Source of the DNA: Candidatus Xiphinematobacter sp. Idaho Grape | Lineage (GTDB): Bacteria; Verrucomicrobiota; Verrucomicrobiia; Chthoniobacterales; Xiphinematobacteraceae | NCBI RefSeq assembly: GCF_001318295.1 | Contig: NZ_CP012665.1 | Span: 124,001-188,000 of the forward strand | DNA: 64,000 nt | Direction: 5' to 3' | Part shown: piece after piece, positions 1-64,000 of the stretch | How the letters are laid out: every line of letters starts with the position of its first letter | How positions within the stretch are numbered: position 1 is the stretch's first letter | Translations under genes and position numbers: made by a program | The notes under the pieces: generated by a model | Told to the model about the DNA's origin: nothing | Seen by the model: the letters and a program-made list of their open reading frames with translations, nothing else | Databases searched by the model: none

Positions 1-1441
1 GGATTCCCCCTACTAGTCCTACTCGAATTCCTTTTCCTGTTAGGCGGAGATCGGCATTATCCTGGCGGAGGAGTAGACGAAATTCAGCCCGGCTAGTGAA
101 CATCCGATAAGGTTCTAGTGTTCCACGGGTTACTAAATCATCTACCAACACCCCTATATAGGCTTCAGAGCGTGATAATATCCACGGTGGCCTACCTTGC
201 ACCTGTAAAGCAGCGTTTGCACCAGCCACAAGTCCTTGAGCTGCAGCCTCTTCATAGCCAGAACTTCCATTGATCTGACCAGCAAAATACAATCCAGTAA
301 CCTGATGGGTCTCCAAAGTGCGCTTTAATTGTGTGGGTGGACAATAATCGTACTCTACGGCATATCCTGGCCTGAGAAGCTCTGCGTTTTCTAGGCCACG
401 AATGCTCCGTATCAGTTCATATTGTACCCCAAAAGGCAGGCTGGTAGAGACACCGTTCACGTAGACCTCATCTGTGTGATGCCCTTCTGGTTCCAGAAAA
501 ACCTGGTGCTGGGACTTATCAGCAAATTTTACCACCTTGTCCTCTATAGAGGGACAATATCTAGGCCCCACCCCCTCAATACGTCCATTATAAAGAGGAG
601 ACTGATGGAGGTTCTCTCGAACAATCGCGTGTGTCTTTTCATTAGTACAAGTAATCCAACAGGGAATTTGCTTCACGTGAAACCTTCCATGCTTCCAAGC
701 ATTAAGGGTAAAGATATCATTTACACCTCGTTTTAGGGTATGAGAGATGGCACTAAAAAGTGGAGGGGGCTCTTCGCCATCCTGTCGCTGACAGGCTTCA
801 AAGTGGATAGATTTTGCCAGAAGGCGGCAGGGTGTGCCTGTCTTGAACCGACCAATTTCAAACCCCAACTCCTGCAGGCATTTACTTAACCCTGAAGCTG
901 TCTCTCCCAGTCTTCCTCCTTCTTGATTGCATGTGCCAACATGCAACAACCCTTGCAAAAAGGTGCCTGTGGTAACCACCGCAGCTGATGTACGGTAACA
1001 GACTCCCAATTGCGTCCTAATACCAACTATGCGTCGTTCCTCAACATAGAGATGAGCCACAGCCGCCTGATGAATCTTCAGCTCTGGCTCCCTTTCCAGT
1101 AAAGCCTTCACCCGAAATTGGTAGGCCTTTTTGTCACATTGGGCTCTCGGTGCCCGGACGCTGGGGCCTTTGCGCATATTGAGCATGCGGAACTGGATAC
1201 CTGTGGCATCTGTATTCAGTCCCATTATCCCCCCCAAGGCATCAATTTCCCGAACTATGTTTCCTTTGGCCAATCCACCGATTGCAGGATTACAAGACAT
1301 CTGGGCAATAGTATCTGCATTCTGAGTCAGCAAAAGAGTGCGACACCCTAACCGCACAGAGGCCATGGCCGCCTCTACTCCGGCGTGCCCGGCACCGATT
1401 ACTACTACATCAAAGTTCTCGGGATAGTTGAAGACTGACAT
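1..1441 (-). CDS. mnmG: tRNA uridine-5-carboxymethylaminomethyl modification enzyme MnmG (GidA), 3' part outside window
   Basis: With MnmE, MnmG uses FAD and folate to install the carboxymethylaminomethyl group on U34 of certain tRNAs in the cytoplasm. Reading the minus strand from ATG at 1441 gives 480 open codons to the window edge. The N-terminus has the FAD-binding GAGHAG at residues 16-21 and the family motif CNPAIGG at 50-56. Further on are a [17 protein letters not shown] block and [20 protein letters not shown], both hallmarks of MnmG. Family members are about 620 residues, so roughly the last 140 lie to the left of this window. No frameshift is visible in the part present. The neighbouring mnmE/rsmG genes are not seen. 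Identification is secure; only the 3' end is missing. Confidence 0.96.
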
Positions 1442-2009
1442 GTCTACTTTATCTTTATGAAGGAAGTAAGCACCCAGCAGTAGATCAGTAAATTACTGAA
1501 AGTCGAGCTTACTCACCGCATCAAAAAAACAAGCGGGATCACTCGCTGAGAACGAGTTTCTCTATACTGTCCTGTTTAGCCCGAAGCTCTAGAGAGTGTT
1601 CCCTCTCTCCGAAGAGCGTTGGCTTCCTCCGTCACTCTCGATATTAGGGAGGGGCATGACAAGAAACTTCCGAATACTCGAGTGGGAAAACACATAGAGA
1701 CTTATGTCTAACTTTATCGTCATCGGCAGTTTATCTAGTTGCGTAAGACTTGTCAGACCTTTCTGCCAATGGAACTCGAAGCGGAGATTTCAAGAGAGAA
1801 CAATAGCACCTCCGTCCACTAAAGTTAATACGCGCTTCTTCTTATCACTTAGTAGGAAGGCAGAGGTGAGTTTCCCAGGATTGCTATTGTCAAACTGCTA
1901 GCCTTCATTGAGAATGGTGAGGCGCACTTTTGTAGTGCAATTAAGTTACGAAATAGGGTATCACGGCACGCCCAAGCCGTGCTCAAAACTCTCGAAGACA
2001 CGCGTACGG
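1442..2009. other. Long intergenic spacer between divergent mnmG and pdhA
   Basis: About 570 bp without a recognisable gene. Short open frames occur on both strands, including a TTG-started frame at 1704-1901 and a minus-strand stretch near 1540-1610 encoding a charged, helix-like peptide. None resembles a known family and each is short enough to be chance. The region must hold the promoters for mnmG and for the pdh operon. I see no convincing -35/-10 pair. Confidence 0.5.
1485..1499. promoter_or_regulatory. Perfect 7-1-7 inverted repeat upstream of mnmG
   Basis: TCAGTAA-A-TTACTGA is a perfect palindrome with a one-base centre, 43 bp upstream of the mnmG start codon. Its position suits an operator. 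However, perfect 7-bp arms are expected a few times by chance in 64 kb, so function is only a guess. Confidence 0.2.
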
Positions 2010-3107
2010 ATGAACAAAACTAGTGTTGCAAATAAAACCCAAAAGGAAGTGAATCTCCTGGACTTTTCCAAAGTTAGAACTAACGCGATATTAACATCCG
2101 ACCAGAAGGTTGGGTTTCTCCGTGGAATGATGCGCATTCGACGCTTTGAGCAGGCTGCTCTAAAATACTACAATCAGGGGTGTATGGGTGGGTTTCTTCA
2201 TCTCTATATTGGCCAAGAGGCTGTTGCCGTCGGCGCATTATCCCTCTTGAGTGTAGATGATCATGTCATTACTGCCTACCGTGACCATGGCCACGCCCTC
2301 GCCATAGGAATGGACATGAATGGGTGTATGGCCGAGCTATTTGGGAAAGCCACTGGTTGTTCAAAAGGAAAGGGTGGGTCCATGCATTTTTTTTCACCGG
2401 AAAAGCACTACTGGGGAGGACATGGGGTAGTGGGCGGACAAATCCCATTGGGATTAGGTGTTGCCTACGCTTTAAAGTACAAAAAAATCCGGGGTGCTGC
2501 GCTCTGTTTTCTAGGAGATGGGGCAATTAATCAAGGGACATACCATGAATCCCTTAATCTTGCTGGTCTTTGGGACTTGCCAGTTGTTTATATCATCGAG
2601 AACAATCAGTACTCGATGGGAACGAGCGTGGAGCGCTCTTCTGCTTTTAGGAATTGCCTGGCTCAACGCGCAGAAGGTTATGGAATTGCCTGGGATACAG
2701 CCAATGGAGAGGACCTCTATGAAGTCCGGGCAAAAACTCAGGGAGCCATTCAACGAGCCCATGAAGATTGCCGTCCCACTGTCCTAGAAGTCAGAACCTA
2801 TCGCTACTATGGACATTCGGTTGCTGATGCAAATGCAAAAAAATACAGACCCACTGAGGAAATTGAGCGCCACAAGAATTTTCACGATCCTATTCGGCTT
2901 TGGTGTGAGCGTCTACTTGATGAGGCAGTTATCACAGAAAAGCTAATAGATCAAATCGATGAGGAGGTTAAGTGTGAGGTAGAGCTTGCTGTTCAGTTTG
3001 CCACCAGAAGCCCTTCTCCAAGGGAAGAAGCCATTTTTGAAGATGTCTATTATGAAGTAGATCATGCGACCCAAGCTGGTCGTAGCGGTACACATTTTTT
3101 CCGGTAA
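2010..3107 (+). CDS. pdhA: Pyruvate dehydrogenase E1 component, alpha subunit
   Basis: E1 alpha pairs with E1 beta to decarboxylate pyruvate using thiamine diphosphate and pass the acetyl group to lipoyl-E2. The thiamine-binding signature begins with GDG at residues 169-171 and ends with NN at 198-199. YRDHGH at 90-95 and the GKGGSMHFF region around 120-128 are typical of the subunit. The open frame extends upstream to a TTG at 1908, but family length (about 350-370) and the start of homology favour ATG at 2010, giving 365 residues. No Shine-Dalgarno sequence is visible. It is the first gene of pdhA-pdhB-pdhC-lpd, 21 bp ahead of pdhB. Branched-chain 2-oxoacid dehydrogenase is the alternative, but a complete single E1-E2-E3 operon fits pyruvate best. 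Confidence 0.93.
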   Translation: MNKTSVANKTQKEVNLLDFSKVRTNAILTSDQKVGFLRGMMRIRRFEQAALKYYNQGCMGGFLHLYIGQEAVAVGALSLLSVDDHVITAYRDHGHALAIGMDMNGCMAELFGKATGCSKGKGGSMHFFSPEKHYWGGHGVVGGQIPLGLGVAYALKYKKIRGAALCFLGDGAINQGTYHESLNLAGLWDLPVVYIIENNQYSMGTSVERSSAFRNCLAQRAEGYGIAWDTANGEDLYEVRAKTQGAIQRAHEDCRPTVLEVRTYRYYGHSVADANAKKYRPTEEIERHKNFHDPIRLWCERLLDEAVITEKLIDQIDEEVKCEVELAVQFATRSPSPREEAIFEDVYYEVDHATQAGRSGTHFFR

Positions 3108-3128
3108 CTTTTTCCGATAGTTGATTTC

Positions 3129-4103
3129 ATGCCTTTGATTACCTACCGCAAAGCTCTTAATAACGCACTTGCTGAAGAACTTTTGCGTGATGAGAATGTA
3201 GTAATTGTTGGTGAGGAGGTTGCTGAATACGACGGAGCTTATAAAGTTACCGAGGGTTTGTGGAGACGTTTTGGAAGCAGGCGTGTGGTGGATACTCCCA
3301 TCAGTGAGGCTGGATTTATCGGGCTAGGAATAGGGGCCTCTATGCTAGGAATACGCCCAGTGATTGAGCTCATGTTTTGGAGTTTTGCCTACGTGGCCTT
3401 TGACCAAATCATTAACAACGCAGGATGTATTCGGTATATGTCAGGAGGTCTTATTCACCTTCCACTCGTTATCCGTGGCCCTGCGAATGGTGGAACGAAT
3501 GTAGGGGCTACTCACTCACACACTCCGGAAAATTTCATCGCTAATACTCCGGGCTTAAAGGTGGTTTGTCCAGCAACAGCCTATGATGCAAAAGGGCTAA
3601 TGAAGGCTGCTATTCGCGATAATGACCCGGTCTGTGTAATGGAAAATACCCTACTTTATGGAGAAAGCTGGGATGTCCCTGAAGAAGAGTATCTTATTCC
3701 TCTAGGCGTAGCAGATATTAAGCGCAGAGGAACAGATGTTGCACTCATCGCCCACGGTCGGGCTGTACTTACTGCTCTAAAAGCTGCTGATATCCTGGCG
3801 AGGCAGCACTGCATCCACGCAGAAGTCGTCGATCTGCGCTCCATTCGGCCACTGGATGAAGAGGCGGTCCTGAATTCTATTCGTAAGACTCACCGGGCTG
3901 TCTTAGTCGATGAGAATAGACCCTTCTGCGCAGTGTCTTCCCAGATCGCTACCCTCATTCAGGAGAAAGCCTTCGATGAATTGGATGCCCCTGTGGTTCG
4001 CGTCTGCACCTTAGATGCTCCGGCAATCTATAGCCCTGAGCTTGAGAGAGGGCAGCTTCCCACTGCGGAACGGGTGGTCAATAAAACTCTTTCTATTTGC
4101 TAA
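3129..4103 (+). CDS. pdhB: Pyruvate dehydrogenase E1 component, beta subunit
   Basis: E1 beta completes the heterotetrameric thiamine enzyme. The 324-residue product has the expected N-terminal ALNNALAEELLRDENVVIVGE-like region with acidic residues that contact thiamine, the SEAGFIGLGIGASMLGIRP block, and a C-terminal transketolase-like domain ending with PELERGQLPTAERV. Length is normal for the family. It sits 21 bp after pdhA and 40 bp before pdhC, so the three are almost certainly cotranscribed. No ribosome-binding site is obvious upstream of ATG 3129, as for the other genes of this operon. Confidence 0.94.
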   Translation: MPLITYRKALNNALAEELLRDENVVIVGEEVAEYDGAYKVTEGLWRRFGSRRVVDTPISEAGFIGLGIGASMLGIRPVIELMFWSFAYVAFDQIINNAGCIRYMSGGLIHLPLVIRGPANGGTNVGATHSHTPENFIANTPGLKVVCPATAYDAKGLMKAAIRDNDPVCVMENTLLYGESWDVPEEEYLIPLGVADIKRRGTDVALIAHGRAVLTALKAADILARQHCIHAEVVDLRSIRPLDEEAVLNSIRKTHRAVLVDENRPFCAVSSQIATLIQEKAFDELDAPVVRVCTLDAPAIYSPELERGQLPTAERVVNKTLSIC

Positions 4104-4143
4104 TAAGCCTTTCCGATCCTAATCCTATCATCCTGTACATTTT

Positions 4144-5364
4144 ATGTCCTCCATTCCCATCGAAATGCCTAAACTGAGTGATACCATGACTGAAGGGACA
4201 CTCCTTCACTGGCTTAGAGAAGAGGGTGATAAGATCGAGATTGGCGATGTGCTCGCCGAGATAGAGACTGATAAGGCCATTATGGAAATGGAAGCTTTTG
4301 ATGAAGGTGTATTAGAAAAAATTCTCGTACCGGATGGCACAAAAGTCCCAGTGGGTGCCCCAATTGCTCGACTTTCTGGGAAAACATCTGCGACTTCTCA
4401 CGCTGCTCGCTCAGCAGCTGCTCTCCACACTCCAACTATCGTCGCCTCTTCTCTACTAGCGACCCCTTCATCCCTCTCCTCTAAGTCCTATAGACGGGTA
4501 ATGGCCTCCCCGTTAGCCAAAAAGATTGCTGCAGAACTAGGAGTAGACCTTTCCCAACTTCAAGGCACCGGTCCTGGTGGACGTATTGTCTCCAGAGATG
4601 TAAAAACTATAGCAGTAAGTTGGAGCAGAGGCAGTAGTTCGTCTGCTACCTCCCCCCATATTCCAGTTCTCTCTCGCCGGATTGAACTCAGTGGTATGCG
4701 ACGCTCAATTGCCTCTAGGCTATTGGAGAGTAAAACTAAAATCCCTCACTTTTATTTGCAGTTGGAAGTGGATGCTGCACCACTCACCAGACTCCGAAAA
4801 CAACTCAGCGAAGATATGCAAGCCACTAACAATCAGAAAATTACTGTCAATGACTTTGTGCTACTTGCAGTTGCTCGTGCGGCTACCTCTTATCCTAAAA
4901 TCAATGCAACCTTCACCGGGGATGCTATCTTACAGTATGAAACCGTTCATCTAGCTATAGCAGTTGCCGTAGAGGATGGAGTAGTAACACCGGTCGTCCG
5001 AAATGCCCAAAACCTTTCCCTCCGGGAAATCAGCCTAGCTGTTAGAGATCTTGCTATTCGTGCCAGGGGAAAAAAGTTGAGACTGGAAGAGTACCAGGGA
5101 GGTACCATTACCGTTTCCAATTTAGGTGTGTATGGGATAGAGTCATTCTCCGCAATTATCAATCCTCCTCAGGCAGCCATCCTTGCTGTGGGAGCTATCG
5201 TGAAAAAGCCTGTGGTAACCTCCGAAGGTCAAATTATTGTTGGCCAACGGATGTCGCTTTCACTAAGTTGCGATCACCGCATAATAGACGGTGTTGCAGC
5301 TGCTGAGTTTCTTACAGCTTCTCGTAAATTTCTTGAAATTCCTGAATCCCTGCTTTTCTTGTAG
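4144..5364 (+). CDS. pdhC: Dihydrolipoamide acetyltransferase (E2 of pyruvate dehydrogenase)
   Basis: E2 carries the swinging lipoyl arm and transfers acetyl to CoA. Residues 1-80 form one lipoyl domain with the modified lysine K44 in [11 protein letters not shown] linker rich in Ser, Ala and Thr follows. The peripheral subunit-binding domain (about 120-155, [20 protein letters not shown] then GTGPGGRI) docks E1 and E3. The C-terminal catalytic domain ends with the active-site motif DHRIIDG. At 406 residues with a single lipoyl domain it resembles the short E2 of alphaproteobacteria and mitochondria. It lies between pdhB and lpd in one operon. Confidence 0.94.
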
Positions 5365-5384
5365 TACCCTACCCTGATCCTATC

Positions 5385-6764
5385 ATGGCTTACGATCTTG
5401 TTGTTATTGGAGGAGGTCCAGCTGGCTATGTTGCTGCCATCCGCGCTGCTAAGTTGGGGAAGAAGGTTGCCTGCGTTGAGGCAACCCGGGCAGGAGGAAC
5501 CTGTTTAAACTGGGGCTGCATTCCAACAAAGTCTCTGCTACGCAACGCCGAGCTCTACCACATAGTACAACGACAAGGGGAAGAGTTTGGGCTTAAATTT
5601 GATCATCTTTCCTTTGATTGGAACAGGGTTATTGACCGTAGCAGAAAGGTAAGCGACAGACTTGCAGGAGGGATTGAACAACTATTTAGGAAGAATAATG
5701 TTGACTACATTCTTGCTAGTGGATCTATCCCTCAGGCGCACCTCGTGGAGGTAGTAGATCAGGAAGATAGGCGTAAAGTGTTAGAAACCTCTAAAATCCT
5801 TCTTGCCACCGGGGTCGTTCCACGCGAAATGGTCGGCCTACCATTTAACGACAGAACGGTTGTCAGCAGTAAGCAAGCCATGGTTCTTCCACAGCCTCCG
5901 AAGGAAATCCTCATTGTTGGAGGGGGGGCCATTGGCATTGAGTTTGCCTACTTCTTTAATGCTTTCGGCGCCAAGGTAACTGTTATAGAGGTAATGCCAA
6001 ATATTCTCCATCTAGAAGATACAGAAGTTAGCGAAGTACTGGCAACATCTCTTGCTAAACAGGGTATTCGCCTTTTGACTAGCACTAGGGTGGAAAAAGC
6101 GGAGATTAAAGGTGGAAGTGTCTACCTCACCCTTTTAGGGAAGGAGGGCGAGATGGCTCTACAGTCACCCACCGTATTGGTAGCGATTGGCGTGTCCCCC
6201 GTCCTGCCGTCTGGCGTATCGTTTGAACTTGATCAACGTGGATACCTCAAAACCGACGATTACTACGCAACCAGTGTCGATGGGGTTTATGGTGCTGGGG
6301 ATATTATTGGCCCACCATGGTTGGCTCATGTAGCCAGCTATGAGGCAATTCAGGCGGTTAATGGTATGTGGGGATTATCAAAACCCAAAAAAACTTCTGT
6401 CTTCCCAAGCTGTGTCTACTGTCAGCCCCAAGTGGCTAGTGTTGGTATGACCGAAAGGGCTGTTAAAGAAAAGGGACTGCAGTATCGGGTGGGAAAGTTT
6501 CCATTTTATGCCAGTGGAAAGGCATTAGCTGTCGGAGAAAGTGAGGGATTTGTAAAACTTATTTTTGGCGAACCCTATGGGGAACTGTTGGGAGCTCATA
6601 TCATCGGTAGTGATGCTACGGAGATCATTGCAGAACTTGGCCTCGCAATCACTCTTGAAGCCACGTTTCACGATGTGATCGATACTCTTCACGCACATCC
6701 TACCTTAAGCGAGTCCATTAAAGAAGCTGCAGAAACAGCCTATGGGTTAGCTACTCACATCTAA
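5385..6764 (+). CDS. lpd: Dihydrolipoamide dehydrogenase (E3)
   Basis: This FAD flavoprotein reoxidises the dihydrolipoyl arm of E2 and reduces NAD+. GGGPAG at residues 9-14 binds FAD. The redox-active disulfide is C40/C45 in GGTCLNWGCIPTK. A second GGGAIG motif binds NAD. The C-terminal HAHPTLSE carries the catalytic histidine. The 459-residue length is standard. It begins 20 bp after pdhC and closes the operon. As the only E3 seen here it could also serve other lipoyl complexes. A bare start context (CCTGATCCTATCATG) gives no Shine-Dalgarno. Confidence 0.95.
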   Translation: MAYDLVVIGGGPAGYVAAIRAAKLGKKVACVEATRAGGTCLNWGCIPTKSLLRNAELYHIVQRQGEEFGLKFDHLSFDWNRVIDRSRKVSDRLAGGIEQLFRKNNVDYILASGSIPQAHLVEVVDQEDRRKVLETSKILLATGVVPREMVGLPFNDRTVVSSKQAMVLPQPPKEILIVGGGAIGIEFAYFFNAFGAKVTVIEVMPNILHLEDTEVSEVLATSLAKQGIRLLTSTRVEKAEIKGGSVYLTLLGKEGEMALQSPTVLVAIGVSPVLPSGVSFELDQRGYLKTDDYYATSVDGVYGAGDIIGPPWLAHVASYEAIQAVNGMWGLSKPKKTSVFPSCVYCQPQVASVGMTERAVKEKGLQYRVGKFPFYASGKALAVGESEGFVKLIFGEPYGELLGAHIIGSDATEIIAELGLAITLEATFHDVIDTLHAHPTLSESIKEAAETAYGLATHI

Positions 6765-7089
6765 CCCAAAAACAACTCCATCCTAAATCTTCCAATTATA
6801 CAAAAAAATCGTCGAATGCATTTGCATTCCTCAAGGCATACTATCCACTAAGGGGGTTGAGTACTTGTAGTTTCCAAGTTTTTTGCGTTGGGGATGTCTA
6901 CAATTACATTCGAGAGGGATCAGTCTTGTCCTTGTGCGTAAAGGGGAGTAGCAACGCCAGGAAGGGAATATTTTGCGTGTACTTTGTGCAAAAAAGAAGT
7001 TACCGTGGATGCTGGGTGGCAGCTGCTTGTGGTGTCGTTGGTGGTGCGGCAGTGCGCTGTAGAGAAAAAAACCAGATCTTGTTTATCGC
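6765..7089. other. Intergenic spacer between lpd and the sugar permease
   Basis: About 325 bp with no recognisable gene. A 7-bp inverted repeat with a 2-base centre (GAATGCA-TT-TGCATTC, 6814-6829) lies 50 bp after lpd but has no following T-run, so it is not a convincing terminator. An open frame starting at 6857 runs into the permease gene and looks like chance. Confidence 0.4.
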
Positions 7090-8379
7090 ATGTCCAAGCT
7101 TATGAAGTCCTCGTCCTCTACTCAGCAAGCAGCCACAGCTTCTTGTGAAGAGGCTGTTGTACCGACGGCTCAGGCATTAGGTGAGGCAATGGTCGTCGTG
7201 ACTAGCCTGTTTTTTGTGTGGGGGTTTCTCACCTGCCTCAATGATATTTTGGTTCCTCATTTGAAGGCAGTGTTCAACCTTAACTATGCAGCGGCTGCAC
7301 TCGTTCAGTTTGTCTTTTTTGGTGCTTATTTTATGATGTCCCTCCCTGCTGGAAAAGTTGTAGGACGGTTAGGATACCAGCAGAGTATGGTAGTAGGGTT
7401 GCTAACAGCGGCGGCGGGAACACTGCTTTTCTATCCGGCAGCCGGTTTTGCCTCCTATCCAATTTTTCTTGGAGCCCTCTTTGTATTAGCCTCTGGGATT
7501 ACGCTTCTCCAAATAGCAGCGAATCCCTTTGTTTCCTCCTTGGGAAAGCCGGAAACTGCCTCCAGTCGATTAAACTTGACCCAAGCTTTTAACTCCCTGG
7601 GGACAACTGTCGCTCCCTCATTTGGTGGGTGGCTAATCCTGGCTGGGACAGAGGCGGGGGCCGTTATAACAGACAGGGTAGCTAGGGCTGCGTCGGTGAA
7701 AGTTCCCTATCTGATTATCACAGGGATTCTCCTGCTTATGGCTTGGTTTCTCAACAAGTTTCAATTGCCGAGGCTAGCCGCCATAGAGGGGGATCAGAAG
7801 CGCCACGGTAGCCTTGTGGAAGTACTATGCATTCCAAACCTATTTCTTGGTTGCGTTGGAATTTTTCTCTATGTGGGGGCTGAGGTAGCAATTGGGAGTT
7901 ATCTCATTAATTTTATGGGTGAATCTACCGTAGCAAGTCTCTCTCCCAGGACGGCAGCTACCTATGTATCTTATTACTGGGGTGGAGCGATGTTGGGACG
8001 CTTTCTCGGATCTCTCCTCCTTCGAAAGGTTGATGCTGCCTGGCTCCTCAGGTTCAACGCTCTTGTTGCTGCTTCGCTCTGTATGCTAGCATACGTTTCG
8101 CGCGGAACGATTGCCATGTGGGCGATACTACTGGTTGGTCTCTTCAATTCTATCATGTTCCCGAATATTTTTACCCTTAGTATTCGAGGGCTAGGACGCC
8201 TTACTAGTCATGGTTCTAGTCTGCTCATTATGGCGATTGTAGGTGGTGCCATTATCCCAGTTCTTATGGGGCGCGTGGCAGACGTTATAGGATTGCACCA
8301 ATCATTTTTTATCCCGGCAATATGCTATCTTTATATTGCCTATTATGGGTTCTATAGCTTAAAGGCCAAACGTGCTTGA
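7090..8379 (+). CDS. FucP-family MFS sugar/cation symporter
   Basis: A 429-residue integral membrane protein with about twelve hydrophobic segments. Signatures of the fucose/glucose/galactose permease family (FHS family of the MFS) are clear: LTCLNDILVPHLK around 48-59, LLQIAANPFVSSLG around 139-152 and SSRLNLTQAFNSLGTTVAP at 158-176. These proteins move fucose, glucose, galactose or N-acetylglucosamine inward with H+ or Na+. The exact sugar cannot be read from sequence. ATG at 7090 is the first start; ATG 7102 is possible. The gene stands alone upstream of gpmI, so import feeding glycolysis is a reasonable inference. It is the only sugar importer in the window. Confidence 0.88.
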   Translation: MSKLMKSSSSTQQAATASCEEAVVPTAQALGEAMVVVTSLFFVWGFLTCLNDILVPHLKAVFNLNYAAAALVQFVFFGAYFMMSLPAGKVVGRLGYQQSMVVGLLTAAAGTLLFYPAAGFASYPIFLGALFVLASGITLLQIAANPFVSSLGKPETASSRLNLTQAFNSLGTTVAPSFGGWLILAGTEAGAVITDRVARAASVKVPYLIITGILLLMAWFLNKFQLPRLAAIEGDQKRHGSLVEVLCIPNLFLGCVGIFLYVGAEVAIGSYLINFMGESTVASLSPRTAATYVSYYWGGAMLGRFLGSLLLRKVDAAWLLRFNALVAASLCMLAYVSRGTIAMWAILLVGLFNSIMFPNIFTLSIRGLGRLTSHGSSLLIMAIVGGAIIPVLMGRVADVIGLHQSFFIPAICYLYIAYYGFYSLKAKRA

Positions 8380-8497
8380 GCTATTTTTAACCTTCTGCAG
8401 AAGGAAGTAAGGTGGATGTCAAGTAGTAGGCGGACGTATCTATCCCTGAAGGGAGAAGTTAAACGGACGGGAAAAGCGCTAATTGGATCGGATCGTA

Positions 8498-10039
8498 ATG
8501 AAAAGGCCTGTTGTCCTCGTCGTTCGAGACGGTTGGGGGATTAATCCAGAAGGGAATGTTAAAGCAGTAGAAAACGGTGATGCTACTCTTCTTGCAGCGA
8601 CTCCTTACCATAACTACCTTTACGGTGCATTTCCACACAGTACACTCAGGGCAAGCGGAGAGGATGTCGGTTTGCCATCCGGACAAATGGGAAACAGTGA
8701 AGTAGGACACCTAAATTTGGGAGCGGGGCGTATTGTTTATCAAGACTTAACTCGAATCAATAAGGCCATCCAGGCAGGAGTTTTAAGCACCAACCCTGTT
8801 TTACAACAGGCTTTCTCTAAGGCGCGCTCAAACCGGCTTCACCTTTTAGGTCTTGTATCGGATGGGGGCGTCCATAGCCAACAAATGCACCTCGTAGCAC
8901 TCGCCAATGCTGCTCGTACAGCAGGAGTAGCAGAAATTTTAGTGCATGTCATTACGGATGGGCGTGATTCCCCTCCTACAAGCGGAGCGCAATATTTGAC
9001 TCAGTTATCTCAGGAGTTAAGTGCGAGCCAAGCGAGAATTGCCACCGTAGTCGGCCGCTACTTCGCTATGGATCGCGATAAGCGGTGGACAAGAAGTAAA
9101 GTAGCATGGGATGCAATAGTCTTGGGACGAGGGGAAAAGACGAAAGACTCACCGTCCATTGCGCTAGCGGGCCATTATGCAAGTGGCGAGACAGATGAAT
9201 TTATAAGACCGCTTATTTTTTTGTATGCGGACCAGCCGCGTATTCACGACGGGGACGTTGTACTTTTCTTCAATTTTCGTTCAGACCGAGCTCGGCAGCT
9301 GAGCATGGCATTTCTACAAAACGACTTCAGCGAGTTTTCTCGAGAAGTAACCCCAGCGGTGCACTACATTACACTGACCGAGTATAGCTCCGACTATAAG
9401 TGTCCAGTTATCTTTCCCCATCAGACTTTAGAAAACGTTCTTGGAGAAGCTGCTAGTAAGGCAGGACTGCATCAGCTTCGTATAGCCGAAACGGAGAAAT
9501 ATCCCCACGTTACCCACTTTTTTAACGGGGGAATAGAACAACCCTTTCTTGGAGAGGACCGTATAACCATCCCCAGTCCGAGGGAAGTTCCAACATACGA
9601 CCTAAAGCCAGAAATGAGTGCTACTGAGTTGGCGCATACCGCAGTGGAAGCTCTAGCTCACTATGATCTAGTTATCATGAATTTTGCCAACCCAGATATG
9701 GTGGGACACACCGGAGTCCTAGAAGCAGCAATTCAAGCTGTTGAAGTTGTCGATAAGGGGGTAGAGAAAGTTGTGGAAGCGACGCTTGCATTGGGTGGGT
9801 GTTTGTTGATTACAGCTGACCATGGCAATTGCGAGAAGATGCGTAATGCAGACGGGTCGGCACACACGGCCCATACAACTAATCCTGTCCACTTGGTTTT
9901 TGTTTCTAGAGATGCCTGTCGCTTTACAGTAGACAATGGGATTTTAGCAGATATTGCCCCTACGCTTTTATCTCTACTCAATCTGAAACGGCCATCCCAG
10001 ATGACAGGTAAAAATCTCCTTAGACGTAAACTGCCATAA
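8498..10039 (+). CDS. gpmI: 2,3-bisphosphoglycerate-independent phosphoglycerate mutase
   Basis: It interconverts 3- and 2-phosphoglycerate using two metal ions and a phosphoserine intermediate. Starting at ATG 8498 the product is 513 residues, the usual length. D11 in VVRDGWG is a metal ligand, S67 in GQMGNSEVGH is the phosphorylated serine, and ITADHGNCEKM near the C-terminus carries the second set of ligands. A TTG at 8483 is an in-frame but less likely start. A 14-bp palindrome (8391-8404) precedes it without obvious role. apt follows after 25 bp, so the two may share a transcript. Confidence 0.95.
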   Translation: MKRPVVLVVRDGWGINPEGNVKAVENGDATLLAATPYHNYLYGAFPHSTLRASGEDVGLPSGQMGNSEVGHLNLGAGRIVYQDLTRINKAIQAGVLSTNPVLQQAFSKARSNRLHLLGLVSDGGVHSQQMHLVALANAARTAGVAEILVHVITDGRDSPPTSGAQYLTQLSQELSASQARIATVVGRYFAMDRDKRWTRSKVAWDAIVLGRGEKTKDSPSIALAGHYASGETDEFIRPLIFLYADQPRIHDGDVVLFFNFRSDRARQLSMAFLQNDFSEFSREVTPAVHYITLTEYSSDYKCPVIFPHQTLENVLGEAASKAGLHQLRIAETEKYPHVTHFFNGGIEQPFLGEDRITIPSPREVPTYDLKPEMSATELAHTAVEALAHYDLVIMNFANPDMVGHTGVLEAAIQAVEVVDKGVEKVVEATLALGGCLLITADHGNCEKMRNADGSAHTAHTTNPVHLVFVSRDACRFTVDNGILADIAPTLLSLLNLKRPSQMTGKNLLRRKLP

Positions 10040-10064
10040 AAGTCTGCTGAGCTGAGAGCTCTTT

Positions 10065-10598
10065 ATGATGGAAGCAACTCTCATTTCAGAGTTGAAGGCA
10101 GCTATCCGGGATATTCCCGATTTTCCAAGGATAGGTGTTACTTTTAAAGATATTACGCCTATCCTTGGGAATGGCACACTTTTTCAGGCGGCTGTGGCTC
10201 AAATGGCGGAGGTCTGCAAAAGGGAGCAGGTTGCAAAAGTCGCTGCTGTCGAAGCACGTGGTTTTATCTTTGGAGCTGCCATAGCAGCCTTCCTGGGAAT
10301 CGGCTTTATTCCAATACGGAAAAAAGGGAAACTTCCTTTTCTAACCCGCGCAATCCGTTACTCCCTAGAATATGGCTCTGGGGAGCTAGAATCCCATAAA
10401 GATGCATTCCTTGCTGGCGAACGAATCTCCATTGTAGATGACGTACTAGCTACCGGCGGCACTGCTCGTGCTGCCGCTACCCTTGTGCAAGAATCTGGAG
10501 CGCAAGTCGTTATTACACAGTGCTTCCTCGAGATTTCTCTCCTGAAGGGTAGATACGCACTTGCTCCATTGCCAGTTTTCTCCCTCATTCAATTTTGA
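10065..10598 (+). CDS. apt: Adenine phosphoribosyltransferase
   Basis: It salvages adenine to AMP with PRPP. The 177-residue protein has the N-terminal IPDFPRIGVTFKDITPIL segment, the AVEARGFIFG substrate loop near 61-70, and the PRPP-binding VDDVLATGGTA at 124-134. It ends with APLPVFSLIQF, the normal family terminus. Two consecutive ATG codons (10065, 10068) are both possible starts. It lies 25 bp after gpmI. Retention alongside de novo purH shows both salvage and synthesis of purines. Confidence 0.95.
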   Translation: MMEATLISELKAAIRDIPDFPRIGVTFKDITPILGNGTLFQAAVAQMAEVCKREQVAKVAAVEARGFIFGAAIAAFLGIGFIPIRKKGKLPFLTRAIRYSLEYGSGELESHKDAFLAGERISIVDDVLATGGTARAAATLVQESGAQVVITQCFLEISLLKGRYALAPLPVFSLIQF

Positions 10599-10905
10599 GA
10601 TATTCGCTGTGTACAATCTTCTAAGAACCGCAGAGAACACATCAGGAATCGAAATAACCTGAGCCCACAGCAAGACGAGCGGAGAACTTATCTCCGCCTA
10701 CAAGTGTTCCATGGAAAAGTGAACAAACTCTAGTGTGCCACGTCGCTCTGAAGCATACCGCGGATCGACAAGATATGGCACTGATTTTCTGGAGTAGAGC
10801 AAGATTTTTCAAATTTTTGCGAGGTAGATGTAGTTCCTAAAAAGCACTGTTGTTTTTCTTTGTTTTCACCAAATTGTGTTGACCTTCCTTCCGGGGAATA
10901 TTGAG
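10599..10905. other. Intergenic spacer between apt and feoA
   Basis: About 307 bp with only very short open frames. I looked for a Fur-like inverted repeat ahead of feoA and found no convincing one. No terminator hairpin with a T-run is visible after apt. Confidence 0.4.
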
Positions 10906-11193
10906 ATGTTGTCTCAAAATGGAGAATCACCAGTGAAAAGCACAATCAGCAGCGAAATTTGCACCACTCTACGGCATGCCAAAGTAGGTCAGTCTCTCCG
11001 CCTAATTCGACTTAATGGAGAGCCTACCTTTTGCCACCGTCTGAGAGAAATGGGTCTCTGCGAATCTGTTCAGTTTCGTAAAGTCTCGAGCGGGGTGTGC
11101 CTTATTTGTTGGGTCTGTGGAGTGCGTCTTGCCTTCAGCCATCAGCTGGCTGATAAAATTGTTGTCATTCCATATGAGGAGACTGCTGCTTAA
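10906..11193 (+). CDS. feoA: Ferrous iron transport accessory protein FeoA
   Basis: FeoA is a small cytoplasmic SH3-like protein that supports FeoB. From ATG 10906 the product is 95 residues. The core has VGQSLRLIRLNGEPTFCHRLREMGL, the characteristic FeoA turn (split here: 'GQSLRLIRL', then 'RLREMGL'), followed by beta strands ending LADKIVVIPY. A GTG at 10876 in the same frame would add ten residues, but the ATG is a better match to family length (75-90). feoB follows 256 bp downstream, a wider gap than usual, and a hydrophobic Cys-rich protein comes after that, giving the classic feoA-feoB-small protein order. Identification rests on length, core pattern and neighbourhood. Confidence 0.85.
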   Translation: MLSQNGESPVKSTISSEICTTLRHAKVGQSLRLIRLNGEPTFCHRLREMGLCESVQFRKVSSGVCLICWVCGVRLAFSHQLADKIVVIPYEETAA

Positions 11194-11449
11194 CTCTCCT
11201 GTTCGAATAGCACCGAGCACCGTTCTACAGCAGTCCCTGTAGTCCTCTGTCTCATTGGTCTCATGGATCTGAGGAATTTTGGGGGAGCAAAGGGCCCCCT
11301 CTTCGTATCAGCGCCCACGCATACCTGCACTGGGTGCTATACCACAGGCGCTGGCATTAATGTAAGCTTTTCCCGAGAGGGGTGTTTATGTTTTCGTTCC
11401 CCGTATATTACCGGGAACTCGTCATAGATTGAAGTCGGTGAGATAACCC

Positions 11450-13552
11450 ATGATCTCTGTGCTTAATACTGCCTGTTCTTCTTCCAAACAGATTACAGCT
11501 GCTTTAGTTGGGAACCCTAATTGTGGAAAAACAACTCTCTTCAATGCACTTACTGGACTACGCCAGAAAGTAGGTAATTATCCGGGGGTAACTGTGGAAA
11601 AAAAAACTGGAAACTTTAGTGGCCCACATGGGGAGCCCATACGGCTAATTGATCTCCCTGGCACCTACGGCCTCAATCCAACCTCGCCTGACGAGCGTAT
11701 CACTACAGAAGTTCTTCTCGGATTACGAACCGATATCTGTCCTCCTGATTGTATTATGTGCATAATAGATGCCACTAGTCTTCGGAGACATCTGTTTCTG
11801 GTAAGTCAAGTCTTTGAGCTAAGAATTCCTATTATCCTTGTTCTTACCATGATGGATCTTCTCAAGGGACGGGGGAGGGCCATCCATGCTGCAAAGCTTA
11901 GTAAGGAACTTGGATGTCCGGTTATTCCGTGTAATGCTGTTGACCGCAGCGGGTTAGTAGAACTACGGCAGCTTGCTGTTAAATACAGAAAGAACTCTCC
12001 GTCCCCTTTTTCAGAGTCTTTCCCACTTTTGAGAGAAGCTACAGCGCGCTTGTCTAAAGTAGCGACTCCGAGCCACAGGGCGGCTGCTCACCTTGCCCTG
12101 TTCGAACCTTGCGCCAGTCGGCTCTCGCTCTACAGACTACCGGCGCCGCTTATAAATGAAGTTCTTCAGGAACAATCTATCTTGGATAGCAAGTGCGTCG
12201 GATGGAGGCATATAACTGCTGCTGCTAAGTACCATAGGATTCAGAGAATTTGCTCCAGGGTTCTTTACCGCTATTCACACCAGCAGGCAATAGTAGATAC
12301 GACTGACCAGCTTGATCATTTCCTTACACACCCAGTTTGGGGTTGGATGGCATTTTCCTTTGTGATGACGGTCATGTTCCTGACCATTTTTATCGTTGCT
12401 GCTTATCCAATGGACTGGATTCAATCTGGGATTTCCTTTGCCAAGAATTGGGTCAAAAGCACTTGCCCAAGAGGAGATTTGACAGATTTACTTTCAGACG
12501 GCGTGATGGCTGGTTTAGGTGGAGTTCTTGTCTTTCTACCACAAATCTTGATCCTATTTTTCTTTATTGGGCTCTTAGAGAACACTGGATATATGGCTCG
12601 AGCAGCCTTCATGATGGACCATTTAATGAGTCGAGTCGGTCTACACGGAAAATCATTTATTCCACTTTTGAGTTCATTTGCCTGTGCTATCCCAGGCATT
12701 ATGTCTACCCGTGCTATTCCTGATGCTAGAGATCGCCTGGCAACTATTTTAATTGCACCGTTTATGAGCTGTTCTGCAAGAATACCGATCTATACACTGA
12801 TGATCGCATTGCTTTTGCCTGCCAACATGCCTTTTGCCTACCTGGCCAAGGCTAGCTTGATGTTCTCTATGTATGCCATAGGGGTCGCAGCAGCCTTTAC
12901 CTGCGGGTGGTTTCTAAAAAAAACCATTCTCAAGGGTGATCTCTCCTGCCCTATGGTGATGGAGTTACCTCCTTACCGTTTCCCCTTATTTGCATCTATA
13001 CTCCAACAGGTGTATCAGCGTGCCGTAATCTTTTTAAAACGTGCTGGCACTGTGATTCTCGGGATTTCTATTCTTCTATGGTTTTTTTCCACATATCCAA
13101 AGTCAGGCGTCCAGTCTCCAGAGGATATACTGGAACACAGCTTTGCTGGAAAAATAGGATTGACTCTAGCGCCTATCTTCCAACCGCTGGGATTTAACTG
13201 GAAAATCAGCATCGGTCTTCTTTGCGCTCAAGCGGCACGAGAGGTTTTTATTAGCACCCTCAGCATAGCCTACAGCGTAGGGGGGAGAACAGAAGAAATG
13301 AATAAACCGCTACGTGAAGTACTTCTCAGAGACCACTGGCCAGACGGGCGACCTGTCTTTACCCCCCTCGTTTGTATTACAATCATGGTGTTTTTTGCTC
13401 TTTCTCTCCAGTGTATTGGTACCATCGCCATAACACGTCGGGAAACAAACAGTTGGAAATGGGCCGCGTTTCAGCTTGGCTACATGTTTGTTGTAGCATA
13501 TGGAGCGGCACTGCTAGTTTACCAAACCGGTTGTCTCCTTTCGCTGGGATAA
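11450..13552 (+). CDS. feoB: Ferrous iron transporter FeoB
   Basis: FeoB is the inner-membrane Fe(II) permease with an N-terminal GTPase domain. The 700-residue product has G1 GNPNCGKTT at 21-29, the family's NYPGVTVEK switch near 43-51, and G3 DLPGTYGL at 68-75. The G4 position reads TMMD at 133-136 where NMMD is the usual form, a conservative change likely to affect guanine contact modestly. The membrane part contains both Gate-type repeats, with conserved VFLPQI and CAIPGI motifs around 360-410 and a C-terminal hydrophobic run. The gene is intact. It is bracketed by feoA and a Cys-rich partner, so the iron uptake system is complete. Confidence 0.95.
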   Translation: MISVLNTACSSSKQITAALVGNPNCGKTTLFNALTGLRQKVGNYPGVTVEKKTGNFSGPHGEPIRLIDLPGTYGLNPTSPDERITTEVLLGLRTDICPPDCIMCIIDATSLRRHLFLVSQVFELRIPIILVLTMMDLLKGRGRAIHAAKLSKELGCPVIPCNAVDRSGLVELRQLAVKYRKNSPSPFSESFPLLREATARLSKVATPSHRAAAHLALFEPCASRLSLYRLPAPLINEVLQEQSILDSKCVGWRHITAAAKYHRIQRICSRVLYRYSHQQAIVDTTDQLDHFLTHPVWGWMAFSFVMTVMFLTIFIVAAYPMDWIQSGISFAKNWVKSTCPRGDLTDLLSDGVMAGLGGVLVFLPQILILFFFIGLLENTGYMARAAFMMDHLMSRVGLHGKSFIPLLSSFACAIPGIMSTRAIPDARDRLATILIAPFMSCSARIPIYTLMIALLLPANMPFAYLAKASLMFSMYAIGVAAAFTCGWFLKKTILKGDLSCPMVMELPPYRFPLFASILQQVYQRAVIFLKRAGTVILGISILLWFFSTYPKSGVQSPEDILEHSFAGKIGLTLAPIFQPLGFNWKISIGLLCAQAAREVFISTLSIAYSVGGRTEEMNKPLREVLLRDHWPDGRPVFTPLVCITIMVFFALSLQCIGTIAITRRETNSWKWAAFQLGYMFVVAYGAALLVYQTGCLLSLG

Positions 13553-13594
13553 AAAGATTTACGTGATCTAATTAAAGTATCTACGTGCTAATGA

Positions 13595-13777
13595 ATGAAT
13601 GCCGAACTTCAAAGCATTGAAGCTATGGGGATTGTGGCCATTTCTGCCGTGCTTCTCTTAAGGGGGGCAATGAGAAAAAGTGATAAGCCCTGTAAGGGGG
13701 GGTGTGGCTGTCATATGCTTAAAAGGAGTCTTTTAAAGAAAAGTAAAATACAGAAGAAACCCAACGGCGTCCGCTAA
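13595..13777 (+). CDS. Small FeoB-associated Cys-rich membrane protein
   Basis: A 60-residue protein 42 bp after feoB. It has one hydrophobic segment (about 10-23) followed by a basic stretch and a cysteine cluster C33, C37 and C39 (KPCKGGCGCH), then a very lysine/arginine-rich tail. This is the layout of the FeoB-associated Cys-rich proteins that often follow feoB, where cysteines may bind iron. I infer the same role. The long basic tail after the cysteines is unusual. Small size makes the call less secure than for feoA and feoB, but position and motif agree. Confidence 0.72.
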   Translation: MNAELQSIEAMGIVAISAVLLLRGAMRKSDKPCKGGCGCHMLKRSLLKKSKIQKKPNGVR

Positions 13778-14253
13778 ATATTCCATCGACTTGTATGAAA
13801 GGGGACCACGGGAGAAAAAAGACTCAACAACCACCCAACACCTGATTCTACCGTGGTTATCAAGTAGACTTAGATTAACAAAACGGCTGCGCTGTCGTAG
13901 ACTCAGGGATTTTGCTAACTCTACAAATGACTAGCGTAGTCCTTTTGTAGCCCTTTTTCACGAGGCAGGGAGCTTTTCGAGCGTTATTTCGTTTGGGCAA
14001 AAGAAGCCTTCCTAGGGAAACTTCTAGTAAGCAGCCAAGGAGAAAAGACAATAGCCCACGCTCAAAAAAACTCTCTAGAAGGCCGACTACCCTGAGTGAG
14101 GAGGGTTTCGCAGCTCTCGTCCTAGATCGTTCGAGTGTATACAGCACAATGGTCCGCGAGGGAGGCATCTCATTTCAACAATGCCCTCGATGCAGGTAGA
14201 ACGTAAGAGCCTGCAGAAGAAGCACGCGAGAAGAGCACTCCCAAGGTGGGCTC
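13778..14253. other. Intergenic spacer between the feo operon and a UDP-sugar gene
   Basis: About 476 bp between convergent genes. Open frames of 68 codons (plus strand, 13993) and 97 codons (minus strand, 13875-14168) overlap each other on opposite strands and resemble nothing known. I see no tRNA, no structured RNA core and no clear terminator. Decayed DNA is the likeliest explanation. Confidence 0.4.
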
Positions 14254-15198
14254 CTAAATCTTTGTCCGAAAGAAATCAATGGTAACCTGCATGCCCTCTT
14301 CAAGGGAAACTTTTGGTTCCCATCCAAGAATCTTCCTAGCCCTAGAAATATCAGGTCGTCTCATCTTGGGGTCGTCCTCTGGGAGAGGGCAAAACTCAAT
14401 TCTTGAGGGCTTCTCTGTAAGGCGAGTAATTTCTCTGACAAACTGGAGAATACTCATTTCACTAGGGTTTCCGATATTCACTGGTTGGTGATAATCACTT
14501 GCCATCAGGCGGTAAATGCCCTCAATGAGATCTGTCACGTAGCAAAAACTACGGGTTTGGGATCCATCACCAAAAATAGTGAACGGGTTTCCGTTAAGGA
14601 CTTGGTCAATGAAAGTCGGGACCACGCGCCCATCCTTTAGTCTCATGCGCGGGCCATATGTATTAAAGATACGGACAATTTTAGTATCCATCTGGTAATG
14701 ACGATGGTAAGCCATAGTCATGGCTTCTGCGAACCGCTTAGATTCATCGTAAACTCCACGTGGACCAATCGGGTTAACATTGCCCCAGTAGTCCTCGTTT
14801 TGTGGATGAACAAGAGGGTCACCGTAACACTCTGATGTAGAAGCAAGTAAAAATGCGGCTCTTTTTTTCTTTGCAAGCCCGAGTGCATTATAGGTTCCAA
14901 AAGCCCCTACCTTCAAAGTAGGGATGGGGAGTTCTAGGTAATCAACAGGGCTTGCCGGGCTGGCGAAGTGCCAGACAAAATCTACGTGATCTGGAAGGAG
15001 GATACACCCAGTGACGTCATGATAGACAAACTCGAAGTTTCTGTTGTTAGCTAAGTGCTCGATATTGGAAGCGTTCCCAGTGGCTAGATTATCAATAGCA
15101 ATGACTCTATGCCCCTCAGACAGAAGGCGATCTGTGAGGTGGGAGCCAAGAAATCCTGCTCCGCCGGTGACCACGCTTGTTAACAGTTGGGGAGACAT
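14254..15198 (-). CDS. UDP-glucuronate decarboxylase (UDP-xylose synthase-type SDR)
   Basis: Members convert UDP-glucuronate to UDP-xylose with bound NAD+. The 314-residue protein has the Rossmann motif TGGAGFLGS at 11-19, the catalytic STSE (120-123) and YDESK (150-154), and the family signatures ASPASPVDY and FNTYGPRM followed by DGRVVP. It matches the UXS subgroup rather than UDP-glucose 4-epimerase. In the same SDR family dTDP-glucose 4,6-dehydratase is excluded by these motifs. No UDP-glucose dehydrogenase is nearby, so the source of UDP-glucuronate lies elsewhere. The product likely feeds surface glycans. Transcribed alone, away from aroD. Confidence 0.87.
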
Positions 15199-15435
15199 GG
15201 TTTAGGCTTGTTCTTCTTCCTGTCTCTAACGGAATTCTTGCGAGCAGAAGGAGAAATGTTCCTTCTTGTTAAGCCAAGAGACATGCACTCGTACTAGAAC
15301 TCAAGCGAGTTCAACTTTCCAAAAGAAAAAAAGTGCAAGGATAACTATCCCTCTAAGGGGAATTGATAGCTCCATAAAACCCCGGCGCCGTGCTAGTTCC
15401 GTGTATATCGCGAGAAAAGTTAAATATCCAACAAA

Positions 15436-16107
15436 ATGTCCTCCCCTTTATGTCTTAACCGTCCCAATGTGATAGGAGTTCTCCACTGCCTTGGATGTTT
15501 GGTAGAGACGCAGCTTTATGGAATAGATGCCATTGAACTTCGACTAGATTTGTTGGAGGGTTTGCCGTGCCTACAGGAAATTACTAGCTGCCGCAGACCT
15601 TTTATTATTACAGCACGTCATCCAAAAGAAGGAGGCAACAAGGACTTAGCCGTGGCGCACCGTCTAAAACTTCTTAGCGCGAGTATGCCCCTTGCGGCTT
15701 TTGTAGATCTAGAGTTGCAATTTTGGGAAGAGTTATCTCCAATCCTGCAGATGGCCAAAAGATCTGGTGTGCGGGTCATTGCTTCATTCCATCATTTTTC
15801 GGAGACTCCCTCTATCACTGCACTTCTAGAGAGGGTCTTCCTGGCAAAGCAACTCGGCGCGGACATTTTCAAGGTAGCTACATATCTAAACAATCCCAGC
15901 GACCTGGCGTGCCTCCTCCGGCTTTTAGACTGCACTACATCTTTGCTTCCTGTGGCAGCAATGGGGATGGGTCCACTAGGAACAGCAGCCCGTCTGGTGC
16001 TAGCCAGGTGCGGTTCCACATTCAACTATGGATGGTTAGTACGTCCTATGATTCCTGGTCAATGGCCAGCAAAAAAACTTGCCGAAAGACTTAAAGAAAT
16101 AGCCTAA
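15436..16107 (+). CDS. aroD: 3-dehydroquinate dehydratase, type I
   Basis: Third step of the shikimate pathway, using a Schiff base. The 223-residue product shows IELRLDLL at 33-40, ITARHPKEGG at 58-67, the catalytic histidine region SFHHF at 117-121 (H119 expected as the base), the Schiff-base lysine K146 in FKVATYLNNPSD, and the C-terminal MGMGPLGTAAR and PGQWPA loops. SFHHF differs from the common S(Y/F)HDF at one position. Type I enzymes are monofunctional here, not fused to shikimate dehydrogenase. With aroC at 60.5 kb this shows the aromatic pathway is kept. No ribosome-binding site is visible. Confidence 0.9.
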   Translation: MSSPLCLNRPNVIGVLHCLGCLVETQLYGIDAIELRLDLLEGLPCLQEITSCRRPFIITARHPKEGGNKDLAVAHRLKLLSASMPLAAFVDLELQFWEELSPILQMAKRSGVRVIASFHHFSETPSITALLERVFLAKQLGADIFKVATYLNNPSDLACLLRLLDCTTSLLPVAAMGMGPLGTAARLVLARCGSTFNYGWLVRPMIPGQWPAKKLAERLKEIA

Positions 16108-16204
16108 AGGAGGACTGATTTGCTTCCTAAGAAGGAGAGAGGGTTACCTGAGAAATGTCGAAGTGGAATACCTTTTTAACTAGGTTTGTGGTATGTCAAA
16201 AACG

Positions 16205-17698
16205 TTAGTAAGTTCCTTGATGCAGGCTACCGAAGGCTTGGCCGAGTAATTGGACTATATCTCCCGCCAGAAGAGATTGAGGGGATTGCCCATGAGAGAA
16301 GATGGCAATCTCAGCTGCTCTCCCACACAGCCAGGTGCCAACGCTTGCAGACTGCCGGGGAGTCAATCCTTGCGCAAGAAGGGAGCCGCATACCCCAGTT
16401 AGGACATCCCCCATCCCTGCTGAACCCATTCCGGGGTTTCCCGTGCTATTTATCAAGGGAGGTGTGTCCATCTCTGCCACGATGGCACGTGCTCCTTTAA
16501 GGAGCAGAGTGACGGCAGGGCAGCCAGATACGAAAGCTTCTGCAGCTTCTCGCCTTGGAAGTTTTGCTAATTCAGGAGATAAGCGAGTAAACTCACCAGG
16601 GTGAGGAGTAAGAAGTCGCAATCCGCGGCATGCGCGGAGTACCTGAGGTTGACGGGAAACAATGTTGAGCGCTCCTGCATCCACGACAGTTGGCATTTGC
16701 GCATTCCTTACTATCTCTAAGATCTCCTCTGCTCCCTCTTCTTCCTCTATCCCAGGGCCAATGCAAAGCGCATCCAAACACTGCTGGAAAATCTCATTGA
16801 AAGATCGAATAGGTAAGACAATAGCCTCTGGAGGCAAAGAAGCTACCATGGATAAATACAATCCTAATTTCTCCTGGAGGAATAACATTACAACACCAGC
16901 CCCAGCACGAAGCGCTGCATGAACACATAATCTAGCTGCCCCAGGATAGCACCGACTTCCAGCCAAGATGCCCACTCGGCCATATAAGCCTTTATGTGAA
17001 TTAAATTGGCGAGGTGATAACCAATGTTTAAGAAAACATGGCGTAATAAGCTCGGCAGGATCCCCCTTTCCTGGGGGAAGCTCTATAAGAGTAATCAGAG
17101 CTAACCTACCAACATAGTTAGTTGCAGTATCAGCTACCAATCCCCTTTTTACGAATCCTACAGTAGCTGTGAGATCAGCCGCTACACAGAAGGCACTCGG
17201 TAGACCGCTATCGGCGTCAAGGCCTGTGGGAATATCTATTGCCAATACCCAAGCACCTGCTTCACGGAGGTGATGGATTTGATTGATAGCAACACAAATC
17301 TCCATACATGGAGGGCCATTAGTTCCTATACCTAGGATACCGTCTAGCACGACCAACGGAGCACCAGAAAGGTGGAGAGGGCTATTTTGTTGGGCTAGGA
17401 CGGACTGGCGGAATTCCATTAGCTTGAGGGAAGGGAGCTCACCTAACATTTCCTCTGGAAAAGCGCAACGGAACTGGGCATGCCATCCCCGATTAACTAG
17501 GAGGCGAGCAGCAACTAGAGCATCCCCCGTATTATTACCCTTTCCACCGAAGACCATCAACCGGCCAGGATGTGGATAAAATTGGTTAACGATTTTTGCA
17601 ACCGCTGCTCCAACTACCTCCATTAATGCCTCTACTTTAACCCCTTGCGCAAAAGCGGCTTCTTCGCTAGCCCTCATTTCTAAGTTAGAAACCAACAC
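16205..17698 (-). CDS. nnr: Bifunctional NAD(P)H-hydrate repair enzyme (epimerase + ADP-dependent dehydratase)
   Basis: It repairs the damaged nucleotide NAD(P)H-hydrate: an N-terminal YjeF_N epimerase and a C-terminal ribokinase-like dehydratase. In 497 residues the epimerase half includes FGGKGNNTGDAL near 50-61 and LDGILGIG, and AIDIPTGLDADSG. The dehydratase half has AGSRCYPGAARL, LTPHPGEFTRL and the nucleotide-binding NPGMGSAGMGDVLTG. The start is GTG at 17698, which places LVSNLEMRASEEAAF where other family members begin; ATG at 17677 would cut into this conserved start. It follows dnaJ by 12 bp on the same strand, suggesting cotranscription with grpE-dnaJ. Confidence 0.92.
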   Translation of the reverse strand: MLVSNLEMRASEEAAFAQGVKVEALMEVVGAAVAKIVNQFYPHPGRLMVFGGKGNNTGDALVAARLLVNRGWHAQFRCAFPEEMLGELPSLKLMEFRQSVLAQQNSPLHLSGAPLVVLDGILGIGTNGPPCMEICVAINQIHHLREAGAWVLAIDIPTGLDADSGLPSAFCVAADLTATVGFVKRGLVADTATNYVGRLALITLIELPPGKGDPAELITPCFLKHWLSPRQFNSHKGLYGRVGILAGSRCYPGAARLCVHAALRAGAGVVMLFLQEKLGLYLSMVASLPPEAIVLPIRSFNEIFQQCLDALCIGPGIEEEEGAEEILEIVRNAQMPTVVDAGALNIVSRQPQVLRACRGLRLLTPHPGEFTRLSPELAKLPRREAAEAFVSGCPAVTLLLKGARAIVAEMDTPPLINSTGNPGMGSAGMGDVLTGVCGSLLAQGLTPRQSASVGTWLCGRAAEIAIFSHGQSPQSLLAGDIVQLLGQAFGSLHQGTY

Positions 17699-17710
17699 GT
17701 TTTCTCTTCT

Positions 17711-18853
17711 CTAAGAGAATAAGCCCTTCAGTTTTTCGTAAAAAGATCGATGTAGAGGCATATTATGTTCCCCGCAGAGTTCAGCAAATTCTTCCAATTT
17801 CCTGCGTTGTTCACTATTAAGACTCGTAGGGACTTCCACCTGGACCTTAACATGCAGGTTGCCGTGGCCAGAGCTACGTAAGAGGGGCATTCCTCTGGAA
17901 GTGATACGAAAAAGAGTGCCGTTTTGCGTACCCGGTGGGATCCTCAGCGTCGCAGTGTTCTCCAAAGTAGGGACACGGACTTCTCCACCTAATGCTGCAA
18001 TGGTAAACGGAATTGGGATTTCGCAGTGTAGGTCTGATCCGTCTCTCTGAAACATGCGATGCTGTCGGATGTGGACAACAACATACAGATCTCCTGGAGC
18101 ACCTCCCCGGATACCAGCTTCCCCCCTACCCAAAGAGCGCAAACGAGATCCGTCTTCAATGCCTGTTGGAACCTTTAGTTTCATGCGTGAGCTCTTTTCT
18201 ACGCGACCTTCTCCACCACAGGGTCGACAAGGCTTCTCAATGACACGTCCAACTCCCTGGCAAGTAGGACAGGTTTGTGAAATCTGGAAGAATCCCCTTG
18301 AGGCTACTACCTGACCCCGGCCGCGACACATGGGGCACGCTATATTGCGGGATCCCGCCTGCGCCCCAGTACCCTCACAGCGCTCGCACACATCCAATTT
18401 CCGAATTTCTATCTCCTTCTCGCATCCCTGAGCAGCTTCTTCAAGCGAGATCTTCATATCATAACGTAGGTCAGATCCGCGTTGATAGCCTTCCCCGTCC
18501 CTGCCTTCTCTCCCTCCAAAAAACTGCTCAAAGATTCCTCCGCCATTCTCACTACTGCCAAAGACTTCCCGAAAAATATCAAATGGATCATGGAAACCAG
18601 TCCTTCCCTGAAAACTTGCTTCTTGTTGGAAAGCAGCATGCCCATAACGATCGTAAGCGGAACGCCTCTCCGGGTCCATAAGGACATCATAGGCTTCGCT
18701 AACTTCTTTAAAGCATTCCTCTGCTTCTTTATTACCGGGATTTTTGTCTGGATGAAACTTTACCGCAAGTTTTCGGTATGCACGCTTGATTTCGTTAGCA
18801 TCCGCGTCTTTGGAAATTCCAAGAATTTCGTAATATCCTTTCTTCTCCCTCAT
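17711..18853 (-). CDS. dnaJ: Chaperone protein DnaJ
   Basis: Co-chaperone that loads substrates onto DnaK and stimulates its ATPase. The 380-residue protein has the J domain with HPD at 34-36, a Gly/Phe-rich linker (about 75-125), four CxxCxGxG zinc repeats (about 155-210) and two C-terminal beta domains. It is full length. Its ATG overlaps the grpE stop by four bases (ATGA), so translation is probably coupled. dnaK is not adjacent here. Confidence 0.97.
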   Translation of the reverse strand: MREKKGYYEILGISKDADANEIKRAYRKLAVKFHPDKNPGNKEAEECFKEVSEAYDVLMDPERRSAYDRYGHAAFQQEASFQGRTGFHDPFDIFREVFGSSENGGGIFEQFFGGREGRDGEGYQRGSDLRYDMKISLEEAAQGCEKEIEIRKLDVCERCEGTGAQAGSRNIACPMCRGRGQVVASRGFFQISQTCPTCQGVGRVIEKPCRPCGGEGRVEKSSRMKLKVPTGIEDGSRLRSLGRGEAGIRGGAPGDLYVVVHIRQHRMFQRDGSDLHCEIPIPFTIAALGGEVRVPTLENTATLRIPPGTQNGTLFRITSRGMPLLRSSGHGNLHVKVQVEVPTSLNSEQRRKLEEFAELCGEHNMPLHRSFYEKLKGLFS

Positions 18854-19446
18854 GAGCCTGCCACGCCTTTGGAGGTTACCACCGTAGACGGTCGCAGAAG
18901 CCGGTCACCCAGCTTATAGCCGCACCGAAGTTGGCGAATGATGTAGCCATCTTTTATCTGATGGCTATGTTCATGACTCACTGCTTCATGTAGATTGGGA
19001 TCGAAGGGTGCATCTTTCACATCTATAGCTTGCACCCCATTCTCCCGCAGAAAATCCTGAAGTTTTCCACGTACCATATTCATACCAACGAGGATTCCAG
19101 CAGTATCAGAGGCATTTTTTGCAGCCTCCAAGCCTAGCTCAAAACTATCTACTACGGGAAGAAGGCGCTCCAGGAGATCTGTATTTCCATAGCGGATGGC
19201 TTCATCCTTTTCCCTAAGAACGCGTTTACGATAGTTCTCTAACTCTGCTTGGCAGCGTAAAGCTAAATCCTTAGACTGCTCTACCTCCATTTTCAGCTTG
19301 GCAATTTCTGCCTCCAGCTCTGCCAGCGGAGGGATACCAACACCTTCTCCTGCAGAAGGTGCGTGGAGGTCTTTACCCTTGACTGTTTCCAGCGCAGTCT
19401 CTTCTTGTATTTCCGTTTCGTTTCCTACTGGTTCAAGCGTAGTCAT
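18850..19446 (-). CDS. grpE: Nucleotide exchange factor GrpE
   Basis: GrpE releases ADP from DnaK. The 198-residue product starts with an acidic variable region, then a long coiled coil (about 45-100, containing AELENYRKRVLREKDEAIRY), and a beta domain with NPF-like DPNLHEAV and the signature YIIRQLRCGYKLGDRLLRPS. These identify GrpE clearly. It overlaps dnaJ by four bases. I looked for hrcA upstream and for a CIRCE inverted repeat and found neither. Confidence 0.95.
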   Translation of the reverse strand: MTTLEPVGNETEIQEETALETVKGKDLHAPSAGEGVGIPPLAELEAEIAKLKMEVEQSKDLALRCQAELENYRKRVLREKDEAIRYGNTDLLERLLPVVDSFELGLEAAKNASDTAGILVGMNMVRGKLQDFLRENGVQAIDVKDAPFDPNLHEAVSHEHSHQIKDGYIIRQLRCGYKLGDRLLRPSTVVTSKGVAGS

Positions 19447-19872
19447 ATCTTCTTAGTGAGAACAAAGATAACATCGTCATGCTGTGGAAAAGTGTCTCCG
19501 CACCTCCACAAATTTTTCTGTCACCGCCTGCTTTCTGCGCCATCCCCTCGGGGACATACCAGACCATCGGAAAAAGCACCGAAAGAATCCTTGAGCTCCC
19601 TTTGGCTCCCACAGTCATTTCCAGAGTGCATCTGTTGCTTCTGTCCGTACAGAGCAGTGGATAATCGTTTTGTGATAACTGTGTACATTTTGCCCCGGTA
19701 GAGCAGCGAGCGCAGCAGGCAATGCCGCCAGAGGATCTGTACAAGTTCCTATAAGCACCTAGATATAAGCACCTAGAAGGGCGAATTACCTACGAAGCAA
19801 GCGGACCTATGCGGCCCTCATATAGTTTCTGGAACGAAAAACGCAAGATTTTTTTCTTGCTGCTGGAAAGGA
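19447..19872. other. Upstream region of grpE-dnaJ with a 14-bp tandem duplication
   Basis: About 426 bp with no recognisable gene. It contains a perfect tandem duplication of TATAAGCACCTAGA at 19750-19763 and 19764-19777. A minus-strand open frame overlapping the grpE start (19433-19744) does not resemble HrcA or any other family. The grpE promoter must be here, but I cannot place it. No heat-shock CIRCE element is seen. Confidence 0.45.
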
Positions 19873-20499
19873 CTACTGTCTCCACAAAAACGATCGGCGG
19901 AGAGCCACAACCTTTCCTTCCACAATAAGCAGCGCCCTCCAGGAGACAACTCTTCCAAACTTTAAGTAATCTTCCCCTACCACTCTGAACTTGGATTCAT
20001 AGGAACCAAGCGCATTAGGGTAGAAACACTCCAATGCCTGCGTCTTGTTGCCTAAGGAATTCTGATGGTACTCAAACCGCACTATAATGTTTGCCCTTGT
20101 TGAAGTACGCCATAAAAATGAAAAGTAATTTCCGCGTAACTGGTTAAACTGGTTTTGAGAGATTGCGCCGTGGTTAATTAAGTTACGTTCAAAGTTAATT
20201 GCTTCACAGCTTGTAGGAATAAAGGAACTTGGCTCATTAAAAAATTGTCGAACTTTTTTCAGCTGAAACTGGCTATTGGGTGCCAATGGAAGCACTAGTA
20301 GCTTGCAAGGTACGACCGGTGGTTGCAAGGTAGTGGCACAGCTTGTAACGGAAAGGAAAAAGAGAAGAATTTGGCCTCTTCTTACCCATTCGCCCCCGTT
20401 AGACGGGATGGTGGGGGTTTTCCCCCTCTTAAGACTCGAGTATATGTACTGACAGAATGCACGAACGAGCCTACCCTTCTGTAGGTGATAGTCTGCCAT
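19873..20499 (-). CDS. Unidentified putative lipoprotein
   Basis: I do not recognise this protein. In the open frame (which extends upstream to a TTG at 20601, with ATG options at 20559, 20550 and 20499) a stretch WVRRGQILLFFLSVTSC looks like a lipoprotein signal: two arginines, a hydrophobic core and a lipobox-like cysteine. The segment before it is unusually long for a signal peptide, and no start codon lies immediately upstream of the arginines, so the start is uncertain. The mature part is about 155 residues with alternating hydrophobic and polar residues suggesting beta structure. The reading frame runs cleanly to its stop, supporting a real gene. It is monocistronic and divergent from msbA. 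Confidence 0.5.
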   Translation of the reverse strand: MADYHLQKGRLVRAFCQYIYSSLKRGKTPTIPSNGGEWVRRGQILLFFLSVTSCATTLQPPVVPCKLLVLPLAPNSQFQLKKVRQFFNEPSSFIPTSCEAINFERNLINHGAISQNQFNQLRGNYFSFLWRTSTRANIIVRFEYHQNSLGNKTQALECFYPNALGSYESKFRVVGEDYLKFGRVVSWRALLIVEGKVVALRRSFLWRQ

Positions 20500-20854
20500 C
20501 TTGCTTGAAACTATCTTGCCTCTCGCGTTGGAAGGAGCCGAAGATTGCATCAGCCACATGTATTGGTCGTTGCAGTCTCCTGGGGTAGGTAGATCTGGCA
20601 ATTCTTTTCCAAGCGTAAAAGTTTTACCTTGTTTCTGAATGAAACTGATAGAATGCCGTGATCCTTGGTGTGTGGCTCCGCTTGTCCACTCCTTCCAACA
20701 GGGACAACGGTGGTAGCGATGCCAACACTTTATTTTGCCCTCTTCAGCGGTGGGTTCTCTTTTATATGCTTTGTGCTTTGTTATTCTGCTGCTGGCCCAT
20801 TAGGTAGTTTTCCGACACGGCTGTTTCTGGGCTCTAGACCATTCTTCTTCCCCT

Positions 20855-22678
20855 ATGTCCCACTCTCCAAAAGCAAAACTTCCCTTTCTCAAACTGGTGA
20901 GAGCGGCCTGGATACCCTATCTACAAATGCTGCCCTTCTTAGGGCCATATCGAAAACGGTTTACACTTGGGCTAATGTGTGGGATTGGGTTTGCGCTTGT
21001 AAACGGGTGTGTACCGTTAATTATCAGGTATGTAGGGGAGAAAGTTTTCCGTACAGGAGCTAGCCAAGCTGAATTGATACATGCTGCGGAGTCTAACCAG
21101 GGGGACAAATTAAGCCTGTCAGTTATCTTGATTTGCCTGCTCATTCCACTGACAATGCTGACGCGTAGCGTCCTGTCCTACCTAAGTACCTATTGCATGC
21201 GGTGGGTTAGTCTCCGACTTCTGACGGACATGAGGCAGGCATTGTTTCTACACTTGATTTCACAGTCAATGGACTTCTTCAACCAAGCTAGGGTTGGCAA
21301 GCTAATTTCTCGCGTAATGCATGACACACGCACGGCGCAGGGAGCCCTTGTTTCGATAGCCTCAGAACTTACTAAAGCCCCTCTCTCCGTGCTGCTAGGA
21401 GTAGGCGTCCTTGTGCGTATCGACTGGAGATTCAGTTTAACTACTCTCGCACTCCTTCCGCTTTGTATCGTACCAGTTCTAATATGTGGCAAAAAGGTTC
21501 GCCGTGCCGGGAGAGAGGAGGAGAATGAGGTTGGGGCCATGTCTGTAATCCTCCAAGAATCTCTTACCGGCATCCGCATGGTCAAAGGATTTGGGCGAGA
21601 AGCCTACCAAGCCCAACTCTTCAACAAGTCCAGCGAGGCCCAATTGGAACATAGCCTAAGGATCTGCAAAAGTGCTGAAATCGTCCAACCACTTATTGAA
21701 GGTGTCTCTGCCTGCGGCGTCTCTCTTGCGTTGATGTACGTGTACTACTGGGAAATGTCAGCTGTAAAATTTCTTGTTCTGCTCGTAGGCATCTTCCTCC
21801 TCTATGAGCCTGTTAAGAAGCTTAGCAAAATTCCTCTTGAACTCCAGAAGTGTCTAACTTGTGCTGTAAACATCTTTGACCTTTTACGATTGAGGCCCTC
21901 TACTCAGGACTGGTCAGAGGCACGGCAGCTTGTCAACCCGCAAGGGAATGTACGATTTGAGAGGGTGTCATTTTCCTATAGGGATGGCAAAAAGGCACTG
22001 AGCGACATCTCACTTTCAATCCGTTCCGGATGTCAATATGCCCTGGTAGGAGCTAGCGGTGCAGGCAAAACCACCATACTTTCGCTTTTATTACGCTTCT
22101 ATGACCCTCAGGAAGGGCACATTCTGCTTGATGGAATAGATATTCGGCGTCTCACTCAGGAGTCCCTTCGCAAGAATATCGGACTAGTCAGTCAGGACAT
22201 CTTTCTTTTTCATGACACGATTCACGAGAACATTCGCTACGGGCGTCTAGATGCTTCCCAAGAAGAAGTTGAGGAGGCAGCTAGGCTTGCATTTGCGCAC
22301 GATTTTATTCTAGAACAGCCAGAGGGCTACAATACGATTATCGGCGATAAGGGGTGTCAACTTTCTGGGGGACAAAAGCAGAGGCTTTCCATCGCTCGAG
22401 CAATTCTCAAAGATGCTCCTATTCTGTTATTGGATGAAGCGACGGCAGCATTGGACTCCCAGTCTGAACGTATGGTTCAGTCTGCCCTGGAACGCCTAAC
22501 ACGAGGCCGGACAACGATAGCTATTGCTCATCGTCTTTCGACCATTTTAAACTCGGACGAGATCATAGTAATGGATTGTGGTCACCTCGTTGAACATGGA
22601 TCTCATATTCAGCTGCTCCGTAACTCTGCGACTTATCGAAAGCTCTATGAGTTGCAATTTTCTGCTCATCCTCATTAG
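20855..22678 (+). CDS. msbA: Lipid A / multidrug ABC exporter of the MsbA type
   Basis: A half-transporter with six membrane segments (about residues 30-330) fused to an ATPase domain, 607 residues in all. The ATPase has Walker A GASGAGKTT, Q-loop SQDIFLF, signature LSGGQKQR, Walker B ILLLDEATAALD and the H-loop IAHRLST. Such dimers flip lipid A across the inner membrane or export drugs. With lptE and bamD-like genes nearby in the window, the lipid A role is the more likely, but the sequence alone does not prove the substrate. purH follows after 31 bp. Confidence 0.86.
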   Translation: MSHSPKAKLPFLKLVRAAWIPYLQMLPFLGPYRKRFTLGLMCGIGFALVNGCVPLIIRYVGEKVFRTGASQAELIHAAESNQGDKLSLSVILICLLIPLTMLTRSVLSYLSTYCMRWVSLRLLTDMRQALFLHLISQSMDFFNQARVGKLISRVMHDTRTAQGALVSIASELTKAPLSVLLGVGVLVRIDWRFSLTTLALLPLCIVPVLICGKKVRRAGREEENEVGAMSVILQESLTGIRMVKGFGREAYQAQLFNKSSEAQLEHSLRICKSAEIVQPLIEGVSACGVSLALMYVYYWEMSAVKFLVLLVGIFLLYEPVKKLSKIPLELQKCLTCAVNIFDLLRLRPSTQDWSEARQLVNPQGNVRFERVSFSYRDGKKALSDISLSIRSGCQYALVGASGAGKTTILSLLLRFYDPQEGHILLDGIDIRRLTQESLRKNIGLVSQDIFLFHDTIHENIRYGRLDASQEEVEEAARLAFAHDFILEQPEGYNTIIGDKGCQLSGGQKQRLSIARAILKDAPILLLDEATAALDSQSERMVQSALERLTRGRTTIAIAHRLSTILNSDEIIVMDCGHLVEHGSHIQLLRNSATYRKLYELQFSAHPH

Positions 22679-22709
22679 CAATGAATACATCTGTTGTCTC
22701 TACTTCCCC

Positions 22710-24233
22710 ATGAAAGTTTCTCGCGCTCTCATTTCCGTTTTTGACAAAGCTGGCCTGGTCTCCTTCGCTTCTAGGTTGGGAGAGCTAGGCATTGAAATGC
22801 TTGCTACTAGTGGTACTGCCAGAACGTTACAAGTTGAGGGGATTCCCGTGATGGAAATCTCCGAATTCACTGGATTTCCAGAAATTCTAGGGGGAAGGGT
22901 AAGAACTCTGCATCCGAAAGTACACGCCGGGTTACTTTATTTGCGAGAGAGGGAACAGCATGTGCAAGAGGTACTAGCCCACGGAATTCAGCCAATAGAT
23001 CTTGTTATCGTTAACCTTTACCCTTTTGCAGAAACCGCTTCTCGTAGAGGAATAACCCTTGAAGAGGCTCTAGAGCAAATCGACATTGGCGGCCCTTCTA
23101 TGATTCGCAGCGCCGCCAAAAACTACCGATACGTAACTGTGGTCACGGACCCTGCAGACTATGCGAGCGTGCTAGAAGACCTTGAAACAAATGCTGGGGA
23201 AACAACATGCAAACTGCGCAAAAGACTTGCCGCTAAAGCCTTCTCCACCACATCCTCTTACGACGCTGGTATTACCAAGTACCTCAGCCAGGAACAAGAA
23301 GCCCACAACAGATTTATGCTGGATCTACCCCTCGCCTGTTGCCTAAGTTACGGGGAAAATCCCCACCAGAACGCAAAACTCTACGGGTCATTTTTCGATT
23401 ATGTCGATAAACTTCATGGTAGGGAACTTTCCTACAACAACATCCTGGACATTAGTAGCGCGGTGGCACTGATTGTAGAGTTTACTGAACCAACTATAGC
23501 CATTCTAAAGCACACAAACCCCTGCGGGGTGGGCTCCGATTCTGACCTTAAGGGGGCTTGGATGAAAGCCTTTTCCACGGATCGGCTGGCATCCTTCGGT
23601 GGGGTTGTCGTCATAAACCGTCCAATCACCCTCGCACTAGCGCAAGCTATTGCAGAAGTCTTTATCGAGGTTATTATCGCCACAGGCTTTGAAACAGGAG
23701 CCCTCTCACTTCTACAGAGGAGGAAAAATCTCCGCCTCATGCGGATACTTCAACGGCCTCCCATGGACACGTGGGAAGCCCATTCTGTAGCAGGAGGTAT
23801 GCTTATTCAGGACATGGATCCGCCCAATGTGGGTGGGTTAGGACATAAAGTAGTTTCCTCTCGTCCTCCCGATCCAAGGGAAATAGAAGCCATGTCATTC
23901 GGATGGAAAGTCGTTAAGCATGTTAAGTCTAACGCCATTGTCTATTCTGCCAGAGATTGTACCCTTGGAATCGGGGCCGGGCAAATGTCGCGAATTGATG
24001 CGTCGCGTATCGCGGCCTGGAAAGCACAAAAGGCAGGGTTATCGCTACAGGGCAGCGCGGTCTGTAGCGACGCATTTTTCCCGTTTGCAGATGGGTTAAT
24101 TGCGGCTGCCGAGGCTGGAGCAACTACTGCAATACAACCTGGAGGTGCCATACGGGATAAGGAGGTAATCGAAGCTGCGGATGCGCGGGGAATGGCTATG
24201 GTTTTCACGGGAACCCGGCATTTTAAGCATTAA
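22710..24233 (+). CDS. purH: Bifunctional AICAR formyltransferase / IMP cyclohydrolase
   Basis: Last two steps of de novo IMP synthesis. Starting at ATG 22710 the product is 507 residues. The N-terminal cyclohydrolase has LATSGTART and GGRVRTLHPK. The formyltransferase half contains LSYGENPHQNA, ILKHTNPCGVG with the catalytic K-H pair, DRLASFGGVV and SDAFFPFADG near the end, closing with FTGTRHFKH. An upstream in-frame GTG at 22578 lies inside msbA and is not the start. All expected blocks are present. The 31-bp spacing from msbA allows cotranscription. Confidence 0.95.
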   Translation: MKVSRALISVFDKAGLVSFASRLGELGIEMLATSGTARTLQVEGIPVMEISEFTGFPEILGGRVRTLHPKVHAGLLYLREREQHVQEVLAHGIQPIDLVIVNLYPFAETASRRGITLEEALEQIDIGGPSMIRSAAKNYRYVTVVTDPADYASVLEDLETNAGETTCKLRKRLAAKAFSTTSSYDAGITKYLSQEQEAHNRFMLDLPLACCLSYGENPHQNAKLYGSFFDYVDKLHGRELSYNNILDISSAVALIVEFTEPTIAILKHTNPCGVGSDSDLKGAWMKAFSTDRLASFGGVVVINRPITLALAQAIAEVFIEVIIATGFETGALSLLQRRKNLRLMRILQRPPMDTWEAHSVAGGMLIQDMDPPNVGGLGHKVVSSRPPDPREIEAMSFGWKVVKHVKSNAIVYSARDCTLGIGAGQMSRIDASRIAAWKAQKAGLSLQGSAVCSDAFFPFADGLIAAAEAGATTAIQPGGAIRDKEVIEAADARGMAMVFTGTRHFKH

Positions 24234-24893
24234 TTCCCCTACTGCCTCGCAGCTTTCCTATCCGTTCATTTTGCTGCCTGGACTTGGAAGTAAAGGCCCT
24301 CGGAAACCCCGCAAAATTTGCATGTTCTCTGCCTTTTGCGCAATATACACACCAGGAAGATGGGGTTACAGCAGAAGGGACCAGGCTGTACTTTGCGATA
24401 GGGCCCGTTTTCTTTCCTGCTTTAGGAGATCCCCACTACTTTGCGGGAACCCGTTTGAGAGCTACTACCCTTTCATCAGGAACGACTGCTGCTTATTTTA
24501 AGCATACATCCCAGCACGGCTACGTGTAGGAGATATTATCCCTGATTAGGAGGGATCTATCCTCTTAGCCACAGAAAAACCTCTATACCACAATGTTAAT
24601 GAAATAGCCTCTCTCCTGGGTCGATAATTTCCCCTCCTCCTAACATTCAGGATAAGCCAAGCTACTTCATTTTCCCTACCCAAAAAATTCTGTACTCTTG
24701 GAAGACTTGTAAATTCTTGTTTTACGCTTGATACACGGCTACGAATACAGCCCATCTGGCTTCTCTACTTCCTTAGATACCCCAGGAGGGCTTTTAGCAG
24801 GTTATCTCCAAACATACTCATATAAAACGATATGATCTTTTCTAGAAACATTTCTACGGAGCTTTAGATAGCTCCAACCGACTTACACTATTC
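24234..24893. other. Longest gene-free spacer, purH to gatC
   Basis: About 660 bp. Apart from the open frame at 24284-24529 described separately, there is a 69-codon minus-strand frame (24546-24755) rich in arginine that matches no family I know. No tRNA or structured RNA core is visible. The region before gatC is AT-richer and probably contains its promoter. Confidence 0.45.
24284..24529 (+). pseudogene. Possible gene remnant downstream of purH
   Basis: A frame of 81 codons from TTG 24284 to a stop at 24529, open further upstream but without an ATG start. The translation is rich in aromatic and small residues, for example YFAIGPVFFPALGDPHYFAG, and reads like protein rather than random sequence. 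I cannot assign a family. It could be the 3' end of a decayed gene or simple chance, since open frames of this size occur by chance at this GC content. Confidence 0.2.
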
Positions 24894-25181
24894 ATGGGTA
24901 GTCCTTACTTCAATGTACATGATGTTGCAGCCCTCGCTCGCATCGCGCTCACTGAGCAGGAGGAATCCCTTTTTCAGATCCAGCTGGAGCAAATATTGGA
25001 ATGTATAGAACAGCTGAAGGCCGTAGATGTTTCTGACGTGGAGCCAACGGCCCATGCGGCGCCAATATACAATGTATTTCGGAAAGATGAACCTATAGAT
25101 GGTCTTACCAAGACAGCTGCTTTAGAGAATGCTCCACGTTCATCCGATGGGCTGTTTGTGGTGACCAAAGTTGTCGAGTAA
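24894..25181 (+). CDS. gatC: Asp-tRNA(Asn)/Glu-tRNA(Gln) amidotransferase subunit C
   Basis: Small subunit that joins GatA and GatB. The 95-residue protein has the family's opening helix with VAALARIALTEQEESLF, the ILECIEQLKAVDVSDVEPTAHA core, and ends with a DGLFVVTKVVE-type tail. gatA begins four bases after its stop, so they are cotranscribed. gatB lies 33 kb away on the other strand. Confidence 0.93.
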   Translation: MGSPYFNVHDVAALARIALTEQEESLFQIQLEQILECIEQLKAVDVSDVEPTAHAAPIYNVFRKDEPIDGLTKTAALENAPRSSDGLFVVTKVVE

Positions 25182-25185
25182 CTGA

Positions 25186-26634
25186 ATGGAAATTACAAAG
25201 CTAACCCTGCACGAGTTGCAACAGAAGTTTCGAACTAAAGAGCTCCACCCACGCGATGCCATTAAAGCATTAGAGGAACGGATTGTCCAGGTAGAGCCAA
25301 AGGTAAGAGCCCTTTTACACTGGGATGTAGAAGGCGCCATGCAATTGGCTGAGCGGGTAGATATTTCGCTCCCACTGGGTGGGTTGCCTATTGCTATCAA
25401 GGATGCCATTCATGTAGAAGGGGACCTTTGCACTTGTGCCTCTAGAATGCTTGCTCGCTACCGTGCCCCCTACGATGCAACGGTTATCACTCGGCTAAGA
25501 GCAGCCGGTGCTATTCCGTTCACACGGACAAATATGGACGAATTCTCTATGGGGTCTTCTAATGAAACCTCAGCTGTACAGCCTACCTATAATCCTTGGG
25601 ATCTGCAGCGTACTCCGGGAGGCTCCAGTGGGGGATCTGCTGCGGCTGTTGCTGCTCGTGAAGCCTTCGTAGCCTTAGGCTCGGATACGGGCGGCTCTAT
25701 TCGGCAACCAGCTGCTTTTTGCGGCTGCGTGGGTCTTAAACCAACGTATGGTCGCGTTTCACGCTATGGACTCGTTGCCCTCGCCTCGTCGCTGGATCAG
25801 ATTGGTCCACTTGCTCGTTCTACACGCGATTGTGCTATGGTATTTAACGCTATTGCAGGAAAGGACCCAAAAGATTCCACCTGCTTAGAATGTGCCCAGG
25901 AGGATTTTACGCGTGAGTTTAATCTTGGTGTGAAGGGGCTACGTCTTGGTATTCCAAAAGAATATTTTGTAGAAGGAATGGATTCTCAGGTGCGGTCTGC
26001 TGTAGAGAAGGTTATCCAGCAGTGTAGTGAGCTGGGGGCTGAAATTGTAGAACTTTCTCTGCCTCACACACAATATGCTGTCAACGCATACTATATTTTA
26101 GCTACGGCTGAGGCTTCTTCAAACCTTGCTCGGTTTGATGGCGTGCGCTATGGTTACTATGCTGAAGGTCCTCAAAGTTTGTTTGATCACTATCGACGTA
26201 GCCGTGAGGAAGGTTTTGGCAGTGAAGTCAAACGTCGCATTATCCTTGGTACTTATGTACTAAGCTCAGGTTACTATGATGCCTACTATCTCCGTGCTCA
26301 AAGAGTACGTACCCTCATTCGTGAAGATTTTAAAGAAGCCTTTAGTAAAGTGGATGCCCTTGTTTGTCCTACATCGCCGGACGTTGCCTTCCGTCTAGGG
26401 GAGCGCAGGGATAACCCTCTGCGTATGTATTTGGCGGATGTTTTTACCATTGCTACGAATCTAGCTGGAATCTGCGGTATTAGTGTGCCCTGTGGCTTTG
26501 CAATAGTGGAAGGGTCGTCTCTTCCAATTGGAGTTCAGTTCCTTGGCAATGCCCTTGAAGAGGCGAAACTGCTGCGTCTTGCCAATGCCTACGAATTAGC
26601 CTCCGGATGGACTGCCTGCACAGCAATTCTTTAG
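25186..26634 (+). CDS. gatA: Asp-tRNA(Asn)/Glu-tRNA(Gln) amidotransferase subunit A
   Basis: The glutaminase subunit: releases ammonia from glutamine for amidation of mischarged tRNAs. The 482-residue amidase has the Ser-cisSer-Lys triad: lysine in [12 protein letters not shown] and the serines in [13 protein letters not shown] and [26 protein letters not shown] follows. Length and order of blocks are normal. Its start ATG lies four bases after gatC. Together with gatB this gives a complete GatCAB, implying indirect charging of Gln and/or Asn tRNAs. Confidence 0.96.
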
Positions 26635-26655
26635 GCACTTATTAAGAAACAAATC

Positions 26656-27732
26656 CTAGTCGCCAAAGGAGATTTCCGAGGCACGGGCATCTTGAACTAT
26701 CTGGCAATCTGGGGGAACCTGTCGCAGTTTATTAACTGCTTCATTAATAGGTACTTCTGTGATGCAGTCGTCTGCATAACTTACCATCATGCCAAATTTA
26801 TTCTCATGGATAAGTTTAACGGCATGAACCCCAAAACGAGTGCCAAGGATACGGTCCACAGCGGTAGGGGCCCCTCCTCGTTGGAGATGTCCCAAGACAC
26901 AGACACGAGTTTCCTTTCCAGTACGGTTTGCTATTTCGTGTCCCACCACTTCTCCTACTCCACCTAAGCGGTACTCTCCGCCCATGACAGTATGAAGATA
27001 CTGTCCTCCTTGCTTTGGACGAGCTCCCTCAGCGACAACTACCATAGTACTTTTTGCCCCAAACTTATCACGTTGCCTAACTGTCTCTGAGACTCTATCT
27101 AAGTCAAAAGGAATTTCTGGAATTAGGATGACATCTGCTCCCCCAGCCATACCTCCATAAAGAGCAATCCAGCCTGCGTGGCGCCCCATGACCTCTAAAA
27201 CCATGACGCGCCGATGGCTTGTTGCGGTAGTATGGAGGCGATCCATAGCATCCACTACACAAGCAACGGCTGAGTCGAAACCAAATGTAATAGCTGTAGC
27301 TTCCAAGTCATTGTCGATTGTTTTCGGAACACCCACGATAGGCATCCCGTTTTCAAAAAGCTGCAGGCCGGTAGTTAGTGAACCATCGCCGCCAACAATG
27401 ATGAGAGCGTGCAGACCGCAGGTATCAAAAGTTTGGCGAACCTTTTGAATAGTTTCTTGTGGAATGGCAGCTTTATCTCCTGCTCCTATTTTTGCAATGA
27501 AGTGCCCCTTGTTTGTAGTACCAAGGATAGTCCCACCGAGGTGCATTATGCCTGCAGTGGCAGAGCGGTCAAGCGAAAGGAAATTGCCTGGAGGCAGGAG
27601 CCCTTCAAATCCCTCACAGCATCCAAGTACTTCCATCCCATAACGATCTGCAGTGCGAGTGACAGCTCTCACAACTGCATTAAGCCCTGGACAATCTCCG
27701 CCAGTAGTCAGTACACTGATTTTTTTTCTCAT
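26656..27732 (-). CDS. pfkA: 6-phosphofructokinase
   Basis: Phosphorylates fructose 6-phosphate in glycolysis. From ATG 27732 (MRKKISVLTTGGDCPG) the product is 358 residues; an in-frame extension to 27882 is not conserved in the family and overlaps the next gene. The phosphoryl-donor loop reads GGDGS at 114-118, the ATP-type form, while the next loop is PKTIDND at 136-142, with lysine where classic ATP enzymes have glycine. This glycine/lysine mix is known in the actinobacterial-type group that uses ATP. MGRHAGW at 182-188 is also present. I therefore predict ATP use, but pyrophosphate use is not excluded. Confidence 0.9.
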   Translation of the reverse strand: MRKKISVLTTGGDCPGLNAVVRAVTRTADRYGMEVLGCCEGFEGLLPPGNFLSLDRSATAGIMHLGGTILGTTNKGHFIAKIGAGDKAAIPQETIQKVRQTFDTCGLHALIIVGGDGSLTTGLQLFENGMPIVGVPKTIDNDLEATAITFGFDSAVACVVDAMDRLHTTATSHRRVMVLEVMGRHAGWIALYGGMAGGADVILIPEIPFDLDRVSETVRQRDKFGAKSTMVVVAEGARPKQGGQYLHTVMGGEYRLGGVGEVVGHEIANRTGKETRVCVLGHLQRGGAPTAVDRILGTRFGVHAVKLIHENKFGMMVSYADDCITEVPINEAVNKLRQVPPDCQIVQDARASEISFGD

Positions 27733-27814
27733 CTGGTTATGAATGTTATCTCCATCTCTTTTCCTAAAGAGGACACTAGTCTTTTGTTTCTCCCCGAGTG
27801 AGTAGGAAGGGAGT

Positions 27815-28741
27815 TTAGAGAAAATCGTGCTCTCTAATAGGACGCCCTTGGGTAATCCACTCATCATATAGCCTCCATCCATACCGTAGAGATGCCAAGC
27901 CGTCGTTCAAGCAATTAGTAGATCCCAATAGAACAATGAGAAGGCGCCGAGGGGTAATAATGATCCATCTGTTCTCGTGTTGCGTAGCAATGGGGAGATG
28001 ATCAGTTGTTAGTACAAGGTGGCTCCTGTTTATTTCACCACAGCAGTTGTTGCCTTTTACCCCATCGATGCGTTTGTAACCAAGAAATTGGTTGGTATTT
28101 TGGAGATAGAAAGAATGCACCACTCCCTTTCGGACAATTTGAATAGTCCGTGAGGCCTGGCTGGCATAGAAACGGAACTGGGCTTTCTGGTGAGCATAAT
28201 GAGTCAAGCGGGCAATATCCACTGCTGTTGAATAGGGTTGTTGCTTTTTTGTAAAACATGACCCACCTGGATTAAGAAAGTGGGTATGGTGCATTCCTAA
28301 ACGGTGTGCTAGCATGTTCATTTGTGAGACAAAGTTTCTTTCTGCAGAAAGACCCCTAGGATTATGAACGCGCGAGCCGATATATTCGGCCAGTGTGTGA
28401 GCTGCCCCACAGTCTGAGGAGAGAATTATGCAGTAAATCAGGTCTCGCAGAGAAATTTTATCTCCGGGTCTCAGGATAGAATTGAAATCTGAACCGTTTG
28501 GAACCACAGCTAGGGTGGAGAGGGGGGTCCTGTTAACGTAGATCCAGTCGAGTGCTACCGCTACAGTGGCAATAGTCGCTAGGGTGCCGATGTGGAGTCT
28601 GTGCTCGATGCTTCTGCCGTGCAAAATGTAGCCAGTTTGATTATCTGCTATGAGCACACTTTCCTGAGCTGGTATGACGGTAGCAAGGAGTGAGGCGATG
28701 GATCCCCAACTAAAAAAGGAGCTGTATTGATGAAACTGCAT
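27815..28741 (-). CDS. S11-family D-alanyl-D-alanine carboxypeptidase homologue lacking the catalytic motifs
   Basis: The 308-residue protein follows the PBP5-like family over its whole length: a signal-like hydrophobic N-terminus (about 8-24), VLIADNQTGYILHGR (family: DAKTGRVLYAR), LRPGDKISLRDLI, LAHRLGMHHTHFLNPGG. Yet the three active-site motifs are altered. The SxxK site reads GTLA (52-55), SxN reads SDC (109-111) and KTG reads KGN (229-231). Without the serine and lysine it should not hydrolyse or bind penicillin in the usual way. The frame is uninterrupted over 300 codons, so either it was kept for a structural role or inactivation is recent. It lies on the same strand as pfkA and ribF. 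Confidence 0.75.
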   Translation of the reverse strand: MQFHQYSSFFSWGSIASLLATVIPAQESVLIADNQTGYILHGRSIEHRLHIGTLATIATVAVALDWIYVNRTPLSTLAVVPNGSDFNSILRPGDKISLRDLIYCIILSSDCGAAHTLAEYIGSRVHNPRGLSAERNFVSQMNMLAHRLGMHHTHFLNPGGSCFTKKQQPYSTAVDIARLTHYAHQKAQFRFYASQASRTIQIVRKGVVHSFYLQNTNQFLGYKRIDGVKGNNCCGEINRSHLVLTTDHLPIATQHENRWIIITPRRLLIVLLGSTNCLNDGLASLRYGWRLYDEWITQGRPIREHDFL

Positions 28742-28830
28742 GCTATGCTCGGGTGGAAACTTATTGGGGAGCAGGAGGAAGCAGCAACAATCCTCGCTTT
28801 TTAGACGAAGGCAATGCAGCAGAGAGGATC

Positions 28831-29754
28831 CTACTTTTTAAGTAAGGCTCTAGCGAGGTGGATGTCTTTTTCAATCTGCGTACGCAGCAATTGAAGGCTG
28901 TGGAATTTGTGCTCTTTACGGAGAAAGACCTCAAAGCATACTTTGGCATCTTTTCCATACAAACTGCCAGAATAATCTAAGAGATGAACCTCTAAAGTCC
29001 GCTGAGAGGCAGGAGGGAAAGTTGGGCGGGTGCCAATGTTGGTTACACCTGAAAAAATAGCGCCGTCAATTTGGGTGTGGACCGCATACACACCATCTGG
29101 AGGGAAAAGTTCGTTATGCGTGGCCAGATTTGCAGTTGGAAACCCTATGGAGCGCCCCCTCCCTTCTCCTCTTACAACTGTCCCTAAAATGGTGTATTTA
29201 CGACCAAGAAATTTAGCAGCAGAGTGAAGATCTCCGGATTGAATAAAGTCTCGAATGCGAGTGCTGCTGATAGTCTCACCACCCATTTCCACGGCGCCAA
29301 TTTCTGTGACTCGAAATCCAAACTTTGTACTAAGTCGCCGGAGGAGAGGGATGTTCCCTTCGCGTCTTCTCCCAAAAGACCAGTTATATCCAACACAAAT
29401 TTCTCGGAGGAAGGGGGCGTGCAGACTAAGAAGATAAATAAACTCAGCAGCAGGGAGTGCGGCAAGTGCTGCATTGAAGGACAAGAGAAGAATGTGCTCT
29501 GCGCCAAGTTGCTGTATCAGACGAATTTTATGGGCTGTAGAGGTAAGGAGACGTGGAGCAGAAGCAGGGCGAAGGAATTGAGCGGGATGTGGATCAAAAG
29601 TTAAAATGACGCAAGAGGCGTCTCTGCAGCAGGCGTTTTCTAGAGCGCGGCGGATAAGGGTTTGGTGGCCAAGATGAACTCCATCGAACACTCCAGCAGC
29701 AACTACAAGAGGAGCTGCAATGGTCTTTAGCTCTGAGATGGAGCGAAAGATCAT
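28831..29754 (-). CDS. ribF: Bifunctional riboflavin kinase / FAD synthetase
   Basis: Makes FMN and FAD from riboflavin. The 307-residue protein has an N-terminal nucleotidyltransferase with GVFDGVHLGHQTL and FDPHPAQFL, then SSTRIRDFIQSGDL, and a C-terminal kinase domain with GRSIGFPTANL and the ATG-like DGVYAVHT segment ending near residue 300. The start ATG at 29754 overlaps the truB stop by four bases, giving translational coupling. It is the last gene of the nusA-infB-rbfA-nrnA-truB-ribF cluster. Confidence 0.95.
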   Translation of the reverse strand: MIFRSISELKTIAAPLVVAAGVFDGVHLGHQTLIRRALENACCRDASCVILTFDPHPAQFLRPASAPRLLTSTAHKIRLIQQLGAEHILLLSFNAALAALPAAEFIYLLSLHAPFLREICVGYNWSFGRRREGNIPLLRRLSTKFGFRVTEIGAVEMGGETISSTRIRDFIQSGDLHSAAKFLGRKYTILGTVVRGEGRGRSIGFPTANLATHNELFPPDGVYAVHTQIDGAIFSGVTNIGTRPTFPPASQRTLEVHLLDYSGSLYGKDAKVCFEVFLRKEHKFHSLQLLRTQIEKDIHLARALLKK

Positions 29755-30473
29755 GCGCTACGTAGCCTAGAAACAACTGGAAGGCTAAGAACACGCCTCT
29801 TTAGGAGGTCCCAGGAGGAATTTTTAACCTCTTCGACAGTAGTAGCTCCATGGAGGGAAAATTTCCCAGATCGAGTCCGGCGCAGAGACTGGAGGTATGC
29901 ACCACAGCCAAGGATCATGCCGATATCGTGAGCATAAGTACGCACATAGAACCCCTTGCTGCATTCCACACAAAAATCTACCTCTGGTAGTCGAACCGAC
30001 AGAATTTCGAAAGCATGTACATGGACAAAGCGGGGCGTCCTTTCGACATTTTTCCCCTCACGGGCAAGTCTGTAGAGAGGAACTCCATTCCTTTTAATTG
30101 CTGAGACCATAGGTGGTATTTGATAAAAATCTCCAGTGAGTTGGCAGAATGCTTTTTCGATTTGTAGAGCAGAAAAATGCGGTACAGAACGCCTCTCGAG
30201 TATCGCCCCTTCTGCATCCTGGCTATCGGTAATGCTTCCTAATCGCAAGGTCCCTATATATTCCTTATCCTCACTCATAAGAAGATCTTGAATTTTGGTC
30301 CCCTTGCCTATTGTCACAAGGAGCAGACCAGTGGCCAGAGGATCAAGTGTGCCGCAGTGGCCGACCTTTTTTGTAGAAAAAGCGCGACGGACAATAGCTA
30401 CGACATCATGTGAAGTCATTCCGGAAGCTTTGTCTACAGGCAGTATGCCATCAAGTGAGACCCTGGATTTCAT
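29751..30473 (-). CDS. truB: tRNA pseudouridine(55) synthase TruB
   Basis: Makes pseudouridine 55 in the T-loop of tRNAs. From ATG 30473 the product is 240 residues, with DGILPVDKASGMTSHDVV at the start and the catalytic aspartate D44 in GHCGTLDPLATGLL. QIPPMVSAIKRNGVPLY and YVRTYAHDIG follow. The frame stays open upstream to 30668 but inside nrnA, and the family starts at the DGILPVDKP-type block, so ATG 30473 is chosen. It overlaps the end of nrnA by 23 bp. The C-terminal PUA-type extension of longer TruBs is absent or short. Confidence 0.92.
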   Translation of the reverse strand: MKSRVSLDGILPVDKASGMTSHDVVAIVRRAFSTKKVGHCGTLDPLATGLLLVTIGKGTKIQDLLMSEDKEYIGTLRLGSITDSQDAEGAILERRSVPHFSALQIEKAFCQLTGDFYQIPPMVSAIKRNGVPLYRLAREGKNVERTPRFVHVHAFEILSVRLPEVDFCVECSKGFYVRTYAHDIGMILGCGAYLQSLRRTRSGKFSLHGATTVEEVKNSSWDLLKRRVLSLPVVSRLRSA

Positions 30474-31461
30474 GGTAGGTAGCAGTAAGAAATTTTTCTC
30501 GAATAGAGGACAGAGAACCATGAGTGCACGCTCCTGAGGCAAACGGGTGACCCCCACCACCAAACCGCATGCAGATTTTGCACACATCAATGCGTGCATC
30601 TTTTGATCGGGCACTAATGCGTACTCTGACACCAGGTAGTTCTTCAAAGAAGAGAGCCACCATAACATCTTCTACGGAGCGTAAATGGTCAATGATGCCC
30701 TCATTGTCTTCTGGGAAAATCTGAAGATGTTCAAGGTCAGAAAGAGAGAGAGAAAAGTGAGCAATGGTCCCGTTACAGGAAAATTTGGTGTTATTAAGGG
30801 CATGCTGAAGAAGACGAAAACAGCGCCGGGGTTGGTTGTGATACATTGCCAGAGAGAGCTTTGTAACTTGGACTCCTGAACGCACGAGATATGCGGCGGA
30901 TTCAAAAGTGTGTTGAGAAGTTCCTGTATACTGAAAGGAACCAGTGTCTGTGGCGATAGCAGCATAAAGATTAGTAGAAATTTCTGGGGTAAAATCCGCT
31001 TCCGCATAGCGGAAGAGGTCAAAAAGAATCTGTCCAGTAGCCGGAACAGAAGGATCTACATAGTTGAGATCCCCATAACGTTGGTTGCTGATATGATGGT
31101 CAATATTGATCAGGATACCAGCGGATTTGATAGCTGTAAGTACCCTTCCCAATCTACCACGAGTAGGACTGTCAAGAACGATTACTCCGTCGAAAGAATG
31201 CTTGTCCGTAGGAGGTATAGAAACGTAGGAGTGAAAGGGGAGATAGTGAAACCGACTCGGTACCCCATCTTCATTCCAAGTAGTTACTTTCTTTCCGAGA
31301 CTGCGAAGCCAGAGGGCGGAGGCAATAGCAGAGCCTAAGGCGTCTCCATCTGGTCTTAGGTGACTTGTTACTAAGATATTTCTAGCCCAGTGGAGAGCGG
31401 ATAGAATCTGGTTAAAGCAGACATTGGCTGGTATTGGAGAATTAGACAGTGCTGAACTCAT
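30451..31461 (-). CDS. nrnA: DHH/DHHA1 phosphoesterase, NrnA type (oligoribonuclease / pAp phosphatase)
   Basis: NrnA-type enzymes clear short oligoribonucleotides and 3'-phosphoadenosine 5'-phosphate. The 336-residue protein has metal-binding SHLRPDGDALGS, VLDSPTRGRLG and NIDHHISNQRYGD motifs, an ATDTGSFQYTGT block, and the DHHA1 domain with RFGGGGHPFASGA. All metal ligands appear present. Its position between rbfA and truB is common in many bacteria. rbfA ends its coding region just upstream (31468), six bases before. Confidence 0.92.
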   Translation of the reverse strand: MSSALSNSPIPANVCFNQILSALHWARNILVTSHLRPDGDALGSAIASALWLRSLGKKVTTWNEDGVPSRFHYLPFHSYVSIPPTDKHSFDGVIVLDSPTRGRLGRVLTAIKSAGILINIDHHISNQRYGDLNYVDPSVPATGQILFDLFRYAEADFTPEISTNLYAAIATDTGSFQYTGTSQHTFESAAYLVRSGVQVTKLSLAMYHNQPRRCFRLLQHALNNTKFSCNGTIAHFSLSLSDLEHLQIFPEDNEGIIDHLRSVEDVMVALFFEELPGVRVRISARSKDARIDVCKICMRFGGGGHPFASGACTHGSLSSIREKFLTATYHEIQGLT

Positions 31462-31467
31462 GAGACG

Positions 31468-31821
31468 TCAGTCAGAACGGAGATCTGGGAATCCCAATTC
31501 ATCCATCAATTTAATGATGCGAATGCCTCGTTCAATAGATTTATCTGATCGGAAGTGGAGATGAGGGGTATACCTGAGGGTTATTCGCTTTGAAACGGCA
31601 TGCTGTAGGTAAACGCGGTGGGATGCTAGAACCCTGAGAGCATCTTCCCTTTGTTGATTATTGCCTAAGGCGGAAATATAAACGTAGGCATGCCTGAGAT
31701 CCGGAGTGGCGTCTACGGAACTGACAGAGACAAGCGGCGCGCGAAACTGGAGTTCTTTGAGAATCAAGATTCCCAACTCCCGCCTCAGCGTTTTACAAAC
31801 CCGCTCAATCCGATATTTCAT
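31468..31821 (-). CDS. rbfA: Ribosome-binding factor A
   Basis: Cold-shock and maturation factor for 30S subunits. The 117-residue protein has the KH-like fold pattern: an N-terminal helix RIERVCKTLRRELGILIL, strand VSVSSVDATPDLRHAYVYIS, and C-terminal LRYTPHLHFRSDKSIERG. These are diagnostic. nrnA follows after six bases; infB lies 98 bp upstream. Start ATG 31821 has no Shine-Dalgarno. Confidence 0.93.
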   Translation of the reverse strand: MKYRIERVCKTLRRELGILILKELQFRAPLVSVSSVDATPDLRHAYVYISALGNNQQREDALRVLASHRVYLQHAVSKRITLRYTPHLHFRSDKSIERGIRIIKLMDELGFPDLRSD

Positions 31822-31919
31822 GCCAGATGGGGTGTCACTTCAGGGAGGAGTTCCTACTAAGATTAGCTCCTATACATTTATAGCGCGACCTACCTGTCTA
31901 GAATTAAACAGGCTCTGTT

Positions 31920-34040
31920 TTATTCTAGAAATTGCTGCGTTTTTTCTAAAAAATAGCACTCAATAGTATCTTCCAACGAATATTCGGAGAAGTCACCCAG
32001 CTTAACACCGCATTCAAGTCCTATCCTAACCTCTTTGACGTCGTCTTGAAAACGGCGCAGTGTAGCGATACTGCCATCATAGATAGGCTGACCCTTCCGC
32101 AGGATTCGCGCCCGTGCAGTACGAATAATACGGCCATCTGTAATTACACAGCCCGCTACTTTACCTCTGGAGAGTTCAAAGACCTGCCTTACCTTGGCAT
32201 GACCGATAACAGTTTCGCGTAACTGCGGGTCAAGCATTCCAACCATTGCCTCCTTAATCTGGTCGATAAGCTCGTAGATAATGCTAAAGAGCTTGATTTG
32301 TATACCTTCGCGTTTGGCGATACCGGAAGCACTGTTCTCTACCTTGGTGCCGAAACCTATAATAATTGCATTGGAGGCACCGGCCAAAAGTACGTCCGAT
32401 TCGGAAATCGGACCTACGCCAGCGTGGATTAGTTCCACGGCAATCTTTTGACTAGGTATCTCCCTTAAAGAGGCAATAATGGCCTCCATAGAACCCTGTA
32501 CATCTGCCTTTAAAACGACTTGAAGGGATTTTTTCTGGTCGCCTGCAAGGCTTTGAAATAGGTTTTCCAGCGTAGCACGCTGTGGAACAGCAAGCTTATT
32601 GGTTCGGACGGTCTCTAACTTTTCTTTGCTAAAGGCCTTGGCAGAGCGCTCTGAATCCACGACGATCAGCTCATCGCCTGCGCTAGGAAGTCCACTAAGG
32701 CCAAAAATTTTAACAGGGGTAGACGGGCCAGCTTCTCGGATGGGCTTGGCGTCGTCATTAATAAGCTGTCTAAGCTTACCCCAGTAGTTTCCACAAACAA
32801 AGGGCTGTCCAATTTTAATTATTCCCGCACGCACAATGAGTGTAGCGGTGGGACCACGGCCTGGCTCAAGTTGAGCTTCAATGACGGTACAACGTGCTGG
32901 GGCACGTATATTAGCCTTAAGCTCAAGAATTTCTGCTTGTAAGCACATCATTTCTAGGAGCTCATTGATGCCAGTACCCTGAGTGGCGCTTACTGAGACA
33001 CAAATGGTGTTTCCACCCCAGTCTTCTGGGGTGAAACCCTGCCCTTGCAGCTGTTGTTTAACTCGATCAATATTAGCGGCGGGTAAGTCCACCTTACTAA
33101 TAGCTACAATGACAGTAACTCCAGCTGCTCTAGCGTGACTGATGGCCTCAATGGTTTGCGGCATCAGACCATCATCGGCAGCCACGACAAGGACCACGAT
33201 ATCCGTGATATTAGCTCCACGCATGCGCATGGCAGTAAAGGCAGCGTGGCCTGGAGTATCAAGGAAGGTGATGCGGTGACCATCGCGCTCGATACTGTAT
33301 GCACCAATATGCTGAGTAATTCCACCGACTTCCCCAGCAGCGACCTTCGTCTTGCGAATAGCATCGAGCAAAGAGGTTTTTCCATGGTCTACATGCCCCA
33401 TAAAGGTGATAATGGGAGCCCTAGGACGGAGTTCCTCGGAGGCTCTGTCGGTAAAAAAGATAGGAGGTGTCAGGACAGAGTAGGGGACCGCCTTACGGTG
33501 TCCCTCTCCAGCCTTGCGTTTCTCCCGCTCAAGGTGAAAGCCGTGTTTTTTGCAAAGTTTAGATGCTATGTCTGGTTCAACGGTTTGATTGATAGCAGCG
33601 AAGATATTTAGCTTCATCAGATCATGGATGATCTGGAACGGCTTGATGCCAAGTTTTTCAGCAAGTTCTCTGACGATAATTGGCGGCTTAATATGAAGGA
33701 CCTTGGAAGCAGGAAAATTCCCTTCAGCCGGAGTACCTTCTTCTTCCACGTGAGAAGGGGATATTTTTGATTCTTGGGAAGCAGCGGAAGTTCTAGCAGT
33801 AATTGGAGCCAGCGGTCTGAGCTTAGAAACCTTCTCTCTCTCTGCATTCTTAGTATCTTTCCTCTCGGGTACAATCAGGGAAAGGGGCTCCGTTGCTTTG
33901 CCAGATGGGGCAACAGGACTATCTGTTTTCGGCCGAACGGGTGCGGCGGTGTGCTCTGCCTCAGAGCAAACTGCCCTGTGCCCTCCCCTCCCAGTAGGAG
34001 TACCACCCTCTCCCTTTCTGCTATTAAGTCGTGTGGCCAT
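31920..34040 (-). CDS. infB: Translation initiation factor IF-2
   Basis: GTPase that brings initiator tRNA to the ribosome. At 706 residues it is on the short side because the variable N-terminal region is trimmed to about 115 residues. A single IF2_N domain (about 118-170) precedes the G domain with GHVDHGKT at 215-222, DTPGHAAF and SKVDL. Domains II-IV follow to the end, including the fMet-tRNA-binding C2 part. GAGGTG ten to eleven bases before the ATG is a fair ribosome-binding site, one of the few in this window. nusA lies upstream. Confidence 0.97.
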
Positions 34041-34308
34041 TGGGATTTATGCACCTCATACCGTATAAGGCCGGATTGCCTTCTTATCTAGCCTGTTCAT
34101 TATTTACTAAGATTCCTGACCTACAAATCTTACATGGACCCAATCCCCCTAAGGCCTGACTGGTGTCGGCGGAGAAAATGCAACCCGCAACAGCCTTCCC
34201 CCGAACCGGTCTAGTTGAGGGGAGTCGCCAGCGCCCCTCCCTTCTCCCCAGACCTCCCTCCATAACATATAATTAACATATATGGGGAGTGGAATGAGTG
34301 AAATTACT

Positions 34309-35601
34309 CTAGGTTCCAACCGAAAAAATAGGGGCATTTTGCTGCTGCAAAGCATCTTTCTGCAGACTTTTTGCAGTTGCTAGAATTTGAGCAGCACGCT
34401 TCATATCTCCATCCAGGATGCCTGCGATATCTTCTGCATCAGACATGGCAACCACTTCTACTGAATTCATACCAGCACTAGCAAGGAAAGAGGCGTCTTC
34501 CTCGCTAAGACAGAGAGATTCTGCCAGGGAGTGAGCAGCCTGCGCTTTTTGGGATTCGAGCGCCTCCTCCCTAGATTTATCTTCCTGGATATCAATGTCC
34601 CAGCCCGTTAGCCTGGCGGTCAGGCGAGCATTTTGACCTCTCTTGCCGATTGCCAGAGAAAGACCCTCTTTAGCAACGGTAATTCGCAACTCCTTCTTGG
34701 CTTCGTCCATCGCTATACTTTTAATCACCGTAGGGCGGAGGGCCTCTTTTACAAATTCTTTTGGGTCAGGATGCCATCTAATAATATCCACCTTTTCATT
34801 ATTCAGTTCACGCACAATGTTCTTGACACGTCCCCCACGCATACCTACGCAGGCCCCCACAGGATCAACTTTTTCATCAGAGCTGAACACAGCAACCTTA
34901 GTACGGTAGCCAGCTTCACGGGCAATACCCCTCAACTCCACAGTGTGATCCGCGATCTCACTTACCTCAATTTCAAACAACCTACGAACAAAATTCGGAT
35001 GACTGCGTGAAAGAATGATTTCAGGGCCGCGCGAACCGTTCTCAACCGCGACGACATAAGCACGGATGCGGTCACCGACGCTATATTCCTCAGTGGAGAC
35101 GCGCTCCCATCCTGGCATAACAGCCTCAAATCTGCCGAGGTCAACGATGACATCAGAGCGCTCAAAACGGCGAACAGTTCCGCTGACGATCTCTCCTGCT
35201 CGGTCCTTAAACTCCTGATAAATCATCTCTTTCTCAAGCTGTCGCAAACGCTGCGTGATGGCTTGGCGAGCAGTTTGAGCTGCAATGCGTCCGAAATCCC
35301 TGGGAGTGACTTCGACATCTAATTCCTCCCCCAGATGCACATCCAGCTTTAAAAGGCGCGCCCTGGAAATGGCAATCTCATCGTGGGAGTTACGCACAGG
35401 ATCTGCAACGATTAACTTGGCCATCGCACGTATATTACCATTTTTTGGATTAATTTCGATACGCAAATTCCTGGTGCCAGCGGTAAAACTGCGCTTTGAC
35501 GCGGCAAGGAGAGCAGACGAAATAGCTTCCACCAGCACCTCCCGACGGATTCCCTTCTCCCTCTCTAAATAATCCAGAGTTGCAATCAATTCAGCGTTCA
35601 T
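34309..35601 (-). CDS. nusA: Transcription termination/antitermination factor NusA
   Basis: RNA-polymerase-binding factor for pausing, termination and antitermination. From ATG 35601 the product is 430 residues: N-terminal domain, S1 domain (about 130-200, GTVRRFERSDVIVDLG), two KH domains including CVGMRGGRVKNIVREL and AIGKRGQNARLTARL, and a C-terminal helix-hairpin-helix region (about 365-420). A TTG at 35616 is a weaker start. In many genomes rimP precedes nusA; here it does not, and the 164 bp upstream hold no gene. infB follows after 268 bp. Confidence 0.96.
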   Translation of the reverse strand: MNAELIATLDYLEREKGIRREVLVEAISSALLAASKRSFTAGTRNLRIEINPKNGNIRAMAKLIVADPVRNSHDEIAISRARLLKLDVHLGEELDVEVTPRDFGRIAAQTARQAITQRLRQLEKEMIYQEFKDRAGEIVSGTVRRFERSDVIVDLGRFEAVMPGWERVSTEEYSVGDRIRAYVVAVENGSRGPEIILSRSHPNFVRRLFEIEVSEIADHTVELRGIAREAGYRTKVAVFSSDEKVDPVGACVGMRGGRVKNIVRELNNEKVDIIRWHPDPKEFVKEALRPTVIKSIAMDEAKKELRITVAKEGLSLAIGKRGQNARLTARLTGWDIDIQEDKSREEALESQKAQAAHSLAESLCLSEEDASFLASAGMNSVEVVAMSDAEDIAGILDGDMKRAAQILATAKSLQKDALQQQNAPIFSVGT

Positions 35602-35765
35602 AACCAGTACAGACAAAACAGACAGGGCGAGACGGCATTACCCGTCTGGGTCACTAGACTTACCGATGGATACAGGCACCGGTGATTGTGAGCGTGAGAA
35701 CGAGTGTAGTCAAGAGGCAAAGTCGCGTCCCTTAGTAAGGGAGAGAAATGGTAACCAGCCCCAGT

Positions 35766-37196
35766 CTAGATAAGCAGAAACTCCCTAAAAATGTCTAAAC
35801 TTTTCCCTGCTGAATTGACGGGAGCCATTGGAGCGGAGACAATAGCGGAGTAGATCTCTAGGAGACGGGCTAGATATCTTTCAAGAGAATATTCTCTCTT
35901 CACAACGCTACGGTTAAGTTGGATGGTTTCCAGTGAAGTCGGAGTAGGGGGTTTAGGAAAAAAATCTCGAGCAACTGCGGAAGACTGTGAGGCTAGGTAG
36001 AGAACACGCTCTTGGAGGGTAGGATCTAGCCAACTAAAGTCCACCTGGTCGCCGCGGAAAGCCCGTTGCAACATTCTTTCACATAACTGAGCCTCTACTG
36101 GCATACCAACTGCGGTAGCATTTTGCCACAGATGGTGGAAGAGGGACTGGTACACTTGCTTCTTTCCGATAAGAGAGATTGGAATTCCTAGAAAGTCGTA
36201 TAGGGAGTCTAGGATAATGCCAGTAGAGCGGAGATCCGCAGTGATTAATGGAATGTCTCTACCTAAGATAGGCTTGTTAAAGAGCCAGCATTCCAAAAAA
36301 ACCATACCAAAACCTTCCTCAAGACTGGTAGTAAGTAGGGCTTCAGAAGAAGACATAAGATCCCCAATGGACATATTGAGACTGGAATGTATGAATTCGG
36401 CTGGAATAAGCCATCGATTAGCAATGGACTTCCAACGTGCATAGGAAAGACGTTCATTTGAGGCCCGAGGAGGCATAGCAAGCGCAAGTCGGCTGCCTTT
36501 TTTTGGCAAGGTACAGGCAAAAAGAAGGGCTTCGCCGATGTTTTTTCTTCGGATAGATCGGCACGGATAGGTGATGAAACGTGCAGCTCCCCGTCTTTTT
36601 GGATGGGGATGGTGAGTGACTGAGGGGGGGAGAGTAGGATTGGGCAGAAGAAAGAGTTTTCCTGAGAATCGTATTCGTTGCAAAAGGGTCATATCGCGCG
36701 AGTTGAGCAGTGCGTAGGCAATGCGGGGGGCAGAGGGATATAACAGGTTTCCTACTTCTAGCGGACTTCCGTACGCATGGATTAGATGTTGATAGTTTTC
36801 TAGGCGTTGATTCTCCGCAAAATCGTGGATTTGGAGGAGCATAGCATATCCCTCCTTGGCCAAGGATGCGGTGGCTTCGATAAGCGCGAGGTTTTTCCCC
36901 AGGGAATGGTTATGCAGGTGCCAGATATCTGGAGCTCCCTTTAAAAGGCGGCAGGCATTTCTTTTCAGCTCCTGGAGGAGTTCTGTTTTTTGTAGACTGG
37001 AGGGAGGATTTTTGTAATCCAGTCCTGGTATCCTGGCAACTGGTACCAGATTAGGAATAGGTGAGAGGGGTGCAACATCTCCTGCCAGCACGGCAAGGGA
37101 AATGTCTGGCCTTTTCAGTAAGGCCCGGCAGGCTAGTTCGATAACACGTGAAACCCCTCCTATGCGTAGATGGTAGTGGACAATTGCAATGCGCAT
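35766..37196 (-). CDS. GT-B fold glycosyltransferase (GT4-like)
   Basis: A 476-residue protein from ATG 37196, with the GT-B architecture. The N-terminal half opens MRIAIVHYHLRIGGVSRV, the usual GT4 pattern for lifting a nucleotide sugar, and has HLHNHSLGKN. The C-terminal half has the donor-site ITYPCRSIRRKNIGEAL and the acidic LTTSLEEGFGMVFLECW motif (E-x7-E). A GTG at 37217 overlaps the gpgS stop and is an alternative start. Because it follows gpgS directly, I infer that it acts on, or beside, glucosyl-phosphoglycerate, but the acceptor and donor cannot be read from sequence. A surface-glycan role is the alternative. Confidence 0.72.
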   Translation of the reverse strand: MRIAIVHYHLRIGGVSRVIELACRALLKRPDISLAVLAGDVAPLSPIPNLVPVARIPGLDYKNPPSSLQKTELLQELKRNACRLLKGAPDIWHLHNHSLGKNLALIEATASLAKEGYAMLLQIHDFAENQRLENYQHLIHAYGSPLEVGNLLYPSAPRIAYALLNSRDMTLLQRIRFSGKLFLLPNPTLPPSVTHHPHPKRRGAARFITYPCRSIRRKNIGEALLFACTLPKKGSRLALAMPPRASNERLSYARWKSIANRWLIPAEFIHSSLNMSIGDLMSSSEALLTTSLEEGFGMVFLECWLFNKPILGRDIPLITADLRSTGIILDSLYDFLGIPISLIGKKQVYQSLFHHLWQNATAVGMPVEAQLCERMLQRAFRGDQVDFSWLDPTLQERVLYLASQSSAVARDFFPKPPTPTSLETIQLNRSVVKREYSLERYLARLLEIYSAIVSAPMAPVNSAGKSLDIFREFLLI

Positions 37197-37213
37197 TAAG
37201 TGAGAGAGGGGCG

Positions 37214-38164
37214 TCACTTTTTCCGGCAGGCTTTCACCAAGAGCATTGGGGGATATTCCTTACTAGACGAGTCGGTCTCAAGGAGGTGATAACCGTCCAT
37301 GCCAAGATAAAATTGGCGAAGAGAATTTTTTGGAAAGAAGTTTTGGAGCTTCGGGATCCGTCTCAAAAAAGTTTGCAGAATGGAAAAGGCCATAGCGCCG
37401 AGAGCCAAAATATCTTGGTGATGATGAAGACGCTCTCCCAAATCCACTTGGGCAATTTTCCCGATCCCCACTTTGTGGTAGATGTCCAAGAGAAGAGCGG
37501 TTTCTACTCCATACCCAGCAGGAAAAGAAAGATTCTCCAAGAGGTGGCGTTTTGCTGCGTACTCTCCAGAGAGAGGCTGAATAATTTCAGAAAGACTGGG
37601 GAAAAAAATGGAAAAGAGCGGACGGACTAGAATTTCAGTGACGCGTCCACCACCTATGGGTCGTGGATCTTCGTCTATCAAAATTGGACGGTTATAGAAA
37701 GCCTTGACATAGTCAATCTCCGGATACATTAGCAAGGGTCCAACAAGACCGTAGACAAAACGAGGATGTATGTTCCGAATATCTCCGTCTAGGAAGCAAA
37801 GAAGGTTCCCTTTAGCCACAAACAGGGATTTCCAAAGGTTAGTTCCCTTTCCTGGAACAGAAGGCAGTTCCGGCAAGATTTCAGAAGCGAGAAAAACAGA
37901 AGCGCCAGCAGCTTGGGCTTCTTCTCTTGTATGGTCACAGGAACCAGAGTCCACAATAAGGATTTCATCCAAGATGGGGATGGCTTCTATAAGCGCCTTT
38001 CTTAAGCGACAGATTAAGGCACCAATCGTAGACTCCTCATTGAGAGTAGGAATACAGAGTGAGAGGATGAAACCCTGTTGGAGCTTACGTTTTAATAGGA
38101 GGGTCAGATCCGAGAATTCACCGTGGTGGAATATTCGAGACATCATCCTTCCTAGAGGGGTCAT
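37214..38164 (-). CDS. gpgS: Glucosyl-3-phosphoglycerate synthase-like glycosyltransferase
   Basis: GpgS joins glucose from a nucleotide donor to 3-phosphoglycerate, the committed step to glucosylglycerate and related solutes. Starting at ATG 38164 gives 316 residues. The family pattern is clear: RIFHHGEFSDL near the start, a GT-A CIPTLNEE, IVDSGSCDHT, a DGDIRNIHPRFV metal site, the DYVKAFYNRP and GGGRVTEILVRPL blocks, QPLSGEYAA, and FPAGYGVETALLLDI. ATG 38143 and 38146 are also possible. The open frame reaches a TTG at 38227 without support. The neighbour is a GT-B enzyme. A dedicated phosphatase (GpgP) is not in this window. Confidence 0.83.
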   Translation of the reverse strand: MTPLGRMMSRIFHHGEFSDLTLLLKRKLQQGFILSLCIPTLNEESTIGALICRLRKALIEAIPILDEILIVDSGSCDHTREEAQAAGASVFLASEILPELPSVPGKGTNLWKSLFVAKGNLLCFLDGDIRNIHPRFVYGLVGPLLMYPEIDYVKAFYNRPILIDEDPRPIGGGRVTEILVRPLFSIFFPSLSEIIQPLSGEYAAKRHLLENLSFPAGYGVETALLLDIYHKVGIGKIAQVDLGERLHHHQDILALGAMAFSILQTFLRRIPKLQNFFPKNSLRQFYLGMDGYHLLETDSSSKEYPPMLLVKACRKK

Positions 38165-38291
38165 GCTAGACTTATGCAAAGACACGACACGAGGATGGAA
38201 GGAGTGCAGGATTATAGCAACTCTCAACGAGAATTGGAATGCTTGTTAATTGAGTTTCAGACGTAGGTTGGTGCATCCCAAAACCGTTGAT

Positions 38292-39038
38292 ATGGCTATG
38301 ACACAGGAGGAACGGGTTTTTGTTCTCTATCAAAGGCTAAAGACGATATACCCCAAGGTGTACTGCACATTAGCTTACTGCTCACCTTTCGAGTTGTTAG
38401 TAGCCACTATTCTTTCCGCTCAATGTACAGATAAGCAGGTAAACCTGGTAACACCAAAACTTTTTGAGGCACTGCATACAGTACACGCTTTTGCGGAGAT
38501 CTCCCAGGGAGGGCTGGAATCACTAATCCGCCCCACTGGGTTTTTTCGAAGAAAAGCAAAAAACATCCGCAATGCAGCTAGAAAGATTCTGGAGTGTCAC
38601 GGTGGGAAAGTACCAAAAACACTTAAAGCCTTAGTGACTTTACCAGGAGTGGGCCGAAAGACAGCCAATGTAGTTCTTGGCAATGCCTTCAGAAGAAATG
38701 AAGGCATAGCAGTGGATACCCATGTGGCGCGCCTTTCAAAGCGCTTGGAGCTGACTCCACATGTGAACCCGGTAAAAATCGAGCAAGATCTTATGGAGCT
38801 TCTTCCGAGGAGGCATTGGAGCAATCTTAGCCACCGACTCATCTTGCATGGAAGAAGATGCTGCACAGCCCGTAGGCCCAATTGCGCTACCTGTCAGCTA
38901 AGAGACATCTGCCCCAGTGCTTTCTCGGCTCCACCTATAATTAGAGCGAAGAGAGCTATTTCTTTTCCTGGAGCTCAGCATTCAGGGCCGAAATTACCTC
39001 TCTCTCAATTTTTGTATAGAGCTCAACATTTTTTCTAA
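38292..39038 (+). CDS. nth: Endonuclease III
   Basis: Base-excision repair glycosylase/AP lyase for oxidised pyrimidines. From ATG 38292 it is 248 residues. The helix-hairpin-helix [13 protein letters not shown] carries the catalytic lysine K123, and D142 lies in VDTHV. The iron-sulfur cluster site is C191, C198, C201 and C207 with the exact C-x6-C-x2-C-x5-C spacing. The reading frame runs about 40 residues past this cluster, and the last 83 bp overlap the 3' end of recA on the other strand. E. coli Nth ends soon after the cluster, so the tail is extra. An earlier TTG (38250) is unlikely. Confidence 0.93.
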
Positions 39039-39996
39039 GAATGTCCTTGGTGGCATCACGCCCCTGAGCAAGCTGCTCTCCCCTGTAGTTTAACCAGGAA
39101 CCTCTCTTCTCTACAACGCCCTTTTCTACGGCGATATCTAGCAGGGTGTTTGTGCTAGAAATACCCTCATTGTAGATGATATCAAATTCAGCTTCAGCAA
39201 AGGGAGGAGCGACCTTGTTTTTAACTACTTTGAGGCGAGTACGATTTCCGCTGATACTTCCATCGCTGTTCTTAACGGGACCAACACGCCTGATGTCGAC
39301 ACGCATGGTAGAGTAGAACTTTAGAGCTTTTCCACCAGGAGTAGTTTCTGGATTCCCGAATACAACGCCAATTTTTTCGCGAAGCTGATTGGTAAAAATA
39401 CAGCATGCACTCGCCTTGGAGATAAGAGAAGTAAGTTTTCTTAAAGCGGCACTCATTAGGCGGGCTTGAGCTCCCACTACAGTGTCTCCAATCTCACCTT
39501 CTAGTTCAGCCTTAGTGACTAAGGCAGCTACAGAATCGACTACTAGGATATCTAGGGTATTAGAACGGATGAGGGTCTCGCAAATACGCAGGGCTTCTTC
39601 TCCTGAGTTAGGTTGAGAGATTAAAAGATTGCCCAGTTGTACCCCCAGGCGATTAGCGTATTGTGGATCTAGAGCATGTTCGACGTCAATGAAACCAGCT
39701 AGTCCTCCACGCTGCTGGGCCTGTGCGATTACGGTCAGAGTAAGAGTGGTTTTCCCAGAAGATTCCGGGCCAAAAATTTCGATGATGCGGCCACGCGGGA
39801 ATCCCCCGACACCAAGAGCGCGATCAATCGCAATATTGCCGGTAGGAATTACCTCTATAGAGACAGCCGAGGAGCCTCTTAGTCGCATAATCGCCCCTTC
39901 CCCGTAGGCCTTAGTAATCTGCTGCAGAGCTATGTCAAGATTCTGACTACGCTGGACCTGGGCTTTTTCTTCAGCAGTGGTGTCTTTAGGAGCCAT
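38956..39996 (-). CDS. recA: Recombinase RecA
   Basis: DNA strand-exchange ATPase. The 346-residue product has Walker A GPESSGKT at 76-83, the VDSVAALV Walker [10 protein letters not shown] and loop 2 [10 protein letters not shown]. All core regions are intact. Its 3' end overlaps nth by 83 bp. Upstream it is divergent from cdsA across 186 bp, where a 14-bp palindrome lies about 92 bp before its start. I cannot tell whether LexA regulates it. Confidence 0.97.
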
Positions 39997-40087
39997 AAAC
40001 AGCGGTGTAATTCACCGGAGAAGGTTCATGGTCGCAATAAGAGGGCGAAAAATCCAGTGTTAAAAAACGGGCTTCCTGCTAAAAGCC

Positions 40088-40101
40088 AATCCAATTGGAT
40101 T
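40088..40101. promoter_or_regulatory. 14-bp palindrome between recA and cdsA
   Basis: AATCCAATTGGATT is a perfect 14-bp palindrome in the 186-bp divergent region. The location would suit an operator for recA or cdsA. About four perfect 14-bp palindromes are expected by chance in 64 kb, so this is only suggestive. Confidence 0.2.
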
Positions 40102-40182
40102 TATACGAGCCACATGGCCGATTGAAGGAAGCTAATGCGCTGGCTTATAGAAGTTATCCACTTTTCCCTTTGGTGCATATGA

Positions 40183-41058
40183 ATGGCTAACAGACGGCTT
40201 ACTTTTCTGCTTCGACTGGGGAGTTCTATCGCTTTGTGGGTAGTCATTGGACTAGCACTTGCATGGAAGGTACCCATATTCTATTTGGCGCTAATCTGCG
40301 GACTGGCGTTAGTTGCCCAATGGGAGTTTTTTCAGATGCTACGGAGCGCTGGTATACAGACATTTTCAGTAACAGCAACATTCCTTTCAGCAGTATTTTT
40401 GATAGGAAGTTTTCTTTACTATCGATCCCACACTATCCACACTGGCTTTGATTCTGTGGTGGTTTTGCTGTTAGTAGTAGCCCTCCTCATTCGGCAAATA
40501 TTCACTCCGACCGGGCAGTTAGCATCCTGCCAGGCTACTGTCTTTACACTGTTTGGCATTCTCTATATTCCATGGACGTTCCATTTTTTGTCCAAAATTA
40601 TTTTCCTTACACCACCCTCAGCAAATGGGGATCCTACAGGGCCCTTTTATGCGCTCTTTGCAATTATAGTTACTAAGTGTAGTGATATGGGAGCGTATGC
40701 ATTCGGCAGCTTCTTTGGTCAACACCGATTAGCGCCACAGATCAGCCCTAAAAAGACATGGGAAGGCCTTTTAGGTGCTATTGTCTCAGCTGGAATGGTG
40801 GCTCTTGTTGCACATATACTTTTCTCGGCTTGGCTGCCTCTCTTTCACAGAACAAATGTTCTTTTCCTAGGGTCCTCATTGGGTGGGGTGGCTATTGTAG
40901 GAGATTTGGCCGAATCAGTCATTAAGCGCAGTATACAAGCCAAGGACTCAGGTTGTCTACTGCCTGGTATTGGTGGAGCACTTGATTTGGTAGACAGTTT
41001 GCTCTTCACTGGACCGTTTTTATTTTTCTATCTACATTGGATTATGCACTCTTTATGA
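40183..41058 (+). CDS. cdsA: Phosphatidate cytidylyltransferase
   Basis: Makes CDP-diacylglycerol from phosphatidate and CTP in the inner membrane, the branch point of phospholipid synthesis. The 291-residue protein has multiple membrane helices and the family signature near the C-terminus: SPKKTWEGLLG, then GDLAESVIKRSIQAKDSG, LLPGIGGALDLVDSL. GHGG and LDRxDS are usual, so GIGG/LDLVDS shows small changes. uppS, often directly upstream in this cluster, is missing. Its stop overlaps the dxr start by four bases (ATGA). Confidence 0.93.
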   Translation: MANRRLTFLLRLGSSIALWVVIGLALAWKVPIFYLALICGLALVAQWEFFQMLRSAGIQTFSVTATFLSAVFLIGSFLYYRSHTIHTGFDSVVVLLLVVALLIRQIFTPTGQLASCQATVFTLFGILYIPWTFHFLSKIIFLTPPSANGDPTGPFYALFAIIVTKCSDMGAYAFGSFFGQHRLAPQISPKKTWEGLLGAIVSAGMVALVAHILFSAWLPLFHRTNVLFLGSSLGGVAIVGDLAESVIKRSIQAKDSGCLLPGIGGALDLVDSLLFTGPFLFFYLHWIMHSL

Positions 41059-42230
41059 GAAAGCGCAGAGTAGTTATTCTCGGAGCCACAGGTTCTATTG
41101 GAAATAAGGCCATGCAGGTGGCGCGTGCACTTTCTGATCGCATAGACATTGTTGGGATGTCTACTCTCCGTAATGTGACAAAGATGGAAAAGGCCATACG
41201 GGAGTTTCATCCCAAGGCCGTTTGCGTGGTAGATCCAGTTTCTGCCAGCAATTTGGATAGAAGCCTTGGAAAAGAAGTAAAAATTTTCTGCGGAGAGGAA
41301 GGGTTGGTAGATCTCATTGTGGAACTTACCGCAAATATAGTCCTTATCGCTATCACAGGCACCAGTGGATTGCGTCCCGCTTTGGCAGCAATTGAAATGG
41401 GGAGAGATCTTGCCCTTGCTAGTAAGGAAATACTAGTCACAGCAGGGAGTATTGTCACCCGTGCCGTGCAAGAAAAAGGAGTACAGCTGCTGCCAGTAGA
41501 CAGCGAGCATAATGCTATTTTCCAATGTCTAGAGGGACGTAGTATGGGAGAGGTCAGCCGATTGATACTGACCTGTTCAGGCGGGCCATTTCGATCCCTT
41601 CCTTCAGAAAAATTAGCAGGGGTGACACCGGGGAAAGCACTATGTCATCCCACCTGGAGAATGGGACGCAAGGTGACAGTTGACTGTGCCACCTTATTTA
41701 ACAAGGGGTTAGAATTAATTGAGGCACATCAGCTTTTCGGGGTCCCTATGTCCCGCGTCGAGGTAGTAATCCATCCTCAGAGCATTGTTCATTCTATGGT
41801 GGAATTTGTAGATGGATGCATTCTTGCCGAGATGGGTGCCTCAGATATGTACCTTCCCATTCAGCATGCACTTATGTGGCCAGAACGTGTAGGACCTCCA
41901 AGGAAGCCGTTAAACTTTGCAGTCTTGAATCGCTTAGAATTCTTTTCTCCCCGTTGGGATGACTTTCCTGCCTTGCGTCTAGCGCAGCGCGCTGGAGAAA
42001 GTGGAGGTACCGCGCCTGCCATCCTAAATGCTGCAAATGAAGTGGCAGTGGAAGCCTTTTTAAAAAAGGAGATTCCCTTTCCAAGAATTTGGGGTATCGT
42101 GGAGGAGGTTTTAGACCGAATGGGCGATGGTATATCCGCACCGGATCTCGGACAAATTCTTGAAACGGATGCAGAAGCACGGCGGCTTGCGGCGTTTCTA
42201 TGTGAGGCCCCCTTACTGTCCTCCAGATAG
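41055..42230 (+). CDS. dxr: 1-deoxy-D-xylulose 5-phosphate reductoisomerase
   Basis: Second step of the MEP isoprenoid pathway; NADPH- and metal-dependent. From ATG 41055 the product is 391 residues with GATGSIG at 10-16, metal-binding DSEHNAIFQCL, the flexible loop around SGGPFR, HPTWRMGRKVTVDCATLFNKGLE with the conserved W and K, and ANEVAVEAFL near the C-terminus. An open-frame extension to a TTG at 41037 lies inside cdsA. The ATGA overlap implies coupled expression with cdsA. Confidence 0.95.
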   Translation: MRKRRVVILGATGSIGNKAMQVARALSDRIDIVGMSTLRNVTKMEKAIREFHPKAVCVVDPVSASNLDRSLGKEVKIFCGEEGLVDLIVELTANIVLIAITGTSGLRPALAAIEMGRDLALASKEILVTAGSIVTRAVQEKGVQLLPVDSEHNAIFQCLEGRSMGEVSRLILTCSGGPFRSLPSEKLAGVTPGKALCHPTWRMGRKVTVDCATLFNKGLELIEAHQLFGVPMSRVEVVIHPQSIVHSMVEFVDGCILAEMGASDMYLPIQHALMWPERVGPPRKPLNFAVLNRLEFFSPRWDDFPALRLAQRAGESGGTAPAILNAANEVAVEAFLKKEIPFPRIWGIVEEVLDRMGDGISAPDLGQILETDAEARRLAAFLCEAPLLSSR

Positions 42231-42779
42231 ACCTGCAGGTTTGGAGGTAGACGGAGTAGTCTGTTCTTAGTAAGCACCTTCCCTCTTGTGTTTCCACTTA
42301 CCTGCATACCCCTTCTAAGAATCCCCCTCCAAAGTACATAGAGTCTCAAAGCAGCTAGTCGCTGCCACTAGGAAACACGGCCCGGAGTGTTTTTTCTTCA
42401 GCCCAGAAGTTTTCTCTAGCCCTAGAGGGGGAGATGTTCCTATAGGAACGGGGGAACGGGACGGCGTATAGCCTAAGCGGCAAAGGTATTCGGGCGGTCT
42501 TTTTCTACCAGCGATTTATGTCAAGACCAAGCAGCGCTTACTCTGTTTTGCAAGAGAACCTCTCGCTGTGGATACAGCTCCCACATATTACAACGGCGAT
42601 AGGTACAGGAGAAGTAGGGACATATACAACAGTCCTTTATAACCTCCTTGGTAAGAGGCTCCACACTCTGCACCACAGCTCAGCGGAGTAAATTTATGAA
42701 GGTTAGTCCTTGAAAAGGAGCACACTCCCATTATCCTGTAGGACAGTCTCTCGGCGCGAGGCTGAGTGGAGCGTGGATA
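42231..42779. other. Spacer before cinA, probably containing its decayed N-terminal half
   Basis: About 549 bp without a clear gene. The frame of the downstream cinA domain stays open back to about 42714, with residues weakly like the linker that precedes the domain in full-length CinA. Upstream of that the frame is closed. A 57-codon frame from ATG 42518 (stop at 42691) is not recognised. GTTCCTATAGGAAC at 42436-42449 is a perfect 14-bp palindrome. The simplest view is that the first domain of CinA has been lost here. Confidence 0.4.
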
Positions 42780-43355
42780 GTGAGGACAGAAACCAGATAC
42801 AGTGGAAATCTTCCCTTGGTTGGCCAAATAAAAAGGGGACCACCGCTAGAAAAGACGGTGGTGGAGTGCCTTCGAAAAACGAAGAAGACTCTGGCCACTG
42901 CGGAGTCTTGCACTGGCGGCCTTCTGGCAAATCGTATTACCAACGTGGAGGGTTGTTCGGAAATTTTCTTAGAGGGTTTTATCCTCTATTCCAATGAGGT
43001 CAAATCAAAAAGGCTACATCTACCTAAGTCGACCATCCAGTCACATGGCGTGGTAAGTGAGGAGGTAGCTGCAGGGATGGCAGAGCGCTTGTTGTATGTT
43101 AGCGGCGCGCATTATGCCTTATGCACAACTGGCATAGCTGGCCCAACCGGTGGGACACAACAAGTGCCAACTGGCACAATCTTCATTGGGCTAGCCTCTC
43201 ATCAAGCACCCGTTCAGATTCACAGAGGATTTTTTCCTGGAAGCCGAGCAACTTTTAAACGGCTGGCTGTAGATGCTGCCCTTGGCATGCTCTACTGCCA
43301 GTTGCTCAAATGTTTAACTCTGGAGCCGGGTAGGAATCTCATCCTACCTGGATGA
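42780..43355 (+). CDS. CinA C-terminal (PncC-type) nicotinamide-nucleotide amidase domain
   Basis: A 191-residue protein from GTG 42780 covering the CinA C-terminal domain. LEKTVVECLRKTKKTLATAE leads into SCTGGLLA, which is the diagnostic block, then a GFILYSNEVKSK segment, GVVSEEVAAGMAERL and TTGIAGPTGGTQQVPTGT. This domain converts nicotinamide mononucleotide to nicotinate mononucleotide and scavenges pyridine nucleotides. The usual N-terminal domain of full-length CinA is missing, and the segment before LEKTVV resembles the linker of full-length CinA, so loss is likelier than a native stand-alone gene. No ATG lies near; the start is uncertain. Confidence 0.75.
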   Translation: MRTETRYSGNLPLVGQIKRGPPLEKTVVECLRKTKKTLATAESCTGGLLANRITNVEGCSEIFLEGFILYSNEVKSKRLHLPKSTIQSHGVVSEEVAAGMAERLLYVSGAHYALCTTGIAGPTGGTQQVPTGTIFIGLASHQAPVQIHRGFFPGSRATFKRLAVDAALGMLYCQLLKCLTLEPGRNLILPG

Positions 43356-43482
43356 GGATAAGCTTATACCACCAGAAATGGTGTTTGTTTCGTGAGGTCA
43401 AAGGCGCGTAGGGGGCACATCGGTATAAAGTGATCCCGGGTAGTTGAGTAACCGGCTCCCGGGAGTTCTACAGGAAAAGAAC

Positions 43483-44373
43483 TCATGAGTCGATAAATCG
43501 ACGAAGAATCTCTCTGTAGGCGTCAATCCTACGATCACGTAGAAAAGGCCAATGCCTTCTCTGCACGTCTATGAGACTTAAGTCTACTTTTGCGACGATA
43601 ATCTCCTCATCAGAAGTCGATCCCTTTTGAAGGATCTCCCCAAAGGGGTTACAAATGAAGCTTTGCCCCCAAAACTCAATTCCGCTGCCACCGTAGACTT
43701 CGTGGCCTACACGATTAGCCACAGCCAAGTAGCAACCATTAGCTATAGCATGCCCACGTTGAACAACTTCCCATGCTGAGCATTGGCGTTGTCCATAACG
43801 AGATTTTTCGATAGGGTGCCAACCGATTGCTGTAGGAAAGAAGAGGATTTGCGCCCCGCGTAAAGCAAGGAGCCGAGCGGTTTCTGGGTACCACTGATCC
43901 CAACAGATGCCCACTCCAATGCGTGCATACCGAGTGTCCCACACAGAAAACCCCAAATCGCCAGGAGTAAAGTAAAACTTTTCATAAAAAAGAGGGTCAT
44001 CTGGAATATGCATTTTCCGATATTTTCCTAACAAAGTTCCGTCTGCATCAACCACTATAGCGGTATTGTGATAGAGTCCCTGAGCGCGCTGCTCGAAGAG
44101 GGAGGCAACTAGCACAATGGCAAGTTCTTGAGCAATTGCACAAAGACGTTCCGTCCCAGGACCAGGAATGGCCTCAGCCAAAGCGAAGTGCCTATAGTCC
44201 TCAACCTGGCAGAAATATTGAGAACGAAATAATTCCTGAGTAGAGATAATCTGCGCACCTTTGGAAGCCGCTTGGCGGACTCCATGCTCCAAGAAAAGTG
44301 TGTTGGCCTCTCTGTCTGGGGTACACCGATGCTGAATAAGCCCTATACTCAGCTTTTGTCGTCTGTCTAGCAT
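43483..44373 (-). CDS. Carbon-nitrogen hydrolase, N-carbamoylputrescine amidase-like
   Basis: Nitrilase-superfamily amidase, most like AguB, which makes putrescine, CO2 and ammonia from N-carbamoylputrescine. From ATG 44373 it is 296 residues. The catalytic triad is E47 (STQELF), K120 (KYRKMHIPDD) and C157 (GICWDQWYPE). GWHPIEKS and the C-terminal HWPFLRDRR are typical of AguB. Agmatine deiminase, its usual partner, is not in the window, so the substrate is inferred. A GTG at 44400 would lengthen it by nine residues. A short hairpin-like repeat sits at its 3' end (43464-43483). Confidence 0.8.
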   Translation of the reverse strand: MLDRRQKLSIGLIQHRCTPDREANTLFLEHGVRQAASKGAQIISTQELFRSQYFCQVEDYRHFALAEAIPGPGTERLCAIAQELAIVLVASLFEQRAQGLYHNTAIVVDADGTLLGKYRKMHIPDDPLFYEKFYFTPGDLGFSVWDTRYARIGVGICWDQWYPETARLLALRGAQILFFPTAIGWHPIEKSRYGQRQCSAWEVVQRGHAIANGCYLAVANRVGHEVYGGSGIEFWGQSFICNPFGEILQKGSTSDEEIIVAKVDLSLIDVQRRHWPFLRDRRIDAYREILRRFIDS

Positions 44374-44529
44374 GGTATTAATTAACTCCGTAAGGAGCAC
44401 TGGCGTAAGACGCTAAGCTAAGGCCTAGCTTCCAGCGCCCATTGCCTCATCAACTATGAGCGGTTTTGTGATACGTATGTTGCCTCTTCTCAAGATTCTC
44501 GCAGAGAAAAATCACAAAACTAGCAAAAG

Positions 44530-45633
44530 TTACACATTAAACCGAAACTCTATGATATCCCCATCACGGACTATATACTCCTTTCCTTCTATGCGAAGGC
44601 GCCCGGTTGCTCTGGCTTTTGCCCAAGATCCTAGCTGTGTAAAATCTTCATAGGAGATAGTTTCCGCTGCTATGAAACCACGCTTTAGATCTGAATGAAT
44701 AGCGGCAGCGGCAGTAGGAGCCCTATCTCCACTATGGATAGTCCAAGCGTGCGTTTCCTTGGGACCAGTAGTAAAGTATGTCCGCAGTCCCAAGAGGGTA
44801 CTATAGGCAACGCGAATCAACTGCTTGATACCACTATCCGCAACTCCAAGCCCCGCTAAAAATTCCTCTGCTTCTGTAGGCGGCAGTTCTGAGAGCTCGC
44901 TTTCAATCTGGGCACTGACAGCAACTGTTTCAGTACAGAAACCACCGGTAACGTAAGCCTTCACATTCTGGACAAAGGAGGCTTCGGCTAGATTATTCTG
45001 GTTGGCTAAATCCTCCTCACAAACATTGCAAGCGAAAAGAGTAGGTTTAGAAGTAAGAAGGCAGAGGGAGTCAAGGAGAGGCCTTTCCTCTTTTAAAGGC
45101 TTCAAAGAAGAAGCCGGGTATCCTTTGTCTAGGTGTTGGATTAATTTTTCTAGGAGATGGAGTTCCACTTCCTGTGCCGGGGTTCGCACTTTCAACCTAT
45201 CCTCACGCTTCTGTAAAGAAGCAAGGTCTGCAAGGACTAGTTCAGTGCCAATAGTTGCTATATCCCGGATGGGATCTACAGTACCTGCTATGTGGTGAAT
45301 CTCTGTATTTTCAAAGCATCGTACTACCTGTACAATGGCGTCTACTTTTCGAATATGACTGAGAAATTGATTACCAAGTCCCTCTCCTTCACTAGCTCCC
45401 TTAACAAGTCCGGCAATATCTACGAATTCGATGGTTGCAGGTACGACTCTTTGGGATCTCATTAGCGAGGAGAGAATGTCCAGGCGAGTATCTGGAACAT
45501 TGACGGTTCCAATATTTGGTTCAATAGTGCAAAAGGGGAAGTTTGCAGCTTGTGCCCTGTGGCTACGGGTAAGCGCATTAAAAAGAGTCGACTTTCCTAC
45601 GTTCGGCAGTCCGACTATACCGATCTTAGGCAT
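44530..45633 (-). CDS. ychF: Ribosome-associated ATPase YchF
   Basis: Obg-family protein that binds ATP rather than GTP and associates with ribosomes and stress responses. From ATG 45633 the length is 367, the usual value. GLPNVGKST at 8-16, FVDIAGLVKGASEGEGLGNQ, and the G4 region NVCEEDL are present: the N-x-x-E form is what makes this family prefer ATP. A C-terminal TGS-like domain ends IVRDGDIIEFRFNV. The open frame extends back to 45753 over its divergent neighbour, without support. Divergent from a Nif3-like gene across 66 bp. Confidence 0.95.
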   Translation of the reverse strand: MPKIGIVGLPNVGKSTLFNALTRSHRAQAANFPFCTIEPNIGTVNVPDTRLDILSSLMRSQRVVPATIEFVDIAGLVKGASEGEGLGNQFLSHIRKVDAIVQVVRCFENTEIHHIAGTVDPIRDIATIGTELVLADLASLQKREDRLKVRTPAQEVELHLLEKLIQHLDKGYPASSLKPLKEERPLLDSLCLLTSKPTLFACNVCEEDLANQNNLAEASFVQNVKAYVTGGFCTETVAVSAQIESELSELPPTEAEEFLAGLGVADSGIKQLIRVAYSTLLGLRTYFTTGPKETHAWTIHSGDRAPTAAAAIHSDLKRGFIAAETISYEDFTQLGSWAKARATGRLRIEGKEYIVRDGDIIEFRFNV

Positions 45634-45699
45634 GAGAGGAACTCTCATAGATTGATACCTGATGCAAACCTTTTTCTCCGAAGATTTTATGACGCTTGT

Positions 45700-46455
45700 A
45701 TGGCTTTCCTTAGAGACATAGTTCCCTATTTGGATCATCTCCTGTATATTCATAGATTTGGAGACGCTCCAGGTGCTTACAATGGTCTTCAGTTAGAGAA
45801 TTCTGGAAAGATAGAGAAGATTGCTGCTGCTGTGGATGCCTGCGAAGCAGTGATTGATCGTGCTGCTCAAGTGGGACGTACCCTGCTCCTTGTCCATCAT
45901 GGACTATTTTGGGGAGAGAATAGGCGCTGGATAGGAGCAACTTACAGGAGATTTCGTTCTGCCATCTCCGGAGACCTTGCTATTTATAGCGCCCATCTTC
46001 CATTAGATGTCCATCCAAGGCACGGAAATAACGTTTTGTTGGCACAGGCCTGCGGGTTCACCCGTTGCCAACCTTTTTTGGAAGTCTCTGGAACTTATGT
46101 TGGAGTCCGTGTTGAAGTGAAATTGAGTCGGGTGGATGTGCTAAACCGCGTAGCAGAAGCGGTATGTGGAGGTGTGCATCTAGCTTCCGGTGGGCCAGAG
46201 ACATGTTGCCATGTTGGCATTGTCAGTGGTTCCGCTGGCTCTAAAATCGCACAAGCCGCGGCGGATGGAATTGATACTCTAATTACGGGTGAGGGGGCAC
46301 ATTGGACCTGCATAGCAGCAGAGGAATCCAGAGTAAATCTGATTTATGCAGGGCACTACGCCACAGAAACATTTGGGATCCGATCGGTGGCCAAACATCT
46401 TTCTGAGTACCTTAACTTACCATGGGAATTTATCGATCACCCAACGGGGCGATAA
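45700..46455 (+). CDS. Nif3/YbgI-family dinuclear metal centre protein
   Basis: From ATG 45700 the product is 251 residues. It has the conserved metal-binding histidines and acids of the hexameric Nif3 family: VHHGLFWGE, SAHLPLDVHP then GNNVLLAQA, and the C-terminal GEGAHWTCIAAEES and AGHYATETFGI. Proposed roles range from GTP cyclohydrolase-like enzyme to metallochaperone; none can be decided from sequence. Earlier in-frame starts back to 45550 would overlap ychF and are not conserved. It diverges from ychF. Confidence 0.88.
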   Translation: MAFLRDIVPYLDHLLYIHRFGDAPGAYNGLQLENSGKIEKIAAAVDACEAVIDRAAQVGRTLLLVHHGLFWGENRRWIGATYRRFRSAISGDLAIYSAHLPLDVHPRHGNNVLLAQACGFTRCQPFLEVSGTYVGVRVEVKLSRVDVLNRVAEAVCGGVHLASGGPETCCHVGIVSGSAGSKIAQAAADGIDTLITGEGAHWTCIAAEESRVNLIYAGHYATETFGIRSVAKHLSEYLNLPWEFIDHPTGR

Positions 46456-46820
46456 TATAATCTACCATCCTACGCATGACTCTCTTTCATACGCAAACAT
46501 ATCCCCACGTGCCCCATACTCTCACTGCCTCAGGGGGTTCTAGTGTCACACGAAAAGAAAAGTAAAGTGGCAGCTACGAGCAATGGACAAACCAAAAAAC
46601 TAATAATCGGAGAGAGACTATGAGAAGAGGCCAGCCACGACTGGGCTACTTTATTTACCGAGAAGCAAGCGGAATAACTCATGTTTCCAGCCGGCTCATA
46701 GGGCTCTTCCAGCGGATCTGGGGAGTGGCCATCCACTCCTCAAAACCAACTGTGCAGGACTCTTAGAATATCCGGCTGGGTTGAGTTATGTAATAGCTTT
46801 TAGCTTTTGACAGATGGGAA
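46456..46820. other. Spacer with hairpin sequences, between a Nif3-like gene and a lipoprotein
   Basis: About 365 bp. A hairpin GGAGTGG-CCAT-CCACTCC at 46722-46739 and a wider repeat CCAGCCGG (46687) with CCGGCTGG (46772) lie here. Neither is followed by a T-run. Convergent transcription ends near here, so a terminator role is plausible but unproven. A candidate 48-codon gene lies inside and is listed separately. Confidence 0.35.
46620..46766 (+). CDS. Possible 48-residue small ORF
   Basis: ATG 46620 is preceded by GGAG seven bases upstream, a good ribosome-binding site for this genome. The frame encodes 48 residues, mostly basic and aromatic, with no known motif, and ends at 46766. Its sequence contains a 7-bp hairpin, so the RNA may be structured for another reason. 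I do not recognise it and chance is quite possible. Confidence 0.2.
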   Translation: MRRGQPRLGYFIYREASGITHVSSRLIGLFQRIWGVAIHSSKPTVQDS

Positions 46821-46943
46821 CTACTTGGCAGTCCCAACGGTAGCTGGTGCTGGCGGAATTGGCGGCGACTTGTGGCTACAAGCTCCGAGTCCAAAAATTG
46901 CGCTGGCCATAGCGACGGCAGCGAGGACTTTAACAAAAGGCAT
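46821..46943 (-). CDS. Very small lipoprotein (40 residues)
   Basis: The frame from ATG 46943 gives 40 residues. It begins MPFVKVLAAVAMASAIFGLG and then ACS: a lysine near the N-terminus, a hydrophobic core and the lipobox LGAC with the lipidated cysteine at 22. The mature part is only 19 residues, rich in Pro, Ala and Ser, ending in a Lys. GGAGGG stands nine bases before the start, the best ribosome-binding site in the window, so abundant expression is likely. Small single-signal lipoproteins of this kind are often missed by gene callers because they are under 60 codons. Function unknown; a structural role in the outer membrane is a guess. Confidence 0.65.
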   Translation of the reverse strand: MPFVKVLAAVAMASAIFGLGACSHKSPPIPPAPATVGTAK

Positions 46944-47270
46944 AGAGTAATTCCCTCCTTTCTTTGCTGGTTGCGAAAGGTATTCTGTCGAATCCCCTGC
47001 AGCTTACAACGAAAATCTGTTTCATTGGTTCCAGAACGAAAAAACTCTCTCTATGTGCTAGAGAAACTTACCGGATTTTCATATCCAATGTTACCCTCCC
47101 ATAACCAGTTTGACCATTCTTACGGAGTTCAGTCTAAGAATCCTTGAGGCCAGACCATGAGTAATAATGGAAAAGGATGAATTCTGGCGGAGAGAGTGGA
47201 ACAATTAACTGGAATCGTTAATTCTCTTTACGAATCTTCCTGTAAGCTTGTTTTGTGATAGATTGCGACG
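46944..47270. other. Spacer upstream of asd with an inverted repeat
   Basis: About 327 bp between the lipoprotein and asd, transcribed divergently. An inverted repeat AATTAAC-N7-GTTAATT lies at 47203-47223, 47 bp before the asd start, where an operator or leader hairpin could act. A plus-strand open frame at 46872-47147 overlaps the lipoprotein antisense and is a chance frame. Otherwise nothing recognisable. Confidence 0.4.
46953..46958 (-). promoter_or_regulatory. Shine-Dalgarno of the small lipoprotein
   Basis: GGAGGG on the minus strand, nine bases before ATG 46943. It decides the start of the 40-residue lipoprotein and contrasts with the weak or absent sites in front of most genes here. 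Confidence 0.7.
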
Positions 47271-48275
47271 ATGAGTAAAAGATTTCATGTGGCAGTTGTG
47301 GGTGCTACTGGAGCTGTAGGGTTGGAACTTATTCGAGTCCTGCAGTGTCGTAATTTTCCCGTCTCTCAGATAACTTTGCTAGCGTCCCCGCGCTCTTCTG
47401 GAAAGATATTCCCCTTCCGTAAGGGAGAGGTTACAGTGCAAGTATTAGATACAAGCTCCTTTAGGGGGGTAGATTTTGCTTGGTTCTGTGCTGGTAGCAA
47501 AATCTCCAAGCACTATGCTCATATTGCGGCGGAAGCGGGTGCCGTAGTTATCGACAATTCCTCGGCGTTTCGTATGGATCCTGCGGTGCCACTAGTAATT
47601 CCAGAAATTAATGGAGAAGAAGCACAGCACCACAGGGGAATTATCGCCAACCCTAATTGTACAACTACTATCACTCTAATGGGGCTTTATCCTCTACATC
47701 GGGCTTTTAACGTAAGGCGCGTTTTTGCTTCCAGCTATCAGGCAGTTTCTGGTTCTGGTACGCGGGGAATTTCAGAACTCCATCAGCAGGTTCGCGCTCT
47801 CCTTGTCCGCCATAAAAATGTGGAGAGAAGGGTTTATCCTTACCAAATTGCCTTCAATGTGCTTCCTCACGTTGAAAATTTTCTTGACTCTGGGTACACC
47901 CAGGAGGAGGTGAAGATGCAGAGTGAGGGCCGCCGAATCTTGCATTTGCCAAAGTTTCTTGCCTCTGTTACCTGTGTACGGGTACCAGTGTATCGGGCAC
48001 ATTCGGTCGCCGTCTTTGCAGAATTTGAAAAACCGGTCTCCCTGGAGGTAGCTGTGGAAACTCTTAGCAGAGCCCCGGGACTGAGGTTAGTGGACGATAT
48101 GGCAAGTCACCGTTATCCGACTCCTCTAGGTGTAGAGGGTAAAGAGGAGTGCGAAATAGGGCGGTTGCGTTTAGATTCCGCCATGGAAAATGGCTTGGCC
48201 TATTGGGTCTGTGGAGACCAACTACTCAAGGGAGCAGCTTTAAATGCCGTTCAAATTGCAGAATTACTCATTTAA
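47271..48275 (+). CDS. asd: Aspartate-semialdehyde dehydrogenase
   Basis: Second step of the aspartate family pathway, leading to lysine, diaminopimelate, threonine and methionine. The 334-residue protein has NADP-binding GATGAVG at 11-17, DNSSAFRMD near 95-103, the catalytic cysteine C130 in NPNCTT, and SYQAVSGSGTRG. The rest follows the family to the end. It is transcribed alone, after a spacer with an inverted repeat. No strong ribosome-binding site precedes the ATG. Confidence 0.95.
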   Translation: MSKRFHVAVVGATGAVGLELIRVLQCRNFPVSQITLLASPRSSGKIFPFRKGEVTVQVLDTSSFRGVDFAWFCAGSKISKHYAHIAAEAGAVVIDNSSAFRMDPAVPLVIPEINGEEAQHHRGIIANPNCTTTITLMGLYPLHRAFNVRRVFASSYQAVSGSGTRGISELHQQVRALLVRHKNVERRVYPYQIAFNVLPHVENFLDSGYTQEEVKMQSEGRRILHLPKFLASVTCVRVPVYRAHSVAVFAEFEKPVSLEVAVETLSRAPGLRLVDDMASHRYPTPLGVEGKEECEIGRLRLDSAMENGLAYWVCGDQLLKGAALNAVQIAELLI

Positions 48276-48321
48276 GTCAAAGCCCCTCTGGGGAGATGTG
48301 TCTAAAAAGCAGGTGCTATCT

Positions 48322-48999
48322 TTACTTTGGGAGGGTGCCACAAATTAAAAGGACAATTTCTCCCCTCGGGGGATGGATTGTAAAATAAGCTAGTACCTCG
48401 CTAGCTGTTCCGCGTTTGTACTCTTCGAACTTTTTGGAAATCTCCCTGGCAACACACACAGAGATAGAAGGGTGAGTTTCTGTAAGAATGGCAAGCGACT
48501 TCACCAGTCGATAAGGGGATTCAAAGTAGATGGAAGTCCATGGGCGGATGGCAGCTTGACGGAGTTCTGCGGCACGTTTTCCTAGTTTTACTGGCAGAAA
48601 CCCTGCGAAATAGAATTCATGGCAAGGAAGTCCAGAGCCCACCAATGCTGTCAGTACTGCCGAAGGGCCAGGGAGCACAGTAAATGGTAAGCTCTCCTGA
48701 ATGCAGGCGCATATCAGGCGATAGCCTGGATCTGAAATAGCTGGCATACCTGCGTCGCAACTCAATGCCACCCTATACCCTGCCTTAATATGTGTTATAA
48801 GCTGTGCAGTACGTGAAGCCTCGTTATGTCTATGAAAACTGATAAGCGTCTTGGAAACTCCTAGGTATTGTAGGAGAATAGAGGTGTGCCGTGTGTCCTC
48901 AGCTGCAATGTAGTCCGCCTCCAGAAAGGCTCTAACAGAGCGAAGAGTGATATCTTCAAGATTCCCGATAGGTGTGGGAATAACAGTAAGCACTGTCAA
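48322..48999 (-). CDS. rsmI: 16S rRNA (cytidine(1402)-2'-O)-methyltransferase
   Basis: SAM-dependent enzyme that methylates the ribosomal P-site region. The 225-residue protein opens with VIPTPIGNLEDITLRS, the family start, with AEDTRHTSILLQYL, SCDAGMPAISDPGYRLI and LPGPSAVLTALVGSGLP. These are hallmark blocks of the YraL/RsmI family. The C-terminal segment is shorter than in some relatives (about 280). The upstream lptE-like gene ends at 49003, three bases before the rsmI start, so they are probably cotranscribed. Confidence 0.93.
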   Translation of the reverse strand: MTVLTVIPTPIGNLEDITLRSVRAFLEADYIAAEDTRHTSILLQYLGVSKTLISFHRHNEASRTAQLITHIKAGYRVALSCDAGMPAISDPGYRLICACIQESLPFTVLPGPSAVLTALVGSGLPCHEFYFAGFLPVKLGKRAAELRQAAIRPWTSIYFESPYRLVKSLAILTETHPSISVCVAREISKKFEEYKRGTASEVLAYFTIHPPRGEIVLLICGTLPK

Positions 49000-49002
49000 A
49001 GT

Positions 49003-49527
49003 TTACCACCCCTCTGTCAGTTGGCTGAGCAAAGCATTGGCCATAAGGCGCGCAGCTATTGGCAGCGCCTGACGCTCCTGAGAAATGAGGTCTGTCCCTA
49101 CGAGGTAGCTGGTAGCTCCGGCCACAGTACCTTGTTGAAGAATTTTACCAGTAGTCCTGTCGAGGACGTGATAAGCCACTAGGATCCGCAGTTGAAGTCT
49201 TCTGGTAGTCATCCAATCGGTGGGAGAAACAAGAACGGCTACCCGGGAAACATCGGTGAGCTTACACCGAAGGACAGCGTCCGCTTTGCTTTCATTTATA
49301 ATTTCGTAGGTGCCATCTACCTGAAACACACGCGTAGTAATATCTGCCAGGAGAGCTTCTGTCCGCGGGAGTAAAGTGTTATTTTGGAACACAGGAATTG
49401 CTAGCGTTCGAATACCGCGCATCGAGCTGGGATAAACTTTTCCCAGCCGGTAACAACCTGTAGACATCACTGGTAGGGAGAAAAGTAGAATGGAAAATAT
49501 GCGTTTTCTAGACAAAAACAACAGCAT
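49003..49527 (-). CDS. LptE-like LPS-assembly lipoprotein
   Basis: From ATG 49527 the product is 174 residues. It has a lipoprotein signal: RKR at 7-9, hydrophobic core and a STGC lipobox with cysteine at 25. IRTLAIPVFQNNTLLPRTEALL is typical of LptE-like proteins in several phyla, as is the ADAVLRCKL strand and the final TEGW-type helix. In LPS export LptE plugs the LptD barrel. AGGAAGG three bases before the ATG is a close but strong ribosome-binding match. GTG at 49551 is an alternative start. Sequence of this family is weakly conserved, so a general LptE-like call is safest. Confidence 0.78.
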   Translation of the reverse strand: MLLFLSRKRIFSILLFSLPVMSTGCYRLGKVYPSSMRGIRTLAIPVFQNNTLLPRTEALLADITTRVFQVDGTYEIINESKADAVLRCKLTDVSRVAVLVSPTDWMTTRRLQLRILVAYHVLDRTTGKILQQGTVAGATSYLVGTDLISQERQALPIAARLMANALLSQLTEGW

Positions 49528-49720
49528 AGCCCTTCCTGGAGAAGTGGACACAGCCAGCGTCCCACATTCACACGTACATCACACTAATCTAAGAGTCGCT
49601 GATTTGCTGCAGGGCAGGACATAGCATAAATCGAGAGAGCAGGTTCCATGCTTTGGGCCCGCGAATTTGCGTGAAAGCCGTCTTCACTCCATTCTTCTGG
49701 ACTCAGTGCGGCCCCCCCAC

Positions 49721-50695
49721 TCATACCCCAACTTTATTACGTATCACTTCAATCCTTGCCTTAGCTAACATGGCCTCCTGGGAGGCCTTTTGACACTGGA
49801 GCACTTCATTATAGTAAATGTAGGCAGACTTGTAACTCCGGCGGCGATCATAGAATTTAGCGATGCGGTAAATCATAGAAGATTCTTTGGAGTTGATCTT
49901 CCCTATATTTTCTAGAATTTGAGCCCTACGCTCGGTTTCCGGACATTGCAACAGATAGTCTTGAAAAGCATCCCTTGCCCGCGATAAAGTCATGAGGTCT
50001 TGTGAGTGCTTGCTGAGCCCAACACGCATGTAGACGTGGGCAATTTGGTATTGCGCATCACTCGCTAGTCTACTATCAGGATACCTCTCGAGTAAGGCCT
50101 GGTAGGCCTGAGTGGCATTGCGGGCGTGTCCCTGTCTCTCATGTGCAAGGCATAGATTAAACTGTGCAAGGGGAGCGTAGTATCCAAAGGGGGCAGAGGT
50201 AAGAACTTTCTCATACATTCCTTGGGCGGTTTCTGCATTTGACATTAGAATGCGTGTGAAGGCACTGTCAGGCTTTTCTAGATAGAAGTTAGCGATACGG
50301 ATCTGCTCTGCTATCGAGTCGTTGAAGCGTTTGGCCCTGGGATAGCGCTTGATGAGGGTTTGATAGGCGATGAAGGCCTTTTGCAGTTGGTTCCTCTTCT
50401 GAAGGAGCTTAGCGAGGCGAAAGTAGGCCTCCGGTGCGTCCTGTTTGGAGAGAACAGGCTGCCTGACAAGCAAGCGGTATTTGCGAATGGCCTGATTCAG
50501 TTTTCCAGATTTTTCATCCTGGTCCGCTCGCTCCAGCAAAAGGTGGGCCATGGCTTTCTTGCTAAGTGACCTTGCTGGCAGTTTTGGATGAGTCGCCTTT
50601 TCCTTTTTTCTGCCCTCCATGGCATGCGATGATAGTACCCCGAGGGGGAAGCACATAAAAAGGAAGATTGAAAAAAATAGTGGGTTCTTCCGCAT
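49721..50695 (-). CDS. BamD-like TPR outer membrane assembly protein
   Basis: From ATG 50695 the product is 324 residues. A signal peptide of about 26 residues ends near SHAME with no lipobox cysteine, unlike classic BamD. The mature part has TPR-like helical repeats (RLAKLLQKRNQLQKAFIAYQ, QFNLCLAHERQGHARNATQA and further copies), in the pattern of the YfiO/BamD and YbgF families. BamD supports outer-membrane beta-barrel assembly. A generic tetratricopeptide protein of the envelope is the cautious reading. GTG 50704 is an alternative start. Divergent from the exonuclease gene at 50785. Confidence 0.68.
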   Translation of the reverse strand: MRKNPLFFSIFLFMCFPLGVLSSHAMEGRKKEKATHPKLPARSLSKKAMAHLLLERADQDEKSGKLNQAIRKYRLLVRQPVLSKQDAPEAYFRLAKLLQKRNQLQKAFIAYQTLIKRYPRAKRFNDSIAEQIRIANFYLEKPDSAFTRILMSNAETAQGMYEKVLTSAPFGYYAPLAQFNLCLAHERQGHARNATQAYQALLERYPDSRLASDAQYQIAHVYMRVGLSKHSQDLMTLSRARDAFQDYLLQCPETERRAQILENIGKINSKESSMIYRIAKFYDRRRSYKSAYIYYNEVLQCQKASQEAMLAKARIEVIRNKVGV

Positions 50696-50784
50696 GGAAA
50701 ACACGAGTGGGAAACTTTCTCTTTTTCTTTTATGTCTGGAATGTAAAAGCTAGAAGCCGCTCTTTACTGTTTCCTATACAAGAC

Positions 50785-51717
50785 ATGCGCCTGCTCCTTA
50801 TCGACGGTCACTATTATCTTTATCGCTCCTTCCATGCAATTGGAAATCTTCGTAATTCACGAGGTGAACCTACTAACGCCATTTATGGATTTATCCAGGC
50901 AGTACGACGTATGATGACGGACCTGTGTCCGGATCTAGGGGCGATAATTTGGGATGCGGGGCTATCCACACGCAGGGTAGCATTGCAATCCAGTTATAAG
51001 AAAAACCGGCCGGCAATGCCTCAGCCGCTTCTAAAACAAGAGCTACTCCTTAAGGAACTGTGTCCGCATCTAGGTTTTGCCAGTTTAAGCCTTCCTCAAG
51101 TGGAGGCAGACGACCTTTTGGCCTCCTACACTGAGGCTGCAGTGAGCGATGGAATAGAAGTGAACATTGCCACTAGCGACAAAGATCTCTTTCAGCTGGT
51201 TCGCCCAGGAGTTTTTATTTATACCACTAACAAGGCAGATTTGGCCGATAAAGGCTTCTCCCTTTTGGGAGAGGAAGCCGTTCGCAGAAAGTGGGGGGTT
51301 GCTCCTAGCTTGATAGGAGAGATACTAGCACTAACAGGGGATGCGGTGGATAACATTCCAGGAATAAATGGGGTGGGACCCAAAACGGCAGCGTTTTTGG
51401 TACAAGCTTATGGGGGAATAGCAGGACTTTTAGAAAATTTGGATCAGGTAAAGAATAAAATACTGCGAGCAAAGCTGGAGGCGAACCAGTCCCAGATCTT
51501 GAAAAATTTAGGAATGGTTCATCTAGACCCCCACATTCCCTTACCCTTTCCTCTGGAGGAGCTGCGCATTCAACCACGTTACGCTGAGTTAATCCATATA
51601 TTGGAGAGATATGAATTGAAGTTCCTCTCTAAAGCAATGGAGAGAGAAGCATCAAAAGAAAAGGAGAAGACAGAAGTTATTGCTCTTGCACAAGGGTGGC
51701 TTTTCAAGAATGCATAG
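50785..51717 (+). CDS. Stand-alone 5'-3' exonuclease (Pol I N-terminal domain type)
   Basis: Flap/5'-nuclease. From ATG 50785 the product is 310 residues. It opens [16 protein letters not shown], the FEN family start with metal-binding D7, and has [40 protein letters not shown] (split: [15 protein letters not shown]) with the helix-3-turn-helix DNA-binding site. There is no polymerase domain after it. Stand-alone exonucleases are known in several reduced or diverged genomes and can remove RNA primers with a separate polymerase. Whether the genome has polA elsewhere is unknown. Upstream frames back to 50668 are not conserved. tkt starts 56 bp later. Confidence 0.88.
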
Positions 51718-51773
51718 AGCGTGCAGCCGGTGCTTGGCAAGAAACGAAAGTTTGGTACACTCCGTTAGCCTTT

Positions 51774-53783
51774 ATGCCGCTTGATTTGCACTCTCTTGAA
51801 ATAGCAGCCAGAGACGCCCGTGGCTTAGCTATTGATGCAGTGGTCACTTGTAGGTCCGGTCACCTCGGCCTCCCTCTTGGCGCCGCAGAGATAGGAGCAG
51901 TACTTTTTGGTTATGCACTCTCTATCTGTCCAGAGGAACCCAAATGGATTAACCGCGATAGGTTTATTCTCTCCGCCGGGCATGGAAGCATGTTTCTCTA
52001 TAGTTGGTTGCACCTGTGTGGGTTCGCCATCTCCCTAGAGGACTTAAAGAAATTCCGCTCCCTACGTAGTGTTACGCCGGGACATCCCGAATTTCGTGAC
52101 ACTCCCGGTGTAGAAGCTACGACAGGCCCACTAGGGCAGGGGGTGGCCAATGCACTCGGGTATGCCATTTCGGCAAAAATGGCCGAGGCGCGATTTAACA
52201 CGCGCCGGCACTGTATCTTTAATCACCACATTATCGTTTTAGCAGGAGATGGCTGCCTTCAAGAGGGAGTCACACAGGAATCTTCTGCACTGGCTGGTCA
52301 CCTAGGCCTTGATAATCTGATTCTCATCTACGATTCTAATGATGTTACCTTAGACTCTCTGGCATCTGTCACTCAAAGTGAGGATACAGAGGCCCGTTAC
52401 CGTGCTTTGGGATGGGAAGTCTACAGGACTAATGGCCACGATTTACAGGAGTTTTTTTCTGCTTTCGAAAAAGCGAAAGCAACTAGTTCAGGAAAGCCTC
52501 AACTGATTATCGCGAGGACGTTAATCGGGAAGGGTATACCAGAGGTGAGTGGCAGTTCTAAGGCTCATGGAGAAGGTGGGGCAAGGTTTAGTAGGGAAGC
52601 CCGAAGAAGGCTCGGGTTACCAGAGGAAACTTTTTACGTTTCTGTGGAAACCCGCACGTATTTTGCTCGACATAAGGAAAGACTGCGCTGCAACTATGAA
52701 AAATGGGTGGAAACTTATAAAGCTTGGAGGAGTACTAACCATGGTTTAGCCACTGTGCTAGATAGTAGCGCAAAGGCGGTATCTGGTGATGATCTACTGG
52801 CAAGCGTTCCGACCTTTGATTCCAATGCTGTCCTAGCCACTCGTAAAGCCGGCTCTACAGTTCTCCAGCCAGTTGCAAAGGAGCTCCCTCTACTTGTTAG
52901 TGGCAGTGCCGATCTACACGGCTCCACGCTAAACTATATACAGGGCGGAGGGGACTTTAGCCGTGAAAACCGGTTGGGACGTAACCTCTATTTTGGAATC
53001 CGTGAGCACGCTATGTGCGGCGCTCTCAACGGAATTGCCTACGACGGAATTTTTCATGCCAGCGGGGCCACATTTTTGGTTTTTAGTGACTATGGAAGGC
53101 CCTCCATCCGCCTCGCCGCAATATCGCAAGTTCCAGTAGTATATCTCTTTACTCACGACTCTATTGGGGTCGGTGAGGACGGTCCTACACATCAACCTGT
53201 AGAGACGCTTGCGGCTCTCCGCTGTATTCCAAATCTAGACGTTATTCGCCCTGCTGACCCAGAGGAAACTGCAGGAGCCTTTGCGGCAGCTTTTTCCAGA
53301 AGAGACGGCCCTACCCTTTTGGCACTATCTCGCCAGAATGTTCCCAACCTTCATAACGTCCCAGTCCAAGACCGCAGAGATGGTCCCTTCCTTGGTGGAT
53401 ACGTCGCAAAGAGGGAAACGACATCCCTCGATCTCATCCTGCTTGCGTCTGGAAGCGAGCTCCAACTTGCGTTGCAGGCGGCAGAGCAATTAGGCAGAGG
53501 GACGCGAGTAGTTTCCATGCCATGTTTTGAGCGGTTTGAACGCCAGTTGCCCGATTATCAGGAGGAAGTGCTGCCTAAATCGGTCCGTCAGAGGCTTTCC
53601 GTCGAAGCTGGCGTTTCAGATCCTTGGTTTAGGTATATTGGACTAGATGGGAAGGCAATCTCCGTCAGGCAGTTTGGACTGAGCGCTCCTGGTGCTGTAG
53701 TGCTTCAAGAACTGGGTATCACGACAGCAGCAGTAATAGAAGCAGCGCAGTCGCTGGCATCATCTGTATTGAACACACATTAA
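51774..53783 (+). CDS. tkt: Transketolase
   Basis: Thiamine-dependent transfer of two-carbon units in the pentose phosphate pathway. From ATG 51774 the length is 669, normal. SGHLGLPLG at 28-36, the TPP-binding GDG at 158-160 with a long interval to SNDVTLD, and the second-half [32 protein letters not shown] and the C-terminal domain are all present. An in-frame upstream start (51696) lies inside the exonuclease gene and is not conserved. The cell can therefore run the non-oxidative branch. Confidence 0.96.
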
Positions 53784-53814
53784 TTAGCCTGGAAAGTTCC
53801 TTTGAGCCTGTGCT

Positions 53815-53844
53815 TTTAAACACAGACAGTAGGCAAGATATAAT
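53815..53844 (+). promoter_or_regulatory. Candidate promoter upstream of rmuC
   Basis: A perfect TATAAT box at 53839-53844 lies 18 bases after TTTAAA (53815-53820), a fair -35 match (four of six to TTGACA). It is 82 bp upstream of the rmuC start. One of the few places in the window with a near-ideal -10. It is still an eye-found match. Confidence 0.3.
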
Positions 53845-53925
53845 AAGAGAATGGGGGAATGTGCCACAAGTAAGTGGTATCCTTAGCGGCTAAGCATTAT
53901 GTAATAGCGTACAGCCCATTTTGCC

Positions 53926-55191
53926 ATGACTTGGATTCTCTCTTTCACTCTTGTTTTTCTTCTCGTAAGTGGCGTAGCGTTCTGTACCTGGTCCATCTGT
54001 AGAGAGCGCTTTCTGGAGGAAACTCGCCGGTTAGACATAGAGCTTGCTCAATTGCGCAAGACACTGGAGTGTGAACGTAGTACTGCTACCGAAGGTGCAT
54101 CCCTTCTGGGGGATGCTCGTAAAATGTTGTCGGACGAGTTTAAAGCGCTTTCTCGTCAAGCACTGGTGGAGAATAACAGATCGTTTTTAGAAATTGCTGA
54201 TCGGGACTTGGCCGAGCACCATAGACGCATCGAGGAATCTGTAAAGCCTATGCGTGAAACGCTGGATAAATTCCAAGCTGAAGTCCACAGTGTTGAAAAA
54301 CAACGTGTCGGTGCTTACGAAAAGTTGGTTGAACAGCTACGTAGTTTGGGAGAAAGTCAACTCCGCCTTCAAGGGGAGACTGCTAATCTGGTTCGAGCCT
54401 TGCGTGAACCACAAGCCCGTGGTCGATGGGGGGAGATGCAACTGCGTCGCGTTGTTGAACTGGCAGGCATGCTTGATAAATGTGACTTTACTGAACAGAA
54501 AAGTGTTCAAGCTGAAGAGAAACAGTTTCGACCAGATTTGGTGGTTCATCTTCCTGGGAACCGGCAAGTAGTAGTAGACTCTAAGGTACCTTTGGCAGCT
54601 TATCTGGACTCCTTGAATCTACAAGAGGGAGAGGCCCGGCAAGCAGCCTTGCGTCGACATGCCAACCAGTTAAGGACGCACATCCAGCAACTTACGCGCA
54701 AAGCATATTGGCAGCAATTTGAAAACACACCGGAATTTGTCGTACTCTTCTTACCTATGGAAGCCGTCTTTGGCGCCGCTTTGCAAATTTACCCGGAACT
54801 TATTGAGGAGGCAGCAAGTGGTTGCGTCATTCTGACCACCCCTACCACTCTCATTGCCTTGCTGCGAGCAGTCTACTATAGCTGGCAACAGGAAAAAACT
54901 GCGGATAATGCCCGCTCCATTGGTGAATTGGGCCGCGAATTATACAGCCGGTTGACGGTCTTTGCTTCACACATGGATAAGACAGCTACAGGGCTTGCCT
55001 CAGCTGTCCGTTCTTTTAATGAAGCCTCACGCAGTTTGGAGAGCCGTGTATTAGTGAGTGCACGTAAATTTCGCACTTTGGGAGTTGTGAGTGGTGACAA
55101 AACCCTTGGCTCACCAAAGCAGGTTGAAGATACACCCTGTTTAGCAGCTCCGGGAGTTATAATAGACCGAGATCTTGCAGAGAAAAGGTAA
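53926..55191 (+). CDS. rmuC: DNA recombination protein RmuC
   Basis: The 421-residue protein has an N-terminal membrane anchor (about 3-23), a coiled-coil region (about 25-165) and the RmuC nuclease-like domain. Hallmarks are GRWGEMQLRRVVELAGMLDK, the RPDLVVHLPGNRQVVVDSKVP block (PD-x-V type), and EFVVLFLPMEAVF. RmuC limits inversions at short inverted repeats in E. coli. Retention of rmuC and recA in a small genome is of some interest. It is a single gene, with a candidate promoter upstream. Confidence 0.92.
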   Translation: MTWILSFTLVFLLVSGVAFCTWSICRERFLEETRRLDIELAQLRKTLECERSTATEGASLLGDARKMLSDEFKALSRQALVENNRSFLEIADRDLAEHHRRIEESVKPMRETLDKFQAEVHSVEKQRVGAYEKLVEQLRSLGESQLRLQGETANLVRALREPQARGRWGEMQLRRVVELAGMLDKCDFTEQKSVQAEEKQFRPDLVVHLPGNRQVVVDSKVPLAAYLDSLNLQEGEARQAALRRHANQLRTHIQQLTRKAYWQQFENTPEFVVLFLPMEAVFGAALQIYPELIEEAASGCVILTTPTTLIALLRAVYYSWQQEKTADNARSIGELGRELYSRLTVFASHMDKTATGLASAVRSFNEASRSLESRVLVSARKFRTLGVVSGDKTLGSPKQVEDTPCLAAPGVIIDRDLAEKR

Positions 55192-55835
55192 AACCGTAGA
55201 GAGGCTGACTAGCCTAGAGTGAACAGTGCATCTCTGTGGTCTCAGCATATTATCATTTTCCGTCCACCATAGTTCTCCCCAATTTTCTTGGTACACAGCA
55301 GCTACTAGAGCTGACAAGCTCTCTTATGCTTGTCTTTGGTCTCACTATGCTAAAGTTTCTGGTAGCCTTAATTCCATGGCGATGGCTACAACTTTGTTGC
55401 TCTCCCTCCCGAAACCGCTCTCTCTTTCTTAGAGGTGGCATAGGAGTCAGCATTTATAACCCCCGTGGAATGAGCTCCTCCTACATACAATGCACACTCA
55501 CCAGAGATAGGCATAAATCTAATAGAGGTAGTTTGTGCAATGAGCTCACAACTAGGCAGGGAATGATTGCGATGTAGAAGACCCCCTGCAGAGAGGTATA
55601 CTGGGAATACAGATAAATATTGTGTGGCTCCCAAGGATATTTTTTGCAAACAGCAGGAGTCCGCACAGTCTTAGCTGACGGTCGTTTTAATCAAGAGCCC
55701 GCTTTTATTACGGCGCCCCAGTACACCCCTCGATAAGAGGGTTTTGTAAACCGGAGTGCCAAGATACCACGGAAGGATGGCTGCGTGCACATGAAGCCAG
55801 AAAGCACAAGGAACTCTCGACCGTCTCACCCCATG
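55192..55835. other. Long spacer between rmuC and tRNA-Asp
   Basis: About 644 bp with no recognisable gene. Three overlapping open frames (plus 55236-55577; minus 55253-55453 and 55386-55649) cover the first part on both strands, none like a known family. I looked for RNase P RNA, tmRNA and SRP RNA cores here and saw none. Probably decayed DNA. Confidence 0.45.
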
Positions 55836-55909
55836 CGGAGCCTACGGGGCTCGAACCCGCAACCTCTGCCGTGACAGGGCAGCGCTCTTACCAGTTGAGC
55901 TAAGGCTCC
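55836..55909 (-). tRNA. tRNA-Asp (GTC)
   Basis: Folds on the minus strand as a full cloverleaf: 7-bp acceptor stem GGAGCCT with AGGCTCC, D stem GCTC/GAGC, anticodon stem CTGCC/GGCAG around loop CTGTCAC, and T arm GCGGG-TTCGAGC-CCCGT. The anticodon is GTC, reading GAC and GAU. Discriminator G73 fits aspartate identity. The 3' CCA is not encoded; CAT follows. Confidence 0.94.
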
Positions 55910-56224
55910 CTCGACCCTGAGCAAGCTATGCTTCCCATGCCATAGATAGCAAGTTTTTTTACGGCGGATCAAAAGTGTACAATGAGGAAGCGTGTGCATA
56001 AAAAAGTCTATCTGTCTGCTTAGAAGGCGAAATCCCTTATGGGTAGGGGAAGTCGTTCCACTCGGAAAGCTTGATGGGCTATGCTAACTCAGTCGGTAGT
56101 TGTCACCTTTCAGGATTGGTTCTGCGGAGATTTTAGCAAACATTCTGCAAGGAAGTGACACGCCCCTTCTCCCCTCTAAGGGGAACGCCAAAGTTCAGTA
56201 GACCTGGACGGATAGAGATTTCGG
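55910..56224. other. Spacer between tRNA-Asp and ubiD
   Basis: About 315 bp with no gene. A TACAAT box at about 55978-55983 could be a -10 element for ubiD, but no good -35 accompanies it. Otherwise nothing recognisable. Confidence 0.35.
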
Positions 56225-57805
56225 ATGAAGAAGTTTTGCTGCCCTGAAAAAATTGCCCTTCCTTTAGGCTTGTTGGGACGGTACAAGTGTCACGTGTCGT
56301 GTAGACTATTATCATACACATCCTTTTCTAGGTTCTTGCAGACTTTGGAGGCTGCCGGTGAGCTTAAACGCATTGTGACACCGGTGGATACCAATCTACA
56401 AATCACTGAATTAGCAGATAGGGAAATGAAGGCCTCGGAAGGGGGAAAAGCCCTGCTGTTTGACAAGCCTCTTATTGATGGAAAACTATCCACCTTTCCG
56501 CTAGCAATTAACACAATGGGCTCGTATCGACGCATAGCTTTAGCGCTGGGCAGGAGCTCTGTGGAGGAATTGGCTGAGCAGATACGTTCTCTCCTTAAGG
56601 TTAAACCCCCAAGGGGATTACGCGAGGCCGTTGCAGTACTACTGCGCAAGGGATGCAGCTTGATCCGTGCCCATCCTAAGCGTGTCTCAGGAGGCCCATG
56701 CAAAGAGGTAATCCATCGCTTTGATGGACTCACGAACGTGCAGGCACTGCCTTTCTCACTTAAGGCCTTACCAATCTTAAAGTGCTGGCCCCAGGATGGG
56801 GGTCGGTTTATTACCCTTCCAACAGTATACACACAGGACCCGGACAGCGGGGCGAGAAACATAGGTATATACCGGATGCAAGTGTACGATGGTGTTACAA
56901 CCGGCATGCATTGGCAAGTTCATAAGGTTGCAGCTCGCCATGGAAAACGCTACCTCGAGAGAAAGGAACGTATGCCAGTAGCCGTAGCATTAGGTGGAGA
57001 TCCTGCTCTTACTTTGGCAGCAACTGCACCTCTGCCAGACGGCTTAGATGAGCTGCTCTTTGCTGGATTGATTCGAAGGCATCCTATAGATCTCGTGAGA
57101 TGTGAAACAGTGGACATCGACGTACCAGCCCATTCTGATTTCGTCTTGGAGGGCTATATAGAACCGGGAGAGCTACGTCCAGAGGGCCCCTTTGGGGATC
57201 ACACTGGGTTTTATACCCCAGTAGATGACTATCCTGTCTTTCACCTGCAAGCAATTACACATCAGCGAGAGGCGGTATATCCAACAACTATTGTCGGAAT
57301 GCCTCCCATGGAGGACTTCTACGTAGGTAGCGCCATTCTACGTATTTTTCTACCAATTCTCCAGATGCACTTTCCTGAGATTATAGATGTTGCTCTTCCT
57401 GCAGAAGGCGTGTTCCACAACCTTCTCTTTGTGAGTATCCGCAAACAGTATGCCTGGCAGGCATATAAGATTATGCACGGTCTATGGGGAATGGGACAAA
57501 TGATGTTCAGCAAGTATGTCGTAATAGTAGATGAGGACTGCGATGTTCACAATACAAGTGAGGTGCTTTTTCGCCTCTGTGCTAATACAGATCCCCAAAG
57601 GGATACAAGTCTTGTCAAAAATCCGAGTGATGCCTTAGATCATGCACCAACAGCTGCTACACTTGGAACACACATGGGGTTTGATGCAACACGCAAATTT
57701 CCTACTGAAGGGTACACACGTGGATGGCCGAACCCTGTCTGTATGTCGCCAGAAATTCGACTTTGGGCAGACAAATTCATGGAAACCCCATGCAAAATAA
57801 TGTGA
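56225..57805 (+). CDS. ubiD: UbiD-family decarboxylase (menaquinone/ubiquinone pathway)
   Basis: UbiD uses prenylated FMN to decarboxylate aromatic acids in quinone synthesis. The 526-residue protein has the family start FLQTLEAAGELKRIV near 37-51, then YRMQVYDGVTTGMHWQVHKVA split as RMQVYDG and GMHWQVHKV, VAVALGGDPAL, the E-rich active site in GELRPEGPFGDHTGFYTP, TTIVGMPPMED and RFRLCANTDP-type region. The first 30 or so residues upstream of this homology are not typical. The start at ATG 56225 is used because it is the only ATG; GTG 56294 is closer to family length. In an organism of this kind menaquinone is the likely product. Confidence 0.9.
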   Translation: MKKFCCPEKIALPLGLLGRYKCHVSCRLLSYTSFSRFLQTLEAAGELKRIVTPVDTNLQITELADREMKASEGGKALLFDKPLIDGKLSTFPLAINTMGSYRRIALALGRSSVEELAEQIRSLLKVKPPRGLREAVAVLLRKGCSLIRAHPKRVSGGPCKEVIHRFDGLTNVQALPFSLKALPILKCWPQDGGRFITLPTVYTQDPDSGARNIGIYRMQVYDGVTTGMHWQVHKVAARHGKRYLERKERMPVAVALGGDPALTLAATAPLPDGLDELLFAGLIRRHPIDLVRCETVDIDVPAHSDFVLEGYIEPGELRPEGPFGDHTGFYTPVDDYPVFHLQAITHQREAVYPTTIVGMPPMEDFYVGSAILRIFLPILQMHFPEIIDVALPAEGVFHNLLFVSIRKQYAWQAYKIMHGLWGMGQMMFSKYVVIVDEDCDVHNTSEVLFRLCANTDPQRDTSLVKNPSDALDHAPTAATLGTHMGFDATRKFPTEGYTRGWPNPVCMSPEIRLWADKFMETPCKIM

Positions 57806-57914
57806 GAGTTTTTCCTGGTCTAGCCAATAGCAGCGCCCCAGAGTACAGCGTAGTCCTTACATGAGCGCACAGCGCATATGCATATATACTTGTGTGATTG
57901 AAGCTAGGTTTATA

Positions 57915-58000
57915 GCCGGTGTGGCGGAATTGGCAGACGCGCCAGACTCAAAATCTGGTGTCTATAAAAGGATGTGTGGGTTCGAGTCCCTCCGCCGGCA
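57915..58000 (+). tRNA. tRNA-Leu (CAA)
   Basis: An 86-nt tRNA with a long variable arm, as expected for leucine. Acceptor GCCGGTG pairs with CGCCGGC (one G-U), anticodon stem CCAGA/TCTGG holds loop CTCAAAA with anticodon CAA, reading UUG. Variable arm TGTCTATAAAAGGATGTG and T arm with GTTCGAGTC follow. Discriminator A73. CCA is not encoded. Confidence 0.95.
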
Positions 58001-58682
<682 letters not shown>

Positions 58683-58689
58683 CTACCCT

Positions 58690-60147
58690 TCAAGAAAGCT
58701 TGCGAGCAAGAATTTCTCCAACAAGGCTTGGATTAGCTTTTCCTTTAGAAAGCTGTATTACCTGGCCCTTAAGGAAGTTAAGAGCTGTAGCTTTTCCAGC
58801 TTGAAAATCAGCCACAGGGTTCGGATTTTGAGCAATTATCTCCTCGCACAGCATCTCAATGACGGCAGTGTCACTAACTTGCCGGAGTCCCCTTTCCCTA
58901 ACGATGGTGTGAGGGGATTTGCCTGATTCAAACATTTCTGCAAACACTTCCTTGGCCTGTCGACTGCTGACAGTTCCTGCTTCGATTAAGTCAACGAGTT
59001 CAGCAAGTGATGAGGGCGGGAATTTACAATCAGACACTTTTGATGATGCCGCAGAGAGGGCACTGAGGAAGTCATTAAGTATCCAATTGGCGACAACCTT
59101 CGGTTTTGTAACTGTTCTTGCTGCCTCCTCGAAGAACCTGGAAAGTGCTAGGTCGCTTGCAAGTACTCCAGCATCATAGGAGCCGAGGTTGTATTGCTGG
59201 AGAAATCGAGAACGCTTGGCTTCTGGTAATTCAGGCAGTTGGTGAAGGACTTGCTCAATCAACTGAGTTGTCTGGACAGGCATTAGGTCTGGATCCGGAA
59301 AATAGCAGTAATCATGTGCTTGTTCTTTAGCGCGCATGAGCTGAGTTTCCTCTCGCACATCATCCCACCTCCGTGTCTCCTGCTGTAAGATGCCACCGCT
59401 GGCTAAAATTTCTGTCTGTCTCCGAATTTCAAAGGCCAGAGCGCGGCGGACTCCACTAATAGAATTAAGGTTCTTAATCTCCACTTTAGTCCCAAACACA
59501 CCGGAATTTTCGTGGCATAAAGAGACATTAATGTCACAACGCAACTGGCCCTTTTCCATATCTGCGCTGCTTACATTTCCATAGAGAAGAACTTGTTTAA
59601 GAGCTGTAAGGCAGGCAAAAGCCTCCTCAGGAGAGGTAATGTCCGGTTCAGAGACGATTTCTAGCAGAGGAGTTCCAGATCGGTTAAAGTCTATGCCGGT
59701 AGATGTCTCTAGGTGAAAGCTCCTAGCTACGTCTTCCTCAAGGTGAATACGAGAAAGTCGGATGTGTTTATTAGGAGCAGTAACAAATTTTTGTACATCC
59801 TTGGGATACGCTTGCTCGTGAAGAAGAACACTACCTCCACGACAGAAAGGTTGTGTATATTGGGAAATTTGGTAGTTCTTGGAGCTGTCCGGGTAGAAAT
59901 AATTCTTTCGATCAAACCTGCAGATGGGGGCGATTGTGCATCCAAACATAAGACCAGTGAGCACAGCCATCCTAAGGGCTTCCTCATTCATTACAGGGAG
60001 AGCACCCGGCAGACCAAGACACACAGAACAAAGGTTGGTGTTTGGCTCGGCTCCAAATCGTACCGGGCACGAGCAAAACATCTTTGAGCACGTTTTGAGT
60101 TGGACGTGGACTTCAAGTCCAATCGTAGCGATGTATGGAAAGGGCAT
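58690..60147 (-). CDS. gatB: Asp-tRNA(Asn)/Glu-tRNA(Gln) amidotransferase subunit B
   Basis: GatB binds the mischarged tRNA and activates it by phosphorylation. The 485-residue protein starts IATIGLEVHVQLKT and has the zinc-site cysteines CSC and CSVC (23-45), YFYPDSSKNYQISQYTQPF, DFNRSGTPLLEIVSEPD and the C-terminal YqeY-like domain. Complete. In many bacteria gatB directly follows gatA; here it lies 33 kb away on the other strand. Confidence 0.96.
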   Translation of the reverse strand: MPFPYIATIGLEVHVQLKTCSKMFCSCPVRFGAEPNTNLCSVCLGLPGALPVMNEEALRMAVLTGLMFGCTIAPICRFDRKNYFYPDSSKNYQISQYTQPFCRGGSVLLHEQAYPKDVQKFVTAPNKHIRLSRIHLEEDVARSFHLETSTGIDFNRSGTPLLEIVSEPDITSPEEAFACLTALKQVLLYGNVSSADMEKGQLRCDINVSLCHENSGVFGTKVEIKNLNSISGVRRALAFEIRRQTEILASGGILQQETRRWDDVREETQLMRAKEQAHDYCYFPDPDLMPVQTTQLIEQVLHQLPELPEAKRSRFLQQYNLGSYDAGVLASDLALSRFFEEAARTVTKPKVVANWILNDFLSALSAASSKVSDCKFPPSSLAELVDLIEAGTVSSRQAKEVFAEMFESGKSPHTIVRERGLRQVSDTAVIEMLCEEIIAQNPNPVADFQAGKATALNFLKGQVIQLSKGKANPSLVGEILARKLS

Positions 60148-60508
60148 GTACGGCTCGTCACTGTGAAGCAGGCTGTGTTTTATTGGAAGAGAATTTCATT
60201 AGAAACGCTAAAGAGCTCTTGCAACAATCCGCGTTGCGTTAGTTCCCCCCCCTCCCGTCCTGGGTCCCTCTTCGCATCTTCCCCTGCTCATTTTTGCACC
60301 TGCTTAAAGAGCCCCCTCCCTAAGGGGAGGTAACTTGGCGCAGTGGCCCTACACAACTCTTCCCAGAGAGTTAACAAAGGACTTTGGCTATGTGGGGAGC
60401 TGGTGTAGGTCTCCTAATATGGGTCTCCATAGAGAAGGAAGAAGGCCTAGAGACTCACTATCTCCTTATGGCAAGGGGGGTTTCGCACTATTTAATCCAG
60501 TAAGCAAC
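60148..60508. other. Spacer between gatB and aroC
   Basis: About 361 bp, with a run of C's and a hairpin CCCTCC-CTAA-GGGGAGG near 60320-60335. No T-run follows. Small open frames of 37 and 77 codons do not look like genes. Nothing else recognisable. Confidence 0.4.
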
Positions 60509-61609
60509 TCACGCCTTGCATTCGTGCAAGATGTTTTGTGCCTTCTGACGCATAAGATGATCGCAAAGTACCAATGCTGTCATTGCCTCTACCAGAGGAA
60601 CAGCACGTGGGAGAACACACGGATCGTGGCGACCATGCACAGCTAAGAGTGTATTTTCTCCAGAGACAGACACGGTATTTTGCTCACGTGCAATGGTAGC
60701 GGTAGGTTTAAAGGCAACACGAAAGAAAATCGGCTCTCCGTTAGAGATGCCTCCCTGCACTCCACCAGAACGGTTGGTAAGGGTACGTATCGTTGCCCCT
60801 TCCATCTGAAAGGGATCGTTATGGCTTGACCCCTTAAGCTGGGTTCCAGCAAATCCAGATCCGATTTCAAACCCCTTAGTAGCCGGCAAACTAAGCATAG
60901 CTTTGGCTAGGTCAGCTTCCAATTTGTCAAAGACTGGTTCTCCTAACCCCTGTGGAGTTCCGCGTACAATGCACTCAAGAATGCCACCCACAGAATCCCC
61001 TTCCAGACGAACTTCACGGATTCGTGTCTCCATAGCGGAGGAGATCATCATATCTGGACATCGAACCATGCTTTTCTCTATGGATTCTCGCTGAACAGAG
61101 TGTATATCCACCTGGGCATGAATGTCGTGAATGGATGCCACGTAAGCTAAAACTTCCCAATGGGGATACAGGGTTTGAAGAACCTTCTTTGCTACTGCCC
61201 CTGCTGCTACACGGCCAATAGTTTCCCTCGCAGATGCACGCCCTCCCCCTTGCCAGTTGCGGATACCATATTTCGCTTGGTAGGTGTAGTCAGCATGGGA
61301 AGGACGATAAACAGTTTCCATCTCGCAGTATGCCTCAGGGCGTGCGTCTGTATTCGGCACTAAAATGGAAATAGGTGTACCCAACGTTTTCCCCCGAAAA
61401 ACGCCAGAGAGAATGGAGCATCTGTCTTCTTCTTTGCGGGGGGTCACAATGTCACTTTGACCAGGGCGCCGACGATCCAACTCTATCTGGATATCCTCCT
61501 CAACAAGAGGAAGGCGAGGAGGGCAGCCATCAATAACGACTCCTACACCACCTCCGTGGGATTCGCCCCAAGTGCCAACCCGAAACGCCTCTCCGAACCA
61601 GCTACCCAT
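60509..61609 (-). CDS. aroC: Chorismate synthase
   Basis: Final shikimate step, making chorismate with reduced FMN. The 366-residue protein has [17 protein letters not shown] (residues 15-31), [43 protein letters not shown], split as shown by [10 protein letters not shown] and [13 protein letters not shown], and [13 protein letters not shown]. It ends with a normal tail. aroD is at 15.4 kb, so the pathway is not clustered. No neighbour on the same strand within 150 bp. Confidence 0.95.
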
Positions 61610-61759
61610 CTTAGGGAGTGTATACAGAGACTTCCTTTATTGAAAGTCCACAATTTTCTCTTTTTTAGGGGAAGGTTTTTCTAGATGAAGGAATACGACA
61701 TATCCAAGCAAGGGAAACTGTGTCTCTCCGGTAACTTACACTCGCTTTTCATATTTCGA

Positions 61760-63472
61760 TCACATTTTTTTTGGGGAATTGATTCCCAACAAGGAAAGCC
61801 CTTTACCCAATATCTGCTTGGAAAGTCGGCAGAGAACCAGGCGAGATTGACGGAGCTTCTCTTCCACATTTAGCACGGGACACGCTTCGTAGAAGCTGTG
61901 GAAGGCATTTGCAAGCTCAAAGAGATAATTTGCTAAAATATTAGGCCGAAAGTCTTCTAGTACTCTCGGGACTGTTTCTCCAAATTGAAGAAGCCTGAGA
62001 GCAAGGATGCGCTCTTCAGGAACATGGAGACAGAAGGCAGGAGTTTCCGGTAAGGTACCTTGTAATTTTCTAAAAATCGACCGGACGCGCACATAAGCAT
62101 TCTGGAGATACGGAGCGGTATTGCCCTGGAAAGAAAGCATTTTTTCCCAAGAGAAGACGTAGTCGGTAAGACGATTTTGGGAAAGCTCAGCGTACTTTAC
62201 TGCGCCGATACCAATTGTACAGGCTACTTCTGCCTTCTCTTCAATAGAAAGTGAGGGATTTTTTTGTCCTATGACCTGAGTAGCTCTAGTAATAGCCTCC
62301 TGTAGGAGATTTGCTAGCGGGACATTATCACCAGCTCGAGTTTTCATCATCTTGCGATCCTTTCCAAGAATGCTGCCAAAAGCGACATGAGTTAGTTCAG
62401 CCCGAATACCTAACCGGCGTGCTATCTCAAAAACCTGTTGGAAATGAAGGGATTGTGGAGCACCTGCTACATACCAAATGGCATCCGGATTCCAGGCTTT
62501 GATGCGGTACTCCAGCGTGGCGAGATCCGTCGTAGCATACAAGAACCCTCCGTCGCTTTTTCTAACCATGCACGGCTTATCTGTCAGCTTAGGAGTCTCT
62601 GGGAAAAAGACGCAGACAGCCCCTTGGCTTAACCGAGCAATACCAGCGGCTAGCAGACGCTCTACCAGGGGGGAAAGCGCATGGTTATAGAAGCTTTCCC
62701 CCAACTGATGGTCAAAACGAATACCGAGAACCCTATAGACATCCTCAAATTCTTTCCATGAAAACTCTACAATTTTACCCCAAATGGAAAGATTTTCAGG
62801 GTCGCCTTGCTGTAACAGGACTAGCTCCTCACGTATTTTATCAGAAACATTTGGGTTTTCCTCCTCTAGACGACTAACCTCTCGATAGAGACGTACTAAC
62901 TCAGCTATTGGCTTGCAAGCTAAGCGGTCCGAATCCAAGAGGTGCTTCCAGCCGTAAATCACCTTGCCAAACTGAGTACCCCAGTCTCCAACGTGGTTAT
63001 CAGTAATGACTTTATGTCCGAGAAATTGAGCAATACGAGCAAGAGCATCACCTAGGACCGTAGTTCGGATGTGTCCAACATGCATAGGTTTGGCTACGTT
63101 AGGGGAACTAAAATCGATCACGATACGTCTAGGGGAAGATGTACAAGGAACACCAAGGCGGGGATCGTAGGAAAGCTGTACCAGATGTTGAACAAGGTGA
63201 CTATTCAAGATGCGAAAGTTCAGAAATCCTGCTCCAGCGATTCTCGGCCGGAGGCTAAGGTCAGAAACGTCTATCTGGGAGAGAATTTGTGCAGCAACTG
63301 TTTTTGGGTCTTCCCGGAGGGACTTGGCTAACACCATAGCAGTATTTGACTGATAGTCCCCAAAGTGAGATGCTGCGGTCGGGGAGATTTCAGCAGAATT
63401 CTCCGGGAGCCCAAGTTTTGTAAGAGCTTTACTAAGCCGAGCTATCAGCTCCTTGCGTAAGGAGAGGTTCAT
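61760..63472 (-). CDS. argS: Arginyl-tRNA synthetase
   Basis: Class I synthetase that charges tRNA-Arg and needs the tRNA for activation. From ATG 63472 the length is 570. HVGH at 131-134 is the HIGH motif within SSPNVAKPMHVGHIRTT. KMMKTRAGD is the KMSKS-like site. The N-terminal arginyl domain (GDYQSNTAMVLAK near 38-50) and the C-terminal DALR domain (about 450-570) are present. A TTG at 63487 extends it by five residues. ptsN lies 21 bp upstream on the same strand, so they may be one transcript. Confidence 0.96.
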   Translation of the reverse strand: MNLSLRKELIARLSKALTKLGLPENSAEISPTAASHFGDYQSNTAMVLAKSLREDPKTVAAQILSQIDVSDLSLRPRIAGAGFLNFRILNSHLVQHLVQLSYDPRLGVPCTSSPRRIVIDFSSPNVAKPMHVGHIRTTVLGDALARIAQFLGHKVITDNHVGDWGTQFGKVIYGWKHLLDSDRLACKPIAELVRLYREVSRLEEENPNVSDKIREELVLLQQGDPENLSIWGKIVEFSWKEFEDVYRVLGIRFDHQLGESFYNHALSPLVERLLAAGIARLSQGAVCVFFPETPKLTDKPCMVRKSDGGFLYATTDLATLEYRIKAWNPDAIWYVAGAPQSLHFQQVFEIARRLGIRAELTHVAFGSILGKDRKMMKTRAGDNVPLANLLQEAITRATQVIGQKNPSLSIEEKAEVACTIGIGAVKYAELSQNRLTDYVFSWEKMLSFQGNTAPYLQNAYVRVRSIFRKLQGTLPETPAFCLHVPEERILALRLLQFGETVPRVLEDFRPNILANYLFELANAFHSFYEACPVLNVEEKLRQSRLVLCRLSKQILGKGLSLLGINSPKKM

Positions 63473-63493
63473 AGAGAGAGCAGTCAACGGGAC

Positions 63494-63952
63494 TTATGCA
63501 CGGTTTGTAAACACGCCCAAAACTTGTTGTACATCTTTAGCCTTAGCTAGACCATCCCGCACGGTTTTGTCGTTCAGAAACTTAGCAATGGCTGCAAGAG
63601 TACGAAGATGAGTCTGGAACTGGCTACTTGGCACAATAAAAAGGACAACGAAATATACTGGAGCATTGTCCAAAGCATCAAAAGAGATGCCTTTAGAGGA
63701 TCTTCCGAAACCAGCGACTACACTAGAGACACACTCCAACGAAGCATGAGGGATAGCGATACCATAACCGATCCCAGTGCTCATCGTTTCTTCCCTTCGC
63801 CGCAAAGCCTCCAAGACGTTTTGCTTGTCTTTTTTCTCAATCTTGCCTTGCTGGATTAAAAGGGACGCTAATTCTGTAATGGCGTCCCACCGCTTAGTGG
63901 ATTTCATCTCCAGGATGATCTGCTGGGCAGATAAAAGATTAGCTAACATCAT
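63494..63952 (-). CDS. ptsN: PTS EIIA-Ntr-type regulatory protein
   Basis: EIIA-Ntr receives phosphate from PTS-Ntr and regulates potassium, nitrogen and stress proteins. The 152-residue protein has the phosphorylated histidine H69 in GYGIAIPHAS and the TTGIGxG-like ETMSTGIGYG start of this loop, with an AKFLNDKTVRDGL helix near the C-terminus. ATG 63952 and 63949 are adjacent start options. No ptsO, ptsP or sigma-54 gene is visible in the window, so its phosphate donor is unknown. A transport EIIA is unlikely because no membrane EII is nearby. Confidence 0.9.
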   Translation of the reverse strand: MMLANLLSAQQIILEMKSTKRWDAITELASLLIQQGKIEKKDKQNVLEALRRREETMSTGIGYGIAIPHASLECVSSVVAGFGRSSKGISFDALDNAPVYFVVLFIVPSSQFQTHLRTLAAIAKFLNDKTVRDGLAKAKDVQQVLGVFTNRA

Positions 63953-64000
63953 TGCTCGGAAAACATCTGCAGGTTACTAGTGGCCTCCTTGATTACAAGC

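Follow-up and report, generated by a model that had tools for sequence, protein, structure and literature searches.

Introduction

The degenerate LytM factors EnvC and NlpD have peptidoglycan-hydrolase folds without catalysis and act on other enzymes. Among the S11 peptidases, Escherichia coli PBP7 reaches midcell independently of its activity, which makes a non-catalytic role for the S11 fold plausible; in the same protein, S67A was found to abolish penicillin binding, and the toxicity of K70A matched that of the wild type (PMC11586513). A catalytically dead S11 protein was not found described in the open-access literature searched, which does not prove that none is known. A gene that has lost its activity is expected to disappear from a reduced endosymbiont genome. 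Our study concerns a gene of the S11 family, common enzymes that trim the cell wall, in Candidatus Xiphinematobacter, a bacterium living in nematodes; in this gene the active site appears to have been lost first, followed by selection in one species and by disintegration in its sister, and this dated comparison lets one ask what role a penicillin-binding-type fold can have once catalysis is gone.

Genomic context and gene family

The genome of Candidatus Xiphinematobacter sp. Idaho Grape is a single contig of 915,884 bp, and the window, meaning the whole stretch of 64,000 nucleotides that was analysed, covers its bases 124001-188000. The gene of interest, its export-signal-like segment and its two neighbours are placed in the window as follows.

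28831..29754, (-): ribF, upstream neighbour of the S11 gene
27815..28741, (-): S11 (DacA-like) homologue of 308 aa in an uninterrupted frame, predicted to be catalytically dead
28667..28741, (-): N-terminal hydrophobic segment of the S11 homologue, MQFHQYSSFFSWGSIASLLATVIPAQ, export-signal-like as judged by eye, with no Lys or Arg ahead of the hydrophobic stretch
26656..27729, (-): pfk (6-phosphofructokinase), downstream neighbour; start placed at 27729 by comparison with the sister species, the called ORF extending to 27882

Membership of the Peptidase_S11 family was established by homology, with residues 27-229 matching PF00768 at 7.2e-22 and 78.5 bits (cut-off 27.6), and the alignment of the protein with about 130 orthologues runs over its full length. 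This bears out two observations of a first-pass annotation made from the sequence alone, namely a whole-length likeness to D-Ala-D-Ala carboxypeptidases and a 308-codon uninterrupted frame. The solved relatives matched best by sequence were Bacillus subtilis DacB (3mfd) and the Streptomyces K15 DD-transpeptidase (1skf). A single-sequence AlphaFold model of the protein had a mean pLDDT of 34, too low to use.

The gene order ribF-S11-pfk is common to the window, to the sister species (genome G003, 917,278 bp) and to a 2.5-Mb genome of the same GTDB genus (G001), and in the latter two it extends to truB-ribF-S11-pfk. Two gene calls in the window were seen to overlap others. The called pfk ORF runs into the end of the S11 gene (27729-27882), the start in the sister species being the equivalent of 27729 (MRKKISVLTTGG), and this extension is probably spurious. 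The called DHH-family and truB ORFs, which lie on one strand, have about 218 bases in common (30451-30668); the TruB domain starts at residue 94 of the called truB ORF, the true start of which probably lies further in. A promoter and terminator scan gave nothing beyond chance.

Elsewhere in the genome there is a second S11 protein with intact motifs (STQK, SAN and KTG), which was found in all four genomes of the genus, and the window genome and that of the sister species each encode two intact transpeptidase-domain proteins; cell-wall synthesis itself is therefore present. A third PF00905 match in the window genome, outside the window (G000:C1:521582-521836), is a partial domain with TAG and TAA stops that reads as the remnant of another lost penicillin-binding protein, and no such third match was found in the sister genome.

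Active-site motifs

The positions equivalent to the three catalytic motifs, and to a further conserved arginine, are listed below.

28574..28585, (-): SxxK site, codons 53-56, T-L-A-T (ACC CTA GCG ACT); Ser nucleophile and Lys both replaced by Thr
28409..28417, (-): SxN site, codons 109-111, S-D-C; Ser109 kept, Asn replaced by Cys
28040..28057, (-): KTG site, codons 229-234, K-G-N-N-C-C; Lys229 kept, Thr lost, short insertion
27911..27913, (-): codon 277, Cys; Arg in nearly all orthologues, Gly in G001, Cys in G003 and G199

None of the SxxK, SxN and KTG motifs of an active DD-peptidase is thus present. All three had been reported as altered by the first-pass annotation, which read them as GTLA, SDC and KGN; SDC is right and the KTG site reads K-GN, but GTLA is off by one residue, the true site being T53-L-A-T56. 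That annotation would have given up its reading had a correct alignment brought back the serine and lysine, and alignment with the solved relatives and about 130 orthologues restores neither. The decisive change is the combined loss of Ser and Lys. SDC is not decisive alone and would be no sign of inactivity, because the solved K15 enzyme (1skf) naturally reads SGC at this site.

The KTG segment contains a net insertion and its alignment is locally ambiguous, so that the exact placement of this motif is uncertain. It is here that an explanation by sequencing error, assembly error or misalignment, masking motifs that are in fact intact, finds its foothold. We consider this explanation scarcely credible, as the SxxK site aligns without gaps in the context HIG-TLAT-I, T55A, K56T, T234C and R277C were found independently in the sister genome, and the published genome (CP012665) was sequenced at about 1,290-fold coverage (PMC4607532).

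The retention of Ser109 and Lys229, and the natural occurrence of SxC in the K15 enzyme, would suit an enzyme that is still active through Thr53 as nucleophile or through an altered mechanism, and Thr does serve as nucleophile in other peptidase families. The PBP7 mutants speak on both sides: the undiminished toxicity of K70A, which changes the SxxK lysine, means that loss of Lys alone is no proof of inactivity, yet S67A alone abolished penicillin binding (PMC11586513). In the window protein, however, the loss takes in Ser, Lys, the KTG Thr and the conserved Arg alike, and in G001 the two SxxK positions are occupied by Asp and Gln, which leaves no alternative catalytic set common to the genus. 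Continued activity was accordingly judged very improbable.

Comparison across the order

A strong match to the S11 protein was found in 187 of the 213 genomes searched, and the orthologue set comprised 131 proteins from 131 genomes of the order. The eight residues S, K, S, N, K, T, G and R are all intact in 122 of these; three differ only in having SxG, and four from one small-genome genus are partly changed with SxxK intact. Both Ser and Lys are lost in only two, the window protein and that of G001, which has an intact frame and reads D-L-T-Q, S-D-R and K-A-G, with Arg replaced by Gly.

Conserved positions were defined as those that 95 % or more of the other orthologues keep, giving seven in the active site and 51 elsewhere. 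The window protein has lost four of the seven but only five of the 51 (Fisher p = 0.008), leaving 46 of the conserved positions outside the active site intact; for G001 the corresponding losses are 4/7 and 4/51 (p = 0.005). In the remaining orthologues, the number of conserved positions lost has a median of 1 and a maximum of 7. The active site has therefore been dismantled selectively in these two proteins, and not by uniform decay, and both show the pattern of a pseudoenzyme, in which catalytic residues are lost and other conserved positions are kept.

Phylogenetic inference placed the window, G003 and G001 sequences in one clade with a support of 0.996, or 0.98 when the active-site columns were removed. 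One catalytic loss with later drift and two separate losses, in G001 and in Xiphinematobacter, cannot be told apart from these sequences, because Ser53 is still present in G003 and the residues that took over in G001 are not those of the other two. G002 yielded no S11 orthologue, but this absence is uninformative in a genome that is 73 % complete, in which truB sits at the edge of a contig and ribF and pfk were also not found. A scan of genome contigs gave one distant match only.

Partly degraded motifs were also observed in a different family of the order, in the S11 orthologues of four genomes of a single genus of 1.6-2.1 Mb (G049, G196, G198 and G199; loci L029, L096, L097 and L098). Three have SDS and KTA, and G199 has SDD, KMG and the Arg-to-Cys change, with SxxK intact in all four; G027, of the same genus, has fully canonical motifs. 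These may possibly show the same process less far advanced. Separately, one search put an in-frame TAG within its alignment to the orthologue of G005 (L050), whose motifs are intact; the order-wide search with another query showed none.

Decay of the copy in the sister species

At the syntenic locus of the sister species, the S11 gene has about 18 indels, a total that varies with the alignment; 12 are frameshifting, and a 103-bp deletion is included. The start codon is lost and there is an in-frame TGA. As the frame in the window matches that of functional orthologues, the indels were assigned to the branch of the sister species and none to that of the window. With a broken frame and near-neutral evolution (omega 0.67-0.82, the interval reaching 1), this copy is a pseudogene, and the gene is therefore dispensable in the genus.

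The window protein and the remnant have T55A, K56T, T234C, G241H and R277C in common. They differ in that the remnant has S53 intact and reads Tyr (TAT) at codon 111, against Cys (TGT) in the window. The sharing of K56T, T55A, T234C and R277C shows that catalysis was lost in the common ancestor, before the two Xiphinematobacter species split.

Selection after the loss of catalytic residues

Between the window and sister copies, 55, 56 and 87 of 255 sites differ at the first, second and third codon positions (p = 0.007 against equality), and at least one of the two branches was therefore not neutral. The two branches were separated using a two-branch codon model, in which the prior for the ancestor was taken from the other orthologues with the window and sister sequences masked. 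Assuming equal branch times, omega was 0.25 for the window and 0.82 for the sister, and omega (window) = 1 was rejected (LRT 25). When the sister/window rate ratio was set to 1.55, as taken from five neighbouring genes (87 versus 56 lineage-specific changes), omega was 0.31 for the window (about 0.15-0.5), with a value of 1 again rejected (LRT 16.6, p = 5e-5), and 0.67 for the sister (about 0.5-1.0). For the sister, omega = 1 was not rejected at 5 % under either assumption, and dropping the active-site segments left the picture for both omegas unchanged. How the synonymous changes divide between the two branches can be identified only under a rate assumption, and with rates free omega (window) = 1 was only about 2 log units worse; the signal of purifying selection after catalytic loss thus holds at rate ratios of 1-1.55 and is weak with rates fully free. 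A free-rate codon model on 12 taxa was discarded, its synonymous sites being saturated and GC differing between the taxa (background omega 0.018, stem 5.1).

The amino-acid branch of the window has a length of 0.16 and that of the sister one of 0.51, and unambiguous lineage-specific changes in S11 numbered 6 versus 29, set against 56 versus 87 in the five neighbouring genes (p = 0.017). The neighbouring proteins themselves have changed more in the sister species (p = 0.012), unevenly by gene, with the DHH protein reversed and 31920-34040 showing 43 changes in the sister versus 20 in the window.

A neutral window branch would be expected to have accumulated about eight frameshifts, and none was seen (P0 = 4e-4); about three nonsense hits would be expected, again with none seen (P0 about 0.05). 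It was earlier argued that the open frame by itself indicates selection. Since only about three nonsense hits are expected on a neutral branch, that argument alone is weak, and most of the weight is carried by the sister's frameshifts; through this comparison the argument is good for most of the history of the lineage and is not supported for today. A dN/dS near 1, named beforehand as grounds for rejection, was not what was found. Under the stated assumptions, the window lineage is shown to have been under purifying selection over most of the period following the split, with the sister copy near neutral. Averaged over its branch, the window copy has neither the broken frame nor the neutral evolution of a pseudogene.

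The main rival to a selected pseudoenzyme is slow terminal decay, by which catalysis was lost in the ancestor of the genus, constraint has been relaxing, and the window copy lags behind its sister while already functionless. We regard this as a possibility to be taken seriously, if on balance a doubtful one. The wrecked sister copy fits it, as does the pairwise dN/dS between window and sister, which at 0.37 compares with 0.04-0.15 in the neighbouring genes; S11 evolves faster than these. The bacterium also belongs to a reduced endosymbiont lineage, and its genome has a stop-bearing transpeptidase remnant. Moreover, omega (window) is an average over the whole branch, and the frameshift and nonsense counts allow up to about the last 28 % of that branch to have been neutral, so that a release from selection in this period would be traceless. 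However, the loss of catalysis predates the split, and yet omega in the window lineage has remained at about 0.25-0.31 without a frameshift; the conserved residues outside the active site are largely intact, and in G001, whose genome is 2.5 Mb, losses are likewise biased towards the active site and the frame is intact.

Discussion

On balance, we favour the reading that the window gene encodes a non-catalytic S11 pseudoenzyme, selected after the loss of catalysis and acting through its surface as a partner in the envelope, while being dispensable in the genus. The DD-peptidase active site was dismantled before the two Xiphinematobacter species split; the window lineage would then have retained the frame and most other conserved residues, and the sister copy would have decayed almost neutrally. 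The protein is probably exported and may work by protein-protein contact within the envelope or the cell-wall machinery. It may serve there as a scaffold or as a regulatory partner, next to the other S11 enzyme, whose motifs are intact.

The first-pass annotation had set a pseudoenzyme against an early pseudogene. The pseudoenzyme withstands both the alignment and the omega comparison, and an early pseudogene is rejected over the greater part of the period after the split but may still describe the present day. The accompanying suggestion of a scaffold for peptidoglycan is disfavoured in so far as it would operate via the active site. Binding of stem peptides in the old pocket appears less likely, because the substrate-side residues, the KTG Thr and Arg277 (the latter so regarded by analogy), have gone along with the catalytic ones.

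More tentatively, the pseudopeptidase may be selected genus-wide: it is possible that, ahead of extreme genome reduction, the ancestor of Xiphinematobacter and the 2.5-Mb relative made a non-catalytic envelope protein out of a DD-carboxypeptidase, and that one endosymbiont species has since discarded it.

Compared with known systems, the nearest are the Chthoniobacterales S11 orthologues themselves (for example G041, at 45 % identity, and G104, at about 52 % to the G001 protein), which share the full-length alignment, the presence of one orthologue per genome and the C-terminal region. The catalytic members keep ASLTK, SDN, KTG and the conserved Arg, whereas in the window protein the Ser, Lys, Asn, KTG Thr and Arg are all gone. 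DacB and the K15 DD-transpeptidase are the closest solved relatives by sequence, and K15 is also SxC, but both keep SxxK and KTG, unlike the window protein. PBP7 (PbpG), an S11 endopeptidase of the same family, offers a precedent in its activity-independent localization, although it is itself active. EnvC and NlpD are alike in being hydrolase folds without catalysis, but their fold and family (M23) are unrelated to those of the window protein.
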